A stretch of 64,000 nt of DNA, taken from Rhodospirillaceae bacterium. GTDB lineage: Bacteria; Pseudomonadota; Alphaproteobacteria; MPNO01; UBA2964. Numbering within the stretch: the first letter of the stretch is position 1; every line of letters begins with the position of its first letter. The position numbers were made by a program, and so were the translations under genes. The stretch lies in contig PBIN01000001.1 in NCBI GenBank assembly GCA_002720855.1, forward strand, positions 1 through 64,000, given 5' to 3'. This document shows, in pieces, positions 1-64,000 of the stretch. Below the pieces are notes generated by a model. It saw only the letters and a program-made list of their open reading frames with translations. It made no database searches and was not told the DNA's origin.

Positions 1-106
1 TTTGGACAAGCAGACGAAATCTGTTGTCGCTTTCAGTGAAATAACGTGAATTCTCCAAATCAGAAACGCGCTGCCGCAGCGTTTCCCACTCAATAAAAAT
101 GACCAA
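1..106 (-). CDS. PAS-domain sensor protein, N-terminal fragment
   Basis: The minus strand is open from about position 106 to the window edge and ends in a stretch reading ESDNRFRLLVQ. That is the usual beginning of a PAS domain in alphaproteobacterial sensor kinases (family knowledge). The preceding residues, around WETLRQRVSDLENSRYF, look like a short amphipathic lead-in helix. Only about 35 residues are inside the window, so the output domain (kinase, cyclase or other) cannot be known. The start is uncertain: a TTG at 106 is the first conventional codon after an in-frame stop, with no clear ribosome binding site. The gene lies codirectionally downstream of guaA behind an AT-rich gap of about 100 nt (107–209). 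Confidence 0.5.
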   Translation of the reverse strand, partial: MVIFIEWETLRQRVSDLENSRYFTESDNRFRLLVQ

Positions 107-209
107 TTTTATTTAATGATTTCAATTACTTAGTTTTACTTTGAAACTACTTTGAAAGTTAATAATTGTTGTTAAGTAGTTGTTTTAATGTACTTTTATA
201 AGTCGGGTA

Positions 210-1757
210 TTATTCCCATTCGATCGTTCCGGGCGGTTTGGACGTAACATCATAGGTCACCCGATTTATACCGCGCACTTCATTTATGATACGCGTCGCC
301 ACGCGCGATAAAAATGCGTGTTCAAATGGATAGGAATCCGCAGTCATTCCGTCGGTCGAAGTAACGGCACGTAACGCACAAACATAATCATAGGAACGGG
401 CATCTCCCATCACGCCAACTGTGCGCACCGGCAGCAAGACTGCGAAGGCCTGCCATATCTCATCATACAAACCGGCATTACGAATTTCCTCGATATATAT
501 CGCGTCGGCACGGCGAAGTATCGCCAGCCGGTCTTCGGTAATATCGCCTGGCATTCGAATGGCGAGTCCTGGACCGGGAAACGGATGCCGACCGACAAGC
601 TCTTCGGGCAATCCGAGCTCTCGTCCCAAATCTCTAACCTCGTCCTTGAACAATTCACGAAGAGGTTCGACCAACGACATGTTCATTCGTTCTGGAAGGC
701 CGCCGACATTGTGATGGGATTTAATTGTAACGCTCGGTCCGCCCGTGAATGAAACAGACTCAATGACATCAGGGTACAGTGTGCCCTGTGCGAGGAAATC
801 AGCACCGCCAAGTTTCTCAGCCTCTTCCTCAAAGACATCGATAAATGTACCGCCAATGATTTTACGTTTCTGCTCAGGGTCTGAAATTCCCTGAAGCTTA
901 CCGAGAAACATTTCTGCCGCATTGCGATGAACCAGAGGAATATTGTAATGGTCGCGAAATACGGAAACGACCTGCTCTGCCTCACCCTCTCTCAACATTC
1001 CTGTATCAACAAATACACAATGGAGCTGATCGCCTATTGCTTCATGGATCAAAACCGCCGCAACAGAGGAGTCGACACCGCCAGAAAGACCACAAATCAC
1101 ATGACCGTCACCGACTTGTTTACGAATTTTAGCGATTTCCCGTTCCCGAAACGCCGCCATCGTCCAATTTCCCGAACACCCCACGACGCGATGTGTAAAA
1201 TTCCTCAGTAGATCAGCACCACCCGGCGTATGAACAACCTCGGGATGAAACTGAACGGCATAGAATTTTCGATCATCGTCTGCAATCGCAGCAAATGGGG
1301 CATTTTGGCTTACGCCAACTGAACGAAATCCGTCAGGCAAATCGAAAACCGTATCACCATGGCTCATCCACACCTGTTGACGTTCGCCGACATCCCATAG
1401 CCCATCAAACAAAACACATTCATCGGTCACTTCAAGCTCAGCGCGACCAAATTCTTTTTCGTCTGATGGCTCAACAGTACCGCCTAACTGGGCGCACATC
1501 GTTTGCTGGCCGTAACAAATACCGAGAATGGGGATTCCCAACTTATACACATTTTCCGGGGCTTTCGGCCCATTATTCGCTGTCACCGAAGCAGGACCAC
1601 CTGAAAGGATGATCGCCTTCGGATCTAAAATTTCTAGCGCCTTCTCTGCTTTGTTAAAGGGATGAATTTCACAGTAAACGCCATTTTCACGAATCCTCCG
1701 GGCAATTAACTGAGTAACCTGCGAACCGAAATCGAGGATTAAAATTGCGTCAGCCAT
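210..1757 (-). CDS. guaA: GMP synthase (glutamine-hydrolysing)
   Basis: Converts XMP, glutamine and ATP to GMP, the last step of guanine nucleotide synthesis in the cytosol. The 515-residue length is normal for the two-domain bacterial enzyme. The N-terminal class I amidotransferase carries the nucleophile in GICYGQQ (Cys81) and the catalytic His in QFHPEV. The ATP pyrophosphatase domain follows with the P-loop SGGVDSS, and the C-terminal dimerisation domain ends in KPPGTIEWE, as is typical. It is the last gene of a minus-strand run rlmE–guaB–GNAT–guaA, so both GMP-branch enzymes are probably co-transcribed. The ATG at 1757 begins the conserved N-terminus directly. Identification is secure. 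Confidence 0.98.
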
Positions 1758-1802
1758 GGGAGGGGCCTAACAATAAAATCTTAATGTAGTTACTTTGAGT
1801 AC

Positions 1803-2345
1803 TCATGTTCCCGCCGCGTGAGGCAATGATAAAGTTTCGATTTTTGGCCAGCCGTAACCGAATTCATGAATTCTCTTTCCGCCAACCCGACCATCGCGAC
1901 TGGCAATAATCTTTCCGCCCATCGACCCATAAAAAAACCGAGCCGGGTTCTGGCTTAAAACCCAAACCAACAACGACTCATTTCCGTCGTTACCCAAATG
2001 TTTTGCCAATTCAAGAAATAGAGATTTTCCGATTCCTATTCCCTGAAAATCATCGAGGACATAAAGAGCATATATTTCAGCGTCACAATCTGTCTGATTC
2101 CCGCGCTTGCGACCACCGCTACAAAACCCGACAACACCAGCGTCTACGTCGTCCGCCACGTAAACACAGTGGCTGTTCGTTTGGCCTGTTAAAACATGCC
2201 GCCACCAACGGGCTTCATGGTTCTTCGCAGAAAGATTTAATAAAAACTCATCGGCGAGCATTCCTGCATACGCCGAACGCCACGTTTCGACATGTACCTG
2301 CGCTATCGCGGATGCATCTTCGATACGAGCACGCCGTATAATCAT
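1803..2345 (-). CDS. GNAT family N-acetyltransferase
   Basis: A 180-residue GCN5-related acetyltransferase. The N-terminus IIRRARIEDASAIAQVHVETW is the usual first strand and helix of the fold, and the acetyl-CoA pyrophosphate loop is in DDFQGIGIGKSLF. The motif VHVETWRSAYAG is common in small-molecule or antibiotic-type GNATs, but the substrate cannot be inferred. The gene starts 15 nt after the guaB stop and ends 45 nt before guaA, so it sits inside the guanine nucleotide operon. Related genomes often have an RsmB-type rRNA methyltransferase in this interval (from memory), so the GNAT may be a local replacement. A role in nucleotide metabolism is not implied by family. Confidence 0.88.
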   Translation of the reverse strand: MIIRRARIEDASAIAQVHVETWRSAYAGMLADEFLLNLSAKNHEARWWRHVLTGQTNSHCVYVADDVDAGVVGFCSGGRKRGNQTDCDAEIYALYVLDDFQGIGIGKSLFLELAKHLGNDGNESLLVWVLSQNPARFFYGSMGGKIIASRDGRVGGKRIHEFGYGWPKIETLSLPHAAGT

Positions 2346-2360
2346 CGCACAATGCCCCGG

Positions 2361-3833
<1,473 letters not shown>

Positions 3834-3913
3834 CTATCTGCGGTGGGGCGGGATCATACACAACGGGAAAGAGAATCCCAAGGTACGGAGACGAATTTTG
3901 AAAATCAATTTAG

Positions 3914-4597
3914 CTATCCTCGGTATCCTTCTGCGACCAAATAGGTTTCTGGAGATTCTTTTCGACTGGCTGGCGGTTTTACGTGCCGGACATTGTCGAA
4001 TGATTTCTTTAGATCGTTCAACAAATCACGTTCCGCGCCGCCCTGAAATACTTTTACGACGAGAACGCCACCTTTGATGAGATGCTGCCGCGCTACCTCA
4101 ACTGCTATTTCGCATAGCGCCATGGTACGAATATGATCGGTCTGCCTGTGACCGGTGGTCGGCGCCGCCATATCGCTGAGGATGACATCAACTTTCCCGC
4201 CGATTTGCGCCGAAATGACTTCCATCGATTCAGGGTCCGCCATGTCCAGATTGATCACTGTTGCACCATTGACCGGTTCCATACTCAAGACATCGACGGC
4301 AACTATGGTGCTGCTTTTTCCGCAACGCTCAGCGGCGACCTGCGTCCAACCACCAGGGGCCGCACCCAGATCAAGGATTCTCGCTCCCTGTTTCAAAAAT
4401 TTTCGCTGATCGTCGAGCTGACAGAGTTTCCAGGCAGACCGTGATCGATAGCCGGCCCTCTTCGCGTCAGCGACATAGGGATCATTTAATTGCCGCTGGA
4501 GCCAACGGGTGGACGAGGTTTTGCGTCCCCGAGCTGTTTTTACCCTGACGGCCTGGCCTCTTGTTCCGTTTTTTGCTCTGCGACGCGGTTGGCGCAT
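3914..4597 (-). CDS. rlmE: 23S rRNA (uridine-2'-O)-methyltransferase RlmE/FtsJ
   Basis: SAM-dependent 2'-O-methyltransferase of the RrmJ/FtsJ family, which modifies a uridine in the A loop of 23S rRNA (family knowledge). The 227-residue protein has a basic N-terminal extension (RQPRRRAKNGTRGQ), then YRSRSAWKLCQLDDQ and the SAM-binding LDLGAAPGGWTQVA. The conserved K-D-K-E tetrad is visible as the Lys in SAWK, the Asp in DVILSDMAAPTTG, the Lys in VVKVFQGG and a late Glu in PETYLVA. The ATG at 4597 shares its A with the upstream ppx/gppA stop (TGATG), which indicates translational coupling. Confidence 0.95.
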   Translation of the reverse strand: MRQPRRRAKNGTRGQAVRVKTARGRKTSSTRWLQRQLNDPYVADAKRAGYRSRSAWKLCQLDDQRKFLKQGARILDLGAAPGGWTQVAAERCGKSSTIVAVDVLSMEPVNGATVINLDMADPESMEVISAQIGGKVDVILSDMAAPTTGHRQTDHIRTMALCEIAVEVARQHLIKGGVLVVKVFQGGAERDLLNDLKKSFDNVRHVKPPASRKESPETYLVAEGYRG

Positions 4598-5724
4598 CAA
4601 CCAGCCAATTCTTTAGTGACCTGAACCTTACTCGTTGGGACCGCCGAGTGACGACCTTCTACGCTCGTCGCAGCTTCCGGTTGACCTAACACCAATTCAG
4701 ATAGACCAAGTAAAATTCCCTCGCGGACACCGCGGTCCGCGACCCGCAATTTTCCAGCTGGCCAGGTTCTACAAATTGCTTCAAGTACACCGCAACCAGC
4801 AACTACCAACTCCGCCCTGTTACGGCCAACGCAGGCATAGGAAGCGCGTTCCTCAAAAGATGCATTTACGAGATTGCTACACACAGAAAAAACAGCATCA
4901 AAATCCAGCCAGGAACCGTCGACAACTGATCTGTTATAACGTTTTAGACCCATCTTTACGCCAGCAATTGTCGTTACCGTCCCTGCAGTTCCCAGCATTT
5001 GCACTTCTCCACGCTCTATAGCAGCACTAATGCCGTATTGATCATCAAATGGTTGTAGCTGGTTCCTGATATCTTTGACCATTTTTGAATAACTCTCAGG
5101 CGAAATATCAGGTTCTCCATATCGTTCAGTCATCGTGACAACCCCGCATGGCAGGGAGATCCATCCAAGTATTTCCGGTTTACTAGAGGTGGTAAGCTTC
5201 ACCCACAGAATCTCAGCACTTCCGCCGCCAACATCGAAAGTCAAAGCATGAGAAATCTTATGGTCCAGGAGAGGCAAACAACCTGCGAGCGTCAATTCCG
5301 CCTCCTCCCTTGAAGGAATTGTTTCTAACCGTATCCCGATTTCACCTTCTATACGTTCCAGAAACTCGTCACCATTGTGGGCCTGACGACATGCCTCAGT
5401 GGCAATATACCGACCATGGGTCACCTCTCGTCGAACGATGCGCTCCGCACATAAACGAAGGGCTTCTATCGTGCGGTCCATCGCAGCCTCAGAAAGATTG
5501 CCGGAACCTGCAACGCCCTCTCCAAGGCGAACGATGCGCGAGAATCCGTCAATTACTTTAAATCCGTTGGGTTTTGGGTAGGCAATCAACAAACGACAAT
5601 TATTCGTTCCAAGATCAAGGGCTGCGACAATCTTCTTATTGACGCCCTTGGAACGACGCCGACGGCCCATCGCACCACGTCTACGTCCGGCTTTCTTGCC
5701 GGATGTTTGCCTCTTACCGCTCAC
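4597..5724 (-). CDS. Ppx/GppA family exopolyphosphatase/pppGpp phosphohydrolase
   Basis: A 375-residue ASKHA-fold phosphatase. The phosphate-1 motif is AALDLGTNNCRLLIA and the phosphate-2 motif is TFDVGGGSAEILWV. The conserved TEACRQA segment and the late MLGTAGTVTTIAG are also present. Family members hydrolyse inorganic polyphosphate or pppGpp, and sequence alone does not separate the two. The short length (no C-terminal HD-like domain) resembles the two-domain alphaproteobacterial type. About 25 Lys/Arg-rich residues precede the fold, and an internal start is possible. It overlaps rlmE by the TGATG junction and is the first gene of the minus-strand block. Confidence 0.92.
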   Translation of the reverse strand: MSGKRQTSGKKAGRRRGAMGRRRRSKGVNKKIVAALDLGTNNCRLLIAYPKPNGFKVIDGFSRIVRLGEGVAGSGNLSEAAMDRTIEALRLCAERIVRREVTHGRYIATEACRQAHNGDEFLERIEGEIGIRLETIPSREEAELTLAGCLPLLDHKISHALTFDVGGGSAEILWVKLTTSSKPEILGWISLPCGVVTMTERYGEPDISPESYSKMVKDIRNQLQPFDDQYGISAAIERGEVQMLGTAGTVTTIAGVKMGLKRYNRSVVDGSWLDFDAVFSVCSNLVNASFEERASYACVGRNRAELVVAGCGVLEAICRTWPAGKLRVADRGVREGILLGLSELVLGQPEAATSVEGRHSAVPTSKVQVTKELAG

Positions 5725-5901
5725 GTTCTTTCCTTATTTTTGCTGCGACGCTCTAGCGCCTCAGTCCATTTCTTTAGAACTTGATCAGAATGGTACCGCT
5801 ATCGTGCGTACCGGCAAAGGGAAAACGAGTAATTCCTTGTTTGCTGTGATCGCAGTATGTTATGCGTAATTTAATTGATCAGCCGATATGGTCCCCGCCA
5901 T

Positions 5902-5975
5902 TGGGGGATAGTTTAGCGGTAGAACTCGCGGCTCTGACCCGCGCAGCCCTGGGTCGAATCCAGGTCCCCCAGCCA
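5902..5975 (+). tRNA. tRNA-Gln (anticodon CTG)
   Basis: A complete cloverleaf can be folded by eye. The acceptor arms TGGGGGA and TCCCCCA pair over seven bases. The D arm is TAGTTTAGCGGTAGAAC. The anticodon stem CGCGG/CCGCG encloses the loop CTCTGAC with anticodon CTG, and the T arm CCTGG/CCAGG encloses GTCGAAT. The discriminator is G and the CCA end is encoded. The 74-nt length and the leading U are usual for alphaproteobacterial tRNA-Gln. It lies between the divergently oriented ppx/gppA and TPR genes. Confidence 0.96.
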
Positions 5976-6094
5976 TATTTAGAAACGTGGAAGTTTAAAT
6001 TGCTGGCGAGCTGACCCAAATTGGAATTAAAATTACAGTTGCAGGCCAAAAATTAGGAAATGCTGCAATTTGCAGAAGATTTGATCTCAATAAA

Positions 6095-7297
6095 ATGACG
6101 ATTTCGCTGTTAAACAGGTCATTAATTTTTGTTGTTGGTTTGGCCGTTGCCATACTATCGGGTCCTGCCAACCCTGGTTTCGCTAAGAGTAGCGGGTCGA
6201 AAAGCTTCGAGTATTACGAAGACGCTTTAAGACTATTTAACAACAAGGATTATCGCGGTGCGATCATCCAGCTCAAAAACGCCTTACAACAGGACCATAG
6301 AAATCTTTCAGCAAGAGTTTTGCTGGGGGACACCTATTTACGTCTGGGTAATGGCGCAGCTGCCGAACGCCAACTCGTTTTCGCCAAAGCTACCGGCGCG
6401 GATGAATCACTGACCCTAATACCTTTCGGTCGCGCCCTGTTATTACAAGGAAAAAACAAACAGCTCCTAGAAGAAATCAGGCTTGGAGATCGAATACCCA
6501 AATTAAAAGTCGAAGTATTGTTTTTGCGTGGCCAGGCATTTTTAGCCCTCCGTCTGTACCGAAAGTCTGAGAACAGCTTCAGGCAGGCGTTACGGGTCAG
6601 AAAAGATCATCCCCAAACGACGTTAGGATTGGCTCGCCTTTTTCATGAAAAAGGCGACTACAACAAAGCTGAAATTTATATCACTCGCGCGGAACGTCTA
6701 GGGCCACAGGACGCTGACGTCTGGTATACGAAAGGTGAAATTCGTCGCGTACAGCGTAATTTTGCAGCTGCAATCCAGAGCTATAATAAGGCGATACAAC
6801 TGGCTATTCGACATATTCCCGCTCGAAAAAGCCGGGCAGCAACACTCATCGATGTCGGCAGACACAAAGATGCTCTACAGGATGTCCTCTTTATACGGTC
6901 AATATCACCCAGTGATGCGCAGAATAGCTATCTTCACGCTGTCATACTGAACAAACAGGGCAAACATCGGGAAGCCAAGGAAGCCCTCCGTGATGCATCG
7001 CAGGCAATGGATGATTTAGACCCCGATTTTGTTCTCAATCATCCGCCGAGCCTTCTGCTTAGAGGCGTTATCAATTATACGCTCAGACTATTCGATGACG
7101 CGTATGCTTATCTGTCGCGCTACGTCGAAATACGACCCTACCATCCGGCATCAAGAAAAATGCTCGGCGCCATTTTGATAAGGCGGCAGGATTTCGAACA
7201 GGCCATCAAGATTCTGGAACCTGCAACGCGTATGGCAAATCGACGTCGACCGTTCGCAAGCAGCGAAATTTGGTGCAGATGTTGCCGGTATAGGTAG
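6095..7297 (+). CDS. TPR-repeat protein of PrsT type, 3'-truncated
   Basis: Secreted or anchored TPR protein. A signal-like N-terminus (NRSLIFVVGLAVAILSG) is followed by repeats starting at YYEDALRLFNNKDYRGAI and QLKNALQQDHRN. This opening resembles PrsT, the TPR protein of PEP-CTERM/exosortase systems, whose members are roughly 900 residues (family memory). Here recognisable TPR sequence stops at ILEPAT (about nt 7226). The last 20 or so residues are a nonsense read-through in the wrong frame of an RND transporter fragment that begins at 7227. The gene is therefore a chimeric relic that lost at least half its length. No exosortase or PEP-CTERM protein is visible nearby. Any product would be about 380 residues of TPR plus a short foreign tail. 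Confidence 0.8.
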   Translation: MTISLLNRSLIFVVGLAVAILSGPANPGFAKSSGSKSFEYYEDALRLFNNKDYRGAIIQLKNALQQDHRNLSARVLLGDTYLRLGNGAAAERQLVFAKATGADESLTLIPFGRALLLQGKNKQLLEEIRLGDRIPKLKVEVLFLRGQAFLALRLYRKSENSFRQALRVRKDHPQTTLGLARLFHEKGDYNKAEIYITRAERLGPQDADVWYTKGEIRRVQRNFAAAIQSYNKAIQLAIRHIPARKSRAATLIDVGRHKDALQDVLFIRSISPSDAQNSYLHAVILNKQGKHREAKEALRDASQAMDDLDPDFVLNHPPSLLLRGVINYTLRLFDDAYAYLSRYVEIRPYHPASRKMLGAILIRRQDFEQAIKILEPATRMANRRRPFASSEIWCRCCRYR

Positions 7298-8225
7298 CGC
7301 CGTCCAACTCGTCACAAAAGGACTGAAATTCAGCGATTACCGACCGAATGATTCCGATGAAGAAATCGACATTGTTGCCCGGTACCCTGTCCAATGGCGA
7401 ACCATTGATCAACTGGATCAGATACGCGTCCAAACTGAATTGGGCCTAATGCCCATCGGAAATTTCGTAGAAAGAACGGCTCGACCAAAAACGGGCGAAC
7501 TTCAACGCGTCGACGGCAAAAGATCAATGACAGTAAAAGCTGATCTCCTGCCAGGTATTCTAGCTGACAATAAAGTGAAAGAAATTCAGGCATGGTTAGA
7601 GAGTACGAGATTTGACCCAAGGATATCGTTCAAGTTTAAAGGTGAAGACGAAGAACAAAGAAAAGCGGAGACATTCTTAACGACAGCATTTGCCATCGCG
7701 TTGTTCATGATGGCCATCATTCTGGTCACACAGTTCAACAGTTTTTACTCGACCGGCTTGATCCTTTCCGCCGTGATCATGTCCACAATAGGTGTCATGC
7801 TCGGCCTCCTTGCAATTGGACAACCTTTTGGGATTGTCATGAGTGGTATTGGAGTCATTGCCCTGGCCGGGATTGTCGTCAACAACAATATTGTCCTCAT
7901 CGATACGTTCGACCGGTTTCGCGAAGCTGTATCGGACACCAGAAAAGCCATTCTCCTGACTGGGGTTCAGCGTATGCGACCTGTTCTTCTGACAGCGACG
8001 ACGACAATTCTCGGCGTGCTCCCTATGGTAATGCAAACTAATATTGATTTCGCGACGAGAGAGGTCACCTTCGGCGCGCCGTCAACGTAATGGTGGGTTC
8101 AAATTTCAACGGCCATTGCGTTCGGACTAGGATTCGCGACGGTGCTTACATTGATCGTTACACCTTGTGCACTAATGCTTCGTTCGAACGTCGCAAACTG
8201 GCGTAAGAAGAGGGTTCCGGGCTGA
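7227..8225 (+). pseudogene. RND efflux transporter permease, C-terminal remnant with internal stop
   Basis: From 7227 the frame reads RVWQIDVDRSQAAKFGADV, part of the porter region of AcrB/HAE-type RND pumps. It continues through GLMPIGNFVERTA to the membrane half, with FAIALFMMAIILVTQFNSF, GIGVIALAGIVVNNNIVLID and RMRPVLLTATTTILGVLPM. Everything before this point (roughly the first two thirds of a pump of about 1,000 residues) is absent. An in-frame TAA at 8088–8090 sits where family members read GAPSTQWW (CAA). Beyond it the frame continues intact, as WWVQISTAIAFGLGFATVL, to a TGA at 8225. The pump is thus broken by a 5' deletion fused to the TPR gene and by a nonsense mutation, and cannot work. 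Confidence 0.85.
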
Positions 8226-8286
8226 CTTATTCCTAACCGCGTTAAACCGAGTTCCGCCCTTGACGGACACCCACTTGCCGAAAACA

Positions 8287-9888
8287 ATGCGCCGTCAAAT
8301 TTCAACCTTCGAGGCAACTGTGGCGCATCAATTTACCCAGCCGGAACTGGCTATTCCGTTTCAATCTATCCGTGGCGTACTGGATAAATACCGAAACGAA
8401 CAACCCGAAAAAATCGCGCTATACGACCTGGAACAGGATCGCTCCATTAGTTGGGGTAAGCTCGCAGATACGTCTGAACAGATCGCGAGATATCTAATTT
8501 CCCGCGGTATAAAAAAGGGGGACCGGATCGGTCTGCTTTCAGATGAAAGCCTGGACAAGATGATTATCTGGATGGGCATTTGGCGGCTTGGGGCAGTAGT
8601 TTGCCCGCTAAATGTCGAGATCAATGCCTCTCATATAAAAGAACTTTTGCAATCAATCGGACCGAAGCTAACTCTGTGGCATTCCGATCTGGATGGTTCA
8701 GCACTAACGGATGGTGTGGCTGGCGATGTTATGCGGTTCGATAACTGGCAAGCGGATTCGCCGTCTACCACGGATATCACTGAGTTCTTTAATGCGGTCG
8801 CACAAGCCGACAAGAATATCAAAATTGAAAGCGAAAATGGACCCGATGATCTTTCCTGCATATTTTGTACATCCGGAACAACTTCGCGGCCAAAATGCGT
8901 TGTCTATGACCACATGGCTTATTGGCTCAACGGACTGAATACGATTGATTTTTTGGGCCTTACTGCCGATGATCGAACGCTCGAATATCGCTCCTTTGGC
9001 TGGAATTCAGCTCAAGTCCTCAGCTTGATGCCCTGGATCGAAACAGGGCTATCCATGTACATGGCACCACGTTTTTCGCGTAGCAGATTCTTCGAATGGA
9101 TAAAACAGCATGAGCTGACATTTGCGGCCGGAGTGCCGACCGTCGTCAATATGCTTCTGAACGAACCCACCGGTGTCACAGCAGACGATATTCCGTCTCT
9201 TCGGTTGATGACTTGCTCAACGGCTCCCTTGTCGCCAGAGCAATGGAAGCAGTTTGAAGAAATGTACGGTGTAACACTTCTGCAACTGTACGGGATGTCG
9301 GAAGCTGGATGGATTTGCGGAAACCGTCATTACAAACGGCAAATGGGAACTGTTGGACCGCCTGCCAAACATCAGGAATTTCTTATTGTCGATTCCGAAG
9401 AGCAAGGTTGCCCAACAGGAACAGAAGGCGAGGTTACGATCGGTGGCCCGCAAACCTGCGTTGCCACAATCTCCCCCGAAGGCGAATGGGAGGATCAAAG
9501 GGACGTTCGCATGCGGACGGGTGATTTGGCGATTATAGATGAGGAAGGCTTTGTTCGCGTAACAGGGAGAACAAAAGATCTTATCATCCGCGGCGGCGTA
9601 AACATCGCGCCTCTGGAAATCGACAATGTTCTTATGAGCCATCCCCAAATTCGCGAAGCCGCAGCGATTGGAATACCAGATAAAATTTATGGCGAAGAAG
9701 TGGCCTGTTATGTTGTCGCCAAACCTGGCGAACAGGTTTCCACTGACGGGATACTGGCTCACTGCGGCGAAGCATTACCAGAATTCAAGACACCCAAAAA
9801 AGTCTATCTTGTCGATACCTTACCAAAATCGGATCGGGGCAAAGTTCTACGGGATGACCTCAAAAAACTTTGGGCCGAAACGAATTAA
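8287..9888 (+). CDS. AMP-forming acyl-CoA synthetase/ligase
   Basis: ANL-superfamily adenylating enzyme that activates a carboxylic acid to its CoA thioester through an acyl-AMP. The phosphate-binding motif is FCTSGTTSRPKCVVYDH, where SRPK replaces the more common GxPK. A5 is LYGMSEAGW, A7 is MRTGDLAIID, A8 is GRTKDLIIRGGVNIAPLEID, and the catalytic Lys is in PKSDRGKVLRDDL near the C-terminus. The substrate is unknown; the sequence resembles fatty, aryl or carnitine-type ligases. The frame opens at a TTG (8260), but the ATG at 8287 is chosen; neither has a good ribosome binding site. It begins about 60 nt after the broken RND pump. Confidence 0.9.
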   Translation: MRRQISTFEATVAHQFTQPELAIPFQSIRGVLDKYRNEQPEKIALYDLEQDRSISWGKLADTSEQIARYLISRGIKKGDRIGLLSDESLDKMIIWMGIWRLGAVVCPLNVEINASHIKELLQSIGPKLTLWHSDLDGSALTDGVAGDVMRFDNWQADSPSTTDITEFFNAVAQADKNIKIESENGPDDLSCIFCTSGTTSRPKCVVYDHMAYWLNGLNTIDFLGLTADDRTLEYRSFGWNSAQVLSLMPWIETGLSMYMAPRFSRSRFFEWIKQHELTFAAGVPTVVNMLLNEPTGVTADDIPSLRLMTCSTAPLSPEQWKQFEEMYGVTLLQLYGMSEAGWICGNRHYKRQMGTVGPPAKHQEFLIVDSEEQGCPTGTEGEVTIGGPQTCVATISPEGEWEDQRDVRMRTGDLAIIDEEGFVRVTGRTKDLIIRGGVNIAPLEIDNVLMSHPQIREAAAIGIPDKIYGEEVACYVVAKPGEQVSTDGILAHCGEALPEFKTPKKVYLVDTLPKSDRGKVLRDDLKKLWAETN

Positions 9889-9986
9889 GAAAGTCAAACC
9901 GCAAGCCCTCCTCCCTTAACGCAATCTTAAGGCCGGTTAATTAGGAAAGTTGAAACTTCCTGAGGTTACAAAATGACGTCAGTAAC

Positions 9987-10430
9987 ATGACTGAACCCGT
10001 ACAAAACCTGGAAAGCGATATGCCGGAAAACGAACTTCCGATGTTGCTGTCATCCCATTGCATGCCGATACCGGCGACATTTCGATTCAATTGCTTCGAA
10101 ACAATTTTCGATGCCGCTATTAGGCGATCTCCAGAGGGCGGCTCACAGATGGTTGTTCGCGGCCAGCTCGGTGACCTTCCTTTTACTGTTGAATCTAAAG
10201 AAGTCAGGCGCCAACTAACTCAAATTGTCGATGCCAGTGCACAAATACCATACGCGGAAATATCTTTGGACCGGACACAATCGATAATTGTTCGCGGCCA
10301 GGTGGCATTCAATGGGATTCCCACTCCCGCGGAAGTCGCCGCTGGTGCAACAGTTATAACGGTCGCGATCAAACCAATATGCGACCTCATCAACGGCTGC
10401 AGAACTTCTGCCGCCGAAGCTGACGCCTAA
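9987..10430 (+). CDS. hypothetical protein
   Basis: I do not recognise this 147-residue protein. It has no signal peptide or membrane segment. The middle (residues 45–110) looks like a small alpha/beta domain with repeated strand-like segments (SQMVVRGQLGDLPFTVES, RTQSIIVRGQVAFNG) in which VVRGQ and IVRGQ recur about 50 residues apart, suggesting an internal duplication. It lies 98 nt after the acyl-CoA ligase. Its TAA overlaps the stop of the convergent LysM gene by four bases (CTAA). Length and codon use look like a real gene, but no function is assigned. Confidence 0.6.
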   Translation: MTEPVQNLESDMPENELPMLLSSHCMPIPATFRFNCFETIFDAAIRRSPEGGSQMVVRGQLGDLPFTVESKEVRRQLTQIVDASAQIPYAEISLDRTQSIIVRGQVAFNGIPTPAEVAAGATVITVAIKPICDLINGCRTSAAEADA

Positions 10431-11521
10431 TTTACTTTCGGAACGAAAAATACCTGGCCAGGAAATATCAGATCTGGATCACGAATTTGCTCGCGGTTGG
10501 CCTCATAGATCACCGTGTATTGCGTGCCTGAACCGTATGCTTGGCGAGCAATTCGCCACAAACTATTTCCCGATTTCACCAAAACAACACCTTTCGCAGG
10601 CTTTTCTTTAACCGGCGCAGTACGGGCAAACCTTGTTTCCACGCGAGATATTACCTTGCCTGCCTTGTTTACGCTGTCGGCACGTAAGGTGTAGAGACCG
10701 GGCGCGAGCCTTTCTTTCGGAGAAACATGCCAAAGACCCTTTGCGTCCGCTACTGTAGAACCCACCAGCTCATTTTCGATATAGATGTGCAAACGGCCAT
10801 TGGGTGCTGATTTTCCGTTAACCGTCACTTTGCCGAGGTCATCGTAGTCAATCGCTTCTATAGATAATGACCGGTCTACCGAAGCACCATTTTGCGACCT
10901 GTTAATAGCTTTACGACCACCAGGTTTTTGAATAACGACACTGGGACCCTGACCCTTTTTAGGAACTAGTACTGCGAGAGCTCCAACTTTCTTCGGATTG
11001 TCCTGACCACTAATATCTTTGCCCTTTTCCGGGACTACCAGAACCACTTTTTTATCTGACGTCGTTTCAGTGCCTGAAGGCGACTGAGACTGCAACGAAA
11101 GCTCCCGGCTACCGGAAGGCAATGGTTTCTTTGGGACGAGCACCCACTCGCCGCGACTATCGGACTTAACTGATCCAATTTCTTTTTCGCCGCTTTTCAC
11201 CGTAACGCGTGAGTTGGGCGCCGCGCGGCCAGCAATCACCGCATCGCCTTGCGGGTTTACGCGAACGACATCAAAACTTGGTTTTTTATCTGGTTTGGAT
11301 TTTTTGTTTTCCGGTACCTGTACTGCATTATTCTGAACGCTTTTTTTTGTACGATCTTTATTAACAGCAGACTTTTTTTGCTGCTTGGTAACAGGCGTAC
11401 CTGACGATTTATCCGAAACTTTTGATTTGGATGCCGGTTCCGGCTCCAGAAAATAGGTAAGCGCCAGTGCGACCATTATGATCGCTGCACCAAGACCGCC
11501 AAATAAATAAGCGCGGTTCAC
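10427..11521 (-). CDS. LysM domain envelope protein with Ig-like repeats
   Basis: A single-pass membrane protein of about 364 residues. The order is an N-terminal membrane segment (YLFGGLGAAIIMVALALTYF), a Lys/Ser-rich linker, two Ig-like or Big-type domains (FDVVRVNPQGDAVIAGRAAP and IEAIDYDDLGKVTVNGKSAP, each followed by a GEWVLVP or GLWHVSP strand), and a C-terminal LysM (SGNSLWRIARQAYGSGTQY to LIFPGQVFFVP). LysM binds peptidoglycan, so the protein probably faces the periplasm. This layout is widespread in alphaproteobacteria. The GTG at 11521 is preferred because AGGAG lies eight bases upstream; the frame is open to a TTG at 11587. Confidence 0.85.
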   Translation of the reverse strand: MNRAYLFGGLGAAIIMVALALTYFLEPEPASKSKVSDKSSGTPVTKQQKKSAVNKDRTKKSVQNNAVQVPENKKSKPDKKPSFDVVRVNPQGDAVIAGRAAPNSRVTVKSGEKEIGSVKSDSRGEWVLVPKKPLPSGSRELSLQSQSPSGTETTSDKKVVLVVPEKGKDISGQDNPKKVGALAVLVPKKGQGPSVVIQKPGGRKAINRSQNGASVDRSLSIEAIDYDDLGKVTVNGKSAPNGRLHIYIENELVGSTVADAKGLWHVSPKERLAPGLYTLRADSVNKAGKVISRVETRFARTAPVKEKPAKGVVLVKSGNSLWRIARQAYGSGTQYTVIYEANREQIRDPDLIFPGQVFFVPKVN

Positions 11522-11708
11522 GGGCACATCTCCTGACTCTTTACCCAAAGACGCTTGCAGGTTAACGCTCAAACCGCGTCGGTACAACGAAGTTGATTAT
11601 GGCACCGGTTTTAACGACTTCGGCAATTCGGATTTGCCCTCCCAGTAATTGCATCTCTTACTAGACAATAGCCGACAGACCAGAATTGATCGAAGTTCAC
11701 CATTCCAT

Positions 11709-11746
11709 AAAAAAGGACGCTGCAAAAAAGGCAGCGCCCCTTTTAC
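11709..11746 (-). terminator. rho-independent terminator of the lipoprotein gene
   Basis: On the minus strand a GC-rich stem GGGCGCTGC/GCAGCGTCC (one G-U pair) closes a small loop containing a T-run and is followed by six Ts. It lies about 37 nt past the stop of the 11783–12268 lipoprotein gene and before the LysM gene, so the two minus-strand genes are probably separate transcripts. Confidence 0.8.
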
Positions 11747-11782
11747 TAAATTAGGCTAAATTTAGCCAAATATGAATGCTTC

Positions 11783-12268
11783 CTACTTTTTCTTTTTCTT
11801 GGGAGGTTTGCATTTGAATTTGTATTTTTTGCAAGAGCATTTGCCATAGGTTTTACGGCCACGATCAAGTCCGATTGCACTGCCGACACCACCGGCGACT
11901 GGAGAGAATGCCTCCTTGATCGCGCTTTTGCTTCCGGTTGCCGCTGCTTCTTCAAGCTGTGCCGCGAAAAATGAAACTGAACCGTACTTGAGACGCTTCG
12001 CGAGACCTTGCATGGCAAGGGCACGAAACTCGATATCGCCAGGCTTACCCAGTCTAGCCGCACGTTTAGGATTCTTATGACCCTTGAGATAACGTGCGAT
12101 AGCGCCTGAATGCCCGCATAGCTCTTTCATCATCGCCACTTTAACTTTGACCTTCTGCGACAAAGCAGGTTTCGATGATTTAATCGGCTCATGGACACAT
12201 GCGCTAAGTCCCCCGAGCAAACCCAAGCTCACTGCCGCTACAAAAAATGGCTTGATTAAAGATCTCAT
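11783..12268 (-). CDS. putative lipoprotein with lysine-rich tail
   Basis: 161 residues. The signal peptide (MRSLIKPFFVAAVSLGLLGG) ends in a lipobox LSAC, so Cys24 should be lipidated. The mature part has no domain I recognise. It has a helical stretch (IEFRALAMQGLAKRL, AAQLEEAAATGS) and a glycine-rich patch (SPVAGGVGSAIGLDRG), which may contact a membrane. It ends in a Cys/Lys cluster (KCSCKKYKFKCKPP) and six consecutive lysines. The basic tail could bind acidic polymers or lipopolysaccharide, but that is inference. The gene stands alone with its own terminator, and its promoter region lies in the divergent gap to the LOG gene (12269–12414). Confidence 0.75.
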   Translation of the reverse strand: MRSLIKPFFVAAVSLGLLGGLSACVHEPIKSSKPALSQKVKVKVAMMKELCGHSGAIARYLKGHKNPKRAARLGKPGDIEFRALAMQGLAKRLKYGSVSFFAAQLEEAAATGSKSAIKEAFSPVAGGVGSAIGLDRGRKTYGKCSCKKYKFKCKPPKKKKK

Positions 12269-12414
12269 GACCCTCTCCCCAAAAAACTGCGTTTATTAAA
12301 TTTTGCGCTCTGAAGCGCTACCAATTCCCTATCCCACCATTAGAATACATTTCTTGCAACCCTTGCGAAGCGATTTATCGCCCGACCAATTTAAGATTTA
12401 AGGTAATTAAATTC

Positions 12415-12996
12415 ATGGCTATCAAATCTGTTTGTGTGTTCTGCGGCGCTTCATCTGGCGATAATTCCGCCTATCTTGAAGATGCGACAAGATTAGGTAT
12501 CGAATTTGCCAAGAATGGCATCAACCTTGTCTATGGCGGCGGTGGTGCGGGGATAATGGGTCAAATTGCTGACACCGTCTTCGAAAACGGAGGTGAAGTT
12601 ATCGGCATCATCCCCGATTACTTGCGCAGTCGCGAACTCGGCCATGAAAAAATTTCGCGGCTTGAGGTCGTTAAAAATATGCACGAACGTAAAAAACGGA
12701 TGTTCGATTTAGCCGACGGCATCGTGGTGCTGCCAGGTGGTGTTGGAACGCTCGAAGAAGCACTGGAAGTAATCACATGGAAACAGCTCGGAATGCACAA
12801 CAAGCCAGTCGCAATCCTCAATACATTGGGCTATTGGACGAAGCTTGACGAATTGATCGTCAGCACCATCAAACACAAGTTTGCAGCTCCTCCGACGGGA
12901 GACCTTTATGAAATGGTCGACCGCCCCAATGAAATAATTGAGACTTTGGAATTGAGTCAGCAGAACCCGGTAGATACTGATTTGGCGCGTTTATGA
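12415..12996 (+). CDS. LOG family protein (TIGR00730 Rossmann fold)
   Basis: A 193-residue lysine-decarboxylase-like or LONELY GUY protein. The family hydrolyses nucleoside 5'-monophosphates such as cytokinin riboside monophosphates to base and ribose phosphate (established for plant and several bacterial members). The signature is LPGGVGTLEEALEVITWKQLG with the PGGxGT phosphate loop and the downstream catalytic Glu. VYGGGGAGIMG and the paired Arg/Lys in MHERKKRM are also present. It has no signal peptide. It is divergent from the lipoprotein gene and convergent with alaS, whose stop lies three bases away. Confidence 0.92.
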   Translation: MAIKSVCVFCGASSGDNSAYLEDATRLGIEFAKNGINLVYGGGGAGIMGQIADTVFENGGEVIGIIPDYLRSRELGHEKISRLEVVKNMHERKKRMFDLADGIVVLPGGVGTLEEALEVITWKQLGMHNKPVAILNTLGYWTKLDELIVSTIKHKFAAPPTGDLYEMVDRPNEIIETLELSQQNPVDTDLARL

Positions 12997-12999
12997 TTC

Positions 13000-15645
13000 C
13001 TATTCGCTGAGAGTATCTTCAATAGCGGCTATTGCCTGACCGGCTTGTGCAGCATCGGGGCCACCGGCCTGCGCCATATCAGGACGGCCACCCCCACCTT
13101 TACCACCTAATGCAGAGGAGCCCACGCGGACGAGAGCGACGGCATCGAACCGGTCGGTAATATCCTCCGTTACACCCACAACCAACGATGCTTTTCCATC
13201 ATCCGTACCACATATTGCTACCACGCCCGTTCCAATCTGCTTCTTAAGATCGTCGGCAAAAGACTTAAGCTCCTTCGCAGGAACGCGTTCGAGCACCCGG
13301 CCCGCGAACTTGATACCGGCTATTTCCTTCACACCGTCATCGCTATCGTTTGTTCCGCCACCCGTCGCGAGCTTTCTCCGGGCTTCTGAAAGGTCAGTTT
13401 CAAGTTTTTTTCGTTCATCGAGGATGGATTTGATACGATCAGAAACCTGGCCCGGCGATACATTGAGCAATGCTGCTACTTCCTGCAATTGCGCTTCGGT
13501 CTCCGCCATCTGGGCCAACGCCGCCGGACCCGTTACTGCTTCTATACGTCGAACACCTGCACCAACTGCGCTTTCCGACACAATATGGAACGGCCCGATT
13601 TCTCCCGTTTGATTTACATGCGTGCCGCCGCAAAGCTCCACCGAATAGGGTATATTTTCACCCTCTCCCATCGAAACGACCCGGACCTCTTCGCCATATT
13701 TTTCGCCAAAGAGCGCCATTGCACCTGTTTCAATGGCTTCGTCTGGTGTCATCAAACGCGTAACAACTTCGCCATTTCCCATAATTTGCTGATTTACGTC
13801 GTCAGCTACGGTCACGAGCTCCGCGGTGTCAATTGCCTTGGGATGGCTAATATCGAAACGCAGCCGATCCGGTGCGACTAACGAACCTTTCTGCGTAACG
13901 TGATCTCCTAATCGTTCCCGCAATGCCGCGTGGAGCAAATGCGTCGCCGAATGATTCCCTCGAAGTCCTGCGCGCCTTGCGCCATCTACGCTCATTTCTA
14001 CGACATCATTGACCAAAAGAGGTCCTCCCGACACAGCCCCAAAATGAACATGCAGATCGCCAACCTTCTTTTGCGTATCCGTCACCGTTAGAAGAACACT
14101 ACCGTCGACTGAAAATGTTCCCGTATCGCCCATCTGCCCACCGGATTCAGCGTAAAACGGTGTCTGGTTAACGATTAATGCAACATCTGACCCGGCCTGC
14201 GCCTGCTCAACGCGTGTTCCATCCTCTACGATCGCCAAGACCTGACCCTCGGCGAATTCACTCGTATAGCCGAGAAATTCGGTAGCGCCTAATTCCTCAC
14301 GGATATCAAACCAGATCGATTCATCTGCCGCTTCACCGGAACCCGCCCATGCTTTACGGGCATCTTCTCGCTGCTTCTGCATGGCAGCGTCAAACCCTTT
14401 GGTATCGACGGTGCGACCCTGTCCACGCAAGACATCCTGAGTCAGGTCTAACGGAAAGCCAAATGTATCATAGAGACGAAATGCTACTTCACCCGGAAGA
14501 GCCTCTTTTTCTCCCAATCCCGTCGTTTCGTCAGTCAACAGTTTGAGGCCGCGATCAAGCGTCTCCTTAAACCGCGTTTCCTCGAGTTCAAGTGTTTCAG
14601 TTATAAGAGATTCTGCGCGTGTCAATTCAGGATACGCTAGCGCCATCTGTCCTAGTAGTGCCGGTACCAGCTTATGCATAAGCGGCTCCTGACATCCCAT
14701 CATATGAGCATGCCGCATGCCGCGCCGCATGATCCTCCGCAAGACGTATCCTCTACCCTCATTGGATGGCAGAACCCCGTCGGCGATTAAAAAAGAGCTG
14801 GCTCTCAAATGATCTGCAATAACGCGGTTTGAAACATTGTGTGGACCGTAGGGATCGACGGACGCGGCCTCAGCGGATGCTTCGATTAGGGCTCGGAATG
14901 TGTCGGTGTCGTAGTTGTCATGTGAGCCCTGTAATAAAGCGGAAATCCGCTCCAACCCCATGCCCGTATCGATACTAGGTTTTGGCAAATCTTGACGGTT
15001 ATAGACGGTAACCTGCTCATATTGCATAAAGACCAGATTCCAGATCTCTATAAATCTATCGCCATCTTCATCCGGACTGCCTGGCGGACCACCGGGAATA
15101 TGATCACCGTGGTCATAGAAAATCTCAGAACAGGGGCCGCAAGGTCCGGTGTCCCCCATTGCCCAGAAATTATCGCTGGTCGCAATGCGAATGATGCGAT
15201 CATCGGAAAGGCCGGCTATCTTTTTCCAAAGTTCGAACGCCTCATCATCCTCATGAAAAACGGTCACAAGCAATCGGTTCTTATCAATACCGAATTCACC
15301 GGTAATGAGATTCCAAGCCAGGTCGATTGCACGTTCCTTGAAATAATCACCAAACGAAAAATTACCGAGCATTTCAAAGAACGTATGGTGACGGGCGGTA
15401 TAACCAACGTTTTCGAGATCATTGTGTTTTCCGCCGGCGCGGACACATTTTTGTGACGTCGTCGCCGTCGAATAATCGCGCTTTTCAAGTCCTGTAAAAA
15501 CGTTCTTGAATTGCACCATACCCGCATTGGTGAAAAGAAGCGTCGGATCATTCTGCGGCACGAGTGGAGACGACTGGACAATCTCGTGACCGTTTTTCCC
15601 GAAATATTCGAGAAAACCTGTTCTGACTTCGTTGGTCGTCGTCAT
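13000..15645 (-). CDS. alaS: alanyl-tRNA synthetase
   Basis: Charges tRNA-Ala and edits mischarged Ser and Gly. The 881 residues are full length. The class II catalytic core begins at [20 protein letters not shown] with motif 2 around [13 protein letters not shown]. The editing domain carries the zinc ligands in [17 protein letters not shown] and in [17 protein letters not shown]. The C-Ala domain ends in [16 protein letters not shown]. The recA–alaS order on the same strand is frequent in alphaproteobacteria. The recA terminator and a gap of about 125 nt separate the two here, so alaS likely has its own promoter. Confidence 0.98.
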
Positions 15646-15771
15646 CGATTCGATACCCCTAATAACGCCACGTTGCGTTGGACCGCGAGAGTATTAACGA
15701 GGCGATCCCACCCTGTCCAGATTAAGGCACAATCTCGTCAATCATCTAGGTTTCCCCTATTTCGTCGGGAA

Positions 15772-15816
15772 AGAAAAGGGGCGCGGAAGGTTGCAAAGAT
15801 ACCTTACCACGCCCCT
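15772..15816 (-). terminator. rho-independent terminator of recA
   Basis: On the minus strand GGGGCGTGGTAAGG pairs with CCTTCCGCGCCCC (with small mismatches) around an 11-base loop and is followed by TTTTCTTTC. It sits about 40 nt after the recA stop and just before alaS. Confidence 0.8.
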
Positions 15817-15857
15817 GGGTTTTGATCCGGGGGAGGATCAGGGGGTCTCTGTGATTT

Positions 15858-16949
15858 CTAGACTTCTTCTTCGACGTCTTCGTCTTTTTCGGATTCGGAA
15901 GTCGGCGCTTCCTTTAAAGCCGCTTCGGCAATCAAACCAGCGCTTTCACGGATGCTATGTTCAATGGCCTCAGCCATCTCGGGATTGTCACGCAAGAACT
16001 GTTTGGAGTTCTCTCTGCCCTGGCCAATGCGTTGACTGTCATAAGAGAACCAGGCACCGGATTTTTCAACAATACCCGCCTTGACTCCGAGATCGATCAA
16101 CTCGCCCATCTTCGAAATCCCTTCGCCATACATGATATCGAATTCGATGATTTTAAATGGAGGAGCGACCTTATTCTTGACGACCTTAACCCGGGTCTGG
16201 TTACCGACAATTTCTTCGCGATCCTTGATAGCGCCAATTCGGCGAATATCAAGGCGAACAGACGAATAAAACTTAAGAGCATTTCCACCGGTGGTGGTTT
16301 CGGGATTGCCGAACATCACGCCAATTTTCATACGAATTTGGTTGATGAAGATGATCATGCACTGAGATCGCGAGATCGATCCGGTGAGTTTGCGGAGGGC
16401 CTGACTCATCAACCTGGCCTGCAGACCGACATGTGCGTCGCCCATTTCACCTTCGAGTTCTGCCTTCGGTACCAAAGCCGCAACAGAGTCGATGACAATC
16501 ACATCGATCGCGCCTGAGCGAACGAGCGTATCTGCGATTTCCAGCGCCTGTTCTCCAGCATCAGGCTGTGAAATCAGTAAATCATCGATATCAACGCCTA
16601 GCTTCTGGGCATAAACAGGATCAAGCGCGTGCTCAGCATCGATGAACGCACACTGTCCTCCGGTTTTCTGTGCCTCAGCAACACAATGAAGAGCAAGAGT
16701 GGTCTTTCCGGAAGATTCGGGTCCGTAAATTTCGATCACCCGACCCTTTGGCAAACCTCCAATTCCCAGCGCAATATCCAGCCCAAGAGAACCCGTCGAT
16801 ACGGCTTCGGTTTCCACAACCTGGCCTTCGCCGAGCTTCATAATGGAACCCTTGCCATAAGACCTTTCGATCTGTTGGAGCGCCGCATCAAGCGCTTTTG
16901 ATTTGTCCATACCGCCCTTTTCTACAAGTCTTAAATCCGGATCCGCCAT
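15858..16949 (-). CDS. recA: recombinase RecA
   Basis: ATP-dependent strand-exchange protein and SOS co-protease. The 363 residues include Walker [11 protein letters not shown], the MAW-like segment [10 protein letters not shown], Walker [12 protein letters not shown], loop L1 around [20 protein letters not shown], loop L2 with [21 protein letters not shown], and an acidic C-terminal tail ([11 protein letters not shown]). The start at 16949 is preceded by AAGGAGAGGG, a strong ribosome binding site. A GTTC-N7-GTTC box and a second near-match lie upstream, pointing to LexA control. Its own terminator follows. Confidence 0.99.
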
Positions 16950-16982
16950 TTCCCTCTCCTTATTTCACAGCCATCAGATTCG

Positions 16983-17002
16983 TTCAACGAAACGTCGTTG
17001 AA
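16983..17002. promoter_or_regulatory. perfect 8-bp inverted repeat in the recA leader
   Basis: TTCAACGA and TCGTTGAA flank a four-base AACG centre, 34–53 nt upstream of the recA start codon. In the transcript it would form a short hairpin in the 5' leader; in DNA it could be a protein site. No function is known to me. Confidence 0.5.
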
Positions 17003-17007
17003 GAGGT

Positions 17008-17036
17008 ACTATGTACATGCTTTGTTCTCATTGCAA
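17008..17036 (-). promoter_or_regulatory. putative recA promoter
   Basis: On the minus strand TTGCAA (-35-like, 17031–17036) is followed after 17 bases by CATAGT (-10-like, 17008–17013), about 60–90 nt before the recA start. The spacer contains the imperfect SOS box described separately, the usual position for a LexA operator. Hexamer matches are moderate, so this is a prediction. Confidence 0.45.
17013..17027. promoter_or_regulatory. imperfect SOS box (LexA operator-like) in the recA promoter
   Basis: GTAC-N7-GTTC, one base off the alphaproteobacterial GTTC-N7-GTTC consensus. It lies between the predicted -35 and -10 of recA, where LexA binding would block RNA polymerase. Confidence 0.45.
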
Positions 17037-17080
17037 AGAAAATTTTTTTATATAATTAATTCAGATATTTAATGTGTTTT

Positions 17081-17095
17081 GTTCTAAATATGTTC
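17081..17095. promoter_or_regulatory. SOS box GTTC-N7-GTTC upstream of recA
   Basis: An exact match, GTTC TAAATAT GTTC, to the direct-repeat LexA operator of alphaproteobacteria (established for several genera). It is 132–146 nt upstream of the recA start and about 60 nt before the stop of the upstream gene at 17155. It is distal to the predicted promoter, so it may be an auxiliary operator or serve a second, further upstream promoter. Confidence 0.6.
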
Positions 17096-17154
17096 GCATC
17101 CTTTTTGAAAAATTTACCATAACGAGTAACCCGAAAGAACATAGGTATTAATTT

Positions 17155-17760
17155 TCAGTTCTGGGTGACATCCACAAGGCCCAAGCCGGGGCTGTAGGTA
17201 TAAATATTGTTGCCACCCCGTTTTGATCCATCGCCCAACTTCCAATGAAACTCAAGCGAATGCGGTACGCCATCGTAGGTAAAGTTAAGTTTCGTGATGG
17301 TCACCTCGATGTGGCGCTGGCGGCCTTCACAATCGATGTCATAAATTCGTTTTTCGCCCTGTTTCCACCATCCAATTGGAAACTTAACTTCGTCGGGACA
17401 GTATCGTGAATAGCGGTTGTCATAGACACGCCCAAGACCGTCTTTTTTGCGATTCACTGTAAAATACTGGACCTTGCTTCGATTGTGGCGTTCGTAAATT
17501 CTGTACTTGGTTCCGCTGGCCTCATGCGTCCATGCCCGCGGACCAAAAATCCTTTTATTGTCACGTCGACCGAAAGTCAGATCCACCTTGGGTAGCGTAA
17601 TTATGCGGCTGCCATCCCAGGCGCCACCATTCCAAAGCGCAACCGGGATATAGCGACGACCATCTTTGTCATAGGCGGTTTCCCAGGCAGCGTAATCATC
17701 GGCTACGGATGTTACCGAAATTGTGGTCAGCAACGCTGCTACTAATAATGATACACGCAT
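17155..17760 (-). CDS. secreted hypothetical protein
   Basis: 201 residues with a clear signal peptide (MRVSLLVAALLTTISVTSVA, cleavage probably after SVA). The mature part is rich in aromatic and basic residues and strand-like (RRYIPVALWNGGAWDGSRI, KLNFTYDGVPHSLEFHWKLG), with two Cys (YCPDE, IDCEG) that could form a disulfide. I recognise no family. It starts immediately after the cckA stop (four bases between), with GAGG upstream, so it is probably co-transcribed with cckA. The cckA–recA neighbourhood is otherwise conserved, which makes this an inserted or lineage-specific periplasmic gene. Start and signal peptide agree, so it is likely real. Confidence 0.75.
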   Translation of the reverse strand: MRVSLLVAALLTTISVTSVADDYAAWETAYDKDGRRYIPVALWNGGAWDGSRIITLPKVDLTFGRRDNKRIFGPRAWTHEASGTKYRIYERHNRSKVQYFTVNRKKDGLGRVYDNRYSRYCPDEVKFPIGWWKQGEKRIYDIDCEGRQRHIEVTITKLNFTYDGVPHSLEFHWKLGDGSKRGGNNIYTYSPGLGLVDVTQN

Positions 17761-17764
17761 CGTC

Positions 17765-20197
17765 CTATGCCTCTTCCGCCATGATCTCCTTTACCTTACT
17801 AGCAAGCTGTTGCAACGTGAATGGTTTTGGCAGGAAATGGATATCTTCCGCGACATCAAGGCGTTTTCGGAATGAGTCTTCTGTATATCCGGAAATAAAC
17901 ACCACTTTCATATCGGCGTGCGTCTCCCGTACCTTGCGGATCATTGCTGGTCCGTCCAGTCCGGGCATAACAACATCGGTCACAAGCACGTCAATATTGT
18001 TGCCTTCTTGAGCCAGCAGTTCGAGCGCTTCATCACCGCTTCCTGCTTCAACCACAGTGTAACCTTTGTTACGAAGTGCCCGAGCACCAAACATGCGAAC
18101 CGCATCTTCGTCCTCTACCAGCATCACTGTTCCTGCCCCCGTGAGATCAGGTTGCGGAGATAACGACACCTCCTCCGCAACTTCCTCAACGGCAACATCG
18201 TCTGCGTTGGCAATATGCTGGGGCAAATAAATGGTAAAGCAAGTTCCCTCTCCGACCTCGGAATCGACAAAGATATGCCCGCCGGTTTGACGAATAATGC
18301 CATAGACTGTTGAGAGTCCGAGGCCGGTACCAGAACCAACCTCTTTGGTTGTAAAAAACGGCTCAAAAATCTTATCGACGATATCTTTCGGTATTCCAGT
18401 CCCGGTGTCAGCCACTTCGAGAACGACATAATCGCCTTTTGGCAATGATTGATGCCGCACGTCTTCATTTTCCGCCCGCGACAAATTTCGGGTTTTGATC
18501 GAAACCTTACCCCCCGCCTCTACAACGTCTCTGGCATTGACGACGAGATTAATGATCACCTGTTCCATCTGGCTTTCATCGACCTTTACCTGCCAAAGGT
18601 CACGACCATGGACGATGTCGAGTTCAATATCGGCACCGATCAAACGGCGGAGCAGGTGCGACAGCTCTGCCAAAACGTCGGTAATTTTCAGGATTCGCGG
18701 CTGAAGCGTCTGTTGCCGCGAGAATGCCAGGAGCTGCCGCACAAGATTGGCCGCCCTGTTTGCGTTTTGCTTGATCTGCATGATGTCAGCAAATGACTGG
18801 TCTTTCGGTGAATGACGTTGCAACAACAGATCGCAGAAACCGATCATCGCCGTGAGAAGATTATTGAAATCGTGCGCCACACCGCCAGCAAGTTGGCCAA
18901 CCAGATCCATCTTCTGCGACTGAATAAACTGTTCTTCCAGGCTCCGCTGTTCGGTTTGGTCAAACGCGTGAACAACCAGACCGCCGGGTCCACCATCATC
19001 GGCTTGATAGCGGCGACCAAATATTGCCGCGACCATTGCGTCCGGCCCATCGAGGGTAATTTGCAGGGGCTTAATCTCGTCGGTTTCCAGAGCGTTTGTT
19101 ACCCAGCGTCGCAGTCGGTCCCGGTCATCAATCGACGCGCACTGCCAAAGATCGTTATGTTCGACCTCTGTTTCGGTTTTACCGACCATCTCTGCAAAGA
19201 CGGCCGAACAGTCAGTAACCACCCCTTTTGTGTCCAGCAGCGCAATACCCACCGGTGCGGCATCAAAGAGCCGCTGAAACCGGTCTTCCGCTGAGCGAAG
19301 AGCTGATACGAGGTCACGTTCGCCGGACAGATCCCGAACCAGTGCTCGTGTCCGAAGACTTGCGCCATCCGTCACAATTGTTTGTGAGACCAAAGAGTCA
19401 AATTGCCGGCCGTCTTCCGCTACCAATCTAACCTCGGCACATCCCGTGGCTTCCCCAGACGGAAGTATACTCCAGACAACATTTGACCTCGCGTCTGATA
19501 CCGTGAAGTCCTGAATTTGTTTGCCCTTGCCAATGAGGTTTTCAGATGTCGTTCCAAGCCAACCCGCCAGGCTTTCGTTAGCCTGGACAAATTTGCCGTC
19601 TTCGTCAGCAGAGAAGAAACCAATAGGAAATTTGTCGAGGAATTCCGTAAGCAAATTCTGTTCGGTGCCAATCGCTTTATCTACCGCATCGTAGACATCA
19701 GCATCGCGCAGCGACCAAAGGCACAGCGGCGGATCACCGCCAACTGGTTTCACCGAAATGTTGCACCAGGCTTTATGTCCGTTTTCGTCAATTACTGCGA
19801 TTTCGCGCTCGGCCTCTTCCTGCGCCGCAGCCGCAACCTCGAGTTCCTGAAGCGCCTGCCTGTTTGATTCTTCCTCAAATACGATGTCTTTGAGGCCTGC
19901 CAGCCCGGCATTGGCACCGGCAACCGTAACAACGCTGGTTCCTGCGATGCGCAAGTCCCACTTCTGATTAGACAGAACGTTGTGTCCCTGCCGGTCCGCC
20001 AGTAATACCGCGCTATCTAGACTGTTGAGAGCACGTCTTTGCAGAATATTTTGTCGCTGCATTTTCTTAAAACGTTGCCGGTACCAAGCGAGCGAAACGA
20101 TCACCAACGCAACAACGGATAAAGCAGCCCATCCCGATCCTGGGGGAAGGGTGCCCGAGAATTCAGCCGCGACGACAGGCAGCGGCGCAAGCGTCAC
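17765..20197 (-). CDS. cckA: CckA-type hybrid sensor histidine kinase
   Basis: Hybrid kinase/phosphatase that, in alphaproteobacteria, feeds the ChpT–CtrA phosphorelay controlling cell cycle and motility. 810 residues: a membrane segment ([16 protein letters not shown]), three PAS-like regions (about 45–165, 178–290, 300–415), the DHp His in [20 protein letters not shown], an HATPase with [14 protein letters not shown] and [10 protein letters not shown], and a C-terminal receiver with the phospho-Asp in [13 protein letters not shown]. The HDFNN and [15 protein letters not shown] segments are characteristic of CckA. The GTG at 20197 leaves out an in-frame hydrophobic extension ([21 protein letters not shown]) that has no ATG, GTG or TTG upstream, so the true start is uncertain. 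Confidence 0.9.
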
Positions 20198-20437
20198 CCC
20201 CGTAGTCAGAATTGTAACGAATAGATAGCCGAGATTTATGCCGATCCTGTAGCGGCAATAGGCCCTCCCCCTTTACGCCAACGGATGATTTCGAAAATGC
20301 TATTCGTCCGCATGGTCCCAGTCTTTATGAAAACTTCATAATCGTAAAGAACTCGTTAATCTCCCTGTTGGAGGGTGCTCGTATCGCTGCCACAATGCCT
20401 GAAATCAGATTCCGACGGCCAACCGGAGAAAATCGTC

Positions 20438-20929
20438 ATGCATCTTGAAGGCTCATGCCATTGCGGCAAGGTAAAGTTTAGCTGCGAGTCACGTACGCCC
20501 TACCCGTTCAACAAATGCTACTGCTCCGTATGCAGGAAGCTCGATGGCGGTGGCGGATACTCAATCAACATCATGGCTGAAACCGACACGCGCGCAATCG
20601 AAGGCGAAGAACATATTAAGGTCTACCGTTCGGCCAAAAATGATCGCGAAGTATACGACGAAGACGGACTCGGCTTTTCACGCCGCAGCTTTTGCAGCCA
20701 CTGCGGCACAATGCTGTGGAATTACAACGAACAGCACGGGCAGTGGTTTTATCCCTTCGCCTCGGCCATCGACACCCCGCTGCCTAAGCCATCTGAATTG
20801 CGTCACATGATGGTCTCGCACAAGGTCGACTGGGTGGAAATAACCGACGACGGAAAGCAGTTCGATCAATATCCCGATGAAGGTATCGAAGACTGGCACA
20901 ATCGGCGGGATTTGTTGGACGAGAATTAG
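20438..20929 (+). CDS. GFA family protein (glutathione-dependent formaldehyde-activating fold)
   Basis: A 163-residue zinc protein of the Mss4/GFA fold. The N-terminal GSCHCGKVKF and the YCSVCRKLDGGG and FCSHCGTMLW knuckles give the Cys pairs that bind zinc. The family name comes from one member reported to catalyse glutathione–formaldehyde adduct formation; most members are of unknown function. The ATG at 20438 is chosen because GGAGA lies eight bases upstream and the conserved N-terminus starts there; the frame opens at 20375. Ten bases separate it from the Sel1 gene. Confidence 0.9.
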   Translation: MHLEGSCHCGKVKFSCESRTPYPFNKCYCSVCRKLDGGGGYSINIMAETDTRAIEGEEHIKVYRSAKNDREVYDEDGLGFSRRSFCSHCGTMLWNYNEQHGQWFYPFASAIDTPLPKPSELRHMMVSHKVDWVEITDDGKQFDQYPDEGIEDWHNRRDLLDEN

Positions 20930-20938
20930 GAAGCTGAC

Positions 20939-21718
20939 ATGCCATTGGAATGGAAATTTAATAGATACATTTTTGTTACTATATTTTTATGCTCATTTGT
21001 ATTTACGGCCACCACCGCAACTGAAGTAAATCAAAGCTCTGAAGCAAATCGAGTTCAAAAAAACATCAATGCCGCCGTAAAAATATTTTTGAATGGCAAA
21101 ATAAGGCAAGGATTTGAACGACTTTTACCATTCGCAGACACCAGAAATCCGAAGGCTATGTTTTACGTTGGACTAGTTTATTCCCGTAATTTATTTCGTC
21201 CGGTAATTTTTGGGGATACTTCAGAAAGAAAACAGACGGAGTACGCGAAAGAGAAAAACTGGATTGGTTTACCTATCAACAATGAGCGTGGATTTCAGCT
21301 GATTAAACAAGCCGCAGATGCTGGTTCAGCGGATGCTTTAGTTTGGATCGGTGGAATGTATTTGGGGGGTATTGTTTTTCCCAAAGATTTAAACGCAGCT
21401 ACAAAGTATTTGAAAAGCGCTGCAAAATTGGGAAAAATGGTTTCATATCGATGGCTCTCTGCGATTTACGCGTCCAACGAGTATTCGAAGCAAAATTTGT
21501 CGGAATCCTACAAAAATTTGTACATTTTTCACAATTGTGTGCCCGGAAACAAAAAGGCGATCTCGGAGAAGTGGAAGATTATCGAAATAACTAGCTTTGG
21601 CTCTCACTCAGGTTTTGATTCAATAAAACTAGATTCAGCAAAAATATTAACCCAGGATTGGATGAAGAAAAATCAAGTACTCTGTGAAAATTTGAAACAA
21701 GATTTTTATGTAAAATAA
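20939..21718 (+). CDS. Sel1-like repeat protein, AT-rich
   Basis: 259 residues with a signal-like N-terminus (YIFVTIFLCSFVFTATTATE). It has at least two Sel1-type repeats: NPKAMFYVGLVYSRN, and AADAGSADALVWIGGMYLGG followed by DLNAATKYLKSAAKLG. Sel1 repeats form solenoids that mediate protein contacts, often in the periplasm. Base composition is visibly more AT-rich than the flanking genes, as is codon use (many AAA, TTT, ATT), which suggests acquisition by transfer. It follows the GFA gene closely but functional linkage is not implied. Confidence 0.8.
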   Translation: MPLEWKFNRYIFVTIFLCSFVFTATTATEVNQSSEANRVQKNINAAVKIFLNGKIRQGFERLLPFADTRNPKAMFYVGLVYSRNLFRPVIFGDTSERKQTEYAKEKNWIGLPINNERGFQLIKQAADAGSADALVWIGGMYLGGIVFPKDLNAATKYLKSAAKLGKMVSYRWLSAIYASNEYSKQNLSESYKNLYIFHNCVPGNKKAISEKWKIIEITSFGSHSGFDSIKLDSAKILTQDWMKKNQVLCENLKQDFYVK

Positions 21719-21773
21719 ATTCAACCGTCGTAGCCATCAAATTTTAAATCTCAAAGATTTTGTTTTCGTCTCA

Positions 21774-22862
21774 ATGACCACCTTCTCAACTCCCCTCACC
21801 GACCAACTCGAAATCGATATACCAATCCTGCTTGCCCCGATGGCCGGCGGACCGACGACACCCGAACTCGTCGGTGCTGTTTCCAACGCCGGTGCCTTTG
21901 GCCAGTTTGGCGCGGCGTATCTCGATGGTGCCGCCATCCACACTGCTGCGGGTAACATTCAGGGAAAAACCAATAAAGGTTTCGGGATTAATTTATTTGT
22001 GCCTGAAGATCCGCCGATCACGGCAGAAGAAACTGCTGCTGCAACAGCTGCGATTGCTGAATACTTCGCGCAGTTCGGCGTTGAGCCACCCGAGAGCGTG
22101 ACCAACGCCATGCCTGATTTTGACGAGCAGGTTGCATCTGTCATTGAGAGTGGCGTCAAGCTGTGCTCGTTTCATCTCGGTCACGGCTCTGAGCGCGCCA
22201 TTACAGGTTTAAAAGATGCAGGCATCGTTACCGCGGCGTCTGCGACATCGGTGGCCGAAGCACAGGAAGCCGAAGCCGCCGGAATCGATTTCATCATTGC
22301 ACAGGGTTCAGAGGCCGGTGGTCATCGCACGACCTGGGTTGGCGATTGGCAGGATTCGATGACCGGCACCATGGGCCTGATTTCACAACTCACTGGTGCT
22401 GTCTCGATCCCAATCATCGCGGCAGGCGGCATTATGGACGGGCGCGGGCTGGCCGCTGCATTAGCGCTTGGTGCGTGTGGCGTCCAGATGGGAACCGCCT
22501 TTCTCACCTGCCCCGAGGCAGGCGTGCATCCGGCCTTTAGGCAAGCGCTACTTGATGTTACGGACGACGCCACTGTCGTAACAAAAACATTCTCGGGCCG
22601 CCCGGCGCGCGGTCTGCGTAATCGTTATATTTCAGAAATGGAGAAGTCCGACGCGCCGATCCTGCCATTCCCCTATCAGAATACCCTCACCGGCGGCATG
22701 CGAGCCGCCGCAACCAAAGCTGCCGATACGGATTTCATGTCGATGTGGTGTGGACAGGCGGCATCGCTCAGCCGGGGCCTGCCAGCCGCCGAACTTATTG
22801 AACAGATTGTTGAGGAGTATCAAGAAGCGGCGAACGCAGCCTTCCATTCATCCATCGGCTGA
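21774..22862 (+). CDS. nitronate monooxygenase (2-nitropropane dioxygenase family)
   Basis: FMN-dependent TIM-barrel enzyme of 362 residues that in characterised members oxidises propionate 3-nitronate or alkyl nitronates. Motifs: LLAPMAGGPTTPELVGAVSN at the N-terminus, QGSEAGGHRTTW containing the catalytic His region, PIIAAGGIMDGRGLAAALALG for FMN phosphate binding, and GVQMGTAFLTCPE. The last feature fits the class I enzymes. The 3' end overlaps the convergent VOC gene by 43 bp. Substrate is inferred from family only. Confidence 0.92.
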   Translation: MTTFSTPLTDQLEIDIPILLAPMAGGPTTPELVGAVSNAGAFGQFGAAYLDGAAIHTAAGNIQGKTNKGFGINLFVPEDPPITAEETAAATAAIAEYFAQFGVEPPESVTNAMPDFDEQVASVIESGVKLCSFHLGHGSERAITGLKDAGIVTAASATSVAEAQEAEAAGIDFIIAQGSEAGGHRTTWVGDWQDSMTGTMGLISQLTGAVSIPIIAAGGIMDGRGLAAALALGACGVQMGTAFLTCPEAGVHPAFRQALLDVTDDATVVTKTFSGRPARGLRNRYISEMEKSDAPILPFPYQNTLTGGMRAAATKAADTDFMSMWCGQAASLSRGLPAAELIEQIVEEYQEAANAAFHSSIG

Positions 22863-23350
22863 TAGGTCGGATCGGCGAGACATTTTTCCTCGCAGGCTTT
22901 CCAGACTTCCTCGTCCGACTTGTCGAAATCGATCAGTTGACGGTGTGGCTGCGCGATATACCAGGGGGTTGCCATATAGACCTCAAGCCTGTTGCCTTCT
23001 GGGTCGCGGAAATAAACCGATAAAGCCGAACCGTGATCGACAGGTTCTATCCCTTCAACACCTGCCGCAACGGCGTGATCATAGGCTTGGCGCACCTGCG
23101 CAAAATCATTCACCCGAAAGGAGATTTGATTGATTGTAGAAGGTTCGCCTTCGTTGCGTGTATCTGCCATGACGATTTGGTGATGCTCTTCAGGGTTGCG
23201 GCTGAGAAACACCAGTGTGTTGCCATCCCTGACCGAGCCACGGTCTGTGACCTTGAAGCCCAGCACGCTGGTATAGAAATCAACCATTCTATCGATATTG
23301 ATGACGTTGATCCCGAGATGGCCAAAACTCATTTCCGGTAAAGAAGCCAT
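22820..23350 (-). CDS. VOC superfamily protein (glyoxalase/extradiol dioxygenase fold)
   Basis: A 176-residue vicinal-oxygen-chelate protein with a paired beta-alpha-beta-beta-beta module: SFGHLGINVINIDRMVDFYT with a candidate metal His, HQIVMADTRNEGE, TINQISFRVNDFAQVRQAYD, and VYFRDPEGNRLEVYMATPW, whose Glu is the usual last ligand. This resembles catechol-type ring-cleavage dioxygenases or glyoxalase-like proteins more than glyoxalase I. The ATG at 23350 is supported by GGAGGGG upstream; the open frame reaches 23485. The 3' end overlaps the nitronate monooxygenase gene. Confidence 0.88.
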   Translation of the reverse strand: MASLPEMSFGHLGINVINIDRMVDFYTSVLGFKVTDRGSVRDGNTLVFLSRNPEEHHQIVMADTRNEGEPSTINQISFRVNDFAQVRQAYDHAVAAGVEGIEPVDHGSALSVYFRDPEGNRLEVYMATPWYIAQPHRQLIDFDKSDEEVWKACEEKCLADPTYQPMDEWKAAFAAS

Positions 23351-23541
23351 TGTCCCCTCCTCCCCATCATTTTTGGATGGAAAACCAATCTTTGTGTTTA
23401 TTCTGACACAATATGGGCCGCGGTAAATGCCCAGATCCCATTGCCTATCGGGAACTGAATAAGTGCTGAGCCCATGTTTACCCAAAGTTAGGCAAATTCT
23501 GGCAAGGTCATAACAACATTTAATGACATTTGGACGATGCT

Positions 23542-23781
23542 ATGACTGATGACCAATCACCGCCTGTCCGGCGCCGTTTAAGCGATCGAATTGTCGATGC
23601 CTTCGATATGGCTTGCAATCAGGGTAATGTCGAAGCGGCCAGTGGCCTCTACCAGACATTGGAGATTGTCCTGACCAATCAGGGTGGTGCCGACAGCACG
23701 GATAAAAGACGCAATATTGACTTTGTTCACGCTGCAGCCGCCAAACTGTTGGCGCTCAAAAGCCAGCAACGCGCAGCCTAA
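23542..23781 (+). CDS. small conserved-looking hypothetical protein
   Basis: 79 residues, MTDDQSPPVRRRLSDRIV to the C-terminus. It is mostly helical and resembles one TPR-like pair (IVDAFDMACNQGNVEAAS, LYQTLEIVLTNQGG). I believe similar short proteins exist in Rhodospirillales but know no function. It has no signal or cysteines. The ATG at 23542 is preferred over a TTG at 23530. It is divergent from the VOC gene, with the promoter likely between 23351 and 23541. Confidence 0.6.
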   Translation: MTDDQSPPVRRRLSDRIVDAFDMACNQGNVEAASGLYQTLEIVLTNQGGADSTDKRRNIDFVHAAAAKLLALKSQQRAA

Positions 23782-23846
23782 TTTTTTTAACTAATTCACG
23801 CAGCGCTTTGCCATGCGCTGCGGGCGACAAGTACGAAAGAAATTGA

Positions 23847-24131
23847 TTAGTTTTTAGTACCGAAGGCGTTTTCGTATTCGCTAACCAAACGATGTTCCTG
23901 GCCGGGTTTGGGTTTCTTGAAACAATTCGGCTCGGCTAATGTCTTGTAACAATATATGGCATCCGGCGGAATTTCCCGACTTTTTAGCCAACCATCTTCG
24001 GTCATACGGCCTTCGGTCCAACCGAATTCTTTCCGAAATCTCTCCACATACGGATTGGAACAACCAATCAGAAAAGTTGTCAGGACAATCGTGACTGCGA
24101 TGATTGATGATGATTTCTTAACATCGGGCAT
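23847..24131 (-). CDS. small putative lipoprotein
   Basis: 94 residues. The signal peptide SSIIAVTIVLTTFLIGC ends in a lipobox (FLIGC), so the mature protein starts at about Cys24. The rest is short and polar with two Cys (IYCYKTLAEPNCFKKP), a pattern I associate with small alphaproteobacterial lipoproteins of unknown role. It lies 80 nt upstream of the asnB stop on the same strand and probably has its own promoter. No partner is evident. Confidence 0.7.
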   Translation of the reverse strand: MPDVKKSSSIIAVTIVLTTFLIGCSNPYVERFRKEFGWTEGRMTEDGWLKSREIPPDAIYCYKTLAEPNCFKKPKPGQEHRLVSEYENAFGTKN

Positions 24132-24211
24132 TTCGGGCCCACCACTAACTCAATGAACTAATGGTTCATCCTAACAGTTCAGCGTAAAGGCTCTGTTAAC
24201 GTTTGGACGAT

Positions 24212-25972
24212 TTATCCGTTTCCCAGGACGGCAAAAACATCGCCGTCAGTTGTTACGCCTTCCACATGCTGACGATGCCAAAGCGCATAAAATAACAACA
24301 CCCAGGCAGCAAATCCGGCGCGGCGGCGCGTGCTTTTAAAAATCGCTTCAACGCGATCAGGGCGACAAAGATCAACAATCCCCGCCTGACCCGCAACCAT
24401 CGGGCCCAATTTTTCGCCTTCGCGGATGATCCACTCGCCTACGGGTACAGTGAAGCCGCGTTTCTTGGCGAATGGTTTGGCTGCCGGTACGACGTCGGAA
24501 AGCCATTTTCGCAAAATCCACTTCCCGATGCGGCCTTTGATTTTCAACGAGTCGGGAAATCGAAAAACAGCGTCCGCAATAGCCGGATCAAGCATTGGGG
24601 TGCGTCCCTCAACACCATGAGACATCAGGCACCTATCAAGTTTAATCAGCAAGTCGTGTGGCAACCAGTCGGCACAATCTGTCGCTTGCGCAGACTGAAG
24701 TGGTGTACGGCCATCGCTGGATGCCACCGTTTCACTCGCGGCGACGCCGCCACGCCAGTCACGTGACTCATCGCGCAAAATTTGCATGCCTTCCAGCGCT
24801 CCTCGCGATCGCATCGCACGGCGATGGCTCCACCAGGGACGGATGGCAGAGCGGTACCGGCCATATCCACCAAAAAGCTCATCGCCGCCTTCGCCGCACA
24901 AAATGACTTTTAGGTCTTCGCCAGCTGTTTTTGCCAGCTTGTAGGTCGGCAGTTCTGCGTAGTCCGCAACGGGGTCATCCATTGCCCGTGTAACCAGAGG
25001 AACCGTCGACCAAAAATCCTGTTCGGTGAAATCTACCTCGATATGTTCTGCGCCAAGAGACTCTGCTATTGCCGCCGCATCGCCGCGTTCATCTACGGCC
25101 CCGGTGTCTGAAAATCCGACCGTAAATGCCCGAACAGGGTGATCGTTTAACCGCGCCATCATCGCAAGTACTGCTGAAGAGTCGATCCCTCCCGACAGGA
25201 ACATTCCAAATGGCACATCGCTTCTTTGATGAACATTGACACTATCCGTCAAGGCAGCTTCTACCCTTTCCAATGCCGTTGCTTCATCCAACTCCTCTGG
25301 GGCACCCAAAGGCAAAGCGGGGCGCTGAAACCGTTTCGCAATTCGGCCAGCCTCAATAATCAATGTTTCCCCCGGTAGAACCCGGAAAATTTTTGACAGA
25401 ACGGTTTCCCGTCCCGTTGTGAATTGCAATTGCAGCAATTCCTCCGCGGCGTTTTTTCTGACATCAGCGGTAACGAGGCCAGAAGCCAACAGCGCTTGCG
25501 GTTCGGAAGCAAATGCAAATCCGAAAGGACCCTCGGTATAATAGAGCTGCTTAATTCCAAATGGATCTCGCGCGAGAACCAGCCGCCGTCGTTCGGGATC
25601 ATGTATCGCAATGGCATACATGCCCCGCAGGTGGCCGGCAAAATCCTCTCCATACTTGTCGTAGAGAACCAATGGCAATTCACAATCGGATTCTGTAGAA
25701 AATGCCACCTCCGGCATGGCCGCTTTCAGTTCGAGATAGTTGTAGATTTCGGCATTCGCGATAAGCGTCGTGCCGTTTTTAAGCCCGAAAGGTTGATCGC
25801 CCGTTTCAAGATCAATGATCGCTAGACGGCGATGAGCCATCCCGACACTGCCATCAAAATACAGACCTGCCCCATCCGGTCCACGATGTTCAAGCGCCTT
25901 CTGCATTGCCTCCACCGCAGCGCGATCGGGTGGTGCACCAGACGCCGTCATAATGCCGTTAATCCCGCACAT
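24212..25972 (-). CDS. asnB: asparagine synthase (glutamine-hydrolysing)-type amidotransferase
   Basis: A class II glutamine amidotransferase fused to an asparagine-synthetase ATP-pyrophosphatase, 586 residues. The N-terminal nucleophile Cys is in MCGINGI after Met removal, with HRGPDGAG and the conserved RLAIIDLETGDQPF. The synthetase P-loop is FGMFLSGGIDSSAVLAMM and the adenylate loop is CGEGGDELFGGYGRYR. Because it is the last gene of a coupled glycosyltransferase operon (TAATG overlap with the preceding GT), it may aminate or amidate a sugar or amino-acid residue of a surface glycan rather than make free asparagine. That role is inference. Confidence 0.88.
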   Translation of the reverse strand: MCGINGIMTASGAPPDRAAVEAMQKALEHRGPDGAGLYFDGSVGMAHRRLAIIDLETGDQPFGLKNGTTLIANAEIYNYLELKAAMPEVAFSTESDCELPLVLYDKYGEDFAGHLRGMYAIAIHDPERRRLVLARDPFGIKQLYYTEGPFGFAFASEPQALLASGLVTADVRKNAAEELLQLQFTTGRETVLSKIFRVLPGETLIIEAGRIAKRFQRPALPLGAPEELDEATALERVEAALTDSVNVHQRSDVPFGMFLSGGIDSSAVLAMMARLNDHPVRAFTVGFSDTGAVDERGDAAAIAESLGAEHIEVDFTEQDFWSTVPLVTRAMDDPVADYAELPTYKLAKTAGEDLKVILCGEGGDELFGGYGRYRSAIRPWWSHRRAMRSRGALEGMQILRDESRDWRGGVAASETVASSDGRTPLQSAQATDCADWLPHDLLIKLDRCLMSHGVEGRTPMLDPAIADAVFRFPDSLKIKGRIGKWILRKWLSDVVPAAKPFAKKRGFTVPVGEWIIREGEKLGPMVAGQAGIVDLCRPDRVEAIFKSTRRRAGFAAWVLLFYALWHRQHVEGVTTDGDVFAVLGNG

Positions 25973-27012
25973 TAATTGACAAGCCTTTCAAACAAGTCGC
26001 GATACCCGCCAACGACCCGCTCTTCCGTAAAGGCGTCTACGTATCTCTTGCGACCCGACACCGCAAGTAGATCGCATAATTCTGCATCGCCCCGAAGTTT
26101 CCGAATGGCGGTGGCCAACGCTGCTACATCTTCATTTGGAACGATCAATCCGGTTTTGGCATCGTCGATTAGTGCGCCAGGCCCTTCACTCGCGGTTGCC
26201 ACGATCGGCGTTGAATGGAGCCAGGACTCGATAATGATATTGCCGAAGGGTTCGTGTCTAGACGAACAAACAAATATATCAGCGGCTGCATAGTAAGGGG
26301 CCGCATCTGGTAGCCAGCCAAGAAATCTTACACGGTTTGCGACACCCAGGGAAAACGCCAGTGCCTTCAGCTCCTGTTCTAACGGTCCATCACCGCCGAG
26401 CCATAGATAATGGTCAGGCAAATCGAGCATGGCCTTTAGCAGAATATCGAAGCCTTTATTTTTATGGAGCCTACCCAATGCAAGCAACAGAGGTGCTTTT
26501 TCAGGTGTATCGAAGTCCGACCGTGATACAGAACGGGCGGTCAAATCAGGAGCAAAATTTGGGATTACGGTAATTTCCTCGGATGGACGTCCATGGCTCT
26601 CGTAAAATTTTGCAAGGTCATCCGTGGTAACAACGAGATGTTCACAATGTTTATAATATTTTGGCGCGTAATATCCTCGAGGTGACCCGAGATGTACGAA
26701 ACGGTGAGCCTTCCGTGGTGATTTTTTGGGAACAAATCGCGTCGGTCTATTCATCCAGCTTACAACGATATCGGGTCCAAAAAGACCGATTTCTCGTCTG
26801 ATTTTATGATGCGTCTTCCAGTCTGCCAAACCGCCAAACGATGCGGTCGCATATTCCACGGATGCCTTGTTTAACAATGATTGTCGATCTTGCGCATATC
26901 GCGTGATAACACGCTGATCAATGTTGGTTTTTTGCAGGGCGACAACCAGGCGACCAAAAAAAGTCTCCGCCCCGCCGGACTCGGCGCCGGCCATCAGATG
27001 CAAAACACGCAT
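25972..27012 (-). CDS. glycosyltransferase family 4 (GT-B fold)
   Basis: A 346-residue GT-B glycosyltransferase. The N-terminal Rossmann half has the glycine-rich acceptor loop MAGAESGGAETFFGRL. The donor half has LLALGRLHKNKGFDILLKAM and the EX7E-type segment SSRHEPFGNIIIESW for nucleotide-sugar binding. The substrate is unknown; LPS core or other surface glycan is likely from context. The ATG at 27012 overlaps the previous gene's TGA (ATGA), and its own TAA overlaps asnB, so translation is coupled on both sides. The open frame extends to 27060. Confidence 0.9.
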   Translation of the reverse strand: MRVLHLMAGAESGGAETFFGRLVVALQKTNIDQRVITRYAQDRQSLLNKASVEYATASFGGLADWKTHHKIRREIGLFGPDIVVSWMNRPTRFVPKKSPRKAHRFVHLGSPRGYYAPKYYKHCEHLVVTTDDLAKFYESHGRPSEEITVIPNFAPDLTARSVSRSDFDTPEKAPLLLALGRLHKNKGFDILLKAMLDLPDHYLWLGGDGPLEQELKALAFSLGVANRVRFLGWLPDAAPYYAAADIFVCSSRHEPFGNIIIESWLHSTPIVATASEGPGALIDDAKTGLIVPNEDVAALATAIRKLRGDAELCDLLAVSGRKRYVDAFTEERVVGGYRDLFERLVN

Positions 27013-28046
27013 CACGAAACCAGCCTTTCGAACGACTCTGCTGCATCGTCCCAGCTCCATTGTCGCTGGATCGCAAGCGCCGCCTGATTATGTTTGCGCC
27101 ACAAGGTGTCGTCCGCAAGCAAGGTAATTGCCGCTTTTGCAAAGTCCTCATCACTGTTCGTGACAAACCCAGTTTGGCCATCGACAATCCGTTCTGCGAC
27201 ACAGCCGATGTCCTGAACAACCGCCGGAACACCGGCAGCCTGCGCTTCGCCAACTGCCAAACAAAACGTCTCGCCCGGGTCGCCTCGATAGAGCAAGACT
27301 CTGGACTCCGAAAATACTTGCGCCAATGCCTCTTTGGAAACCGGTTCGCACAACTTTACGTTCCGATTAGACAATTCAGCGGCCTTTTCCAAAATGGGCT
27401 TCATGTTTTGGCTGCGCGCTTCACCATGCGACCCATAAGTCGAAGTCCCGGAATAAACATGAAGCTCTGCCTCTGGTAATTCGGGAATGACGTAATCGCT
27501 CCAGATATCGAGCAACCAGGAAAGACCACGTTCAGGATTTGACGTAAAGATTGCGCGAGGTGGTGGCAAATTACTGGCGGGCGAGACGGTTCTGAATTCC
27601 TCCGAAATTCCGTATGGAATGATTTCTCTTCCACCATCCGGCGCCCAACCGGGATAGCTGTCCCTGTGAAATTCACCCGAGAAAACTATAGACGGTTTGC
27701 GCCGCCAAATTTTTGAAAGATAGCGATATTTTAGCAAATACTGTGCCGGGTTATGGATCCAGAACACAGTTGATCTGGTATCTGGTGCTTGCGTCAGCAA
27801 CTTGTCGCTTCGGTTGGCAATATAGAGATCGCAATAATCCGGTATACCGTCTGACAATGGCGTCCATTTGACGCCGTTTTTCTCCATCGTCGTTTCGCAT
27901 TTATTGAAGACGCGCACATTATGGCCGCGTTTCGCCAGCGCCACTGCTAACGAAAGGAACGCCGTCTCGGCCCCACCCAATGGTCCACGTTCCAACGACG
28001 CACCGTCGAAAGAGATCCCGTCATCGGCCATGACAATATCCGCCAT
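27012..28046 (-). CDS. glycosyltransferase family 4 (GT-B fold)
   Basis: A 344-residue GT-B enzyme. It has the glycine loop LGGAETAFLSLAVALAKRGH near residue 27, a hinge with IFTSNPERGLSWLLDIW, and the donor-site segment DPGETFCLAVGEAQAAGVP. It is distinct in sequence from its downstream neighbour, so the pair is not a recent duplication. The ATG at 28046 overlaps the heptosyltransferase stop (TGATG). The position between a GT9 and another GT4 suggests sequential sugar additions to one glycan, probably the LPS core. Confidence 0.88.
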   Translation of the reverse strand: MADIVMADDGISFDGASLERGPLGGAETAFLSLAVALAKRGHNVRVFNKCETTMEKNGVKWTPLSDGIPDYCDLYIANRSDKLLTQAPDTRSTVFWIHNPAQYLLKYRYLSKIWRRKPSIVFSGEFHRDSYPGWAPDGGREIIPYGISEEFRTVSPASNLPPPRAIFTSNPERGLSWLLDIWSDYVIPELPEAELHVYSGTSTYGSHGEARSQNMKPILEKAAELSNRNVKLCEPVSKEALAQVFSESRVLLYRGDPGETFCLAVGEAQAAGVPAVVQDIGCVAERIVDGQTGFVTNSDEDFAKAAITLLADDTLWRKHNQAALAIQRQWSWDDAAESFERLVS

Positions 28047-29011
28047 CAACAATCTTTCCCAACGTTCCGGTAAATCGCGCGGGCCGCCTCATAGACTGCT
28101 TCCACGGATAGTCCGGCCATCAAATTTTCAGATGAACGATGATCAAAACTCGGTGCTCCCACGAGTTCGCGATAGGACTCGGAAGATTCCACGACAATAC
28201 AGTGATCTCCCCAAGGACCATAGCGTGCGGGTGGACTTGGTCCAAATAAACCAACTGTCGGCGTCGAAACAGCCGCTGACATGTGCATCAACCCGGAGTC
28301 GTTTCCGACAAATATTGCGCATCTTGATAAGCATGCGGCGACTGTCTGCAAATCAATCTTTCCAACAAGGTCGATGCATTTGCCTTCTCCGAGACCTTCG
28401 AGAACGGGTTGCGCAATTGATCGCTCATTTGCTGCGCCAAAGACCGCGACCCTTGCTCCGGGAATGATCCCTGTAGCGCCTGTTATTTTCTGAACCAACG
28501 CGACAAAATTTTCCGCAGGCCATATTTTAGGCAACCAGTTGGCTGTTACACCAAGCCCGATAACTGGAGTGCCCTCTGGGATCGTATCGGCAACCTGATT
28601 GTCCGCCTGGTCAGATAGCCAGAGTTTTGGGTCTGGTGGCGGGTCAAGGTCTAATAGACCGCCAAGTTCGGTCACCCGATGTATATTGGTGTCAGAATCA
28701 TTCGTTCTCAGTGTTCGCCGTTCACGGGATAAAATTGTCCAGGCGAGCGCGGACGCCCGCAAATCAATAACCAAATCCCAAGAGGTTTTAACGACGTCAG
28801 ACCATAAGGTAATCCAATGAGCCGCGAAGCGTCGCTTCTCGATGGGAATAACTCGTCGGACGCAGGGAATATCCTGAAATAACGGTGCAGGAAGCACACC
28901 GCACGCTACTGTAATCGACGCATTTGGGTGCCTGGAAACGAGATGCGAAAGCAAAGCCGTGGAAAGAACAGCGTCGCCAATACGTGTCGACGTAACGAAA
29001 AGGATATTCAT
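28046..29011 (-). CDS. ADP-heptose:LPS heptosyltransferase family (GT9)
   Basis: A 321-residue GT9 enzyme. The N-terminal MNILFVTSTRIGDAVLSTAL is the typical start of WaaC/WaaF-like proteins. The C-terminal GNDSGLMHMSAAVSTPTVGL followed by FGPSPPARYGPW forms the nucleotide-sugar site. Family members add heptose (or related sugars) to Kdo or to the inner core. It is the first gene of a four-gene operon ending in asnB, with stop/start overlaps throughout. The divergent ygfZ starts 165 nt away, and the promoter should lie in 29012–29176. Confidence 0.9.
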   Translation of the reverse strand: MNILFVTSTRIGDAVLSTALLSHLVSRHPNASITVACGVLPAPLFQDIPCVRRVIPIEKRRFAAHWITLWSDVVKTSWDLVIDLRASALAWTILSRERRTLRTNDSDTNIHRVTELGGLLDLDPPPDPKLWLSDQADNQVADTIPEGTPVIGLGVTANWLPKIWPAENFVALVQKITGATGIIPGARVAVFGAANERSIAQPVLEGLGEGKCIDLVGKIDLQTVAACLSRCAIFVGNDSGLMHMSAAVSTPTVGLFGPSPPARYGPWGDHCIVVESSESYRELVGAPSFDHRSSENLMAGLSVEAVYEAARAIYRNVGKDC

Positions 29012-29176
29012 AGCCTAACAATGGATCTTTCTGAGCCAAGAACCATCGATTACCTCAATTGAATTTCTGTCTCTGTTTGTTACCTTCGACACTTGCTTAT
29101 CAACTACGCTGCTATCACCATTGTGAATAGGAAAATCTTGGACCGGTATATTTGTCGAGCAGAGGCAAATGCATAG

Positions 29177-30043
29177 ATGAACGACATTTATTATACAGCT
29201 CTGACGGACAGAGGTGTTCTTTCGATTTCGGGTCCCGATAGCTTGGCTTTCCTGCAGGGAATCGTCACGAACGATATGGAGCAAGCTACGCCGGACACTG
29301 CAATTTACGCGGCTATTCTGACTCCTCAGGGCAAATATCTGCACGACTTTTTCGTTTTCAATTCTGGTGATCGCTATCTAATCGATTGCTCGGCGCATCA
29401 GATCGATTCTTTGATAAAACGGCTCACGATGTATCGCCTACGCGCACAAGTCGAAATCGAGAATTTAACAGACGAACTTTCTGTGTTCTCGCTGATTGGC
29501 GCGGATGCCGGAGAAATTAAACAGGGTGCGGCATTCGTCGATCCCAGGCTACCGGCGCTTGGTGTCAGGGCGATTATACCCTCTGAATTTGCTGAAAAAT
29601 TTTTTCGAGAAAAAGGGATTACAGTTTCCACCACCGATGCCTACAACGCAAAGCTCATCGCCGCGGGTGTTCCGGGCGGTATTGATGACGATTTTTTAAA
29701 AAAATCATTTCCTTTGGAGCTAGGCTACGATGAGCTCAATGCGATTTCATTTAACAAGGGATGCTATGTCGGTCAGGAGGTGACCGCCCGTATGAAAGTA
29801 AGAAAGCTGGTCAAGAAGCGTATCGTGCCGGTGAAAATAGAGGGCCCATCCCTTGAACCGGATTCATCGGTCTTGCTTGCCGAAAAGGAAGTCGGCCGCC
29901 TGGTACTTGCTGAGGGGGAGAACGGTCTGATTATTCTCCGTGTCGATGCCCTCGAAGAGGCGATAAATGGTAATGAAGAGCTCAGCGTCAATGACACCAA
30001 GCTCATTCCTAAAATTCCCGAATGGTTTCAACTACCCGATTAA
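29177..30043 (+). CDS. ygfZ: folate-binding protein YgfZ (Fe-S cluster maturation)
   Basis: A 288-residue GcvT-like protein of the YgfZ/CAF17/IBA57 family, which binds tetrahydrofolate and helps mature or repair certain Fe-S enzymes. The diagnostic motif KGCYVGQEVTARMK is at about residues 194–207, with ISGPDSLAFLQGIVTNDM at the N-terminus. There is no glycine-cleavage context. Its TAA shares bases with the convergent aldolase stop (TTAA). Confidence 0.93.
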   Translation: MNDIYYTALTDRGVLSISGPDSLAFLQGIVTNDMEQATPDTAIYAAILTPQGKYLHDFFVFNSGDRYLIDCSAHQIDSLIKRLTMYRLRAQVEIENLTDELSVFSLIGADAGEIKQGAAFVDPRLPALGVRAIIPSEFAEKFFREKGITVSTTDAYNAKLIAAGVPGGIDDDFLKKSFPLELGYDELNAISFNKGCYVGQEVTARMKVRKLVKKRIVPVKIEGPSLEPDSSVLLAEKEVGRLVLAEGENGLIILRVDALEEAINGNEELSVNDTKLIPKIPEWFQLPD

Positions 30044-30834
30044 CCCGACGGGCAATCGGACAAAACAGTTTTTAATGCCGTGACATCCGCCGATGCAGCC
30101 TGTTGAAAATAGGTCGCGTCCATACCTGCGATTATAAATTTTGCCCCCATTGCAACATATTCGGCCGCGACTGCTGGATCGTTCCTTACACCACCCAACG
30201 CAAAAAGCTTGCCTGCATTCATACAAGCTGCTGCTACCCGTTCACACGCGTCCCGGACCTCCGGGCAATTCAAAGAACCCGGTTTCCCAACAACAGCTGA
30301 TAAATCGGCGGTCCCCACCATAACCATGTCGACCCCTTCGACGTTCGCAATTTCTTCGGCGTTCGATACACCTTTCTCGGTTTCGATCATAACCGTCGTA
30401 AATTTTAGATCATCCAGGCGCTTTCCGACCTCTTCCTGAGATAAAGTTTCGAAATTGACCTGCACTGTCGGTCCAACGGCGGACCGCGTACCACCAGGTG
30501 GGAAAATACAGGAAGCTGCCAAAGCGGCTGCCTGCTCTTCCGTTTCTACATGTGGAAAAATAACCCCATGAGCACCGCCATCAAGTAATCTTGATGCAAG
30601 ACCAGTATCGTCCTGAGGTACGCGTACAAAAGGGACGACACCGAAGCCAGGCGCCGCTGCACAGATCGCAGCGGCATCGTCAGTTGAGATGGGGCTATGT
30701 TCCATATCTACATAGATCGCATCAAAACCAGCTGATGCAGCGATAGCACCAACATCGACAGTCCGGGCCATGCGAACACATAGGCAAAGTGCAACGTTCT
30801 TTTCGGCAATAATCTGATGAATGGTGTTCGGCAT
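30040..30834 (-). CDS. HpcH/HpaI aldolase family protein
   Basis: A 264-residue metal-dependent class II aldolase of the HpaI type, which cleaves or forms 4-hydroxy-2-oxo acids with pyruvate or related donors. Motifs: YVDMEHSPISTDD with the catalytic His, GVIFPHVETEEQAAALA, VMIETEKGVSNAEEI with the metal-binding Glu, and VGTADLSAVVG with the Asp ligand. The ATG at 30834 is chosen because GAGGG lies seven bases upstream. The natural substrate is unknown, although family members act in aromatic meta-cleavage pathways. Confidence 0.9.
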   Translation of the reverse strand: MPNTIHQIIAEKNVALCLCVRMARTVDVGAIAASAGFDAIYVDMEHSPISTDDAAAICAAAPGFGVVPFVRVPQDDTGLASRLLDGGAHGVIFPHVETEEQAAALAASCIFPPGGTRSAVGPTVQVNFETLSQEEVGKRLDDLKFTTVMIETEKGVSNAEEIANVEGVDMVMVGTADLSAVVGKPGSLNCPEVRDACERVAAACMNAGKLFALGGVRNDPAVAAEYVAMGAKFIIAGMDATYFQQAASADVTALKTVLSDCPSG

Positions 30835-31037
30835 TGGCAAACCCTCGTAGGTCTTCGCATCATATTCTGACGTACAATGAAGTCGAAGGCCAATGGCGTG
30901 TCATACCAACAACCATCACCATCCTTCGGTAATTGGGTTGGCTCGGATGGTGAGACGGCCGTCATCAATGATAGAGGAAAATTTCCCTGTCCGTGGCGAT
31001 CAAAATAAATTTATAAAAAAAATAGTTAAACCTAAAC

Positions 31038-31517
31038 TCAACGCAGCGGCGGGACGGTCGAAGCAGTTATAGACAATTTTTTGACGAGGTTTTTCGCCGC
31101 TTCATTATCTCCTTTCAACTTCTGATCAAGCACTAGTCGGAGGGCGCCGAGATGGAGCTTTATTACCTGAGTTTGTTTGGGCGAAAGGGTGACTTTGCCT
31201 TCGCGCATAAAGTCACAAAGGATACCGGCAATTTCCGTTACGGCGGGGTACCCAAAGGTCGTGCCCTGCCCTTTGATATCATGAACAACGCGAAAGACGT
31301 CCCGTATACGCTTTTTTGCGTCAGTCTTTTCGTTTTCGATCTTCTGTGTGGCAGAAGCGATATCGGCAAGGGCCCATTCTTCAAACCCATCAGCTGCAGC
31401 GGCGATATTTGCATCAGCTTCTTCAAACCGACGAACAAGGTCTTCTTTTGACACTTTGTTGGCCTGAACCTTAGCCTTCAACATATTTTGCATTTTGCTC
31501 TCCGACTCTTTTGGCAT
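31038..31517 (-). CDS. HPt (histidine phosphotransfer) domain protein
   Basis: A 159-residue phosphotransfer protein. The phospho-accepting His is in VFRVVHDIKGQGTTFGYP, with the following helix (VTEIAGILCDFMREG) of the four-helix bundle. The ATG at 31517 overlaps the upstream kinase stop (TGATG), so it should receive phosphate from that kinase's receiver domain. It ends the operon. No downstream response regulator is encoded in the window. Confidence 0.88.
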   Translation of the reverse strand: MPKESESKMQNMLKAKVQANKVSKEDLVRRFEEADANIAAAADGFEEWALADIASATQKIENEKTDAKKRIRDVFRVVHDIKGQGTTFGYPAVTEIAGILCDFMREGKVTLSPKQTQVIKLHLGALRLVLDQKLKGDNEAAKNLVKKLSITASTVPPLR

Positions 31518-32902
31518 CAATTCAACAGTTCATCCAAAGAATTGTTTAGATCATCAATCGCCTTTTGCTGCTCTTTATTCAGTGTTTCGGGTCCGGTTTC
31601 TTTAGTATCAACGACTTCCTCTAATTTCGTGTTAACGTCGCAGTGACGCGACATCGCTGCGGCGAGGCGCTCAGGTTCAATGGGTTTCGCAACATAGTCC
31701 GACATTCCAGCATCGAGCATTCGTTCTCGATCGCCATTCAACGCATTTGCGGTGAGTGCAACGATAGGAATTTGACTGACGGCACTGTCCAGTGAGCGAA
31801 TTTCTTTTGTGGCAGTAATGCCGTCCATTTCTGGCATATTTACATCCATTAAAACGAGGTCGAATGTTTCAACCTGAACTGCTTCCAGTGCCAACCGGCC
31901 ATTCTCGACAACCTCAAGCTCATGTCCGGCTTTTTCCAACATCGTTCGTATAACAAGCTGATTTACTGAATTGTCTTCAGCAACCAGAATTTTGAGGGAT
32001 TGCCCCGATTTCAACTGAGTGCCGGATGTGTCTGCCTTCGCAGCATCAAGGCCCTCGACAGTTTCCTCTACGCCTTTTTCACCACGAATTGTGAAGTAAA
32101 ACTTTGTGCCGGTCCCAACCGTACTTTCGACGCCAATCGTTCCTTCCATCATCGAAACAAGCTGTTGGGAAATCGCCAGCCCCAAGCCAGTCCCACCATA
32201 CTTACGGGTGGTAGAACCATCCGCTTGCGTAAACTTTTCGAAAAGAACATCAAGTTTATCGTTAGGAATTCCTATTCCCGTATCGATAACCTCGAAATGG
32301 AGTTCAATCCGCGTATCAGAAATATCAACCTGAGAGATGTTGATTGTGATCGACCCCTCCTCAGTAAATTTTACGGCGTTGCCAACGAGGTTAAAAATGA
32401 TCTGCCGAAGACGAGTCGGATCGGTTTTAACGATCGGCGACACGTTGGGCGCGATATTTATATTAAAATCAAGGCCGTTTCCGGAGACTTGAGGATCCCA
32501 AACAGTCTGAATTACTTCGACGAAGTTCTCTATCTCAAAGTCGATAAGTTCGAGATCCAGGTGTCCCGCCTCAATTTTCGAATAATCCAGAACATCATTG
32601 AGAATTTCGAGGAGAGCTTCACCAGCAACCTTGATTGTCCTGGCTTGCATCACCTGTTCTTCATCCAGTTCTGAATCAATCAAAATCCCCGCCATTCCAA
32701 GGACCGCATTTAGCGGCGTCCGAATTTCATGGCTCATGGTTGCCAGGAATTCGCTTTTTGCAGCACTCGCTTCCTCAGCTTTTATAGATGCCGCTTCGGC
32801 ATGTATCGCGGCATTTTCCGCTTCAGTGGTCGCTTGCTTGAGAGCTTTATTTGCTTCTTCCCGTTCCAGAACCCTGCCGAGCACATCTCCTACCTGCCCC
32901 AA
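31517..32902 (-). CDS. histidine kinase–receiver half of a frame-split hybrid sensor kinase
   Basis: 461 residues: a coiled-coil linker (EREEANKALKQATTEAENAA), HisKA with the phospho-His in TMSHEIRTPLNAVLGMAG, HATPase_c with NLVGNAVKFTEEG, DTGIGIP and TRKYGGTGLGLAISQQL, then a receiver with AEDNSVNQ and the phospho-Asp in FDLVLMDVNMPEMDG. As read it starts at a TTG (32902) with no ribosome binding site, 13 bases inside the end of the preceding PAS/GAF ORF. The residues just before would complete a GAF–kinase junction (LGQVGDVLGRVLER) if one base were restored. It is best seen as the 3' part of one gene. Confidence 0.85.
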   Translation of the reverse strand: MGQVGDVLGRVLEREEANKALKQATTEAENAAIHAEAASIKAEEASAAKSEFLATMSHEIRTPLNAVLGMAGILIDSELDEEQVMQARTIKVAGEALLEILNDVLDYSKIEAGHLDLELIDFEIENFVEVIQTVWDPQVSGNGLDFNINIAPNVSPIVKTDPTRLRQIIFNLVGNAVKFTEEGSITINISQVDISDTRIELHFEVIDTGIGIPNDKLDVLFEKFTQADGSTTRKYGGTGLGLAISQQLVSMMEGTIGVESTVGTGTKFYFTIRGEKGVEETVEGLDAAKADTSGTQLKSGQSLKILVAEDNSVNQLVIRTMLEKAGHELEVVENGRLALEAVQVETFDLVLMDVNMPEMDGITATKEIRSLDSAVSQIPIVALTANALNGDRERMLDAGMSDYVAKPIEPERLAAAMSRHCDVNTKLEEVVDTKETGPETLNKEQQKAIDDLNNSLDELLN

Positions 32903-35622
32903 CGCTTGATCAGATATTCGTCACGTTCAAATTCGGCATGTGTCATCACGGTGAGCACTGCGACGACCTTTGACTGCACGAATATGGGCACTGCAAAGAC
33001 TGTTCTTATGCCTTTGGCCGCCGCTTTTTCCATGTAAATTGGTGAAGTCGGCAAATGAACATCTTTAGCCCAAATAGGTACACGTCTTTTGGTCGATAGA
33101 GCGACGATGCCCTGACTACTATCAATGCGAGCAGTTTCCATCCACTCTTTGAAGTCTGTGTATTTCTCCGGTTCGTCAAAATGCCAAAGCTTGAGCGACT
33201 TGAATGAATTCTTCCCATTGTCAGATGGGACGAGAACATGCCCGATAGGCCAGTCAATCGCTTCACAAATATCGTCAAGCGTTTGTTGCAATGCTTCGCG
33301 GAAAGTCAAAGACTGATTAGCACTCACCGCGACCTTGTTTAGCAAGGCCGTGATAGCAGCTTGCCGTTCGAGTACAGATTCCCGATTCTTCATATCGGTA
33401 ATGTCGCTGCGAATGCCGACTATACCGCCATCAGATGTCTGCCGATCGGTGCTTCTGATCCAACGACCTGATCGCAATTGACGTTCCAGGACAACATCCG
33501 TTCCCGTATGCGCCTTCATTCCTTCTGCGACATAAGCGTCTACATCGCCTTCTGTAGTAACGGCCGGTGTACCGATTATGGTTTCTCCGGTGATGCGGAG
33601 CAAAGCTTCGAATGTTAAACCCTGTCTCATCCCCTTGGCAGCACTCGGGTACATATCAAGGTACTTTGTATTCGCCATAACGATTTTGTCGTCCGAGTCG
33701 AATAAAACAAAACCGTCGTTTGTAGCCTCGATCGCATCTTGAAGAATACGATGTGATTTCGACGCTTTTTGTTCGCTCTGCAGCAGTATATCTGCGCGTT
33801 TTTTTAATTCTGTAATATCCGTTCGCAGACTAACCGTACTGTCATCGCTTGTCCTATAAGCAGACATTCTCACCCAACGGCCATCTATCAGACTTTGTTC
33901 CAGTGAGAGTTCGGGTTCACGGTGAACGGAGAGAATTCGTTCGATTTCCTCCCGCGCCTTTTCTGGATCACTAGAAAAATCTGGATGTTTCCCGACAGAG
34001 AATTTGAGTAGCTCTTCGAATTGTATCCCCGGTTGCATCATTGGTGCGGTGCTAGGGTACATGTTCTTATAAGTTGAATTTGCTAAAACGAATTTGTCGT
34101 CCTTATCATATAGTGCGAAACCATCGCTTAGGGCTTCGATGGCATCAATGAGCTGTTGACGTGCCAGCGAAGCCTGCGCCTCACTTTTGCGAAGATTCTC
34201 TTCATTTCGCATACGAACGGTAATGTCCCGGAATGTAACGACGACACCTTCAACCTCGTTCACATCGTTTCGCAATGGACTTACATTGTAAGCTGCAGGA
34301 AACGATTGTCTGTCGGTCTTCCACATCGTACCGCTTGCAACACGTAGTTCCTCACCATTCTTCAATACCTCCAGAACGGGAGAGGCCGAATTTTTCTCAT
34401 CGGCTGCAATCAATGGATCCATTTCTTCGTACGATCGACCTACGATACTGTGCAGATCCCATCCGATCAGCTGTGCTGCGGCTGGATTTGCGAAGGTAAT
34501 ATTGCCGTCTAGATCGAGTCCAAAAATACCTTCGACCACAGATGCGAGAAGAAGTTCGTTGCGTTTCGATAGGTCTGCCAACGCATGCTCAGCTCTTTTT
34601 CTTTTACTGATGTCGCGATTCATCGCGATCCATGCAGGTTTCCCATCCCAGGTGAAGTCAATGGCACATGCCTCGACATCGATTATCTCACCCTGCAGCG
34701 TTTGCCGCTTTGTCTCGACCCAGGGCATCGCCCGGTCGTCCGGCCGACGTGAACGGGCCCTTGCACGTGGATCATTGGGATTATCGCGGAGTTCTTCGGG
34801 TACCAGAACGTCACCGTTTAATCCAATCAGTTCCTGTTCATCTTTCGCGCCAAATAGCCTTACCGCGGCCGGGTTGCTAAAGGCGATGCAATCGTCCACG
34901 ACAACACGAATTGCGTCAGGGGAACACTCAATTAACCTGCGGTAACGCTCCTCGCTTTCGGTTAAAGCCTCAACAAATTTCTTGTGAGAATTCGCGTGTC
35001 GTCGAAAAATCATTCCAACTGCAATTGCAATGAAAAACAGAAACAGTCCAACACCAGCTAATGCAGCATTCTTGACCTCGACCAACTCACTGTGACGGCG
35101 GGTCATATTCAGAAATATCTCTGCCCCACCCGCGAGAGTCGCATTGTCGAAAATTGGAACCAGAGCCGTAACGATTACTCTATTTGATGATTTTTGATGA
35201 TTGATATTTATCTGCACACCACCTCGGCCGATATTGCGGGCATAAATTTGGCTGTCTTTTTGTTCGCGCACGATGAGATCTTCGGGTTCGAAAACAATGG
35301 AGCCCTGACTGTCAACAAGTCGTAAACCATTCACCCCGGTTATCCCGACTATTTCCTCGATCTTTCGAATTTCGTTCTCTTCAAGATCGCGATCCGCAAG
35401 AATAGAGCCGATTTTAGGAATTCCGTTTTCGAGATTTTTTACGACTGTCGAACCAACCTCACTGGCTTCAGACTGCAGCAGGAATTTTTCAGCGTGCTCC
35501 AGGCTGAAGTACAGACATCCCAGGCAAAATAAAAGGACCGCAAAAAGGGCGCAGCCAACCCGGCCATCAGTGGTATTCCACCACGATTGTTCTACTCCTG
35601 TTAAGGTTTGGCTGCCCGACAA
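32890..35622 (-). CDS. PAS/GAF sensory half of a frame-split hybrid sensor kinase
   Basis: 910 residues. TM1 is about 24–43 (VGCALFAVLLFCLGCLYFSL), then an extracytoplasmic sensor domain of about 145 residues and TM2 at about 187–206 (AALAGVGLFLFFIAIAVGMI). Four PAS regions follow: ESEERYRRLIECSPDAIRVV; NELLLASVVEGIFGLDLDG; and two similar ones, AIEALSDGFALYDKDDKF and AIEATNDGFVLFDSDDKI, that look duplicated. A GAF domain comes last (VAVSANQSLTFREALQQTL to VVAVLTVMTHAEFERDEYL). It stops at KRWGR*, exactly where a kinase should follow. The start is a TTG at 35622 and the N-terminus is uncertain by a few residues. Confidence 0.85.
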   Translation of the reverse strand: MSGSQTLTGVEQSWWNTTDGRVGCALFAVLLFCLGCLYFSLEHAEKFLLQSEASEVGSTVVKNLENGIPKIGSILADRDLEENEIRKIEEIVGITGVNGLRLVDSQGSIVFEPEDLIVREQKDSQIYARNIGRGGVQININHQKSSNRVIVTALVPIFDNATLAGGAEIFLNMTRRHSELVEVKNAALAGVGLFLFFIAIAVGMIFRRHANSHKKFVEALTESEERYRRLIECSPDAIRVVVDDCIAFSNPAAVRLFGAKDEQELIGLNGDVLVPEELRDNPNDPRARARSRRPDDRAMPWVETKRQTLQGEIIDVEACAIDFTWDGKPAWIAMNRDISKRKRAEHALADLSKRNELLLASVVEGIFGLDLDGNITFANPAAAQLIGWDLHSIVGRSYEEMDPLIAADEKNSASPVLEVLKNGEELRVASGTMWKTDRQSFPAAYNVSPLRNDVNEVEGVVVTFRDITVRMRNEENLRKSEAQASLARQQLIDAIEALSDGFALYDKDDKFVLANSTYKNMYPSTAPMMQPGIQFEELLKFSVGKHPDFSSDPEKAREEIERILSVHREPELSLEQSLIDGRWVRMSAYRTSDDSTVSLRTDITELKKRADILLQSEQKASKSHRILQDAIEATNDGFVLFDSDDKIVMANTKYLDMYPSAAKGMRQGLTFEALLRITGETIIGTPAVTTEGDVDAYVAEGMKAHTGTDVVLERQLRSGRWIRSTDRQTSDGGIVGIRSDITDMKNRESVLERQAAITALLNKVAVSANQSLTFREALQQTLDDICEAIDWPIGHVLVPSDNGKNSFKSLKLWHFDEPEKYTDFKEWMETARIDSSQGIVALSTKRRVPIWAKDVHLPTSPIYMEKAAAKGIRTVFAVPIFVQSKVVAVLTVMTHAEFERDEYLIKRWGR

Positions 35623-35776
35623 ATTCCTACTCGCACAAAGTTCTGAAAAACCAACGTGCCGTTGTAGAACACGTACTATTAAAACGCGCTTAACGTGCGG
35701 CCATACGACCTGTGCGATAAATCACATGTTAATCTCGCCGTAGGCAGGAGTGAATTGAAGCTATAGTCTTCAAAAC

Positions 35777-37333
35777 ATGACAAAAACCGACATCAACCTT
35801 GGCTATTTCAACGCCGCTGCCGCAAGGGCATTCCCGGAAAATACCGCGTTAATTGACCTTTCCCGTTCACCCGAGAAGATCGTCTCACATGGTGAGCTGG
35901 ACCTCCGCATGACTTCCGTCGCCAAATTGTTATATGACGTTGGGTTGCAGGCGGGTGATCGTCTGCTTCTTGCCATGAGCAACCGGTTTGAATTCATCGA
36001 AATCTTTTTCGGTGCGATACGCGCTGGCATTGTTCCTATTCCCCTCAATATCAAACTAGGCGCGGAAACCATAAGCTTCATCATCGAGGATTCGGGATGC
36101 CGGGGCGCAATAGTCGAGCCAGCTTGTCATACGCAGATCGTTGAAATCATTGAGAAGCATAATCTCGACACCCGAATTGCGGTTGAGCCAGTCCCTAAGG
36201 GGTGGCACGATTATGATGCGGCACTTTCAGCTGTTGAGCCTGACAAATTTGTGCCACCGACCATCTCTTCGGGGCAGATTGCATTCCTACCCTATACATC
36301 TGGATCGACGGGTCGTCCTAAAGGCGTGTTGCTGACTCATGAAGGGATGTTGTGGGGTATTAGGACCGCGCAAGAGCACTGGCCATGCAAACCAACTGAC
36401 TGCACTTTGGTCGCCGGTCCCCTGTTCCACAAAAACGCGATGCGGGTTTCAATAAAACCCAAGCTACATGCCGGTGCCTCCGCCGTTATTCTGCCGAAAT
36501 TTGAACCACGCATCATGTTGCAGGCCCTAGCGGACTATAAATGCACCGACACCGGTGGTGTCCCGGCAATGTATCGGATGATGCTCGCGGAAGATGAGCT
36601 GCTAGGAAATTTGAAATTTCCGAATTTGGAATGTCTCGAAATGGGGTCCGCGGTCGTGGGCGCCGACCTTTTGAACGCGGTCGAACAAGGTTTTGGCGCT
36701 GACGTTGAAGAGGCCTATGGCTTGACTGAGGGCGGCGGACCGCTACGCAAACCACTCGACGGGCGCGTCGTTCCGCGCGGCAGTTGCGGTGTTCCAGCGC
36801 CCGAGGTAGCCGTGAAACTTGTTGGAGAAGATGGGCAGGACTCCAACAGCCATGGCGAGTTTTGGGTGAAATCGCCAGCTGTCCTTTCTGGATATAACAA
36901 CCGGCCAGACCTCAACGAAGAACGTTTAACCGATGGCTGGCTTCATACCGGCGATATTTTCCGCAAAGACGAAGATGGGTTCTTTTACTTCATGGGTCGC
37001 ATCGATGATCAATTCTCCTGTGGCGGCGAGAATATATATCCAAAAGAGGTCGAACTTCTCCTCGTTCAGCATCCAGATATTATCGATGCAGTTGTAATGC
37101 CGATAGCTCACGAAGTGAAAGGTCTAGCGCCGGCCGCGCTCGTCACAGTGAAGTCAGGCTCAAACAGCACCGAAGACAAAATAAAAGCTTTTACGCTTGA
37201 ACATGGTGCGGCCTACGCGCACCCGCGTCGTGTCATTATCGTCGATGCGCTCCCCGTCGGAGGAACCGGAAAAGTCGACCGCCCTGCCGCCAAGAAAATT
37301 ATCGAGGATACAATCGCCGGTAACCCTCTCTAG
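35777..37333 (+). CDS. AMP-forming acyl-CoA synthetase
   Basis: A 518-residue ANL ligase. P-loop-like motif LPYTSGSTGRPKGVLLTHEG (about residue 172), A5 AYGLTEGGGP, A7 DGWLHTGDIF, A8 GRIDDQFSCGGENIYPKEVE, and the catalytic Lys in PVGGTGKVDRPAA. Similar enzymes activate fatty, long-chain or aromatic acids. It is divergent from the sensor-kinase operon and lies immediately convergent with a quinone-oxidoreductase-like gene, sharing the last four bases (CTAG). Substrate not inferable. Confidence 0.92.
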   Translation: MTKTDINLGYFNAAAARAFPENTALIDLSRSPEKIVSHGELDLRMTSVAKLLYDVGLQAGDRLLLAMSNRFEFIEIFFGAIRAGIVPIPLNIKLGAETISFIIEDSGCRGAIVEPACHTQIVEIIEKHNLDTRIAVEPVPKGWHDYDAALSAVEPDKFVPPTISSGQIAFLPYTSGSTGRPKGVLLTHEGMLWGIRTAQEHWPCKPTDCTLVAGPLFHKNAMRVSIKPKLHAGASAVILPKFEPRIMLQALADYKCTDTGGVPAMYRMMLAEDELLGNLKFPNLECLEMGSAVVGADLLNAVEQGFGADVEEAYGLTEGGGPLRKPLDGRVVPRGSCGVPAPEVAVKLVGEDGQDSNSHGEFWVKSPAVLSGYNNRPDLNEERLTDGWLHTGDIFRKDEDGFFYFMGRIDDQFSCGGENIYPKEVELLLVQHPDIIDAVVMPIAHEVKGLAPAALVTVKSGSNSTEDKIKAFTLEHGAAYAHPRRVIIVDALPVGGTGKVDRPAAKKIIEDTIAGNPL

Positions 37334-38307
37334 GGTCGGATGATTATCTTTCCGAAAAAAGCGCGATCCTCCATCATCGTTTCTGCCTCGCCAGTTTTTT
37401 CCAACGGCAAGACGTCACTTATGACAGGGTCTAGTTTGCCTTCTGCTGCGTACGCCACGGACTTGGCAACATCATTCTGGCTATAGCTGTTGGAACCCAG
37501 CACATCGAGTTCACGTACCCAGATATAACGCAGATCGGTTTCAGGTGAATGTCCCGCCGTCGCACCACAAGTCAGGACACGCCCTCCGGGTTTTGCAGTT
37601 CTCAAGCAAGGTGCCCAGGTATCACCACCGGTAAAATTGACGACTACGTCGACACCCTTCTTTTCCGAAATCTTCCATGTCGCCGCGCTAAAATCTTCTT
37701 CAGCATAATTGATCGTAAAATCTGCGCCCAAAGCCGCCAGCTTTTCGCATTTTTCTGCGGACCCGGCAGCAGCAATTACTTTGGCCCCTACCATTTTTCC
37801 ATATTGAACGCTGGCTATGCCAACGCCACCACTGGCACCCAGAACCAACATAGTTTCACCAGCGGAGAGCCGACCACGATGAAATAACATCCGATGGGCG
37901 GTGCCGTAATTGATCGGAATTGCGGCACCCGTTTCAAAAGACAAGTTGTCCGGCAACTTAACCAGATTTTGAACGGGCACCCGAACCATCTCCGCAAGGC
38001 CGCCGATGAGCTGTTCGCCGATCATTCCTTCATGGGTATCAGGGTTGAGCGTCACCCGGTCGCCGACCGCCCAATCCGAAACGTCGTCCCCAACGGCGCA
38101 AATTTCGCCAGCAATGTCGCCACCCGAAATAAAGGGCATCGGAACAGGAAACCCTGGCATGCCACGGCGCACAAAAATATCCAGATGGTTTAGGCCGCAG
38201 GCCTTTACGCGCACGATAACGTCATTCGCACCCGGCTCGGGATCGGGCCAATCGCGATAGACGATGTTTTCGATGCCGCCTTGTTTCTCAATAACTGCTG
38301 CTTTCAT
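37330..38307 (-). CDS. zinc-type alcohol dehydrogenase/quinone oxidoreductase family
   Basis: A 325-residue MDR-superfamily oxidoreductase. N-terminal GroES-like domain with CGLNHLDIFVRRGMPG and SGGDIAGEICAVGDDVSDWA. The NAD(P)-binding domain has LVLGASGGVGIASVQYGKMV. No structural-zinc Cys cluster is visible, which favours the NADPH:quinone reductase or crotonyl-CoA-reductase-like branch rather than classical ADH. The end LEKTGEAETMMEDRAFFGKI is typical. It shares its stop bases with the convergent acyl-CoA ligase and is divergent from the thioesterase. Confidence 0.9.
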   Translation of the reverse strand: MKAAVIEKQGGIENIVYRDWPDPEPGANDVIVRVKACGLNHLDIFVRRGMPGFPVPMPFISGGDIAGEICAVGDDVSDWAVGDRVTLNPDTHEGMIGEQLIGGLAEMVRVPVQNLVKLPDNLSFETGAAIPINYGTAHRMLFHRGRLSAGETMLVLGASGGVGIASVQYGKMVGAKVIAAAGSAEKCEKLAALGADFTINYAEEDFSAATWKISEKKGVDVVVNFTGGDTWAPCLRTAKPGGRVLTCGATAGHSPETDLRYIWVRELDVLGSNSYSQNDVAKSVAYAAEGKLDPVISDVLPLEKTGEAETMMEDRAFFGKIIIRP

Positions 38308-38386
38308 AGCAGCAATGTTAGCGGCATTCCCTCAAATGTCACACCGGCCTATTCTGTTTTTGAAGAATAAAACAGGAGAAGCTATC

Positions 38387-38818
38387 ATGGCCGACTGGAT
38401 GGAAACCCATCGCGCTGTCGTACACCCGTGGTATTGCGATCACATCGGACACATGAATGTCAGGTTTTATGGGCATTTTTTTGACGACGCCGGTTTCCAT
38501 ATCTGGAACAGGATTGATGGTGCCAAGGATGCGATGGAGAAACACGGCGTAGGAGTCGTCGTCGCGCGAACGACAAATGATTTCATTCATGAAGCCAATG
38601 CCGGAGAACTTCTCGTCGTGAAAAGCGGCTTTACCCGACTTGGCAACAAAAGTCTGACCTATACACAGCGCATGACCAATGCTGAAACGGGCACGCTCAT
38701 CGCGACGCAGGAAGCTGTCGAGGTCATTTTCGATGCGCAAAAACGGCAATCAACCGACATGCCGGATGAAATACGCGAGATTCTGAAAAAGGCGCTCGTA
38801 TCTGTCGAGGAAGATTAA
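38387..38818 (+). CDS. acyl-CoA thioesterase (hotdog fold, 4HBT type)
   Basis: A 143-residue single hotdog domain. The N-terminus VHPWYCDHIGHMNVRFYGHF carries the D-x-x-G-H-x-N active-site pattern of 4-hydroxybenzoyl-CoA thioesterase and betainyl- or carnitinyl-CoA thioesterases. The ATG at 38387 follows AGGAG and is preferred over an open-frame start at 38264 that would overlap the divergent oxidoreductase. Its TAA overlaps the convergent ornithine-cyclodeaminase-family stop (TTAA). It likely releases an acid from CoA in the nearby catabolic route. Confidence 0.88.
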   Translation: MADWMETHRAVVHPWYCDHIGHMNVRFYGHFFDDAGFHIWNRIDGAKDAMEKHGVGVVVARTTNDFIHEANAGELLVVKSGFTRLGNKSLTYTQRMTNAETGTLIATQEAVEVIFDAQKRQSTDMPDEIREILKKALVSVEED

Positions 38819-39894
38819 GGATGCACCGTCTCGGTGAACATATCGGTCGGTAGTTCTGTGCCAAGCCCAAGCTCTTTCGCCTTGTTGTATACTACATAGC
38901 CCGTTGCGGCGAACTGATACCCCATCCCCAAGTTGTTGAGGAAGCAGGAGCACTGCTCGTCGTTGGTTCGTCCTTCGCGGTCACCGTTGATGATCTGGGG
39001 TAACGACGGCAATGAGTCATGCCACTCATCCTGTTCGACACCGTACGACCCAACCTTGTCTTCGCCTACCAAGACACCATGCGTATAAATCATCTCAGCG
39101 TTGTCGTCGTGATCCAAAAGCACAAAGAGTTCGATATCAGGCCACGCCGCTTTTTCAACTTCTGTCGCGCCCGGACGCACGGTGCCGATATGCATGCCGG
39201 GCTCTAGCCATTCCTGCAAGAAAACCGGCATCACCGCGTTGGTCGCACAAGCCACCATCTGCGCGCCCTTACAGGCCTCTTCACCTGTATCACAGACGCG
39301 AACTTCCTTCTCTAGCGCCTCTTCCATTTCAGCGGCAAATGCCTTCCGGTTTTCAGGGTTCGGGCTGTACACGCGGATATCCTTCAGATCTCGAACGACA
39401 TCGTGCGCTAGAACAGCAGCGCCTGCCTGCCACCCCGACCCCAGGACAGCCAACGTATCGGCATCTTCAAGCGCCATATATTTGGCAGCAATCCCGTTGG
39501 TCGCCCCGACCCGCATTCGCTGCATTACCCCATCAGGACAAATCATAAGCGGTTCGCCATTGTGCGTACTGAATAAAAGAACCAAACCCACATAACGATC
39601 ATTCGGCGCGGCAGGAACTTTCACGCGGCGCATCTCATTTCCCTTAGTCGGAAACGTCAGAATGTCGGAATTCAGGCGGATCGCCCCAACACCAAGTTTC
39701 GGGATGACGCCATCCATCGATTTCAATGCATAGAGCCCGTCGTCGCGCAAAGTGGTGGGCGTGACAATGTCCGAGCGGCGCCGGTTACCGCCGCGGCCTT
39801 CGACAAGCTCTATGTAGGCTTCTTCCAAAACCGGAACGAGCTCCTCCATATGGAGCACCTGCTCGATATCTTCGTTGGATAATATAAGCGTCAT
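38815..39894 (-). CDS. ornithine cyclodeaminase/mu-crystallin family protein
   Basis: A 359-residue NAD(P)-dependent enzyme. The Rossmann segment is ADTLAVLGSGWQAGAAVLAH, and the substrate-side residues are in RRSDIVTPTT and NEMRRVKVPAAPNDRYVGLV. Family members deaminate ornithine, reduce cyclic or linear imines, or make siderophore precursors, so the reaction here is unknown. The mRNA continues from the Rieske oxygenase gene 30 nt upstream (GAGAGAAGG before the ATG). The pair suggests an N-containing or keto-acid substrate, which is inference. Confidence 0.88.
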   Translation of the reverse strand: MTLILSNEDIEQVLHMEELVPVLEEAYIELVEGRGGNRRRSDIVTPTTLRDDGLYALKSMDGVIPKLGVGAIRLNSDILTFPTKGNEMRRVKVPAAPNDRYVGLVLLFSTHNGEPLMICPDGVMQRMRVGATNGIAAKYMALEDADTLAVLGSGWQAGAAVLAHDVVRDLKDIRVYSPNPENRKAFAAEMEEALEKEVRVCDTGEEACKGAQMVACATNAVMPVFLQEWLEPGMHIGTVRPGATEVEKAAWPDIELFVLLDHDDNAEMIYTHGVLVGEDKVGSYGVEQDEWHDSLPSLPQIINGDREGRTNDEQCSCFLNNLGMGYQFAATGYVVYNKAKELGLGTELPTDMFTETVHP

Positions 39895-39924
39895 TTTGAG
39901 CGACCTTCTCTCACCGCATTGCTC

Positions 39925-41220
39925 TTAGATCGATGTTACCGGCACACCCTCACGGGTATGCAAAATATTCTTACTCAGCACATCATAATTAACGTCTCGT
40001 TTTTCGACCAGAGACGCAGAGCGGATTCGTTGATCCTTTGCAGTCAGACCGGGTGGATCGTCACCGCGTTCATTCATTTTCACGGCATTCAGCAAACGGC
40101 GACGTATCATGATGATCGATTTGTCACTATTCACGAGATATTCGAGCTGTCTTTGGTGTATCTCACCCTGGCTTTCCTGCATTGCCTTGTCCTGAAGGCC
40201 GACGGTATAGACTCCATTGAAGGTTTTTTCAGCGCGTTGCCCCTCGCGATCAATAAAATAGTCGTTGTCACGGTTCGCCTCAGCCCGCAAATCGGGACCG
40301 AGTTTAACGTGAGTGCCCTTGCCGTCTTTCATTGCCGATCGCTCTGAATTGGATAGCGGACGGGTTGGGTGGCAACTGATGATCCAGCGCCAAAAACTTT
40401 CGTCGTCGCGTGGAACCCATGCATTCGATCCCATCGCAAAATCGCCATAAGGCGGTGCAATCGTGAAGCAAGGCATAATCCACTGGCCGATACGCCAGTA
40501 GAAGCTGTCAGATTCTGCGTCACGCCGAGCAATCACATTTGTTCCGTAGGGCTGATCGACACTGTCGTAAAAAATATCTGTCGCGGAGGTCAGGTCGGCC
40601 CCCGTCGTGCCTTTGTGCAATGGATCCGTACTGAGCTCGTATTTATGCAAAAACGGCACATGCACGGGATCAATTCCACCTTCAAGTCCCTGAAGCCAGT
40701 TGCATTCCTCCCAGCGCCTCGTTGCATAACGATGGGCATCAGACACCAGACAATATTCATATTCCGGCGGTGGCGGTTTCTTCTCTGGCGGCCCCATATA
40801 GGTCCAAACAATTCCCCCAGCTTCGACTGCGGGATAGGCCTTAATTTTCGGTTTGATATCCCACAGATCGAAATCGGGTTCAGAAGGTATTTCGACAACA
40901 TTGCCTTCGAGATCAAATTTCCAACCATGATAAGAACAGCGCAGGCCGCAATCCTCATTCCTGGCAAAAAACAGGTTGGCGCGCCGATGCGGACAGAATT
41001 GATCGAGGACACCAACCTTGCCGTCACTTGCCCTAAAGACGATCAAATCCTCACCCATGAGCTTGAGACGCATCTGACCGCCGCCGGCATCAGGTATTTC
41101 GTCTGATTGGACAGCTGGCAGCCAATATCGCCGCAAGAGATTACCCATAGGCGTCCCTGGCCCGGTGCGGGTCAGAATTTCGTTTTCTTCTTCTGTAAAA
41201 AGCGAATATGAGGTCGACAC
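39925..41220 (-). CDS. Rieske non-heme iron oxygenase, alpha subunit
   Basis: 431-residue aromatic-ring-hydroxylating oxygenase. The Rieske centre ligands are CPHRRANLFF and LRCSYHGWKFDLEG (C-x-H … C-x2-H). The catalytic iron site is EGGIDPVHVPFLHKYE with the bridging Asp and two His. The layout resembles the phthalate 4,5-dioxygenase/vanillate demethylase group (single-component alpha). No ferredoxin or reductase gene is adjacent, so redox partners must come from elsewhere. GTG start at 41220 with GGGAGG upstream. It heads a two-gene operon with the cyclodeaminase-like gene. Confidence 0.92.
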   Translation of the reverse strand: MSTSYSLFTEEENEILTRTGPGTPMGNLLRRYWLPAVQSDEIPDAGGGQMRLKLMGEDLIVFRASDGKVGVLDQFCPHRRANLFFARNEDCGLRCSYHGWKFDLEGNVVEIPSEPDFDLWDIKPKIKAYPAVEAGGIVWTYMGPPEKKPPPPEYEYCLVSDAHRYATRRWEECNWLQGLEGGIDPVHVPFLHKYELSTDPLHKGTTGADLTSATDIFYDSVDQPYGTNVIARRDAESDSFYWRIGQWIMPCFTIAPPYGDFAMGSNAWVPRDDESFWRWIISCHPTRPLSNSERSAMKDGKGTHVKLGPDLRAEANRDNDYFIDREGQRAEKTFNGVYTVGLQDKAMQESQGEIHQRQLEYLVNSDKSIIMIRRRLLNAVKMNERGDDPPGLTAKDQRIRSASLVEKRDVNYDVLSKNILHTREGVPVTSI

Positions 41221-41468
41221 CCCAAAAACCTCCCGAATTTGGCTTTTCTAAATTTTATTATCAAAAAGGGTAACAGCGGCCCCTGCTTCTAACAAGGAGA
41301 AGCAATTGCATCATTCCTTGCAACACTCGCTCCGATCTCTTCGGAGTAAATAAAGAAATACCCAACAATTAAAATATTTAGACATATTATCTCTCTGTTG
41401 CGCTGGCACCCTCGGCACGGTATGCCAACGGACCGTCGCCATCCGTAATTTCAACAACCGATCATTTT

Positions 41469-42209
41469 ATGGGTTTCGAAGAGCTCACCATTGTCCTGAC
41501 CGCCATCGCAATTGGTTCCTATTTCAAAGGAGCAGTCGGAATAGGACTACCAACGATCGCCGTACCAACATTGGCCGCCTTTATCGGCGTGGAACACGCG
41601 ATTGTGGTCCTCACGATCCCGGTGGCGGCAAGCAATATCTGGATTTGTTGGCGCTACCGAAAAATGACCAGCGATGTACCGCATCTCAATATTTCATTGA
41701 TTTGCGCCGCCGTAGGAACCGCCTCTGGGACCTTTGTATTGGCTTCCCTGACCGATAACGCCCTTCTTTGGCTTATTATCATATGGCTCGGCTTGTATTT
41801 GCTCATTCTCGCCGTCAAACCTGACTTTCAGCTTAAAGGTAAAGCCGCAAAACGAGGCGCACCTGCCCTCGCCTTGTTTGGAGGAGCCTGTCAGGGAGCC
41901 ACCGGAATCGCCGGTCCAGTCGTCGCGACCTGGATACATTCTTATCGCTTACAAAGTAAAACATACGTTTTCGCCGCCTCTTTAATGTTCTTAGCAATCT
42001 CGGGTACGCACGTTTTTGCGGTCGGTGGTCTAGGCCTCTACACCGAAGACCGCATTATTCAAGGACTTTGGGCGATCGTTCCAACAGTTCTGTTCACGCA
42101 GTTCGGCATGTGGACCACGCCCTACATCAGCACCAAGTGGTTTAACCGGCTTGTTATCTCGGTGATCGTCATTATGTGGTTCAAGCTGATCTGGCAGGCT
42201 GTTGGCTGA
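41469..42209 (+). CDS. TauE/SafE family permease
   Basis: A 246-residue integral membrane protein with about seven or eight hydrophobic segments, including the family-typical opening IAIGSYFKGAVGIGLPTIAV and the mid-protein GGACQGATGIAGPVVATWI. Members export sulfite or sulfonates, or move organic acids and anions. It is divergent from the Rieske gene (248-nt gap) and translationally coupled to the following amidotransferase (TGATG). The anion handled is unknown. Confidence 0.9.
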   Translation: MGFEELTIVLTAIAIGSYFKGAVGIGLPTIAVPTLAAFIGVEHAIVVLTIPVAASNIWICWRYRKMTSDVPHLNISLICAAVGTASGTFVLASLTDNALLWLIIIWLGLYLLILAVKPDFQLKGKAAKRGAPALALFGGACQGATGIAGPVVATWIHSYRLQSKTYVFAASLMFLAISGTHVFAVGGLGLYTEDRIIQGLWAIVPTVLFTQFGMWTTPYISTKWFNRLVISVIVIMWFKLIWQAVG

Positions 42210-42919
42210 TGACGAAAACCGTCATCGCGGTCAGGCATGTCGAGTTTGAACATCTCGGCAGTTTCGCGGCGATTTTAGAGGACCGCGGATATACCGTCCG
42301 TTACGTTGACGCCGGAATCAACACAATTTCTACATCTCACTCCGATGACGCAGATCTGCTGGTTGTTCTTGGTGGGCCCATCGGCGCATACGAAGATGAT
42401 CGCTACCCGTATCTAACGGATGAACTTGCTTTAATTCAGCGACATCTCGCCGCGAAACGACCAATTTTGGGCATTTGTCTTGGTGCTCAACTCATTGCGC
42501 GTGCGTTAGGGTCGAAGGTCTACCCCGGGTCAAAAAAAGAGATCGGATGGTCACAGTTAAATATTAATAATCAAATAGATGGAAATCTTCTTGAATATTT
42601 AACTTTAAATAATAATCAGGTTCTCCACTGGCATGGAGATACGTTCGATTTACCGGATCACGCCTCTTGCCTCGCTTCAACCGACGTTACACCCAATCAG
42701 ACCTTTATCGTCGGTGATACCGTGCTTGGATTACAGTTTCATATTGAGGTTTTGAGTGGCGAAATAGAACGCTGGTTGATCGGTCATGCCAGCGAAATTG
42801 CTGCTACTGACGGCGTTACCGTGGAAAAAATCAGGTCTGATACGTCGAAGTACGGTCCTGCCCTAGAGAAAGCCGCGAGAACCATATTTTCAGACTGGCT
42901 CGACAGAGCTGGACTCTAG
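42209..42919 (+). CDS. class I glutamine amidotransferase-like protein
   Basis: 236 residues resembling the glutaminase half of GMP synthase. Cys nucleophile in LGICLGAQLIARALGSKVYPG, oxyanion-type VLGGPIGAYEDDRYPYL, and the His/Glu pair in GLQFHIEVL (usually HPE). It lacks a synthetase domain, so it may act on gamma-glutamyl compounds, as PuuD-like hydrolases do, or with an unknown partner. The ATG at 42209 overlaps the TauE stop. A short AT-rich stretch (42555–42620) is notable inside the gene. Confidence 0.87.
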   Translation: MTKTVIAVRHVEFEHLGSFAAILEDRGYTVRYVDAGINTISTSHSDDADLLVVLGGPIGAYEDDRYPYLTDELALIQRHLAAKRPILGICLGAQLIARALGSKVYPGSKKEIGWSQLNINNQIDGNLLEYLTLNNNQVLHWHGDTFDLPDHASCLASTDVTPNQTFIVGDTVLGLQFHIEVLSGEIERWLIGHASEIAATDGVTVEKIRSDTSKYGPALEKAARTIFSDWLDRAGL

Positions 42920-42922
42920 TAT

Positions 42923-43573
42923 TTATTCCGCTGCCGCTGGCATTGGGCAAGTGACGCCGGTACCGCCCAACCCGCAATAGCCCGCGGGGTTCTTGGCGAG
43001 ATATTGCTGGTGATAATCCTCAGCGTAATAAAACTCCGGCGCATCTTTAATTTCTGATGTGATGCCGCCATGGCCTGCTGCCATCAACGCCTCACCAAAC
43101 ATTTGGAACGATTTTTCAACTGCCGCACGCTGTTCTGCGGAATAGACATATATCCCCGACCGATATTGTGTCCCAACATCATTGCCCTGGCGCATACCCT
43201 GCGTCGGGTCATGTCCTTCCCAGAATACCTTGAGAAGCGCTTCAACGCTGACTTCCTTCGGATCAAAAACCACCAGAACAGCTTCGGTATGGCCGGTTCG
43301 TCCTGAGCAAACCTCTTCATAAGTCGGGTTTTTGGTGTGGCCGGCGATATAGCCTACCGCGGTCGTGAAAACACCTGGTGTTTGCCAGAATATCCGCTCC
43401 GCGCCCCAGAAACAGCCAAGCGCGAACACGATCTGCTCCATCCCATCCGGAAAAGGCGGTTTCAAGGGGTTTCCGTTGGCAATATGCTTGTCGGATACCT
43501 GCAAAGCCGTATCACGCCCTGGCAACGCATCTTCAGCAGATGGAACTTCCAATTTTCGCGGCGAAAACCACAT
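42923..43573 (-). CDS. msrA: peptide methionine (S)-S-oxide reductase
   Basis: 216-residue MsrA, repairing methionine sulfoxide in proteins. The catalytic [14 protein letters not shown] includes the nucleophilic Cys, and [36 protein letters not shown] and [12 protein letters not shown] are standard. The C-terminal [15 protein letters not shown] carries the recycling Cys pair. It ends three bases from the convergent amidotransferase gene. An N-terminal extension of about 40 residues precedes the core. Confidence 0.97.
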
Positions 43574-43687
43574 AGCGTACCTCTTTGGTTAACCTGCCTC
43601 CACAAGATAGGCATTTTCAGGCGCCACCGCTAGACTCTAACAAGACCTCTACGATAGTTTGATCGCTGTATTTAGCGGAGAAATTTG

Positions 43688-45040
43688 ATGGCTGATATTG
43701 GGTTTCGGAGTTTTCTGGATGATCTTGACAAGGCAGGGGAGCTAAAACGCATCACCAAGCCTGTCGATTGCCGCCAGCTATCTGCACTCGGCGAACAGGC
43801 CGATCAGGCAACCATATTTGAGAATATCGAGGGCTATCCCGGCTGGAAGGTCGCGACGGCATTGGTTTCCACACGCAAACGGCTCGGTATTGCAATGGGT
43901 TGCACGGAAAGCCGTATCGCGTTTGAGTTTGAAGAAAAGTCGAGCAAGCCAATTGATCCTGTCATCGTCAATAACGCACCCTGTCAGGAAGTCGTGATGG
44001 AGGGCGATGACGTCGATCTGACGAGCATCCCACTACCATTGATGCATCTGTACGATGGTGGACCCTATATTTCCGGCACCTTCGCGGTCTCTCAGGACCC
44101 CGATCATGGTTCAAATGTCGGCTGTTACCGGTTGATGTACCGCACACCCAACGAGACCGGCATCGATCTTGTCTCGCCATCGGACATGCGATTTTACTAT
44201 CAGCGTGCCCTAGACAAAGGCGAGCCACTGCCTATCGCCATCGCGGTCGGAGTTCATCCGCTCGATATGCTAGCAGCATCCTACAAGGCCCCGATTGATA
44301 CCAACGAATTGGCGCTGGCAGGCGGATTGCGTGGCGAAGCGCTCGAGATGGTCAAATGCAAGACATTGGACCTCGAAGTCCCTGCCGATGCCGAAATCGT
44401 CCTGGAAGGCGAATTGCTACCGATTGGCTGGACGGCTGACGAGGGTCCGTTCGGTGAGTTCAGTCAGATTTCTGGGGATGTGAAGTGGAATCCCATCTTC
44501 CGCATCAAATGCATTACTCATCGCAAAAATCCAATTTTTTATATGCTCCAAATGCCGTGGGAGAATGACTGGCTGTCTGCGCCTGTTACCGAGGCGGCCG
44601 GTTTGCAGGCCTTGCGCGTTGCCAGCGTACAGCCGGTGGATATCCGCGCACCTGTCGGTAGTTGCGGTTATTGGGCGCTTATCGCCTCGATCAAAAAGCG
44701 TCCTGGCGAGGGCAAGAATGCCGTCACCGCCCTGCTTTCGGTGGCCGAGGTAAAATACGTTGTCGTCACCGACGATGATATCAACATTCACGATCCCGAT
44801 GAACTGGACTGGGCGATCGCTTTCCGGGTTCAGGCCGATGAAGATGCAATCATCCTGAAAGGCGCGCGGGCGAAACATATTGATCCAAGCGTCAAATCCT
44901 GGGAGCTCGGTAAGGGCGGCCTGCCAACGACCGCCAAAATTGGCATCGATGCGACAATCCCCGAAGGGGTTCCACCCATATTGTATCGCCGGATCAAGAA
45001 TTACGGTCGCGACCGTATTAAACTGGAGGATTTCGAATGA
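43688..45040 (+). CDS. UbiD family (de)carboxylase
   Basis: A 450-residue prenylated-FMN-dependent decarboxylase of the UbiD superfamily. Typical features are the N-terminal FRSFLDDLDKAGELKRI, the metal/cofactor region NVGCYRLMYRTPNETGIDL, and DEGPFGEFSQISGDVKWNPI with catalytic acidic residues. Substrates in the family include aromatic, cinnamic and heteroaromatic acids. A UbiX prenyltransferase is needed and is not in the window. The start at 43688 follows CGGAGAAATTTG. Its stop is coupled (ATGA) to a 60-residue protein, and an ALDH follows. Confidence 0.92.
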   Translation: MADIGFRSFLDDLDKAGELKRITKPVDCRQLSALGEQADQATIFENIEGYPGWKVATALVSTRKRLGIAMGCTESRIAFEFEEKSSKPIDPVIVNNAPCQEVVMEGDDVDLTSIPLPLMHLYDGGPYISGTFAVSQDPDHGSNVGCYRLMYRTPNETGIDLVSPSDMRFYYQRALDKGEPLPIAIAVGVHPLDMLAASYKAPIDTNELALAGGLRGEALEMVKCKTLDLEVPADAEIVLEGELLPIGWTADEGPFGEFSQISGDVKWNPIFRIKCITHRKNPIFYMLQMPWENDWLSAPVTEAAGLQALRVASVQPVDIRAPVGSCGYWALIASIKKRPGEGKNAVTALLSVAEVKYVVVTDDDINIHDPDELDWAIAFRVQADEDAIILKGARAKHIDPSVKSWELGKGGLPTTAKIGIDATIPEGVPPILYRRIKNYGRDRIKLEDFE

Positions 45041-45219
45041 GCCCGCTGGCAACCAAGATCAAGACCTCGCTCGAATCCGAGGCTCAGCAATTTCACGATG
45101 TCGTGGACGAACACATGGATGTACCGTGGCAGGAATTCCTGAGAGCCTGGGGCGAGTTACGCGCCATCGACATCCTACAGCGCGACGATGAGGGTGCTTA
45201 TTTTATCGAAGTGAGTTGA
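45037..45219 (+). CDS. small protein coupled to UbiD
   Basis: 60 residues, SPLATKIKTSLESEAQQFHD to AYFIEVS. It contains no Cys, so it is not the zinc-ribbon-like D subunit (VdcD/BsdD) of hydroxyarylate decarboxylases. It looks like a winged-helix or single helical hairpin (VVDEHMDVPWQEFLRAWGEL, RAIDILQRDDEGAYF). The ATG overlaps the ubiD stop by four bases, which argues for equimolar or partner expression. Function unknown; a UbiD accessory or a small regulator are both possible. Confidence 0.7.
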   Translation: MSPLATKIKTSLESEAQQFHDVVDEHMDVPWQEFLRAWGELRAIDILQRDDEGAYFIEVS

Positions 45220-45276
45220 TTTAGCCGCGCATTTTACACATGTTGCAGGCACCAAATTTCATGATGGAGATATAGA

Positions 45277-46758
45277 GTGGCGACGCCAGACAAGTCTGAC
45301 AATCATCAAGCAATGAACTTTATTAATGGCGAGTACCGGACCGGCAGTTCAGGAAAAACATTTAATAATATCAGCCCTGTAAACGGTTCCCTCCTGTCGA
45401 TCGTCCATGAGGCCAGCGAAGCTGACGTCGATGACGCGGTCCAAGCTGCCAAGGCGGCGCTGAAAGGTCCCTGGGGAACAATGCCTCTTGCAGATCGCCT
45501 CAAACTAGTGACAGCGATTGTCGGCGGCATTCAGGATCGATTTGATGATTTCCTTCAGGCCGAAGTTGCGGATACCGGGAAGCCGGTGAGCCTCGCATCG
45601 CACCTTGATATTCCACGCGGCGCGGCGAATTTTGAAGTGTTTGCAGACATCATGCGCAATCATCATGGTGAGAGTTATCGCATGCCAACGCCTGATGGTA
45701 CGGGTGCGCTGAACTACACGGTCAGCAAGCCCAAGGGCGTCATCGGCATTATCTGCCCCTGGAATCTGCCTTTGCTGCTTATGACATGGAAGGCAGGCCC
45801 TGCGCTCGCCTGCGGCAATACGATTGTCGTGAAGCCATCAGAAGAGACACCGTCGACCGCCGCTTTGCTAGGGGAAGTTATGAACGACGTTGGGGTACCG
45901 CCTGGCGTCTACAACGTGGTCCAGGGAATGGGCCCCGGCTCCACGGGTGAATTCCTGACAAGACATCCCGACGTCGACGCCATCACCTTTACTGGCGAAA
46001 CCCGCACGGGTGAAGCAATCCTGCAGAATGCCGCCGTGGGTGTACGCGATGTCTCATTTGAGCTTGGCGGCAAGAATCCCGCCATCGTTTTTGCCGATTG
46101 CGACATGGATAAAGCCATCGAAGGCACGATGCGATCTGCTTTCGCCAATTGCGGCCAGGTCTGTCTCGGCACCGAACGGGTTTATGTTGAACGGCCGATC
46201 TTTGATGAGTTTGTAAGCCGTCTGAAAGAGGGCGCGGAAGGGCTCGTTTGTGGCGTTCCTGAAGAAAATTCGACGTCACTCGGCCCGTTGATTAGCAAAG
46301 AACATCAGGAAAAAGTTCTCGGCTATTACAATAAAGCCAAAGATGAAGGTGCGACAGTCATTACAGGCGGCGGTGTGCCCGATATGATTGATATGAATGA
46401 AGGCGCGTGGATCGAACCCACCATTTGGACCGGTCTCCCGGAGGATTCCGCTGTAAACCAGGAAGAAATCTTCGGGCCCTGCTGCCACATTTCACCGTTT
46501 GATACAGAAGACGAAGCGGTCGAAAAAGCCAACGACACGCCTTACGGGCTTGCGTGCTCAATCTGGACGGAAGATCTGACACGTGCCCATCGCGTTGCAC
46601 CGAAAATGGAAGTTGGAATTTGTTGGGTAAATAGTTGGTTCCTGCGTGATCTACGGACACCATTTGGCGGCTCCAAACAATCCGGCATCGGACGTGAAGG
46701 CGGGAACTACTCGCTCGAATTCTATACCGAGATGAGCAACGTCTGTGTAAAGCTGTAG
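45277..46758 (+). CDS. aldehyde dehydrogenase (2-hydroxymuconic semialdehyde dehydrogenase type)
   Basis: 493-residue NAD(P)+-dependent ALDH. N-terminal INGEYRTGSSGKTFNNISPV, Rossmann/substrate segment CPWNLPLLLMTWKAGPALA, the general base Glu in FELGGKNPAIVF, the nucleophilic Cys in NCGQVCLGTERVYVE, and the C-terminal FLRDLRTPFGGSKQSGIGRE. The last two segments match the 2-hydroxymuconic/2-aminomuconic semialdehyde group of meta-cleavage pathways. GTG start with GGAG about 10 nt upstream. It lies 57 nt after the small UbiD partner in the same direction. Confidence 0.9.
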   Translation: MATPDKSDNHQAMNFINGEYRTGSSGKTFNNISPVNGSLLSIVHEASEADVDDAVQAAKAALKGPWGTMPLADRLKLVTAIVGGIQDRFDDFLQAEVADTGKPVSLASHLDIPRGAANFEVFADIMRNHHGESYRMPTPDGTGALNYTVSKPKGVIGIICPWNLPLLLMTWKAGPALACGNTIVVKPSEETPSTAALLGEVMNDVGVPPGVYNVVQGMGPGSTGEFLTRHPDVDAITFTGETRTGEAILQNAAVGVRDVSFELGGKNPAIVFADCDMDKAIEGTMRSAFANCGQVCLGTERVYVERPIFDEFVSRLKEGAEGLVCGVPEENSTSLGPLISKEHQEKVLGYYNKAKDEGATVITGGGVPDMIDMNEGAWIEPTIWTGLPEDSAVNQEEIFGPCCHISPFDTEDEAVEKANDTPYGLACSIWTEDLTRAHRVAPKMEVGICWVNSWFLRDLRTPFGGSKQSGIGREGGNYSLEFYTEMSNVCVKL

Positions 46759-46767
46759 GGCCAAATT

Positions 46768-47475
46768 CTATATTCGCCACCCTCGCGCACGATTAAAAAG
46801 GTCTGTAATCCAGTATGCCTGAGCACCAATTGCAGCGGCAGGCAATAGAAGCCAGAGGATATCAAACAGCGCGAGTGCGAACACGATCATGCAGAAGTCC
46901 GCTCTACTGAATTTGTGAAATATCAAGATCAGCCAATCGATAATATTTTCAGGCTCTTTCTGCACGACCGCCTGTTCTTCTCTCGTTTGAGCGTTTTCCT
47001 CTGCCTCTTTCCCTGCGTAATAAAAAAGATCAACTACATAATCGATAGTTGCGCCGACAGTCGCGGCCACGCCGCACCAGAACCAAAATATAGTGTCGCT
47101 GGCAATCCAGGTTCCGTATCCAAGCGCTATAAAAAAAACACTGTCAACGAGCCAATCGACGACATCATCAAACTTGGCACCAAATTCCGAAGACAAATTC
47201 TTAAGCCGCGCGATTTCGCCATCGCAGTTGTCTAACGTGTAACCAAGGACGAATAGCGCCCCCCCAATAAGACCGTCCTGATAATTGCCCTGCGCGAAAA
47301 ACCATGCCGCCGCCAATCCGGATAGAAGCGACAGCGCCGTTACATGATTGGGGGTTAAGGGCGTAAGCAGCAACAATTTCGTCAATCGATACGAAAATTG
47401 CCTGACCAGAGGGAAGAGCTGTTCCGGCTTGGTCAATGCCGGGCGATCTCCTGAACTTGTCTGGGGGTCGGTCAT
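46768..47475 (-). CDS. CDP-alcohol phosphatidyltransferase family protein (first)
   Basis: 235-residue membrane enzyme of the CDP-alcohol phosphotransferase family. The complete motif D-x2-DG-x2-AR-x8-G-x3-D-x3-D is present in DNCDGEIARLKNL … EFGAKFDDVVD. Several hydrophobic helices surround it (VTALSLLSGLAAAWFFA, LFVLGYTLDN). It transfers a phospho- or phosphatidyl-alcohol group from a CDP-activated donor, as in phospholipid or inositol-phosphate synthesis. It is divergent from hpnL across 154 nt and unrelated in length to the second copy at 52173, so the cassette has two different members. Confidence 0.88.
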   Translation of the reverse strand: MTDPQTSSGDRPALTKPEQLFPLVRQFSYRLTKLLLLTPLTPNHVTALSLLSGLAAAWFFAQGNYQDGLIGGALFVLGYTLDNCDGEIARLKNLSSEFGAKFDDVVDWLVDSVFFIALGYGTWIASDTIFWFWCGVAATVGATIDYVVDLFYYAGKEAEENAQTREEQAVVQKEPENIIDWLILIFHKFSRADFCMIVFALALFDILWLLLPAAAIGAQAYWITDLFNRARGWRI

Positions 47476-47629
47476 AAAATTAGATTATCTACACACTTGG
47501 TTTCCAACTCTGTCTAATCGAGGCAAGTGATCGAAGCAAGTTTCGAACCAGCACAGCGAACAAGCATCTGGTCATGTCTTCACTCTCCGCTTAAAACCGA
47601 GAAAGACAGAGAACAAAACGCTGCAAAAC

Positions 47630-48649
47630 ATGAAAATCGCGTCATATATCGGTTTGGTTGTGGGCCTCGCCATTTTGATCGCCCTGATTGTCTGGCAAGG
47701 GTTGGAAGACATTGTCACGCTCCTCGCTGCCTCCGGATGGGCGCTTTTGCTAGTGCCTGCAATTTGGTTTCCGACCGTTTTAATGAATGCGCGGTGCTGG
47801 CAACTTCTTTTCCTAAAAGATCATCGCCCGAGCTTCTGGCAGGCGTTCTATGCGCAATGGATGGGGCGCGCAGTAAATACGCTTCTTCCAGTGGCATCCA
47901 TTGGCGGTGAGGTTGTAAAGGCACGTGTCATAACACTTTGGGGAACAGATGCTCGTCATGCCAGTGCCTCTACCATTGTCGATAAGACAGTACAGGTCAT
48001 TACATTAATTCTGTGGGGCGTGTTGGGGATATCCCTGCTTTCGATAATGACACTCGAAGACGATCTCGTCGCAACCGGTGCAATTGGGTTGGCATTGCTG
48101 GGTGCCGGCGTTGCAGGATTTATTGTCGTACAAAAGGCAGGAATATTTGGCATCGTTGTCAAATCCGCACACAAAGTCACCAAGTCCGGTTTTTTGGGCA
48201 AACTGATCGACACGGCGGATCAAATTGATGAACTCGTTTTAGAAGTTTACCGACAAAGAAGCGTACTGGCAGCGGCGACATCCTGGCGATTTGGTGCCTT
48301 GATTTTGCAAACTGGCGAAGTCTGGCTGGCAGCCCAACTTCTGGGTTTCCCTATCGGCCTTCTGGAAGCTCTTATGCTAAAGAGCCTGAGTTCCGTGCTT
48401 AGCGATGCGGCATTTGTCGTGCCCAACAGTTACGGCGTGCAAGAAGGTGCATTCGTTGTGCTCGGCGGTCTCATAGGCATGCCGCCTGATATCGCGATCG
48501 CAGTGTCGCTGGCTATTCGTATACGGGAATTTTTGATTGATGTTCCTGGCCTTGTTATGTGGCAACACGCTGAAGGCAAAGTGCTATTTCGCCGACGTCG
48601 TTCCACCGAATCAAGGAATATGCAGACTGGGGAAGATGAGAAGATTTAA
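47630..48649 (+). CDS. hpnL: HpnL-like membrane protein (LPG-synthase TM domain family)
   Basis: 339 residues with about seven or eight transmembrane helices, including WALLLVPAIWFPTVLMNARC and the conserved SIGGEVVKARVITLWG followed by ASTIVDKTVQVITL. It matches the hopanoid-associated HpnL subgroup of the lysylphosphatidylglycerol-synthetase TM superfamily, suspected to move or protect hopanoid lipids (family knowledge). hpnI starts 90 nt downstream, so it is likely first in a hpnL-I-J-K operon. Confidence 0.85.
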   Translation: MKIASYIGLVVGLAILIALIVWQGLEDIVTLLAASGWALLLVPAIWFPTVLMNARCWQLLFLKDHRPSFWQAFYAQWMGRAVNTLLPVASIGGEVVKARVITLWGTDARHASASTIVDKTVQVITLILWGVLGISLLSIMTLEDDLVATGAIGLALLGAGVAGFIVVQKAGIFGIVVKSAHKVTKSGFLGKLIDTADQIDELVLEVYRQRSVLAAATSWRFGALILQTGEVWLAAQLLGFPIGLLEALMLKSLSSVLSDAAFVVPNSYGVQEGAFVVLGGLIGMPPDIAIAVSLAIRIREFLIDVPGLVMWQHAEGKVLFRRRRSTESRNMQTGEDEKI

Positions 48650-48739
48650 CTGCGTTGGGGCCGCAGTAAGATTGTACTTTGGACGGTTACAGGTTAGACA
48701 TAGCGCCCGAATAATACCGTCGTGATGGGGTAGTCCGGT

Positions 48740-49906
48740 TTGGTGTTCACCATACCTACAATTTTGTCTGTTTTGGCGTTGTCGCTGTTCCTGTTTTCCG
48801 TTGGATACATGGTCATCGCGATAGGTGGCGTCCTTATTTTCGGCAGGAGAATACGAAAAGAACCTCCGGCATCAAACGATCTTTCTGTGACGGTTTTAAA
48901 ACCGATTTGCGGCATAGAACATGAACTTGCGGATAATCTAAGATCGTTCTGCCGTCAGGAATACGGCCAACATCAGTTGATATTCGGTGTCCGGGACAAA
49001 AATGATCCGGCAATTCCAATCATAGAGACGGTCATAAAAGAATTCCCCGAAAGAGATATCGAACTCGTTATTGATGATCAGATCATCGGGTCAAATTATA
49101 AAATCAGCAATTTGGCCAATATGGCGAAATATGCGAAGCACGATGTCTTCGTAATTTCAGACAGCGATATGCGCGTCAGACCTGACTACCTGACACGTGT
49201 GGCAGCACCACTTGTAAATCCGAAAGTCGGGGCGACAACCTGCCTCTATTCAGGTTTGGCTGCCTCCGGCATCGCGTCGCGGCTCGGTGCCATGTTTGTC
49301 AATGACTGGTTTCTACCGTCAGCGCTTATACCAACCATGTTCGGAAAGCTGACATTTTGCTTCGGAGCCACAATGGCTGTCCGCCGAACTGTCCTGGAGA
49401 GCTTTGGCGGGTTCTCAGCGCTGGCAGATTTTTTGGCAGACGATTATATGCTTGGCAGACACGTCGTCGAAAAAGGCTATGACGTTGCCCTGGTTCCATA
49501 TGTCGTCGAAAACATCATTCTGGAACAGGACCTGAAAGGTGTTTTCTTGCACGAAATCAGGTGGGCCAGAACGATTAGGTCGGTGCAGCCCGGGGGATAT
49601 GCTGCATCCGTTCTTACAGAGGTATTTCCTCTATCGATCCTGGCATCAATTGGTGCCTTTACTTTAGGCGCTTCATCCACAATTTCATTATTACCGATTG
49701 TGGTGGCTTTGGGATTCAGATTGGTTTTGCACTACTCAGTCTGTCGTGGATTAACAAGTGGAAATTCCTGCGGCGCTTGGCTTATACCGTTTCGGGATCT
49801 GCTATCGTTTGCGGTTAGAATTTACAGTTTTTGTGGTACGAAAGTGTTGTGGCGGGAGAACGAGTTTGTTGTATTGGCCGACAACCGGCTAAAAGTAGCA
49901 AAGTAG
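48740..49906 (+). CDS. hpnI: hopanoid glycosyltransferase HpnI (GT21-like)
   Basis: 388-residue membrane glycosyltransferase. Opening SVGYMVIAIGGVLIFGRRI is a membrane anchor, then VTVLKPICGIEHELADNL, the D-x-D-type DSDMRVRP, ADDYMLGRHV, and the (Q/R)-x-x-RW motif in HEIRWARTIRSV. These define ceramide glucosyltransferase-like GT21 enzymes; HpnI adds N-acetylglucosamine to bacteriohopanetetrol (shown in Burkholderia). Start is TTG at 48740 (GGGG nine bases upstream) or GTG at 48743. It precedes hpnJ and hpnK in the order of the biochemical pathway. Confidence 0.9.
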   Translation: MVFTIPTILSVLALSLFLFSVGYMVIAIGGVLIFGRRIRKEPPASNDLSVTVLKPICGIEHELADNLRSFCRQEYGQHQLIFGVRDKNDPAIPIIETVIKEFPERDIELVIDDQIIGSNYKISNLANMAKYAKHDVFVISDSDMRVRPDYLTRVAAPLVNPKVGATTCLYSGLAASGIASRLGAMFVNDWFLPSALIPTMFGKLTFCFGATMAVRRTVLESFGGFSALADFLADDYMLGRHVVEKGYDVALVPYVVENIILEQDLKGVFLHEIRWARTIRSVQPGGYAASVLTEVFPLSILASIGAFTLGASSTISLLPIVVALGFRLVLHYSVCRGLTSGNSCGAWLIPFRDLLSFAVRIYSFCGTKVLWRENEFVVLADNRLKVAK

Positions 49907-49942
49907 TTCGGGTTTAATGAATTGGGGAAGTCGGGATTAAAG

Positions 49943-51370
49943 ATGAAGAAGACGCTGTTTTTGAGCCCTCCAACATATGACGGTTATGACGGTGGCGCCG
50001 GATCTCGGTACCAATGCAAACGCGAAGTAAAATCGTTTTGGTACCCAACATGGCTTGCACAACTGGCAGCACTTGTACCGGATAGTAAATTGATCGACGC
50101 GCCGGCGCGCGGTTTGTCCGTTGACGATGTATTACGTGAAGCCAAGGACCATGAGTTTTTGGTTCTCTATACCTCAACCCCGTCATTCGCGAACGATGTC
50201 AAAGTTGCGGAATCATTTAAAGAGCATAATCCTGAAATTATGATTGGGTTCTGTGGTGCCCATGTCGCAATCAATAACGAGGCTGCAATTGTCGCCTCCC
50301 CCGCAATTGATTTTGTCTGCGACACTGAATTTGATTTTACTATCAAGGAAATTGCTGAAGGCAAGCCACTTGAAGAGGTTGTCGGTATCACGATCCTAAA
50401 AGACGGCGAGCCACATTTTACCGGCAAACGCCCGCTGATCGAAAATATGGATACATTGCCGTGGGTTGCTCCGATTTATAAGGAAAACCTGGTTACAACA
50501 GATTACTACAACGGCTACATGCTCCATCCCTATATGTCGCTTTATACCGGCCGCGGATGTAAGTCGCGTTGCACATTTTGCCTTTGGCCGCAAACGATTG
50601 CCGGCCATAACTATCGGACCCGTTCCGTTAAAAACGTTGCAGCGGAAATAGCCTGGGCACGTGATAATTTTCCCGAAATCAAAGAATTCTTCTTCGACGA
50701 CGATACGTTGACCGATAATAGAGAAAACGTTGAGGCCTTGGCGCGTGAACTCGGAAAGCTGGGCGTAACATGGTCCTGCAATGCCAAAGCCAATGTGCCA
50801 TACGACACACTGAAAGTTATGAAAGAAAATGGACTGCGATTGCTTTTGGTTGGTTACGAATCCGGAAATCAGAAAGTCCTGAACAATATCAAAAAAGGTA
50901 TCCTCGTAACTAAGGCGAAGCAGTTCACCCGTGACTGTCACGAGCTTGGTATCCTGATCCACGGCACCTTTATCGTTGGATTGCCCGGCGAAACCCGCGA
51001 TACCATCGAAGAGACAATTCGTTACGCACAGGAGATAAATCCGAAAACGATTCAGGTATCCTTGCCGGCAGCCTATCCGGGAACCTTCCTGTACAAACAG
51101 GCTACAGAAAATGGATGGCTTGTGGCTGAAGAAGGCAATGAACTGGTCGCCGAAAACGGCGTACAAAACAGCGTTCTGCACTACGATCATCTCAGTAAAG
51201 AAGAGATTTTCGAAGCCGTCGACGTGTTTTACAAACGCTTCTATTTCCGGCCCAAGAAAATGGCCGCATTGTTTTTCGATATGTGCCGTGACTGGGACGT
51301 TATGAAGCGGCAGGCCCGCGAAGGTGTTGAGTTCTTCCGCTTCCTCTGGGGTCGGGAGAACGCAGTCTGA
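49943..51370 (+). CDS. hpnJ: hopanoid radical SAM protein HpnJ
   Basis: 475-residue B12-binding-domain radical SAM enzyme. The N-terminal Rossmann-like part (KKTLFLSPPTYDGYDGGAG) precedes the [4Fe-4S] motif C-x3-C-x2-C in GRGCKSRCTFCLWP. HpnJ is required for conversion of the glucosamine-linked hopanoid to the cyclitol ether (genetic work in Burkholderia). The start at 49943 has a GGGATTAAAG leader; a TTG at 49922 is an alternative. Its TGA overlaps the presumed CTG of hpnK. Confidence 0.92.
   Translation: MKKTLFLSPPTYDGYDGGAGSRYQCKREVKSFWYPTWLAQLAALVPDSKLIDAPARGLSVDDVLREAKDHEFLVLYTSTPSFANDVKVAESFKEHNPEIMIGFCGAHVAINNEAAIVASPAIDFVCDTEFDFTIKEIAEGKPLEEVVGITILKDGEPHFTGKRPLIENMDTLPWVAPIYKENLVTTDYYNGYMLHPYMSLYTGRGCKSRCTFCLWPQTIAGHNYRTRSVKNVAAEIAWARDNFPEIKEFFFDDDTLTDNRENVEALARELGKLGVTWSCNAKANVPYDTLKVMKENGLRLLLVGYESGNQKVLNNIKKGILVTKAKQFTRDCHELGILIHGTFIVGLPGETRDTIEETIRYAQEINPKTIQVSLPAAYPGTFLYKQATENGWLVAEEGNELVAENGVQNSVLHYDHLSKEEIFEAVDVFYKRFYFRPKKMAALFFDMCRDWDVMKRQAREGVEFFRFLWGRENAV
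51354..51358 (+). promoter_or_regulatory. ribosome binding site deciding the hpnK start
   Basis: GGGAG ends eight bases before a CTG at 51367. This is ideal spacing, and no ATG, GTG or TTG occurs in that frame between the upstream in-frame stop (51328–51330) and the GTG at 51415. Confidence 0.55.
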
Positions 51371-52176
51371 AACGTCTGATCGTCACTGGCGATGATTTCG
51401 GCATTTCGATCCCTGTGAATGAGGCGATCGAGAAAGCCTATACCGGCGGAATTCTAACAACGACCTGTTTGATGGTTGGGGAATCCTGCGTTGAGGACGC
51501 GGTGTCGCGTGCAAAGCGCCTGCCGCAGCTTGGCGTCGGACTCCACGTTGTAGTGGCGCGAGGAAAACCCACATTATCGCCCAAAGAACTGCCGACAATC
51601 ACGGCCGATGGATTTTTTCATGACAATCTAATTGGTGCCGGATTCCGTTATTTCTTCTCCAAACGAGCCCGGTCAGAACTCCGCGCAGAAATTCGGGCGC
51701 AATTTGAAGCCTTTCAGAAAACCGGATTGATGCTTGATCATGTGAACGCACATAACCACATGCACCTACACCCAACCATCCTCGGTATCATTCTTGAACT
51801 GGCAGAAGAATTTGGCGTCAAGGCCGTCAGACTCCCCGCCGAAAATAGTCAGAACCTTGGCTCATTTCTGCTTACTCCATGGATCGCATTAATGCGCCGG
51901 AGGCTTCGCCGGGCAGGTATACGGTTTAACGACCAAATCGTTGGCATTTCGGAAACGGGTATGCTCGATAAAACAACCCTGTTGGCTGCAATTGATCAAT
52001 TGCCGGACGGGGTAACGGAAGTATTCTCTCATCCTGCAACTAAGCCATGGGAGAGTATGGACCCGAAAGCTTCTGCTTTTAAATTTGAGGAAGAATTTGA
52101 AGCGCTGGTGGCTCCCGAAGTGACCGCCGCAATTAATAAATCTGATATCTCATTGGCGACTTTCAGGGATATATGA
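51367..52176 (+). CDS. hpnK: hopanoid deacetylase HpnK (YdjC-like), probable CTG start
   Basis: 269-residue YdjC-family carbohydrate deacetylase that removes the N-acetyl group from the hopanoid GlcNAc. Metal/catalytic Asp-Asp lies in LIVTGDDFGISIPVNEA, and histidines in LDHVNAHNHMHLHPTI are the other ligands. The first usual start in frame (GTG 51415) lies after the DDFG motif and would delete it. Translation must therefore begin at the CTG at 51367, which overlaps the hpnJ stop as CTGA, or at a nearby non-standard codon. Its own TGA overlaps the next start (ATGA). Confidence 0.9.
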   Translation: MKRLIVTGDDFGISIPVNEAIEKAYTGGILTTTCLMVGESCVEDAVSRAKRLPQLGVGLHVVVARGKPTLSPKELPTITADGFFHDNLIGAGFRYFFSKRARSELRAEIRAQFEAFQKTGLMLDHVNAHNHMHLHPTILGIILELAEEFGVKAVRLPAENSQNLGSFLLTPWIALMRRRLRRAGIRFNDQIVGISETGMLDKTTLLAAIDQLPDGVTEVFSHPATKPWESMDPKASAFKFEEEFEALVAPEVTAAINKSDISLATFRDI

Positions 52177-52778
52177 TGGTCGGTGATTCCTGGACCCACA
52201 AAATCGCAAAAGTCTGTATCGCGCCTCTTGCCAAAACATCTATCACGCCGAACCACCTGACAACAGTACGCCTGGTTTCAGGCATAGCTGCTTGTGCCGC
52301 TTTCGCAACCGGGGACCGCCAATGGGAAATTTGGGGCGGTTGGCTCTGGTTGTTTTCCGCATTTATGGATCGCGCCGATGGCGAACTGGCCCGAATGACT
52401 GGCAAGACCTCTCCGGGTGGCCATCGCTACGACATGATCTGCGATATCACTGTCACCTCGCTCTTTTTTCTGGGTGCTGGAATTGGTTTACGCGATGGTT
52501 ATTTCGGCAACTGGGCTATCCTAATGGGTGCTATGGGTACTGCGGGCGTATTTGCCGCAGAAATTTATGCCGAGAAAATCGATCAGATGAACAGCGATAC
52601 CGGAGACAAAGCCTATCCGGGATTCTGGGGTTTTGATTTCGACGACGTGCTCTACCTCTTCGCCCCAATAGTCTGGTTGGGCTGGCAAATGCCATTTGTC
52701 GTCGGCGCTTCTATCGGTGCACCGGCATTTGCGCTGCTCACCTGGTACAAATATCGGAAAAAGCTGCGGGAAGATTAA
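52173..52778 (+). CDS. CDP-alcohol phosphatidyltransferase family protein (second)
   Basis: 201-residue membrane enzyme. The complete motif is in DRADGELARMTGKTSPGGHRYDMICD (D-x2-DG-x2-AR-x8-G-x3-D-x3-D; 52372–52444 approximately). Opening PLAKTSITPNHLTTVRLVSG is typical of the family. It is coupled to hpnK by an ATGA overlap, so it belongs to the hopanoid operon rather than merely lying near it. It could build a phospholipid that accompanies hopanoids, or modify a hopanoid head group. Neither is established. Confidence 0.88.
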   Translation: MMVGDSWTHKIAKVCIAPLAKTSITPNHLTTVRLVSGIAACAAFATGDRQWEIWGGWLWLFSAFMDRADGELARMTGKTSPGGHRYDMICDITVTSLFFLGAGIGLRDGYFGNWAILMGAMGTAGVFAAEIYAEKIDQMNSDTGDKAYPGFWGFDFDDVLYLFAPIVWLGWQMPFVVGASIGAPAFALLTWYKYRKKLRED

Positions 52779-53656
52779 TCCCGCTCTGCGAATTCTCCAC
52801 CAAGCCAGTCTTGCATCCATCTGCGATGATCGTTCTCGCGGGTGAGACGTTGTAGCATGTCTTTAGGTGCCACCGAGGTGAGGTCATTTGGCGGTGTCCC
52901 GTCACGCAATGCCTTCAATGTGTCATAGGTCGCCTTTATCGCAGCTTGTATTGGGTGATGTCCCTGCAAACAAATTCTGACACCTGCTGCACTCAAAGTT
53001 TCCAAGTCTCCTAAACCTGATGCTGCACCTCCGAGGAAAATCGGAATGTTCACTGCTTCCGATACGGCCGAAAGCTGATCGGTGCTGGAAACACCAGACA
53101 AAAATACCGCATCCACCCCGACGGATTCGTATGCCTTGATCCGGGCGACAGTGTCTTCAATACCGGAAATTGCCATGGCCCCCGTCCGTCCGGCAACAAC
53201 CAAGGAAGAATCCTGACGGCCATCCAGAGCCGCCTTCATTTTACCGACACCTTCTTCAATCGAAATAAGTTGGGTCCCGCCAACGGTTCCATAACTCTGA
53301 GGTAACTCCGTATCTTCGATGGTTAACGCGGCGACGCCGGCTGTCTCCAACTCTTCCACAGTCCGGCGAACGTTAAGGGCGTTGCCATAGCCGTGGTCTG
53401 CATCCACGAGTAACGGCAGATTTCCAGCGCGGCAAATTCGATAGGATTGGTCGGCAAACTCGGAAAGACTTAGGACGATCAGGTCTGGTGCCCCAAGTAC
53501 AGCCATTGATGCAACCGAGCCCGCAAACATGCCAACTTTGAAGCCCAACTCCTCCGCTATGCGTGCGGAAATGGGATCAAAGACAGAACCCGGGTGAACA
53601 CAGCGGTCTCCTTCAATTATGGCGCGAAACCGTTGACGTCTGTCAGCCCAATGCAT
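52775..53656 (-). CDS. isocitrate lyase/PEP mutase superfamily protein (oxaloacetate decarboxylase-like)
   Basis: 293-residue TIM-barrel enzyme. N-terminal HPGSVFDPISARIAEELGFK, LLVDADHGYGNALNVRRTVE with the metal-binding Asp pair, and TIEDTELPQSYG. The absence of the KKCGH-type catalytic Cys loop of isocitrate and methylisocitrate lyases favours oxaloacetate decarboxylase or a C-C hydrolase. ATG at 53656 is chosen on AAGGA six bases upstream; ATG 53662 is possible. Shares stop bases (TTAA) with the convergent CDP-alcohol transferase. Confidence 0.88.
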   Translation of the reverse strand: MHWADRRQRFRAIIEGDRCVHPGSVFDPISARIAEELGFKVGMFAGSVASMAVLGAPDLIVLSLSEFADQSYRICRAGNLPLLVDADHGYGNALNVRRTVEELETAGVAALTIEDTELPQSYGTVGGTQLISIEEGVGKMKAALDGRQDSSLVVAGRTGAMAISGIEDTVARIKAYESVGVDAVFLSGVSSTDQLSAVSEAVNIPIFLGGAASGLGDLETLSAAGVRICLQGHHPIQAAIKATYDTLKALRDGTPPNDLTSVAPKDMLQRLTRENDHRRWMQDWLGGEFAERD

Positions 53657-53784
53657 ATCCATTCCTTTCACGAAAAATTTGTCGGCAAGCTACCCCATAA
53701 AGGTAATAATGAAAATCTGCCCCCTTGCGAATGCGCAAAAAGCTCGGCAGTTTAGCGTTCCCTTGAAAAAAGCGAATTGAGACC

Positions 53785-54033
53785 ATGGCCAAGTTTTATG
53801 AACCCGATATGGGAACCGATCCTGACAATCCGTTTGCCCGCGACGCAGACGGAAAATTGGTGAGGCGCGGATACTGGCTCGACTTAAGTGACAGGTCTCT
53901 CGTTCTCGTTATGAGTCAGGGTCTCGGACAGCCTTTGTCCAATGAACAAAAAAGAATGCATCTGGAAGACATCGGACGCGGACACCTTATCGAAGACGTA
54001 TGCACAGTTGAGATCCTGCCACCTGAAAAGTAG
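53785..54033 (+). CDS. small hypothetical protein
   Basis: 82 residues, soluble, no Cys. The sequence MAKFYEPDMGTDPDNPFARD, then RGYWLDLSDRSLVLVMSQG, looks like a small alpha/beta unit. I do not recognise the family. It is divergent from the lyase gene (129-nt gap) and 43 nt upstream of the ABC-F gene in the same direction, so co-transcription is likely. Coding appearance is good. Confidence 0.6.
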   Translation: MAKFYEPDMGTDPDNPFARDADGKLVRRGYWLDLSDRSLVLVMSQGLGQPLSNEQKRMHLEDIGRGHLIEDVCTVEILPPEK

Positions 54034-54076
54034 CTATACAGATCTCAACGATTGAGCAGCAGGTTGATACAACCTC

Positions 54077-55966
54077 ATGTTACGTATTGAAGGGCTGACA
54101 TACCGGATCGGTCCCCGGACATTATTTGAAAACGCAGACGCAGCGATAAATGAAGGCCACAGGGTCGGATTTGTCGGTCGAAATGGTGCCGGAAAGACAA
54201 CGCTTTTGAACATGATTACCGGTGCCATTGTCGCCGACACCGGTATCATTGATTATCCGCAACGCTGGCGAATCGGAATCACAAAACAGGAAGCCCCGGA
54301 TGGCGAACAGAATCTAATAGAAACAGTATTGGCGTCCGACCGAGAGTTAGCAAAGCTGAACCGTGAGGCCGAAACCGCTACCGACCCAAACCGTATCGCG
54401 GAAATCCACACTCGCCTGCATGAAAAGGAAGCGCACCGTGCCAATTCGCGTGCCGCCCGTATTCTCGCCGGACTTGGTTTTTCAGAAAACGAAATGCAGC
54501 AACCTTGCAGCTCGTTCTCTGGCGGTTGGCGAATGCGCGTGGCACTCGCAGGATTACTCTTCACGCAACCCGATTTGCTCTTGCTTGATGAGCCGACGAA
54601 CCATCTAGACCTCGAGGCATGCCTATGGCTTGAGGAATATCTTCGGCGTTATCAAGGAACCATTCTAATTGTTAGCCATGACAGAGGTTTGTTGAACAGG
54701 GTCGTTAATCAGATTCTACACCTCGACAATGCACAGCTGAAAATTTATGCCGGTGGATATGATCGCTTCGAAACGAACTTTCGGGCGCAGCTCGAACGGA
54801 TTGCAGCTGAAAGAGCGCGCCAGGAAGCACAACGCGCACATATACAAAAATTCGTAGATCGATTTCGCTATAAGGCAACCAAGGCACGTCAGGCGCAATC
54901 TCGTCTAAAGATGCTTGAAAAAATGGAGCCTCTGCCTGAACGCGGTGAAGATGACTCTGTTGCGTTCGCGTTCCCTGACCCCAAAAAATTGCCGCCACCG
55001 CTATACAGTATCGACAACGCGTCAGTTGGATATGATGGCAAGGCGGTTCTCAACAGAGTTTCTTTCCGGCTCGATATGGATGACCGAATTGCGCTGATCG
55101 GTGCCAACGGAAACGGAAAATCAACCTTAATCAAATTACTCGCGGGCCGATTGGAGGCGCTTTCGGGACACCTAGTGAAGTCCAATAAACTGCGCATCGG
55201 TTATTTTGCACAGCACCAAACAGACGAACTTGATCTTGGAGCAACTCCACTTATCGAGCTATCGCGAAAACGTCCCAAGGACCTCGATGTAAAACTTCGC
55301 AGTCACCTTGGGCGCTTTGGCTTTTCGCAAGAACGAGCGGAAACACGAATAGGCGACTTGTCGGGTGGTGAGAAAGCACGGCTTCTATTTGCGATAATGA
55401 GTTGCGATGACCCGCACATTCTTCTTCTCGATGAACCAACTAATCACCTTGACGTAGTCGCCCGCGAGGCTCTGGTACAAGCCATTAATGCCTTTGAGGG
55501 CGCTGTGGTCATCGTTAGCCATGATCCTCATGTCATCGAGCTTACTGCGGATCGTTTGTGGTTGGTTGATAGCGGAACAGTTACAGCCTTTGACGGTGAC
55601 CTGGATGATTATCGTAAACTTATTTCAACGCGGGATAATAACGAAAAAGATGACCCGAAGTCAGCCACGGAAACAAACAAAAAGGAAAAGCGGCGCATAG
55701 CCGCCGAAAAGCGCAACCAACTGGCACCGCTTCGAAAACGTGCAAAACGTGCAGAAGAAAACGTGAAAAAACTGACCGAAGAATCCGAAAAACTACAAGC
55801 GGCTCTCGCGGATCCCAAACTTTACGAACAAGGCGACAACGAAGCCGCCAAGAATTTGCAAATGGAAGCTGGTTACGCTGCCAAAAATCTTGCCGATGCA
55901 GAGGAATTTTGGCTAGAGAGCCAGGAAGAGCTAGATGCTGCAGAAGCAGCAATTGCTGACGACTAA
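54077..55966 (+). CDS. ABC-F family ATPase
   Basis: 629-residue tandem ATPase without transmembrane segments. First Walker A is GFVGRNGAGKTTLLNMITG, with signature CSSFSGGWRMRVALAG and Walker B LLLLDEPTNHLD. The second Walker A is IGANGNGKSTLIKLL, with signature GDLSGGEKARLLFAI. The linker between is the ABC-F Y-loop/tRNA-interaction type (RYKATKARQAQSRLKMLEKM), and the C-terminus is a coiled-coil rich in Lys/Glu like that of Uup. Members act on the ribosome as translation factors or resistance proteins. The subfamily closest by eye is Uup. Confidence 0.93.
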   Translation: MLRIEGLTYRIGPRTLFENADAAINEGHRVGFVGRNGAGKTTLLNMITGAIVADTGIIDYPQRWRIGITKQEAPDGEQNLIETVLASDRELAKLNREAETATDPNRIAEIHTRLHEKEAHRANSRAARILAGLGFSENEMQQPCSSFSGGWRMRVALAGLLFTQPDLLLLDEPTNHLDLEACLWLEEYLRRYQGTILIVSHDRGLLNRVVNQILHLDNAQLKIYAGGYDRFETNFRAQLERIAAERARQEAQRAHIQKFVDRFRYKATKARQAQSRLKMLEKMEPLPERGEDDSVAFAFPDPKKLPPPLYSIDNASVGYDGKAVLNRVSFRLDMDDRIALIGANGNGKSTLIKLLAGRLEALSGHLVKSNKLRIGYFAQHQTDELDLGATPLIELSRKRPKDLDVKLRSHLGRFGFSQERAETRIGDLSGGEKARLLFAIMSCDDPHILLLDEPTNHLDVVAREALVQAINAFEGAVVIVSHDPHVIELTADRLWLVDSGTVTAFDGDLDDYRKLISTRDNNEKDDPKSATETNKKEKRRIAAEKRNQLAPLRKRAKRAEENVKKLTEESEKLQAALADPKLYEQGDNEAAKNLQMEAGYAAKNLADAEEFWLESQEELDAAEAAIADD

Positions 55967-56446
55967 TTAATTGTCTTTCGGATGCCCCCGACGCGGTGGC
56001 TCAGGTGTCCCAGGAGCGGGAACGACATCCTTGGTTGAGCCACCCCATCCCAAATGCGTAATATCCAAGATCACGCCATTGGGATCTTTATATTTGATCT
56101 CATAAAAAGTCGTCGGCGCTTTCTTGTCAGGGCGTCCCATAAAATATTTGCCGCCAGCATCCTCAATCTGTTTTTCGGCCTCTTCCGCATCATCCACCCA
56201 AAACCCGATGTGATGTAGGCCAACGTAATCTTTGCCGCGTTCATCTTCGCCTTCGACATAACCAGCCCAGTGGTCAGATTTATACTTCAAGAGGGCAACG
56301 GTAATGACCCCGTCAGATACATAACACCCCTTCGCGAGCGGAGAGTCTGTCCTCCCTACCCGTTCCATATCGAACGCTTCGCAATAAAAATCTGCGGTTT
56401 TTTCGGGGTCCTGCACCGACATTGCAATATGTCTTAGTTTCGCCAT
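55967..56446 (-). CDS. VOC family protein (lactoylglutathione lyase-like)
   Basis: 159 residues: KLRHIAMSVQDPEKTADFYC with the metal His, VGLHHIGFWVDDAEEAEKQI, and DPNGVILDITHLGWGG. Two beta-alpha-beta-beta-beta halves are visible. The C-terminal residues APGTPEPPRRGHPKDN form a tail. The TAA is directly adjacent to the ABC-F stop (no gap). It may belong to the catabolic operon that continues upstream with the monooxygenase (39-nt gap). Confidence 0.87.
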   Translation of the reverse strand: MAKLRHIAMSVQDPEKTADFYCEAFDMERVGRTDSPLAKGCYVSDGVITVALLKYKSDHWAGYVEGEDERGKDYVGLHHIGFWVDDAEEAEKQIEDAGGKYFMGRPDKKAPTTFYEIKYKDPNGVILDITHLGWGGSTKDVVPAPGTPEPPRRGHPKDN

Positions 56447-56484
56447 TACACTCTCCTAATATCCTTTAAACCAAATTTATCCCG

Positions 56485-57699
56485 TCAGTCTTTCTTAGCG
56501 TCGGGGAAGTATCGCGGATCGGAAATAACCGCCCCAAACTGTTGTTGGGCATACATGATAGCCGCAACATCCCATGCCATACTGTTTTGCGATGTTGCTG
56601 CGTGTACATCACGGACTGCCCTTTGATAAGGGCTATCAAACCCGAGACCCCTGCCGCCTGCAAGTGGGAATAGCCTCTCCACTGCCTGAACGCACAACTT
56701 GCCGGCAAAGGCATTGTTTCTACGCCAGCGAGCCCTTTGTTCCTGAGTAGGTGGATCATCCGTCTCGGCCACCAGATTACTTTCTCTGAAATCTTCTTGC
56801 ATGAGCGCTCGTGCTGCTTCCAGCTCCGCACTCGCTTCGGCGACGCGTGCTTGCACAGTTCCCTGTTCGCTCAATTTAATCCCGCCGACGGACTTTCGTG
56901 TTGCGAGCTCTGCCCACATTGAGTCCAAAGCACCGATAGCCACGCCATAAGCGGTCGACGCAAACTGTTTTGTTCCCATGGCAAACAAAGGGATTTTGTA
57001 CAGCGGGTTCGGATTTACGGCGCTTCCAGGGGTTGGACCACCTTGTACCTGAGCTGCGGGTATCGCCCGATGTTCCGGAATAAAAACATTCTCTAGAACA
57101 AAGGAACGACTCCCCGTTCCAGCCAGGCCACTTGGATTCCAGTCATCGACCATTTCCGAAAAGTCTGTTTTTGGTACCAGAGCAAACTGATGTTGCGGCG
57201 GACCATTTTCTTGCGGCACGAATAGTTGAACATTGCTCCAATCCGCGAAATCGATACCGCTGGAAAAGCCCCATATACCATCAGCAACCCAACCGCCATC
57301 AACGACTTTGACCGAAGCGCCTTTGCCCGGAAAAGACGACGCAATGACGGCATCGGGGTTATCCGCCCAGACATCATCTTGGGCCTGTTCGCACTTCATG
57401 CCATTGATCCAGCTCTGTCCTGTCAGGTTGGTAAATACCCAACAGCTTGAACCACAACCCCGGCCCAATTCGGCTGCAACATCAAGGATACAATCCCAAC
57501 TCAATTCATAGCCACCATACCGGCGTGGCTGAAACATTCTAAAGAATCCAGCTTCTAGAAATTCCTGATGCGTAATGTCAGGGAGACGCCTGTCTTTCTC
57601 CGCCTGGGGCGCCCGCTCGCGCAACACCGGAACTAGGTCGCGAGCCCGTTCTGCCAATTCTTCGCGTGATGTTTCAGCGGTTTGTCCAGAATCGGGCAT
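56485..57699 (-). CDS. acyl-CoA-dehydrogenase-fold flavin-dependent monooxygenase
   Basis: 404 residues resembling HsaA/HpaB-C-type two-component hydroxylases (ACAD fold, C2 family). N-terminal ARDLVPVLRERAPQAEKDRR, then GRGCGSSCWVFTNLTGQSWI, DDWNPSGLAGTGSRSFVLENV, and the C-terminal ERLFPLAGGRGLGFDSPYQR. Such enzymes hydroxylate an aromatic using reduced flavin from a separate reductase, which is not in the window. ATG at 57699 is used; a TTG lies just upstream. Paralogous to the gene at 58289 but not a recent duplicate. Confidence 0.86.
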   Translation of the reverse strand: MPDSGQTAETSREELAERARDLVPVLRERAPQAEKDRRLPDITHQEFLEAGFFRMFQPRRYGGYELSWDCILDVAAELGRGCGSSCWVFTNLTGQSWINGMKCEQAQDDVWADNPDAVIASSFPGKGASVKVVDGGWVADGIWGFSSGIDFADWSNVQLFVPQENGPPQHQFALVPKTDFSEMVDDWNPSGLAGTGSRSFVLENVFIPEHRAIPAAQVQGGPTPGSAVNPNPLYKIPLFAMGTKQFASTAYGVAIGALDSMWAELATRKSVGGIKLSEQGTVQARVAEASAELEAARALMQEDFRESNLVAETDDPPTQEQRARWRRNNAFAGKLCVQAVERLFPLAGGRGLGFDSPYQRAVRDVHAATSQNSMAWDVAAIMYAQQQFGAVISDPRYFPDAKKD

Positions 57700-57736
57700 C
57701 AACAATCCAATTGAGAAAATCTACGGGGGCCAAATG

Positions 57737-58246
57737 TTATTCTTTACGAATATAGGAAACGAAGACCAGCAGATTAACAATTTTATCTTCTTCATCCACC
57801 AGCGGCAAAATGATGTCTTCGCCATAGAGGAAATCTGCGTGCGGACCCACATAGGGTATTCGGCTTAAAAGCGGATTCCGGGTCACAGCAACATGTTCGC
57901 AACTTTCCCAGATACGACTGGGCGACTTCTGATGCTCTATTTCTGACATCCAGAAACCCGTCCAGTTCTCTGCGAGATGTTCGGAAACAAATGTACCAAT
58001 TACGCGATATTTAAAATCCGTTGGGTTGTCCTGAACATCCAACAGCACGATGTGGGGCATCAGCTTTGGAACATCGAAAGGATCAAAAATATCGCGGCGC
58101 GGTAGCGCTTGACCTTCACGAAGACTGTTCCAAAAGGAAAAACCGTCCTGAATGATTGATGACCGTTGAGACAACGCTTCCCAGAAAGCCGCCTCCTCAG
58201 AGGCCGTTAATTCAGCAGAAGTAGGCTCCAATTCTTCATCGACCAT
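57737..58246 (-). CDS. PAS domain protein (PF07310-like)
   Basis: 169 residues. FWNSLREGQALPRRDIFDPF then DVPKLMPHIVLLDVQDNPTD and FKYRVIGTFVSEHLAENW follow the pattern of the PAS_5 family, which is abundant in Rhodospirillales and often occurs as a stand-alone protein of unknown function. There is no output domain. It sits between the two monooxygenase genes on the same strand, so it may sense a substrate or redox state for the cluster; that is inference. Confidence 0.75.
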   Translation of the reverse strand: MVDEELEPTSAELTASEEAAFWEALSQRSSIIQDGFSFWNSLREGQALPRRDIFDPFDVPKLMPHIVLLDVQDNPTDFKYRVIGTFVSEHLAENWTGFWMSEIEHQKSPSRIWESCEHVAVTRNPLLSRIPYVGPHADFLYGEDIILPLVDEEDKIVNLLVFVSYIRKE

Positions 58247-58288
58247 TTTAGATCACTCAATAGCAACGATAAGTTATTATACTATCCG

Positions 58289-59479
58289 CTAAACGAATGG
58301 ACCAGTGGGCCCAAGGCCCAGTTCAACCCGTCCGGCGTTCTCCGCAGCAAACTCAGGCAAAATAACAAAATGGCTGCGCAACACATGAATGTCGCGGAAA
58401 GCTCGCTGCAGCGCATTTCCATCCATCATGACGCCCGTGCCGGCGTCACAGAATAAGTCGTAAACAAGTTCGCTGCAGATACGCACATTCTCTACCATGG
58501 ACATCCGGTACTTAACCCTGCCGGAAACTGAAATTCGATCGCCTGATTCCAGCTTTTCCATAAGTTCGCTTGCAAGCTCCAGCATAGTTCTGCGAGCGAT
58601 CTCAGCTTGAGCAATAGCCCGTCCGAGACGCCGTTGCGAAGACGCCCATTCCGATTGGGCTGATGGCATACGGGCATTAGTCCGTGTCTCCAACCGTTCA
58701 CGATAGGCTTCGATAGCGCCTTCAGCCAGGCCTACTGCAGGCGCGGCAACGGCAAAAGCAAACACTGTTGAATTTGGGCTGCCCTGATACAGAGTACCTT
58801 TGTTAACCGCGGCACCGGGAATACCGTTTGCCTCTGCTTCTTTAAAACAAAGGATTCGATGATCAGGTACAAATTCTTCCGACAGAGAGACTGTCTTGCT
58901 GCCTGTCCCCTTCATTCCAAGGCAGTACCAGTCGTCGGTAACAGACACTGATGATTTCGGAATTAGGCAGGTAAGACTTCGTTTTTCATTATCAGGATCG
59001 CGGGCGCTGAGCATAAGCCAGTTGGCCTGATCGACACCGGATACATAAGGCCAACTACCGGTGAGGCTTACACCTCCCTTGGCCCGGTTAGCCGTAATTG
59101 TCGCACCCATGACCAAACAGGTAAATAGCGGGGTTTCCGTAGCACGCACTTCCTCCTGAGCTTCGGGAGGATACCAGCCAACGAGGTAATTCTGATTTCC
59201 AATAAGGCTATGCAGCCATGCAGTGGAACCACACCCACGTGCTGTTTCCATTACAGCTTCCAGCTGCGTCGTCAGCCCCAAACCAAGCCCGCCAAGCCCC
59301 GGTGCAAGCAAAATCCGCAATAATCCGGAATCCGTAAATCGATCATGGACCTCCGGCAACATTGAGCGGTTCTGCTCCGTTTCATCTGCCTTTTCACGCA
59401 AGAATGGAACGAGTTCACTAGCACGCCGAACCATATCGTCATGAGTCAATGACTGACCCTGAATTGTGCTACCTTCCAT
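58289..59479 (-). CDS. acyl-CoA-dehydrogenase-fold flavin-dependent monooxygenase
   Basis: 396 residues, related at low level to the gene at 56485. ASELVPFLREKADETEQNRS opens the ACAD N-domain, followed by ARGCGSTAWLHSLIGNQNYL, DDWYCLGMKGTGSKTVSLSE and the C-terminal LFCDAGTGVMMDGNALQRAF. This pattern fits HsaA/HpaB-like hydroxylases. First of the minus-strand run 59479→55967 (monooxygenase, PAS, monooxygenase, VOC). ATG at 59479 is preferred over a TTG at 59491. The substrate is not inferable. Confidence 0.86.
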   Translation of the reverse strand: MEGSTIQGQSLTHDDMVRRASELVPFLREKADETEQNRSMLPEVHDRFTDSGLLRILLAPGLGGLGLGLTTQLEAVMETARGCGSTAWLHSLIGNQNYLVGWYPPEAQEEVRATETPLFTCLVMGATITANRAKGGVSLTGSWPYVSGVDQANWLMLSARDPDNEKRSLTCLIPKSSVSVTDDWYCLGMKGTGSKTVSLSEEFVPDHRILCFKEAEANGIPGAAVNKGTLYQGSPNSTVFAFAVAAPAVGLAEGAIEAYRERLETRTNARMPSAQSEWASSQRRLGRAIAQAEIARRTMLELASELMEKLESGDRISVSGRVKYRMSMVENVRICSELVYDLFCDAGTGVMMDGNALQRAFRDIHVLRSHFVILPEFAAENAGRVELGLGPTGPFV

Positions 59480-59633
59480 TTTCAAACTCAAACCGCCGAT
59501 TGATGGAAACAGTCACTCGGAAACATGCTGGTAACAGCCTCAATCTTTCTTCCTTAAAACCGGAAATACCGGTACCTGTCCGATTGATTTTCGATCAAGC
59601 AATAATGATCTATCTGCTGTCCGGGCGCCAGCG

Positions 59634-60077
59634 CTAAGGCGCCATATCCTTTTTAGTAAGCTCTTCAATGGCAGCCTCGGATTTGCTGAGACCCGCCAGC
59701 CCCATGCCACGGAGGATGTTTGGTGCCTTGGTAAACTGGATATCGTTGTAGGGAACGACCTCCACCCGATTACCCCATGGGTCCCGAAAGTTCATGCCGC
59801 GCTCAAGCATTTCAACACCTAATTCTTCCAGTGCTTTCTTTACGGGTTCGCGATCATCAACAACGAATCCGAAATGACGTGCACCATCTGCTTCCTGCGT
59901 TTTTCCCAATCTCAACTGGATAAACTGATCCCCGAGATCAATGAAGGCGTTGTGATCATTCCTTCCGCGCAGATCGAATTCAAAAAGCTTCCCGTAAAAC
60001 GCCAGTGCGTCATCTAAGTCCCCAACTTCGAGGACGATGTGATTAATGCCCAAAGCACGGGCCTTATTTTTAACCAT
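59634..60077 (-). CDS. VOC family protein (glyoxalase/dioxygenase superfamily)
   Basis: 147 residues: ALGINHIVLEVGDLDDALAF with a candidate metal His, RHFGFVVDDREPVKKALEEL, and FRDPWGNRVEVVPYND with the metal-ligand Glu. One full VOC module pair of bleomycin-resistance/glyoxalase length. ATG 60077 follows AGGGAGGAAACC, a strong site; the open frame extends to 60236 and would overlap the divergent PhyH gene. Probable partner of the adjacent catabolic genes. Confidence 0.87.
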   Translation of the reverse strand: MVKNKARALGINHIVLEVGDLDDALAFYGKLFEFDLRGRNDHNAFIDLGDQFIQLRLGKTQEADGARHFGFVVDDREPVKKALEELGVEMLERGMNFRDPWGNRVEVVPYNDIQFTKAPNILRGMGLAGLSKSEAAIEELTKKDMAP

Positions 60078-60192
60078 GGTTTCCTCCCTAGTTTCGATCA
60101 CTATAGCCCGAAATTTGTTTTTAGGGACGCGCTCTTGGGTTTCGTGTCTATTCAGGCAAGAATGTCCGTGAGGAAGACCAAGAGGGTTTACG

Positions 60193-61023
60193 ATGCCAAA
60201 AGTCTTGACTGACGAACAAGTCAAACAATTCAACAAGGACGGATTCCTGTTTCCGGTGGAAGCCTACACCCGAGAAGAAGCATCATTGTTGCATAGCAAG
60301 TTTGTGGCTATGGAAGAAAAGTTGGGTCACGAACCACAGATGAAATTCCGTATCAAAGCGCACTTACCTTTCCCCTGGCTATGCGATGTCGTACGCAATT
60401 CAAAACTTGTTGACGCATTAGAAGATATTTTAGGTCCCAATGTTCTGTGCTGGGGCGCTTCTTTCTTTACAAAGAAGGCAAATGATCCCCGGTTCGTATC
60501 CTGGCATACAGACAGTTTCTATTATGGATTAGAGCCCGCCGAGACCGTAACCGCTTGGCTCGCTTTTAATGATTCCACGGTCGAGTCTGGTTGCGTTCAA
60601 TATATTCCCGGCACACACAAAGGCCCGCCTGCAGTCCATGAAATCAAAATGCACGAACACAACCTCGTCCCGCAGGGCCAGACAGTTGTCGATGTCCCGG
60701 AAGATGAGTCAGTTTACGCAGAAGTTCATGCCGGTCAGGTTGTTTTGCATCATGAAAGCATCGTCCATGGGTCCGGACCAAACAATGCCAATCATCCTCG
60801 GGTGGGTTTCTCGATCCACTATATTGCGCCAAATGTGAAAGAAACCCGTTTTGAAGGTGCTACAGCCATGGTGGTCAGGGGTAAAAATGTAGGCAACAAT
60901 TGGGGGATCGACCCTGAACCAAAGCACGACTACGATCCTGACTGTATCAAGTTCATGGAAGAAACCCGCGCAAAATTTACAAACTCCACGGCTCAGAAAA
61001 TAGCCGTTGGCGGACGGAGCTAA
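60193..61023 (+). CDS. phytanoyl-CoA dioxygenase (PhyH) family Fe(II)/2-oxoglutarate oxygenase
   Basis: 276-residue PhyH-fold oxygenase. The iron-binding H-x-D is in SWHTDSFYYGL and the distal His in HHESIVHGSGPN; the 2-oxoglutarate-binding Arg is in NHPRVGFSIHYI. Such enzymes hydroxylate aliphatic substrates, including non-CoA compounds, with loss of CO2 from 2-oxoglutarate. It is divergent from the VOC gene (115-nt gap, probable regulatory region) and four bases upstream of the zinc-ADH start. Confidence 0.91.
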   Translation: MPKVLTDEQVKQFNKDGFLFPVEAYTREEASLLHSKFVAMEEKLGHEPQMKFRIKAHLPFPWLCDVVRNSKLVDALEDILGPNVLCWGASFFTKKANDPRFVSWHTDSFYYGLEPAETVTAWLAFNDSTVESGCVQYIPGTHKGPPAVHEIKMHEHNLVPQGQTVVDVPEDESVYAEVHAGQVVLHHESIVHGSGPNNANHPRVGFSIHYIAPNVKETRFEGATAMVVRGKNVGNNWGIDPEPKHDYDPDCIKFMEETRAKFTNSTAQKIAVGGRS

Positions 61024-61027
61024 TCGA

Positions 61028-62143
61028 ATGACCGAAACAGCCTATGCTGCAGTACTTGTTGAAAAACGCAAATTTGAAACACGGGAGGTGCCGATACCCG
61101 ACATTGGTGCGGACGAAGGTATTTTGCGCATTGAAGCGGCGGGGCTCTGTGGTACGGATTACGAACAGTATGACGGGCATTTTATTGGTACTCCGCACGG
61201 CAAACTTCCGATCACACCTGGTCATGAGATATTTGGCTGGATCGACAAAGCCGGTGCCAACTTGGCAAAAAAATGGAATGTAAAAGAAGGCGACAGAGTG
61301 ATCGTCGAAACTTCAATTCCCTGCGGTGAATGCCTTGCCTGTCATGACGGGCGGCCGATCTTTTGCGATTCAAATATGGGGTATGGGCTGCGCATGGGAT
61401 TCGATACTGAACCGCATCTTTGGGGCGGATATGCCTCTCACCTCTATCTGCACCCAAATACACGGATGCATAAAATTCCCGAACATATCCCTACCGACAT
61501 AATGAGTCTTAACAATCCGCTATCCAACGTCGTTCGCTGGGCATGGGCGCGCCCCAACCTCAGGGAAGGTCAGACGATTGTAATTGAGGGACCCGGTCAG
61601 CGCGGTCTTTTGGCAGTGCTGGTTGCAAAAGAAGCGGGGGCCGGCCAAATCATCGTAACCGGTACGGCCGCAGATACTTATCGGCTAGAGATCGCCAAGG
61701 AACTTGGCGCCGATGCCACCATCAATGTTCAGGAAGAAGATCCCGTCGAACGGGTGCATGAACTCACCGGCGGCCGGAAAGCCGATATCGTTCTGGACGT
61801 TTCCATGGGTTCAACCGAGCCTTTGATCCAGGGCGTTGAAATGCTCAAGAAAGGCGGAACGTTGGTTGTCGCCGGCGTCAAAACCCATAACGCTCTCAAT
61901 AATTTTTATAGCGATAAATTACTATTCAATGAGATTTCTATGCTGGGTGTGCTGTCTTCCGATTGGGAAGACACGTCCCGTGCCGTCGGAATACTTACTG
62001 ACAAATGGCAGGATCTTGGAAAACTCTGCACCCACAACTATACGCTAGGAGAAGCGGAGAAAGCTGTGAAACTGCTTGGTCGTGAAATCCAGGACGGTGA
62101 CGAACCAATCCATATCCATCTCGATACAACCGTCGCCCCTTAA
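61028..62143 (+). CDS. zinc-dependent alcohol dehydrogenase (MDR family)
   Basis: 371-residue MDR enzyme. Catalytic zinc ligands in AAGLCGTDYE and TPGHEIFGW. Structural-zinc knuckle CGECLACHDGRPIFCDS with four Cys. NAD-binding loop in VIEGPGQRGLLAVLVAKEAG, where the usual GxGxxG is GPGQRG. It presumably oxidises the hydroxylated product of the PhyH oxygenase, since the two genes are coupled in order (four-base gap); inference. The ATG at 61028 is the first after the PhyH stop. Confidence 0.92.
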   Translation: MTETAYAAVLVEKRKFETREVPIPDIGADEGILRIEAAGLCGTDYEQYDGHFIGTPHGKLPITPGHEIFGWIDKAGANLAKKWNVKEGDRVIVETSIPCGECLACHDGRPIFCDSNMGYGLRMGFDTEPHLWGGYASHLYLHPNTRMHKIPEHIPTDIMSLNNPLSNVVRWAWARPNLREGQTIVIEGPGQRGLLAVLVAKEAGAGQIIVTGTAADTYRLEIAKELGADATINVQEEDPVERVHELTGGRKADIVLDVSMGSTEPLIQGVEMLKKGGTLVVAGVKTHNALNNFYSDKLLFNEISMLGVLSSDWEDTSRAVGILTDKWQDLGKLCTHNYTLGEAEKAVKLLGREIQDGDEPIHIHLDTTVAP

Positions 62144-62152
62144 GGAAACCTC

Positions 62153-63118
62153 ATGAGTGACAGACTCTCCATCCGGCTCGCCGCTGGCTCCGGACCAACA
62201 TTTGGTGTCGATGACCTCTCTTGCGCGGCAGCAACCCTACTAGGCTGCTGGGAAGATGAGGGACTCGACGTAACCTGGACACCGGTACATGGCGGTGTCG
62301 CCGCCATGCAGGCTGTGCTTGATGATGTCGTTGATGTTTCTTATGGCGGTTTGGGACCTGTTCTCAAATTTAGATCGGAGGGACAGCCGGTTCGTGTCAT
62401 TGTGTCGATGGCACGCGGACTAGCACAGAATCTCGTTACTCAGAAAAGGATCACTGATCCCGAACAACTTCGCGGCTGTTCATGGGCACTCGACGGGTTT
62501 GGCGCTCTTAGCCACCATATGGCACGCTTATTGGTTGCTGCTCTGAACATCGACGAAAATGAAATAGACTGGCAGGCCGTTGGACCACCACCGGAACGCA
62601 TTGACCGTCTACTGGCGGATACCATTGATGTTTCATTGATCCGGGTAGAGGAAGCCATTTCGTTAAATCATGACGAAAGCAATAATCTCCATAATTTGCT
62701 TGGATTTGCGGATCTTAAGAAACTGGTTCCTGTCCAGCCCCACGGCGTGCTCGGAACAACCGAAGCATATGAGAACGATCATCCGGAAGAGCTCGTGCGC
62801 CTGACACGGGGTATGATTAAAGCGTCACGCGCTCTGCATGAGGATTTTTCCAACTTTAAGAAGGTTTACGATCACTATGTCACTGTCCCTGTTCCGGACG
62901 AGGACGTAAGAAAAATCTGGCAACAGGAACATGACACCGCTGGCTTTGCTGTTAATGGCGAGCTGACCCATGGCCATTGGCGAGATGAAATGGACCTGTT
63001 TTACAAGCTCAATCCGGACTTGCCGCGCGTAACACGTGAAGATGTAATCGCCGAGAATTTTGTGGCGGACGCCTTAGCGGCGATCGGTGTCGTATCAGGC
63101 GAAGACGCGCCGGAGTAA
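62153..63118 (+). CDS. NMT1/THI5-fold (periplasmic-binding-protein type II) protein without signal peptide
   Basis: 321 residues with a SsuA/TauA/NMT1 fold: LRCSWALDG-type ligand segment near EQLRGCSWALDGFGALS, and GVAAMQAVLDDVVDVSYGGL. The N-terminus MSDRLSIRLAAGSGPTFGVD lacks a signal peptide and no ABC transporter genes are adjacent, so it is unlikely to be a periplasmic binding protein. The same fold is used by cytosolic enzymes such as 4,5-dihydroxyphthalate decarboxylase, about 330 residues long. An enzyme role in the island is plausible but unproven. Nine bases from the ADH stop. Confidence 0.8.
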   Translation: MSDRLSIRLAAGSGPTFGVDDLSCAAATLLGCWEDEGLDVTWTPVHGGVAAMQAVLDDVVDVSYGGLGPVLKFRSEGQPVRVIVSMARGLAQNLVTQKRITDPEQLRGCSWALDGFGALSHHMARLLVAALNIDENEIDWQAVGPPPERIDRLLADTIDVSLIRVEEAISLNHDESNNLHNLLGFADLKKLVPVQPHGVLGTTEAYENDHPEELVRLTRGMIKASRALHEDFSNFKKVYDHYVTVPVPDEDVRKIWQQEHDTAGFAVNGELTHGHWRDEMDLFYKLNPDLPRVTREDVIAENFVADALAAIGVVSGEDAPE

Positions 63119-63125
63119 TGCGGCG

Positions 63126-63851
63126 CTATTCCGCAAACAATCGACCCAGTGCGGTAATATTATCGCGGTGACCGGCGAGACGCAGCGCGGACCAGAGCGC
63201 TGCCTGATTGCTGGTAATGACCGGCCTGTCTAGTTCGGACTCCAAAGCTGGAATGACCTCGACGCTTCGGATATTTGCGCAACTGATGAAATAGGCGTCT
63301 GCATCGTCGTTACGCATCGCTCTCGTATTCTCGAACCAATATTCCGGCGGCGTACTGCAGTAAGCGTCACTACCGCCGAGCCCCATTGCCTTGTCGGAAA
63401 CTATTTCCAAACCCGCTTCCCTTAGAAACTCTAATTTTCGATCATGTCCTTCTTGCGGCGTTTCCGAAATAAAAACCAGCTTCTTCGCCTCCAGGGCATC
63501 AAATGCATCCATCAGAGAAGACGCCGCCGATGCGGCCGGTTTGCCGGTTAATTCTTCAATTTCAGAGATAATATCCCGCTCCTTCTCAACACCGCCAGAC
63601 ATCGATGTCCCAGTACATTGCAGCACTGTTACATCGCATTTTGCATCGCCAAGAAGTTCTGCTGCCAGCAAAATGTGTGGCGTTAGCTCGTCCAAAGGCG
63701 CGCGATGCCGGTTGGTCATCCCGATGCGATTAAAGTGTGGCACAACATCATTGGGGCAATAATGCTGAAGCTGTGGTTCGACCATCCTGTTAGAAGAAGG
63801 GATGATAAACCCTAACCGGGCACGCGGAACGATTGGATCAAACCCGCTCAT
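63126..63851 (-). CDS. maleate cis-trans isomerase/Asp-Glu racemase family protein
   Basis: 241 residues: ARLGFIIPSSNRMVEPQLQH at the N-terminus, the first catalytic Cys in VLQCTGTSMSGGVEKE, and the second in YFISCANIRSVEVI, as in maleate isomerase and arylmalonate decarboxylase. Maleate isomerases convert maleate to fumarate at the end of nicotinate and gentisate-type pathways. It directly follows the amidohydrolase (TGA then ATG). The exact reaction is not decided by sequence. Confidence 0.88.
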   Translation of the reverse strand: MSGFDPIVPRARLGFIIPSSNRMVEPQLQHYCPNDVVPHFNRIGMTNRHRAPLDELTPHILLAAELLGDAKCDVTVLQCTGTSMSGGVEKERDIISEIEELTGKPAASAASSLMDAFDALEAKKLVFISETPQEGHDRKLEFLREAGLEIVSDKAMGLGGSDAYCSTPPEYWFENTRAMRNDDADAYFISCANIRSVEVIPALESELDRPVITSNQAALWSALRLAGHRDNITALGRLFAE

Positions 63852-64000
63852 TCAGGTGCCGAGAATAAGTTTTCTTGTATTATCTTCGTAGATCGCCTGC
63901 CGATCGTCGTCAGTGCAATTCAGAGTTTCAATGACATTGATCGTATCGCGAATATTGTCTTCCCCACCTGAAAGATCGTACGGCGCATCGGTCGCAAAGA
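63852..64000 (-). CDS. amidohydrolase family protein, C-terminal fragment
   Basis: About 48 residues of the C-terminus are inside the window. FATDAPYDLSGGEDNIRDTI contains the late Asp that binds metal in PF04909 amidohydrolases (ACMSD-like decarboxylases), and CTDDDRQAIYEDNTRKLILGT is the usual terminal helix. It runs off the right edge. It is the gene before the maleate-isomerase-like gene in the same operon. Confidence 0.75.
   Translation of the reverse strand, partial: FATDAPYDLSGGEDNIRDTINVIETLNCTDDDRQAIYEDNTRKLILGT

Follow-up and report, generated by a model that had tools for sequence, protein, structure and literature searches.

CDP-alcohol phosphotransferases in a hopanoid decoration cassette point to a possible split pathway for phosphonate-headed hopanoids

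Hopanoids, the bacterial sterols, are the bacterial counterpart of cholesterol and major geochemical biomarkers. Bacteriohopanetetrol cyclitol ether is formed by the HpnI–HpnK–HpnJ route (PMC12583986). At the locus described here, the three enzymes of this route score above their cut-offs and are encoded in one operon with hpnL, but two CDP-alcohol phosphotransferases are added, one of them translationally coupled to hpnK.

A second related system is the Pnt pathway (PMC6697681), in which a phosphoenolpyruvate (PEP) mutase, in many cases a fusion with a MobA-like nucleotidyltransferase, is followed by phosphonopyruvate decarboxylase (Ppd) and 2-aminoethylphosphonate (AEP) transaminase, yielding CMP-AEP for the cell surface. 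Synthesis of CMP-AEP by AEP cytidylyltransferases (PntC) is established (Rice et al. 2019, PMC6697681). Our genome shares the PEP mutase with its fused nucleotidyltransferase, Ppd and the AEP transaminase; however, the described Pnt clusters use LicD-like phosphotransferases or glycosyltransferases for glycans, whereas in our case a CDP-alcohol phosphotransferase would come last and the genes are placed among those for hopanoids. Neither hopanoids nor CDP-alcohol enzymes turned up when the text of PMC6697681 was searched.

In Roseomonas, the squalene-hopene cyclase gene (shc) is linked to PEP mutase, and the authors suggested an undiscovered terpene-phosphonate (PMC8776678, 2021). As far as the available part of that paper goes, this is the same kind of hybrid cluster as ours, to which we add the CDP-alcohol transferases, nucleotidyl activation, the hpnIJK cassette, an HpnN fusion and the spread to Gammaproteobacteria and Cyanobacteria. 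It was the sole relevant paper that searches of an open-access library yielded on phosphonate-bearing hopanoids. Regarding the transferases themselves, the solved structures AF2299, CEPT1/CHPT1, DIPPS and PIPS share their fold and active-site motif, but at 12–20% identity, and the characterised ones use other donors and acceptors.

The hpnL–hpnI–hpnJ–hpnK cassette and its transferases

The window (the whole stretch of 64,000 nucleotides that was analysed) contains hpnL, hpnI, hpnJ, hpnK and CDP-OH_A in this order, with CDP-OH_B divergent from them (Table 1). Both this arrangement and two details given in the earlier note, the ATGA overlap of hpnK with CDP-OH_A and the 154-nt divergent spacer before hpnL, were found as described. 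All four Hpn proteins were identified with curated NCBIfam models. The start of hpnJ is probably the ATG at 49943. Upstream of the conserved N-terminus of HpnK there is no ATG, GTG or TTG start, and hpnK appears to begin with a CTG overlapping the hpnJ stop (CTGA), at a (C/T)TGA junction that is kept in relatives.

Table 1. Features of the hopanoid cassette in the window, with scores and cut-offs of the matching family models.
Feature	Coordinates	Strand	Description	Model and score
CDP-OH_B	46768..47475	-	second CDP-alcohol phosphotransferase, divergent from hpnL	PF01066, 44.9 bits (cut-off 22)
hpnL	47630..48649	+	flippase-like membrane protein	TIGR03476, 260.7 bits (cut-off 195.65)
hpnI	48740..49906	+	bacteriohopanetetrol N-acetylglucosamine transferase	TIGR03472, 410 bits (cut-off 310)
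hpnJ	49922..51370	+	radical SAM enzyme forming cyclitol ether	TIGR03471, 746.5 bits (cut-off 577.6)
hpnK	51367..52176	+	deacetylase	TIGR03473, 341.6 bits (cut-off 232.6)
CDP-OH_A	52173..52778	+	CDP-alcohol phosphotransferase, ATGA-coupled to hpnK	PF01066, 52.8 bits (cut-off 22)

The two transferases had been regarded as unrelated, but they are distant homologues (35% over ~125 aa, E 5.7e-16). The motif D(x)2DG(x)2AR(x)8G(x)3D(x)3D is intact in both and in a third paralogue, CDP-OH_C, encoded in the core hopanoid operon of the same genome; 128 of 147 homologues have the full CDP-alcohol phosphotransferase motif. The predicted structure of CDP-OH_A (pLDDT 90.5) has the helical membrane fold of the PF01066 superfamily and matches AF2299 (Z 20.1, rmsd 2.8 over 188 residues), a fold common to several chemistries. 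Sequence-profile relatives in the PDB include CEPT1 and CHPT1, folds of both donor types match, and the family profiles do not tell whether the acceptor is a hopanoid or diacylglycerol. In the phylogeny, the CDP-OH_A clade of hpnIJK cassettes is nested among transferases of PepM–Ppd–PhnW clusters, where its closest relatives beyond these cassettes are found, and CDP-OH_B forms a separate clade of its own.

Phosphonate genes and their association with the transferases

The core hopanoid genes, correctly placed outside the window by the earlier note, form an operon (shc-hpnG-hpnH-hpnA...hpnN) on a different contig of the same genome. Also encoded in it are Ppd (438.6 bits, cut-off 312.5), the AEP transaminase PhnW (465.3 bits, cut-off 400.8), a PhnY-like oxygenase (hydroxylase), an NTP transferase (nucleotidyltransferase) and CDP-OH_C, the last directly beside HpnN (976 bits). 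A true PEP mutase (G000:C15; 384 bits, cut-off 319.6), with the motif EDKLFPKTNS and a fused nucleotidyltransferase domain, is linked to neither hpn cluster, and the window cassette is physically separate from the phosphonate genes in its own genome. Both nucleotidyltransferases gave weak matches to Treponema denticola PntC (6pd1; E 2e-5 and 1e-4) and to LicC (1jyk; E 2e-8 and 4e-5). The neighbouring gene at 52775-53671 (PF13714) was rejected as the missing PEP mutase: it scores 88 bits where the cut-off is 319.6, and EDTELPQSYG replaces the EDKxxxxxNS motif.

The hpnIJK/CDP-OH cassette is kept in ~30 alpha- and gammaproteobacterial genomes. Linkage of the transferase to hpnIJK is conserved across both classes, as the check put forward for hpnK in the earlier note required, but it does not extend to every hpnK: where hopanoid producers have HpnK and lack PEP mutase, CDP-OH_A is missing, and in a few loci (L095, L099 and L112) hpnK is absent between hpnJ and the transferase, so that coupling to hpnK was rejected as a general rule. 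The divergent placement of CDP-OH_B recurs in 29 sampled loci, and an HpnL-type gene adjoins every sampled CDP-OH_B. A CDP-OH gene adjoins HpnN in ~20 loci, and in L050 it is fused to this hopanoid transporter in frame. In a member of the same family (L046), hpnJ-hpnI-hpnL/CDP-OH_B adjoins CDP-OH_C-PhnW-Ppd-PhnY-NTPt-hpnA-hpnH-hpnG-shc within 13.5 kb. The contexts of L045, L046 and L049 come from a six-frame search, and the long family-less ORFs there are artefacts of a simple gene caller. In most of the gammaproteobacteria examined, PEP mutase is clustered near hpnH.

Co-occurrence was analysed in 289 alphaproteobacteria. All 31 carriers of the transferase also encode HpnH, versus 8 expected (P 7e-21), and this held when the profile genomes were left out (22/22, P 1.5e-15). 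A true PEP mutase is present in 26 of the 31 carriers, versus 3 expected (P 6e-28), an association that persists inside the HpnH-positive genomes (P 2e-12). PEP mutase itself coincides with HpnH in 29 of 30 genomes, the sole PEP mutase without HpnH (G226) being of a different, unfused type (35% identical), and in three genomes with PEP mutase and HpnH no transferase match was found. Strong CDP-OH_B homologues were confined to genomes with both PEP mutase and HpnH (10/10). As a control, PEP-mutase-like proteins under the cut-off showed no association in the same 289 genomes. Counted by family, the test covered 20 families and gave an approximate P of 3e-12, with an estimate for how many families had been sampled. 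Chance or shared ancestry was rejected as the cause, having been controlled by the sub-cut-off proteins, the omission of profile genomes and the family-level count. In another set of 30 named carriers, which also covers Gammaproteobacteria and Cyanobacteria, PEP mutase is present in 26 and HpnH in 29.

A putative phosphonohopanoid pathway and the competing explanations

The genes present, their intact motifs, their linkage in operons, their co-occurrence and the phylogeny, as observed above, suggest a putative phosphonohopanoid pathway that is split, with one half encoded in the window, and in which CMP-activated (hydroxy)aminoethylphosphonate would be transferred to hopanoid polyols; we put the probability of this reading at roughly 0.7. 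From the same observations we infer the donor and acceptor, the order of steps, the target hydroxyl and the role of CDP-OH_B (use of a second donor or acceptor). PEP mutase would form phosphonopyruvate, which Ppd and the AEP transaminase would convert to AEP, possibly hydroxylated by the PhnY-like Fe(II)/2-oxoglutarate enzyme. A MobA-like nucleotidyltransferase, either the domain fused to PEP mutase, the separate enzyme or both, would then yield CMP-(hydroxy)AEP. The CDP-alcohol phosphotransferases would move the phosphonyl group to a bacteriohopanepolyol hydroxyl with release of CMP, CDP-OH_C acting on bacteriohopanetetrol and the hpnK-coupled CDP-OH_A on the HpnI/K/J product, in its glucosamine or cyclitol-ether form. 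Transport of the product, both across a membrane and from one membrane to another, may then fall to HpnL-type proteins and HpnN. CDP-OH_A is accordingly proposed as a candidate CMP-phosphonate:hopanoid transferase, and CDP-OH_B as a candidate hopanoid-modifying transferase of uncertain donor.

That the hopanoid head receives a phospho-type group from a CDP-alcohol enzyme had been suggested from the window itself and fits these data, but the phosphonate genes had been missed. Because such genes accompany the transferases, a phosphonate (AEP or its hydroxy form), supplied by a CMP conjugate, is the most likely group, ahead of phosphatidyl or an ordinary phospho-alcohol. A phospho- or phosphatidyl-hopanoid made by both window transferases from another CDP-alcohol or from a lipid nucleotide (for example CDP-inositol, CDP-glycerol or CDP-diacylglycerol) is improbable; in that case the phosphonate genes would serve the core-operon copy alone, or some other product. 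The separate clade of CDP-OH_B and the distance of the cassette from the phosphonate genes would agree with this, as would the best NCBIfam matches, archaetidylinositol phosphate synthase and IPCT-DIPPS, though these lie far under cut-off: on the archaetidylinositol phosphate synthase, DIPPS and PIPS equivalogs (cut-offs 180, 580 and 170) the window transferases reach at most 63.9, 61.6 and 44.7 bits. Against it stand the nearest kin of CDP-OH_A inside PepM–Ppd–PhnW clusters, the restriction of strong CDP-OH_B homologues to PEP-mutase genomes and the lack of CDP-OH_A in HpnK-positive genomes without PEP mutase.

An AEP phosphonolipid built on diacylglycerol, as by an ethanolaminephosphotransferase with CDP-ethanolamine, and merely cooperating with hopanoids in the outer membrane, is unlikely as the product. 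CEPT1 and CHPT1, which are CDP-choline/ethanolamine:diacylglycerol enzymes, are among the profile relatives, and some clusters (L130, L147, L150 and L153) lack hopanoid core genes over 10 kb, other than an HpnL-type gene. However, a diacylglycerol acceptor would need no hopanoid genes, every alphaproteobacterial carrier is a hopanoid producer by the HpnH test, and the hpnK coupling and HpnN fusion are hard to account for on this view. That the window enzymes are ordinary PgsA, PssA or cardiolipin enzymes, placed beside hpn genes by chance, is barely credible despite their PF01066 membership and general motif. PgsA (149.8 bits) and PssA, both over cut-off, and a PgsA/Cls-like enzyme are encoded elsewhere in the genome; the absence of these usual copies, which the earlier note had named as refuting its reading, did not come true. 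On the PgsA (TIGR00560, cut-off 109.1) and PssA (TIGR00473, cut-off 107) profiles the window enzymes stay within 27 bits, CDP-OH_A without a match and CDP-OH_B at 25.3 and 26.8; this identity was rejected on both grounds. The arrangement is, moreover, conserved across classes.

Returning to the phosphonohopanoid reading, it seems reasonably likely that (hydroxy)aminoethylphosphonate hopanoids are an undescribed membrane-lipid class of many Alphaproteobacteria, some Gammaproteobacteria and some Cyanobacteria, that they take most of the alphaproteobacterial PEP-mutase capacity, and that the hpnK-coupled transferase of the window extends the modification to glucosamine and cyclitol-ether hopanoids. 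If so, this would be a lipid class that has yet to be isolated, and bacterial membranes would feed aminoethylphosphonate into the phosphorus cycle of the ocean. Should many marine and soil bacteria cap their hopanoids with phosphonate, standard hopanoid analyses have possibly missed this pool. The pathway would also suggest a function for a CDP-alcohol enzyme family weakly named in current libraries, and a plausible role for HpnL-type proteins in moving the modified lipid. The reading is weakened by a 2025 survey of 52 alphaproteobacteria that reported 63 intact hopanoids and whose available part has a single match to the word 'phospho' and describes no phosphonate; among the strains surveyed was the cultured Skermanella aerolata, which carries the cluster (L160). 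Acidisphaera sp. L21 and Caulobacter sp. S45 are further cultured carriers. Also counting against the reading are the separation of PEP mutase from both hpn clusters in the window's genome, the three genomes with PEP mutase and HpnH that gave no transferase match, and the inability of family profiles and fold to tell the acceptors and chemistries apart. Cultured strains such as S. aerolata make the proposal testable.

Transferases of the hopanoid cassette

The layout claimed in the earlier note, hpnL, hpnI, hpnJ and hpnK accompanied by two CDP-alcohol phosphotransferase genes (PF01066; CDP-OH_A and CDP-OH_B), was confirmed, the four hpn genes scoring above curated cut-offs. The active-site motif is complete in both transferases, which are distant homologues and not unrelated, as had been thought. 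The genome contains seven PF01066 genes, three of which (PgsA, a PgsA/Cls-like enzyme and PssA) are located outside the window. No score of the window transferases exceeded 27 bits against PgsA/PssA profiles or 64 bits against those of archaetidylinositol-type enzymes, far under cut-off, and a housekeeping PgsA/PssA role was ruled out.

The apparent CTG start of hpnK (TTG in the sampled locus L118) overlaps the hpnJ stop; this junction, kept across alpha- and gammaproteobacterial relatives, is either a conserved non-ATG start or a coupled re-initiation site. Three loci (L095, L099 and L112) have no hpnK between hpnJ and CDP-OH_A, so that deacetylation is either missing there or the task of another enzyme. 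The isocitrate lyase/PEP mutase superfamily protein encoded next to CDP-OH_A, conserved there in the genus members examined, was ruled out as a PEP mutase by EDTELPQSYG at the motif.

Coordinates of features in the window and in sampled loci (L-numbers)
Feature	Location	Strand	Remark
CDP-OH_A	window 52173-52778	+	ATGA overlap with hpnK stop
CDP-OH_B	window 46768-47475	-	divergent start, 154 nt upstream of hpnL
hpnJ/hpnK junction	window 51330-51400		CTGA
Isocitrate lyase/PEP mutase superfamily	window 52775-53671		convergent with CDP-OH_A
CDP-OH–HpnN fusion	L050 9516-12809		in-frame, 1097 aa
PEP mutase fusion and neighbours	L169 9758-14150
Amidohydrolase	L038 13321-14850

Linkage to phosphonate genes and phylogeny

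A third related transferase, CDP-OH_C, was located on contig 4 within the core hopanoid operon, in the order NifU, MlaA, MlaC/hpnM-like, HpnL-type, HpnN, CDP-OH_C, PhnW (2-aminoethylphosphonate (AEP) transaminase), Ppd (phosphonopyruvate decarboxylase), PhnY-like oxygenase, amidohydrolase, NTP transferase, HpnA, HpnH, HpnG and Shc. Ppd, a biosynthetic enzyme, and PhnW exceed equivalog cut-offs. A PEP mutase fused to a MobA-like nucleotidyltransferase is encoded on contig 15, carrying the diagnostic EDKLFPKTNS and scoring 376 bits against a structurally solved PEP mutase (1pym group). Together, these genes would encode the full route from PEP to nucleotide-activated AEP, most of it among hopanoid genes. 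Core hopanoid operons in this genus have the amidohydrolase gene after that of the PhnY-like oxygenase and before that of the NTP transferase (L038); in L169 the PEP mutase fusion has odd surroundings, adjoining an adenylylsulfate kinase and a pyruvate kinase–ATP sulfurylase fusion protein.

The two halves of the candidate pathway, split in this genome, are joined in a genome of the same family (L046), where 13.5 kb hold, one after another, hpnJ, hpnI, hpnL, CDP-OH_B, CDP-OH_C, PhnW, Ppd, PhnY, NTPt, hpnA, hpnH, hpnG and shc. In Legionellales MAGs (L114, L116), shc, hpnG, PhnY, hpnN, a further CDP-OH and hpnA come ~3.4 kb after hpnLIJK-CDP-OH_A. CDP-OH genes directly adjoin the hopanoid transporter gene HpnN in ~20 loci and are fused to it in L050; an HpnL-type neighbour was found at 34/34 sampled CDP-OH_B genes.

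Only the main splits were used of our quick tree (148 sequences, FastTree, ~220 columns). CDP-OH_A falls in a clade of 35 hpnIJK-linked enzymes from alpha- and gammaproteobacteria (SH 99), nested within a clade of 71 (support 99), most of whose other members come from PepM-PntC-Ppd-HpnL-CDP-OH-PhnW clusters (in Magnetospirillum, Telmatospirillum and Acidisphaera, among others); CDP-OH_B and CDP-OH_C form separate groups. The AlphaFold model of CDP-OH_A (pLDDT 90.5) matches AF2299 (Z 20.1), PIPS, DIPPS and choline/ethanolamine enzymes, confirming the predicted fold, not the substrate.

Paired CDP-OH paralogues of core hopanoid clusters have a disrupted motif in L051, L053, L055, L155, L156, L158, L162, L165, L168 and L176-L180, several having lost the fourth aspartate, which is proposed to be the catalytic base, and often adjoining an intact copy; they are possibly heterodimer partners or pseudo-enzymes.

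Co-occurrence across genomes

Among 289 alphaproteobacterial genomes (transferase profile threshold E up to 1e-20), 31 encode the transferase, 77 HpnH and 30 PEP mutase (29 above cut-off plus one truncated copy). HpnH was present in 31/31 transferase genomes (8.3 expected, P 7e-21) and PEP mutase in 26/31 (3.2 expected, P 6e-28), and the transferase–PEP mutase association within HpnH-positive genomes alone gave P 2e-12, all values that are too small because the genomes are related. The same kinship affects the P of 1.5e-15 obtained when profile-contributing genomes were excluded (HpnH in 22/22), and the rough binomial estimate of 3e-21 for PEP mutase lying no more than ~10 kb from hpnH or a transferase gene (18/30 genomes). 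At family level, with 20 families, the estimate was still P ~3e-12. HpnH occurs in 29/30 PEP-mutase genomes, and all ten strong CDP-OH_B homologues in genomes with PEP mutase; PEP-mutase-like proteins under cut-off showed no association with transferase or HpnH in the 289 genomes.

The 30 genomes behind the named loci, selected as transferase carriers and including Gammaproteobacteria and Cyanobacteria, contain PEP mutase in 26 cases and HpnH in 29. L134 (Solirubrobacterales bacterium 70-9), the sole named carrier lacking both, may owe its contig to a binning error. In the gammaproteobacterial genomes examined, the PEP mutase cluster is usually near hpnH.

A candidate phosphonohopanoid pathway

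The earlier note had guessed at a phospho-type head modification, which was right in part and can be sharpened. PEP would be converted through phosphonopyruvate and phosphonoacetaldehyde to AEP, predicted steps each backed by enzymes above curated cut-offs, and AEP would optionally be hydroxylated. Its activation to CMP-AEP by CTP may be proposed by analogy with PntC, the AEP cytidylyltransferase (PMC6697681), and from weak similarity to relatives with solved structures. Gene linkage, the fusion to HpnN, co-occurrence and phylogeny suggest that the phosphonyl group is then transferred to a hopanoid hydroxyl, releasing CMP. Judged solely by their operons, CDP-OH_A would act on the HpnIJK product and CDP-OH_C on bacteriohopanetetrol. 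We consider the pathway probably real (about 0.68), the acceptor being its least certain step.

Our search of the open-access literature found no report of the transferases, the hpnIJK connection or a phosphonate hopanoid. A 2021 paper described linkage between shc and PEP mutase in Roseomonas, its authors proposing an undiscovered terpene-phosphonate (PMC8776678). Excerpts of a 2025 study profiling hopanoids in 52 alphaproteobacteria contain no phosphonate hopanoid; they describe Skermanella aerolata as yielding no Rohmer degradation products, yet hopanoids by LC-MS, a mismatch that the study's authors describe as unclear (PMC12583986). This species is a cultured carrier of the cluster (L160), and a modified side chain might be the cause.
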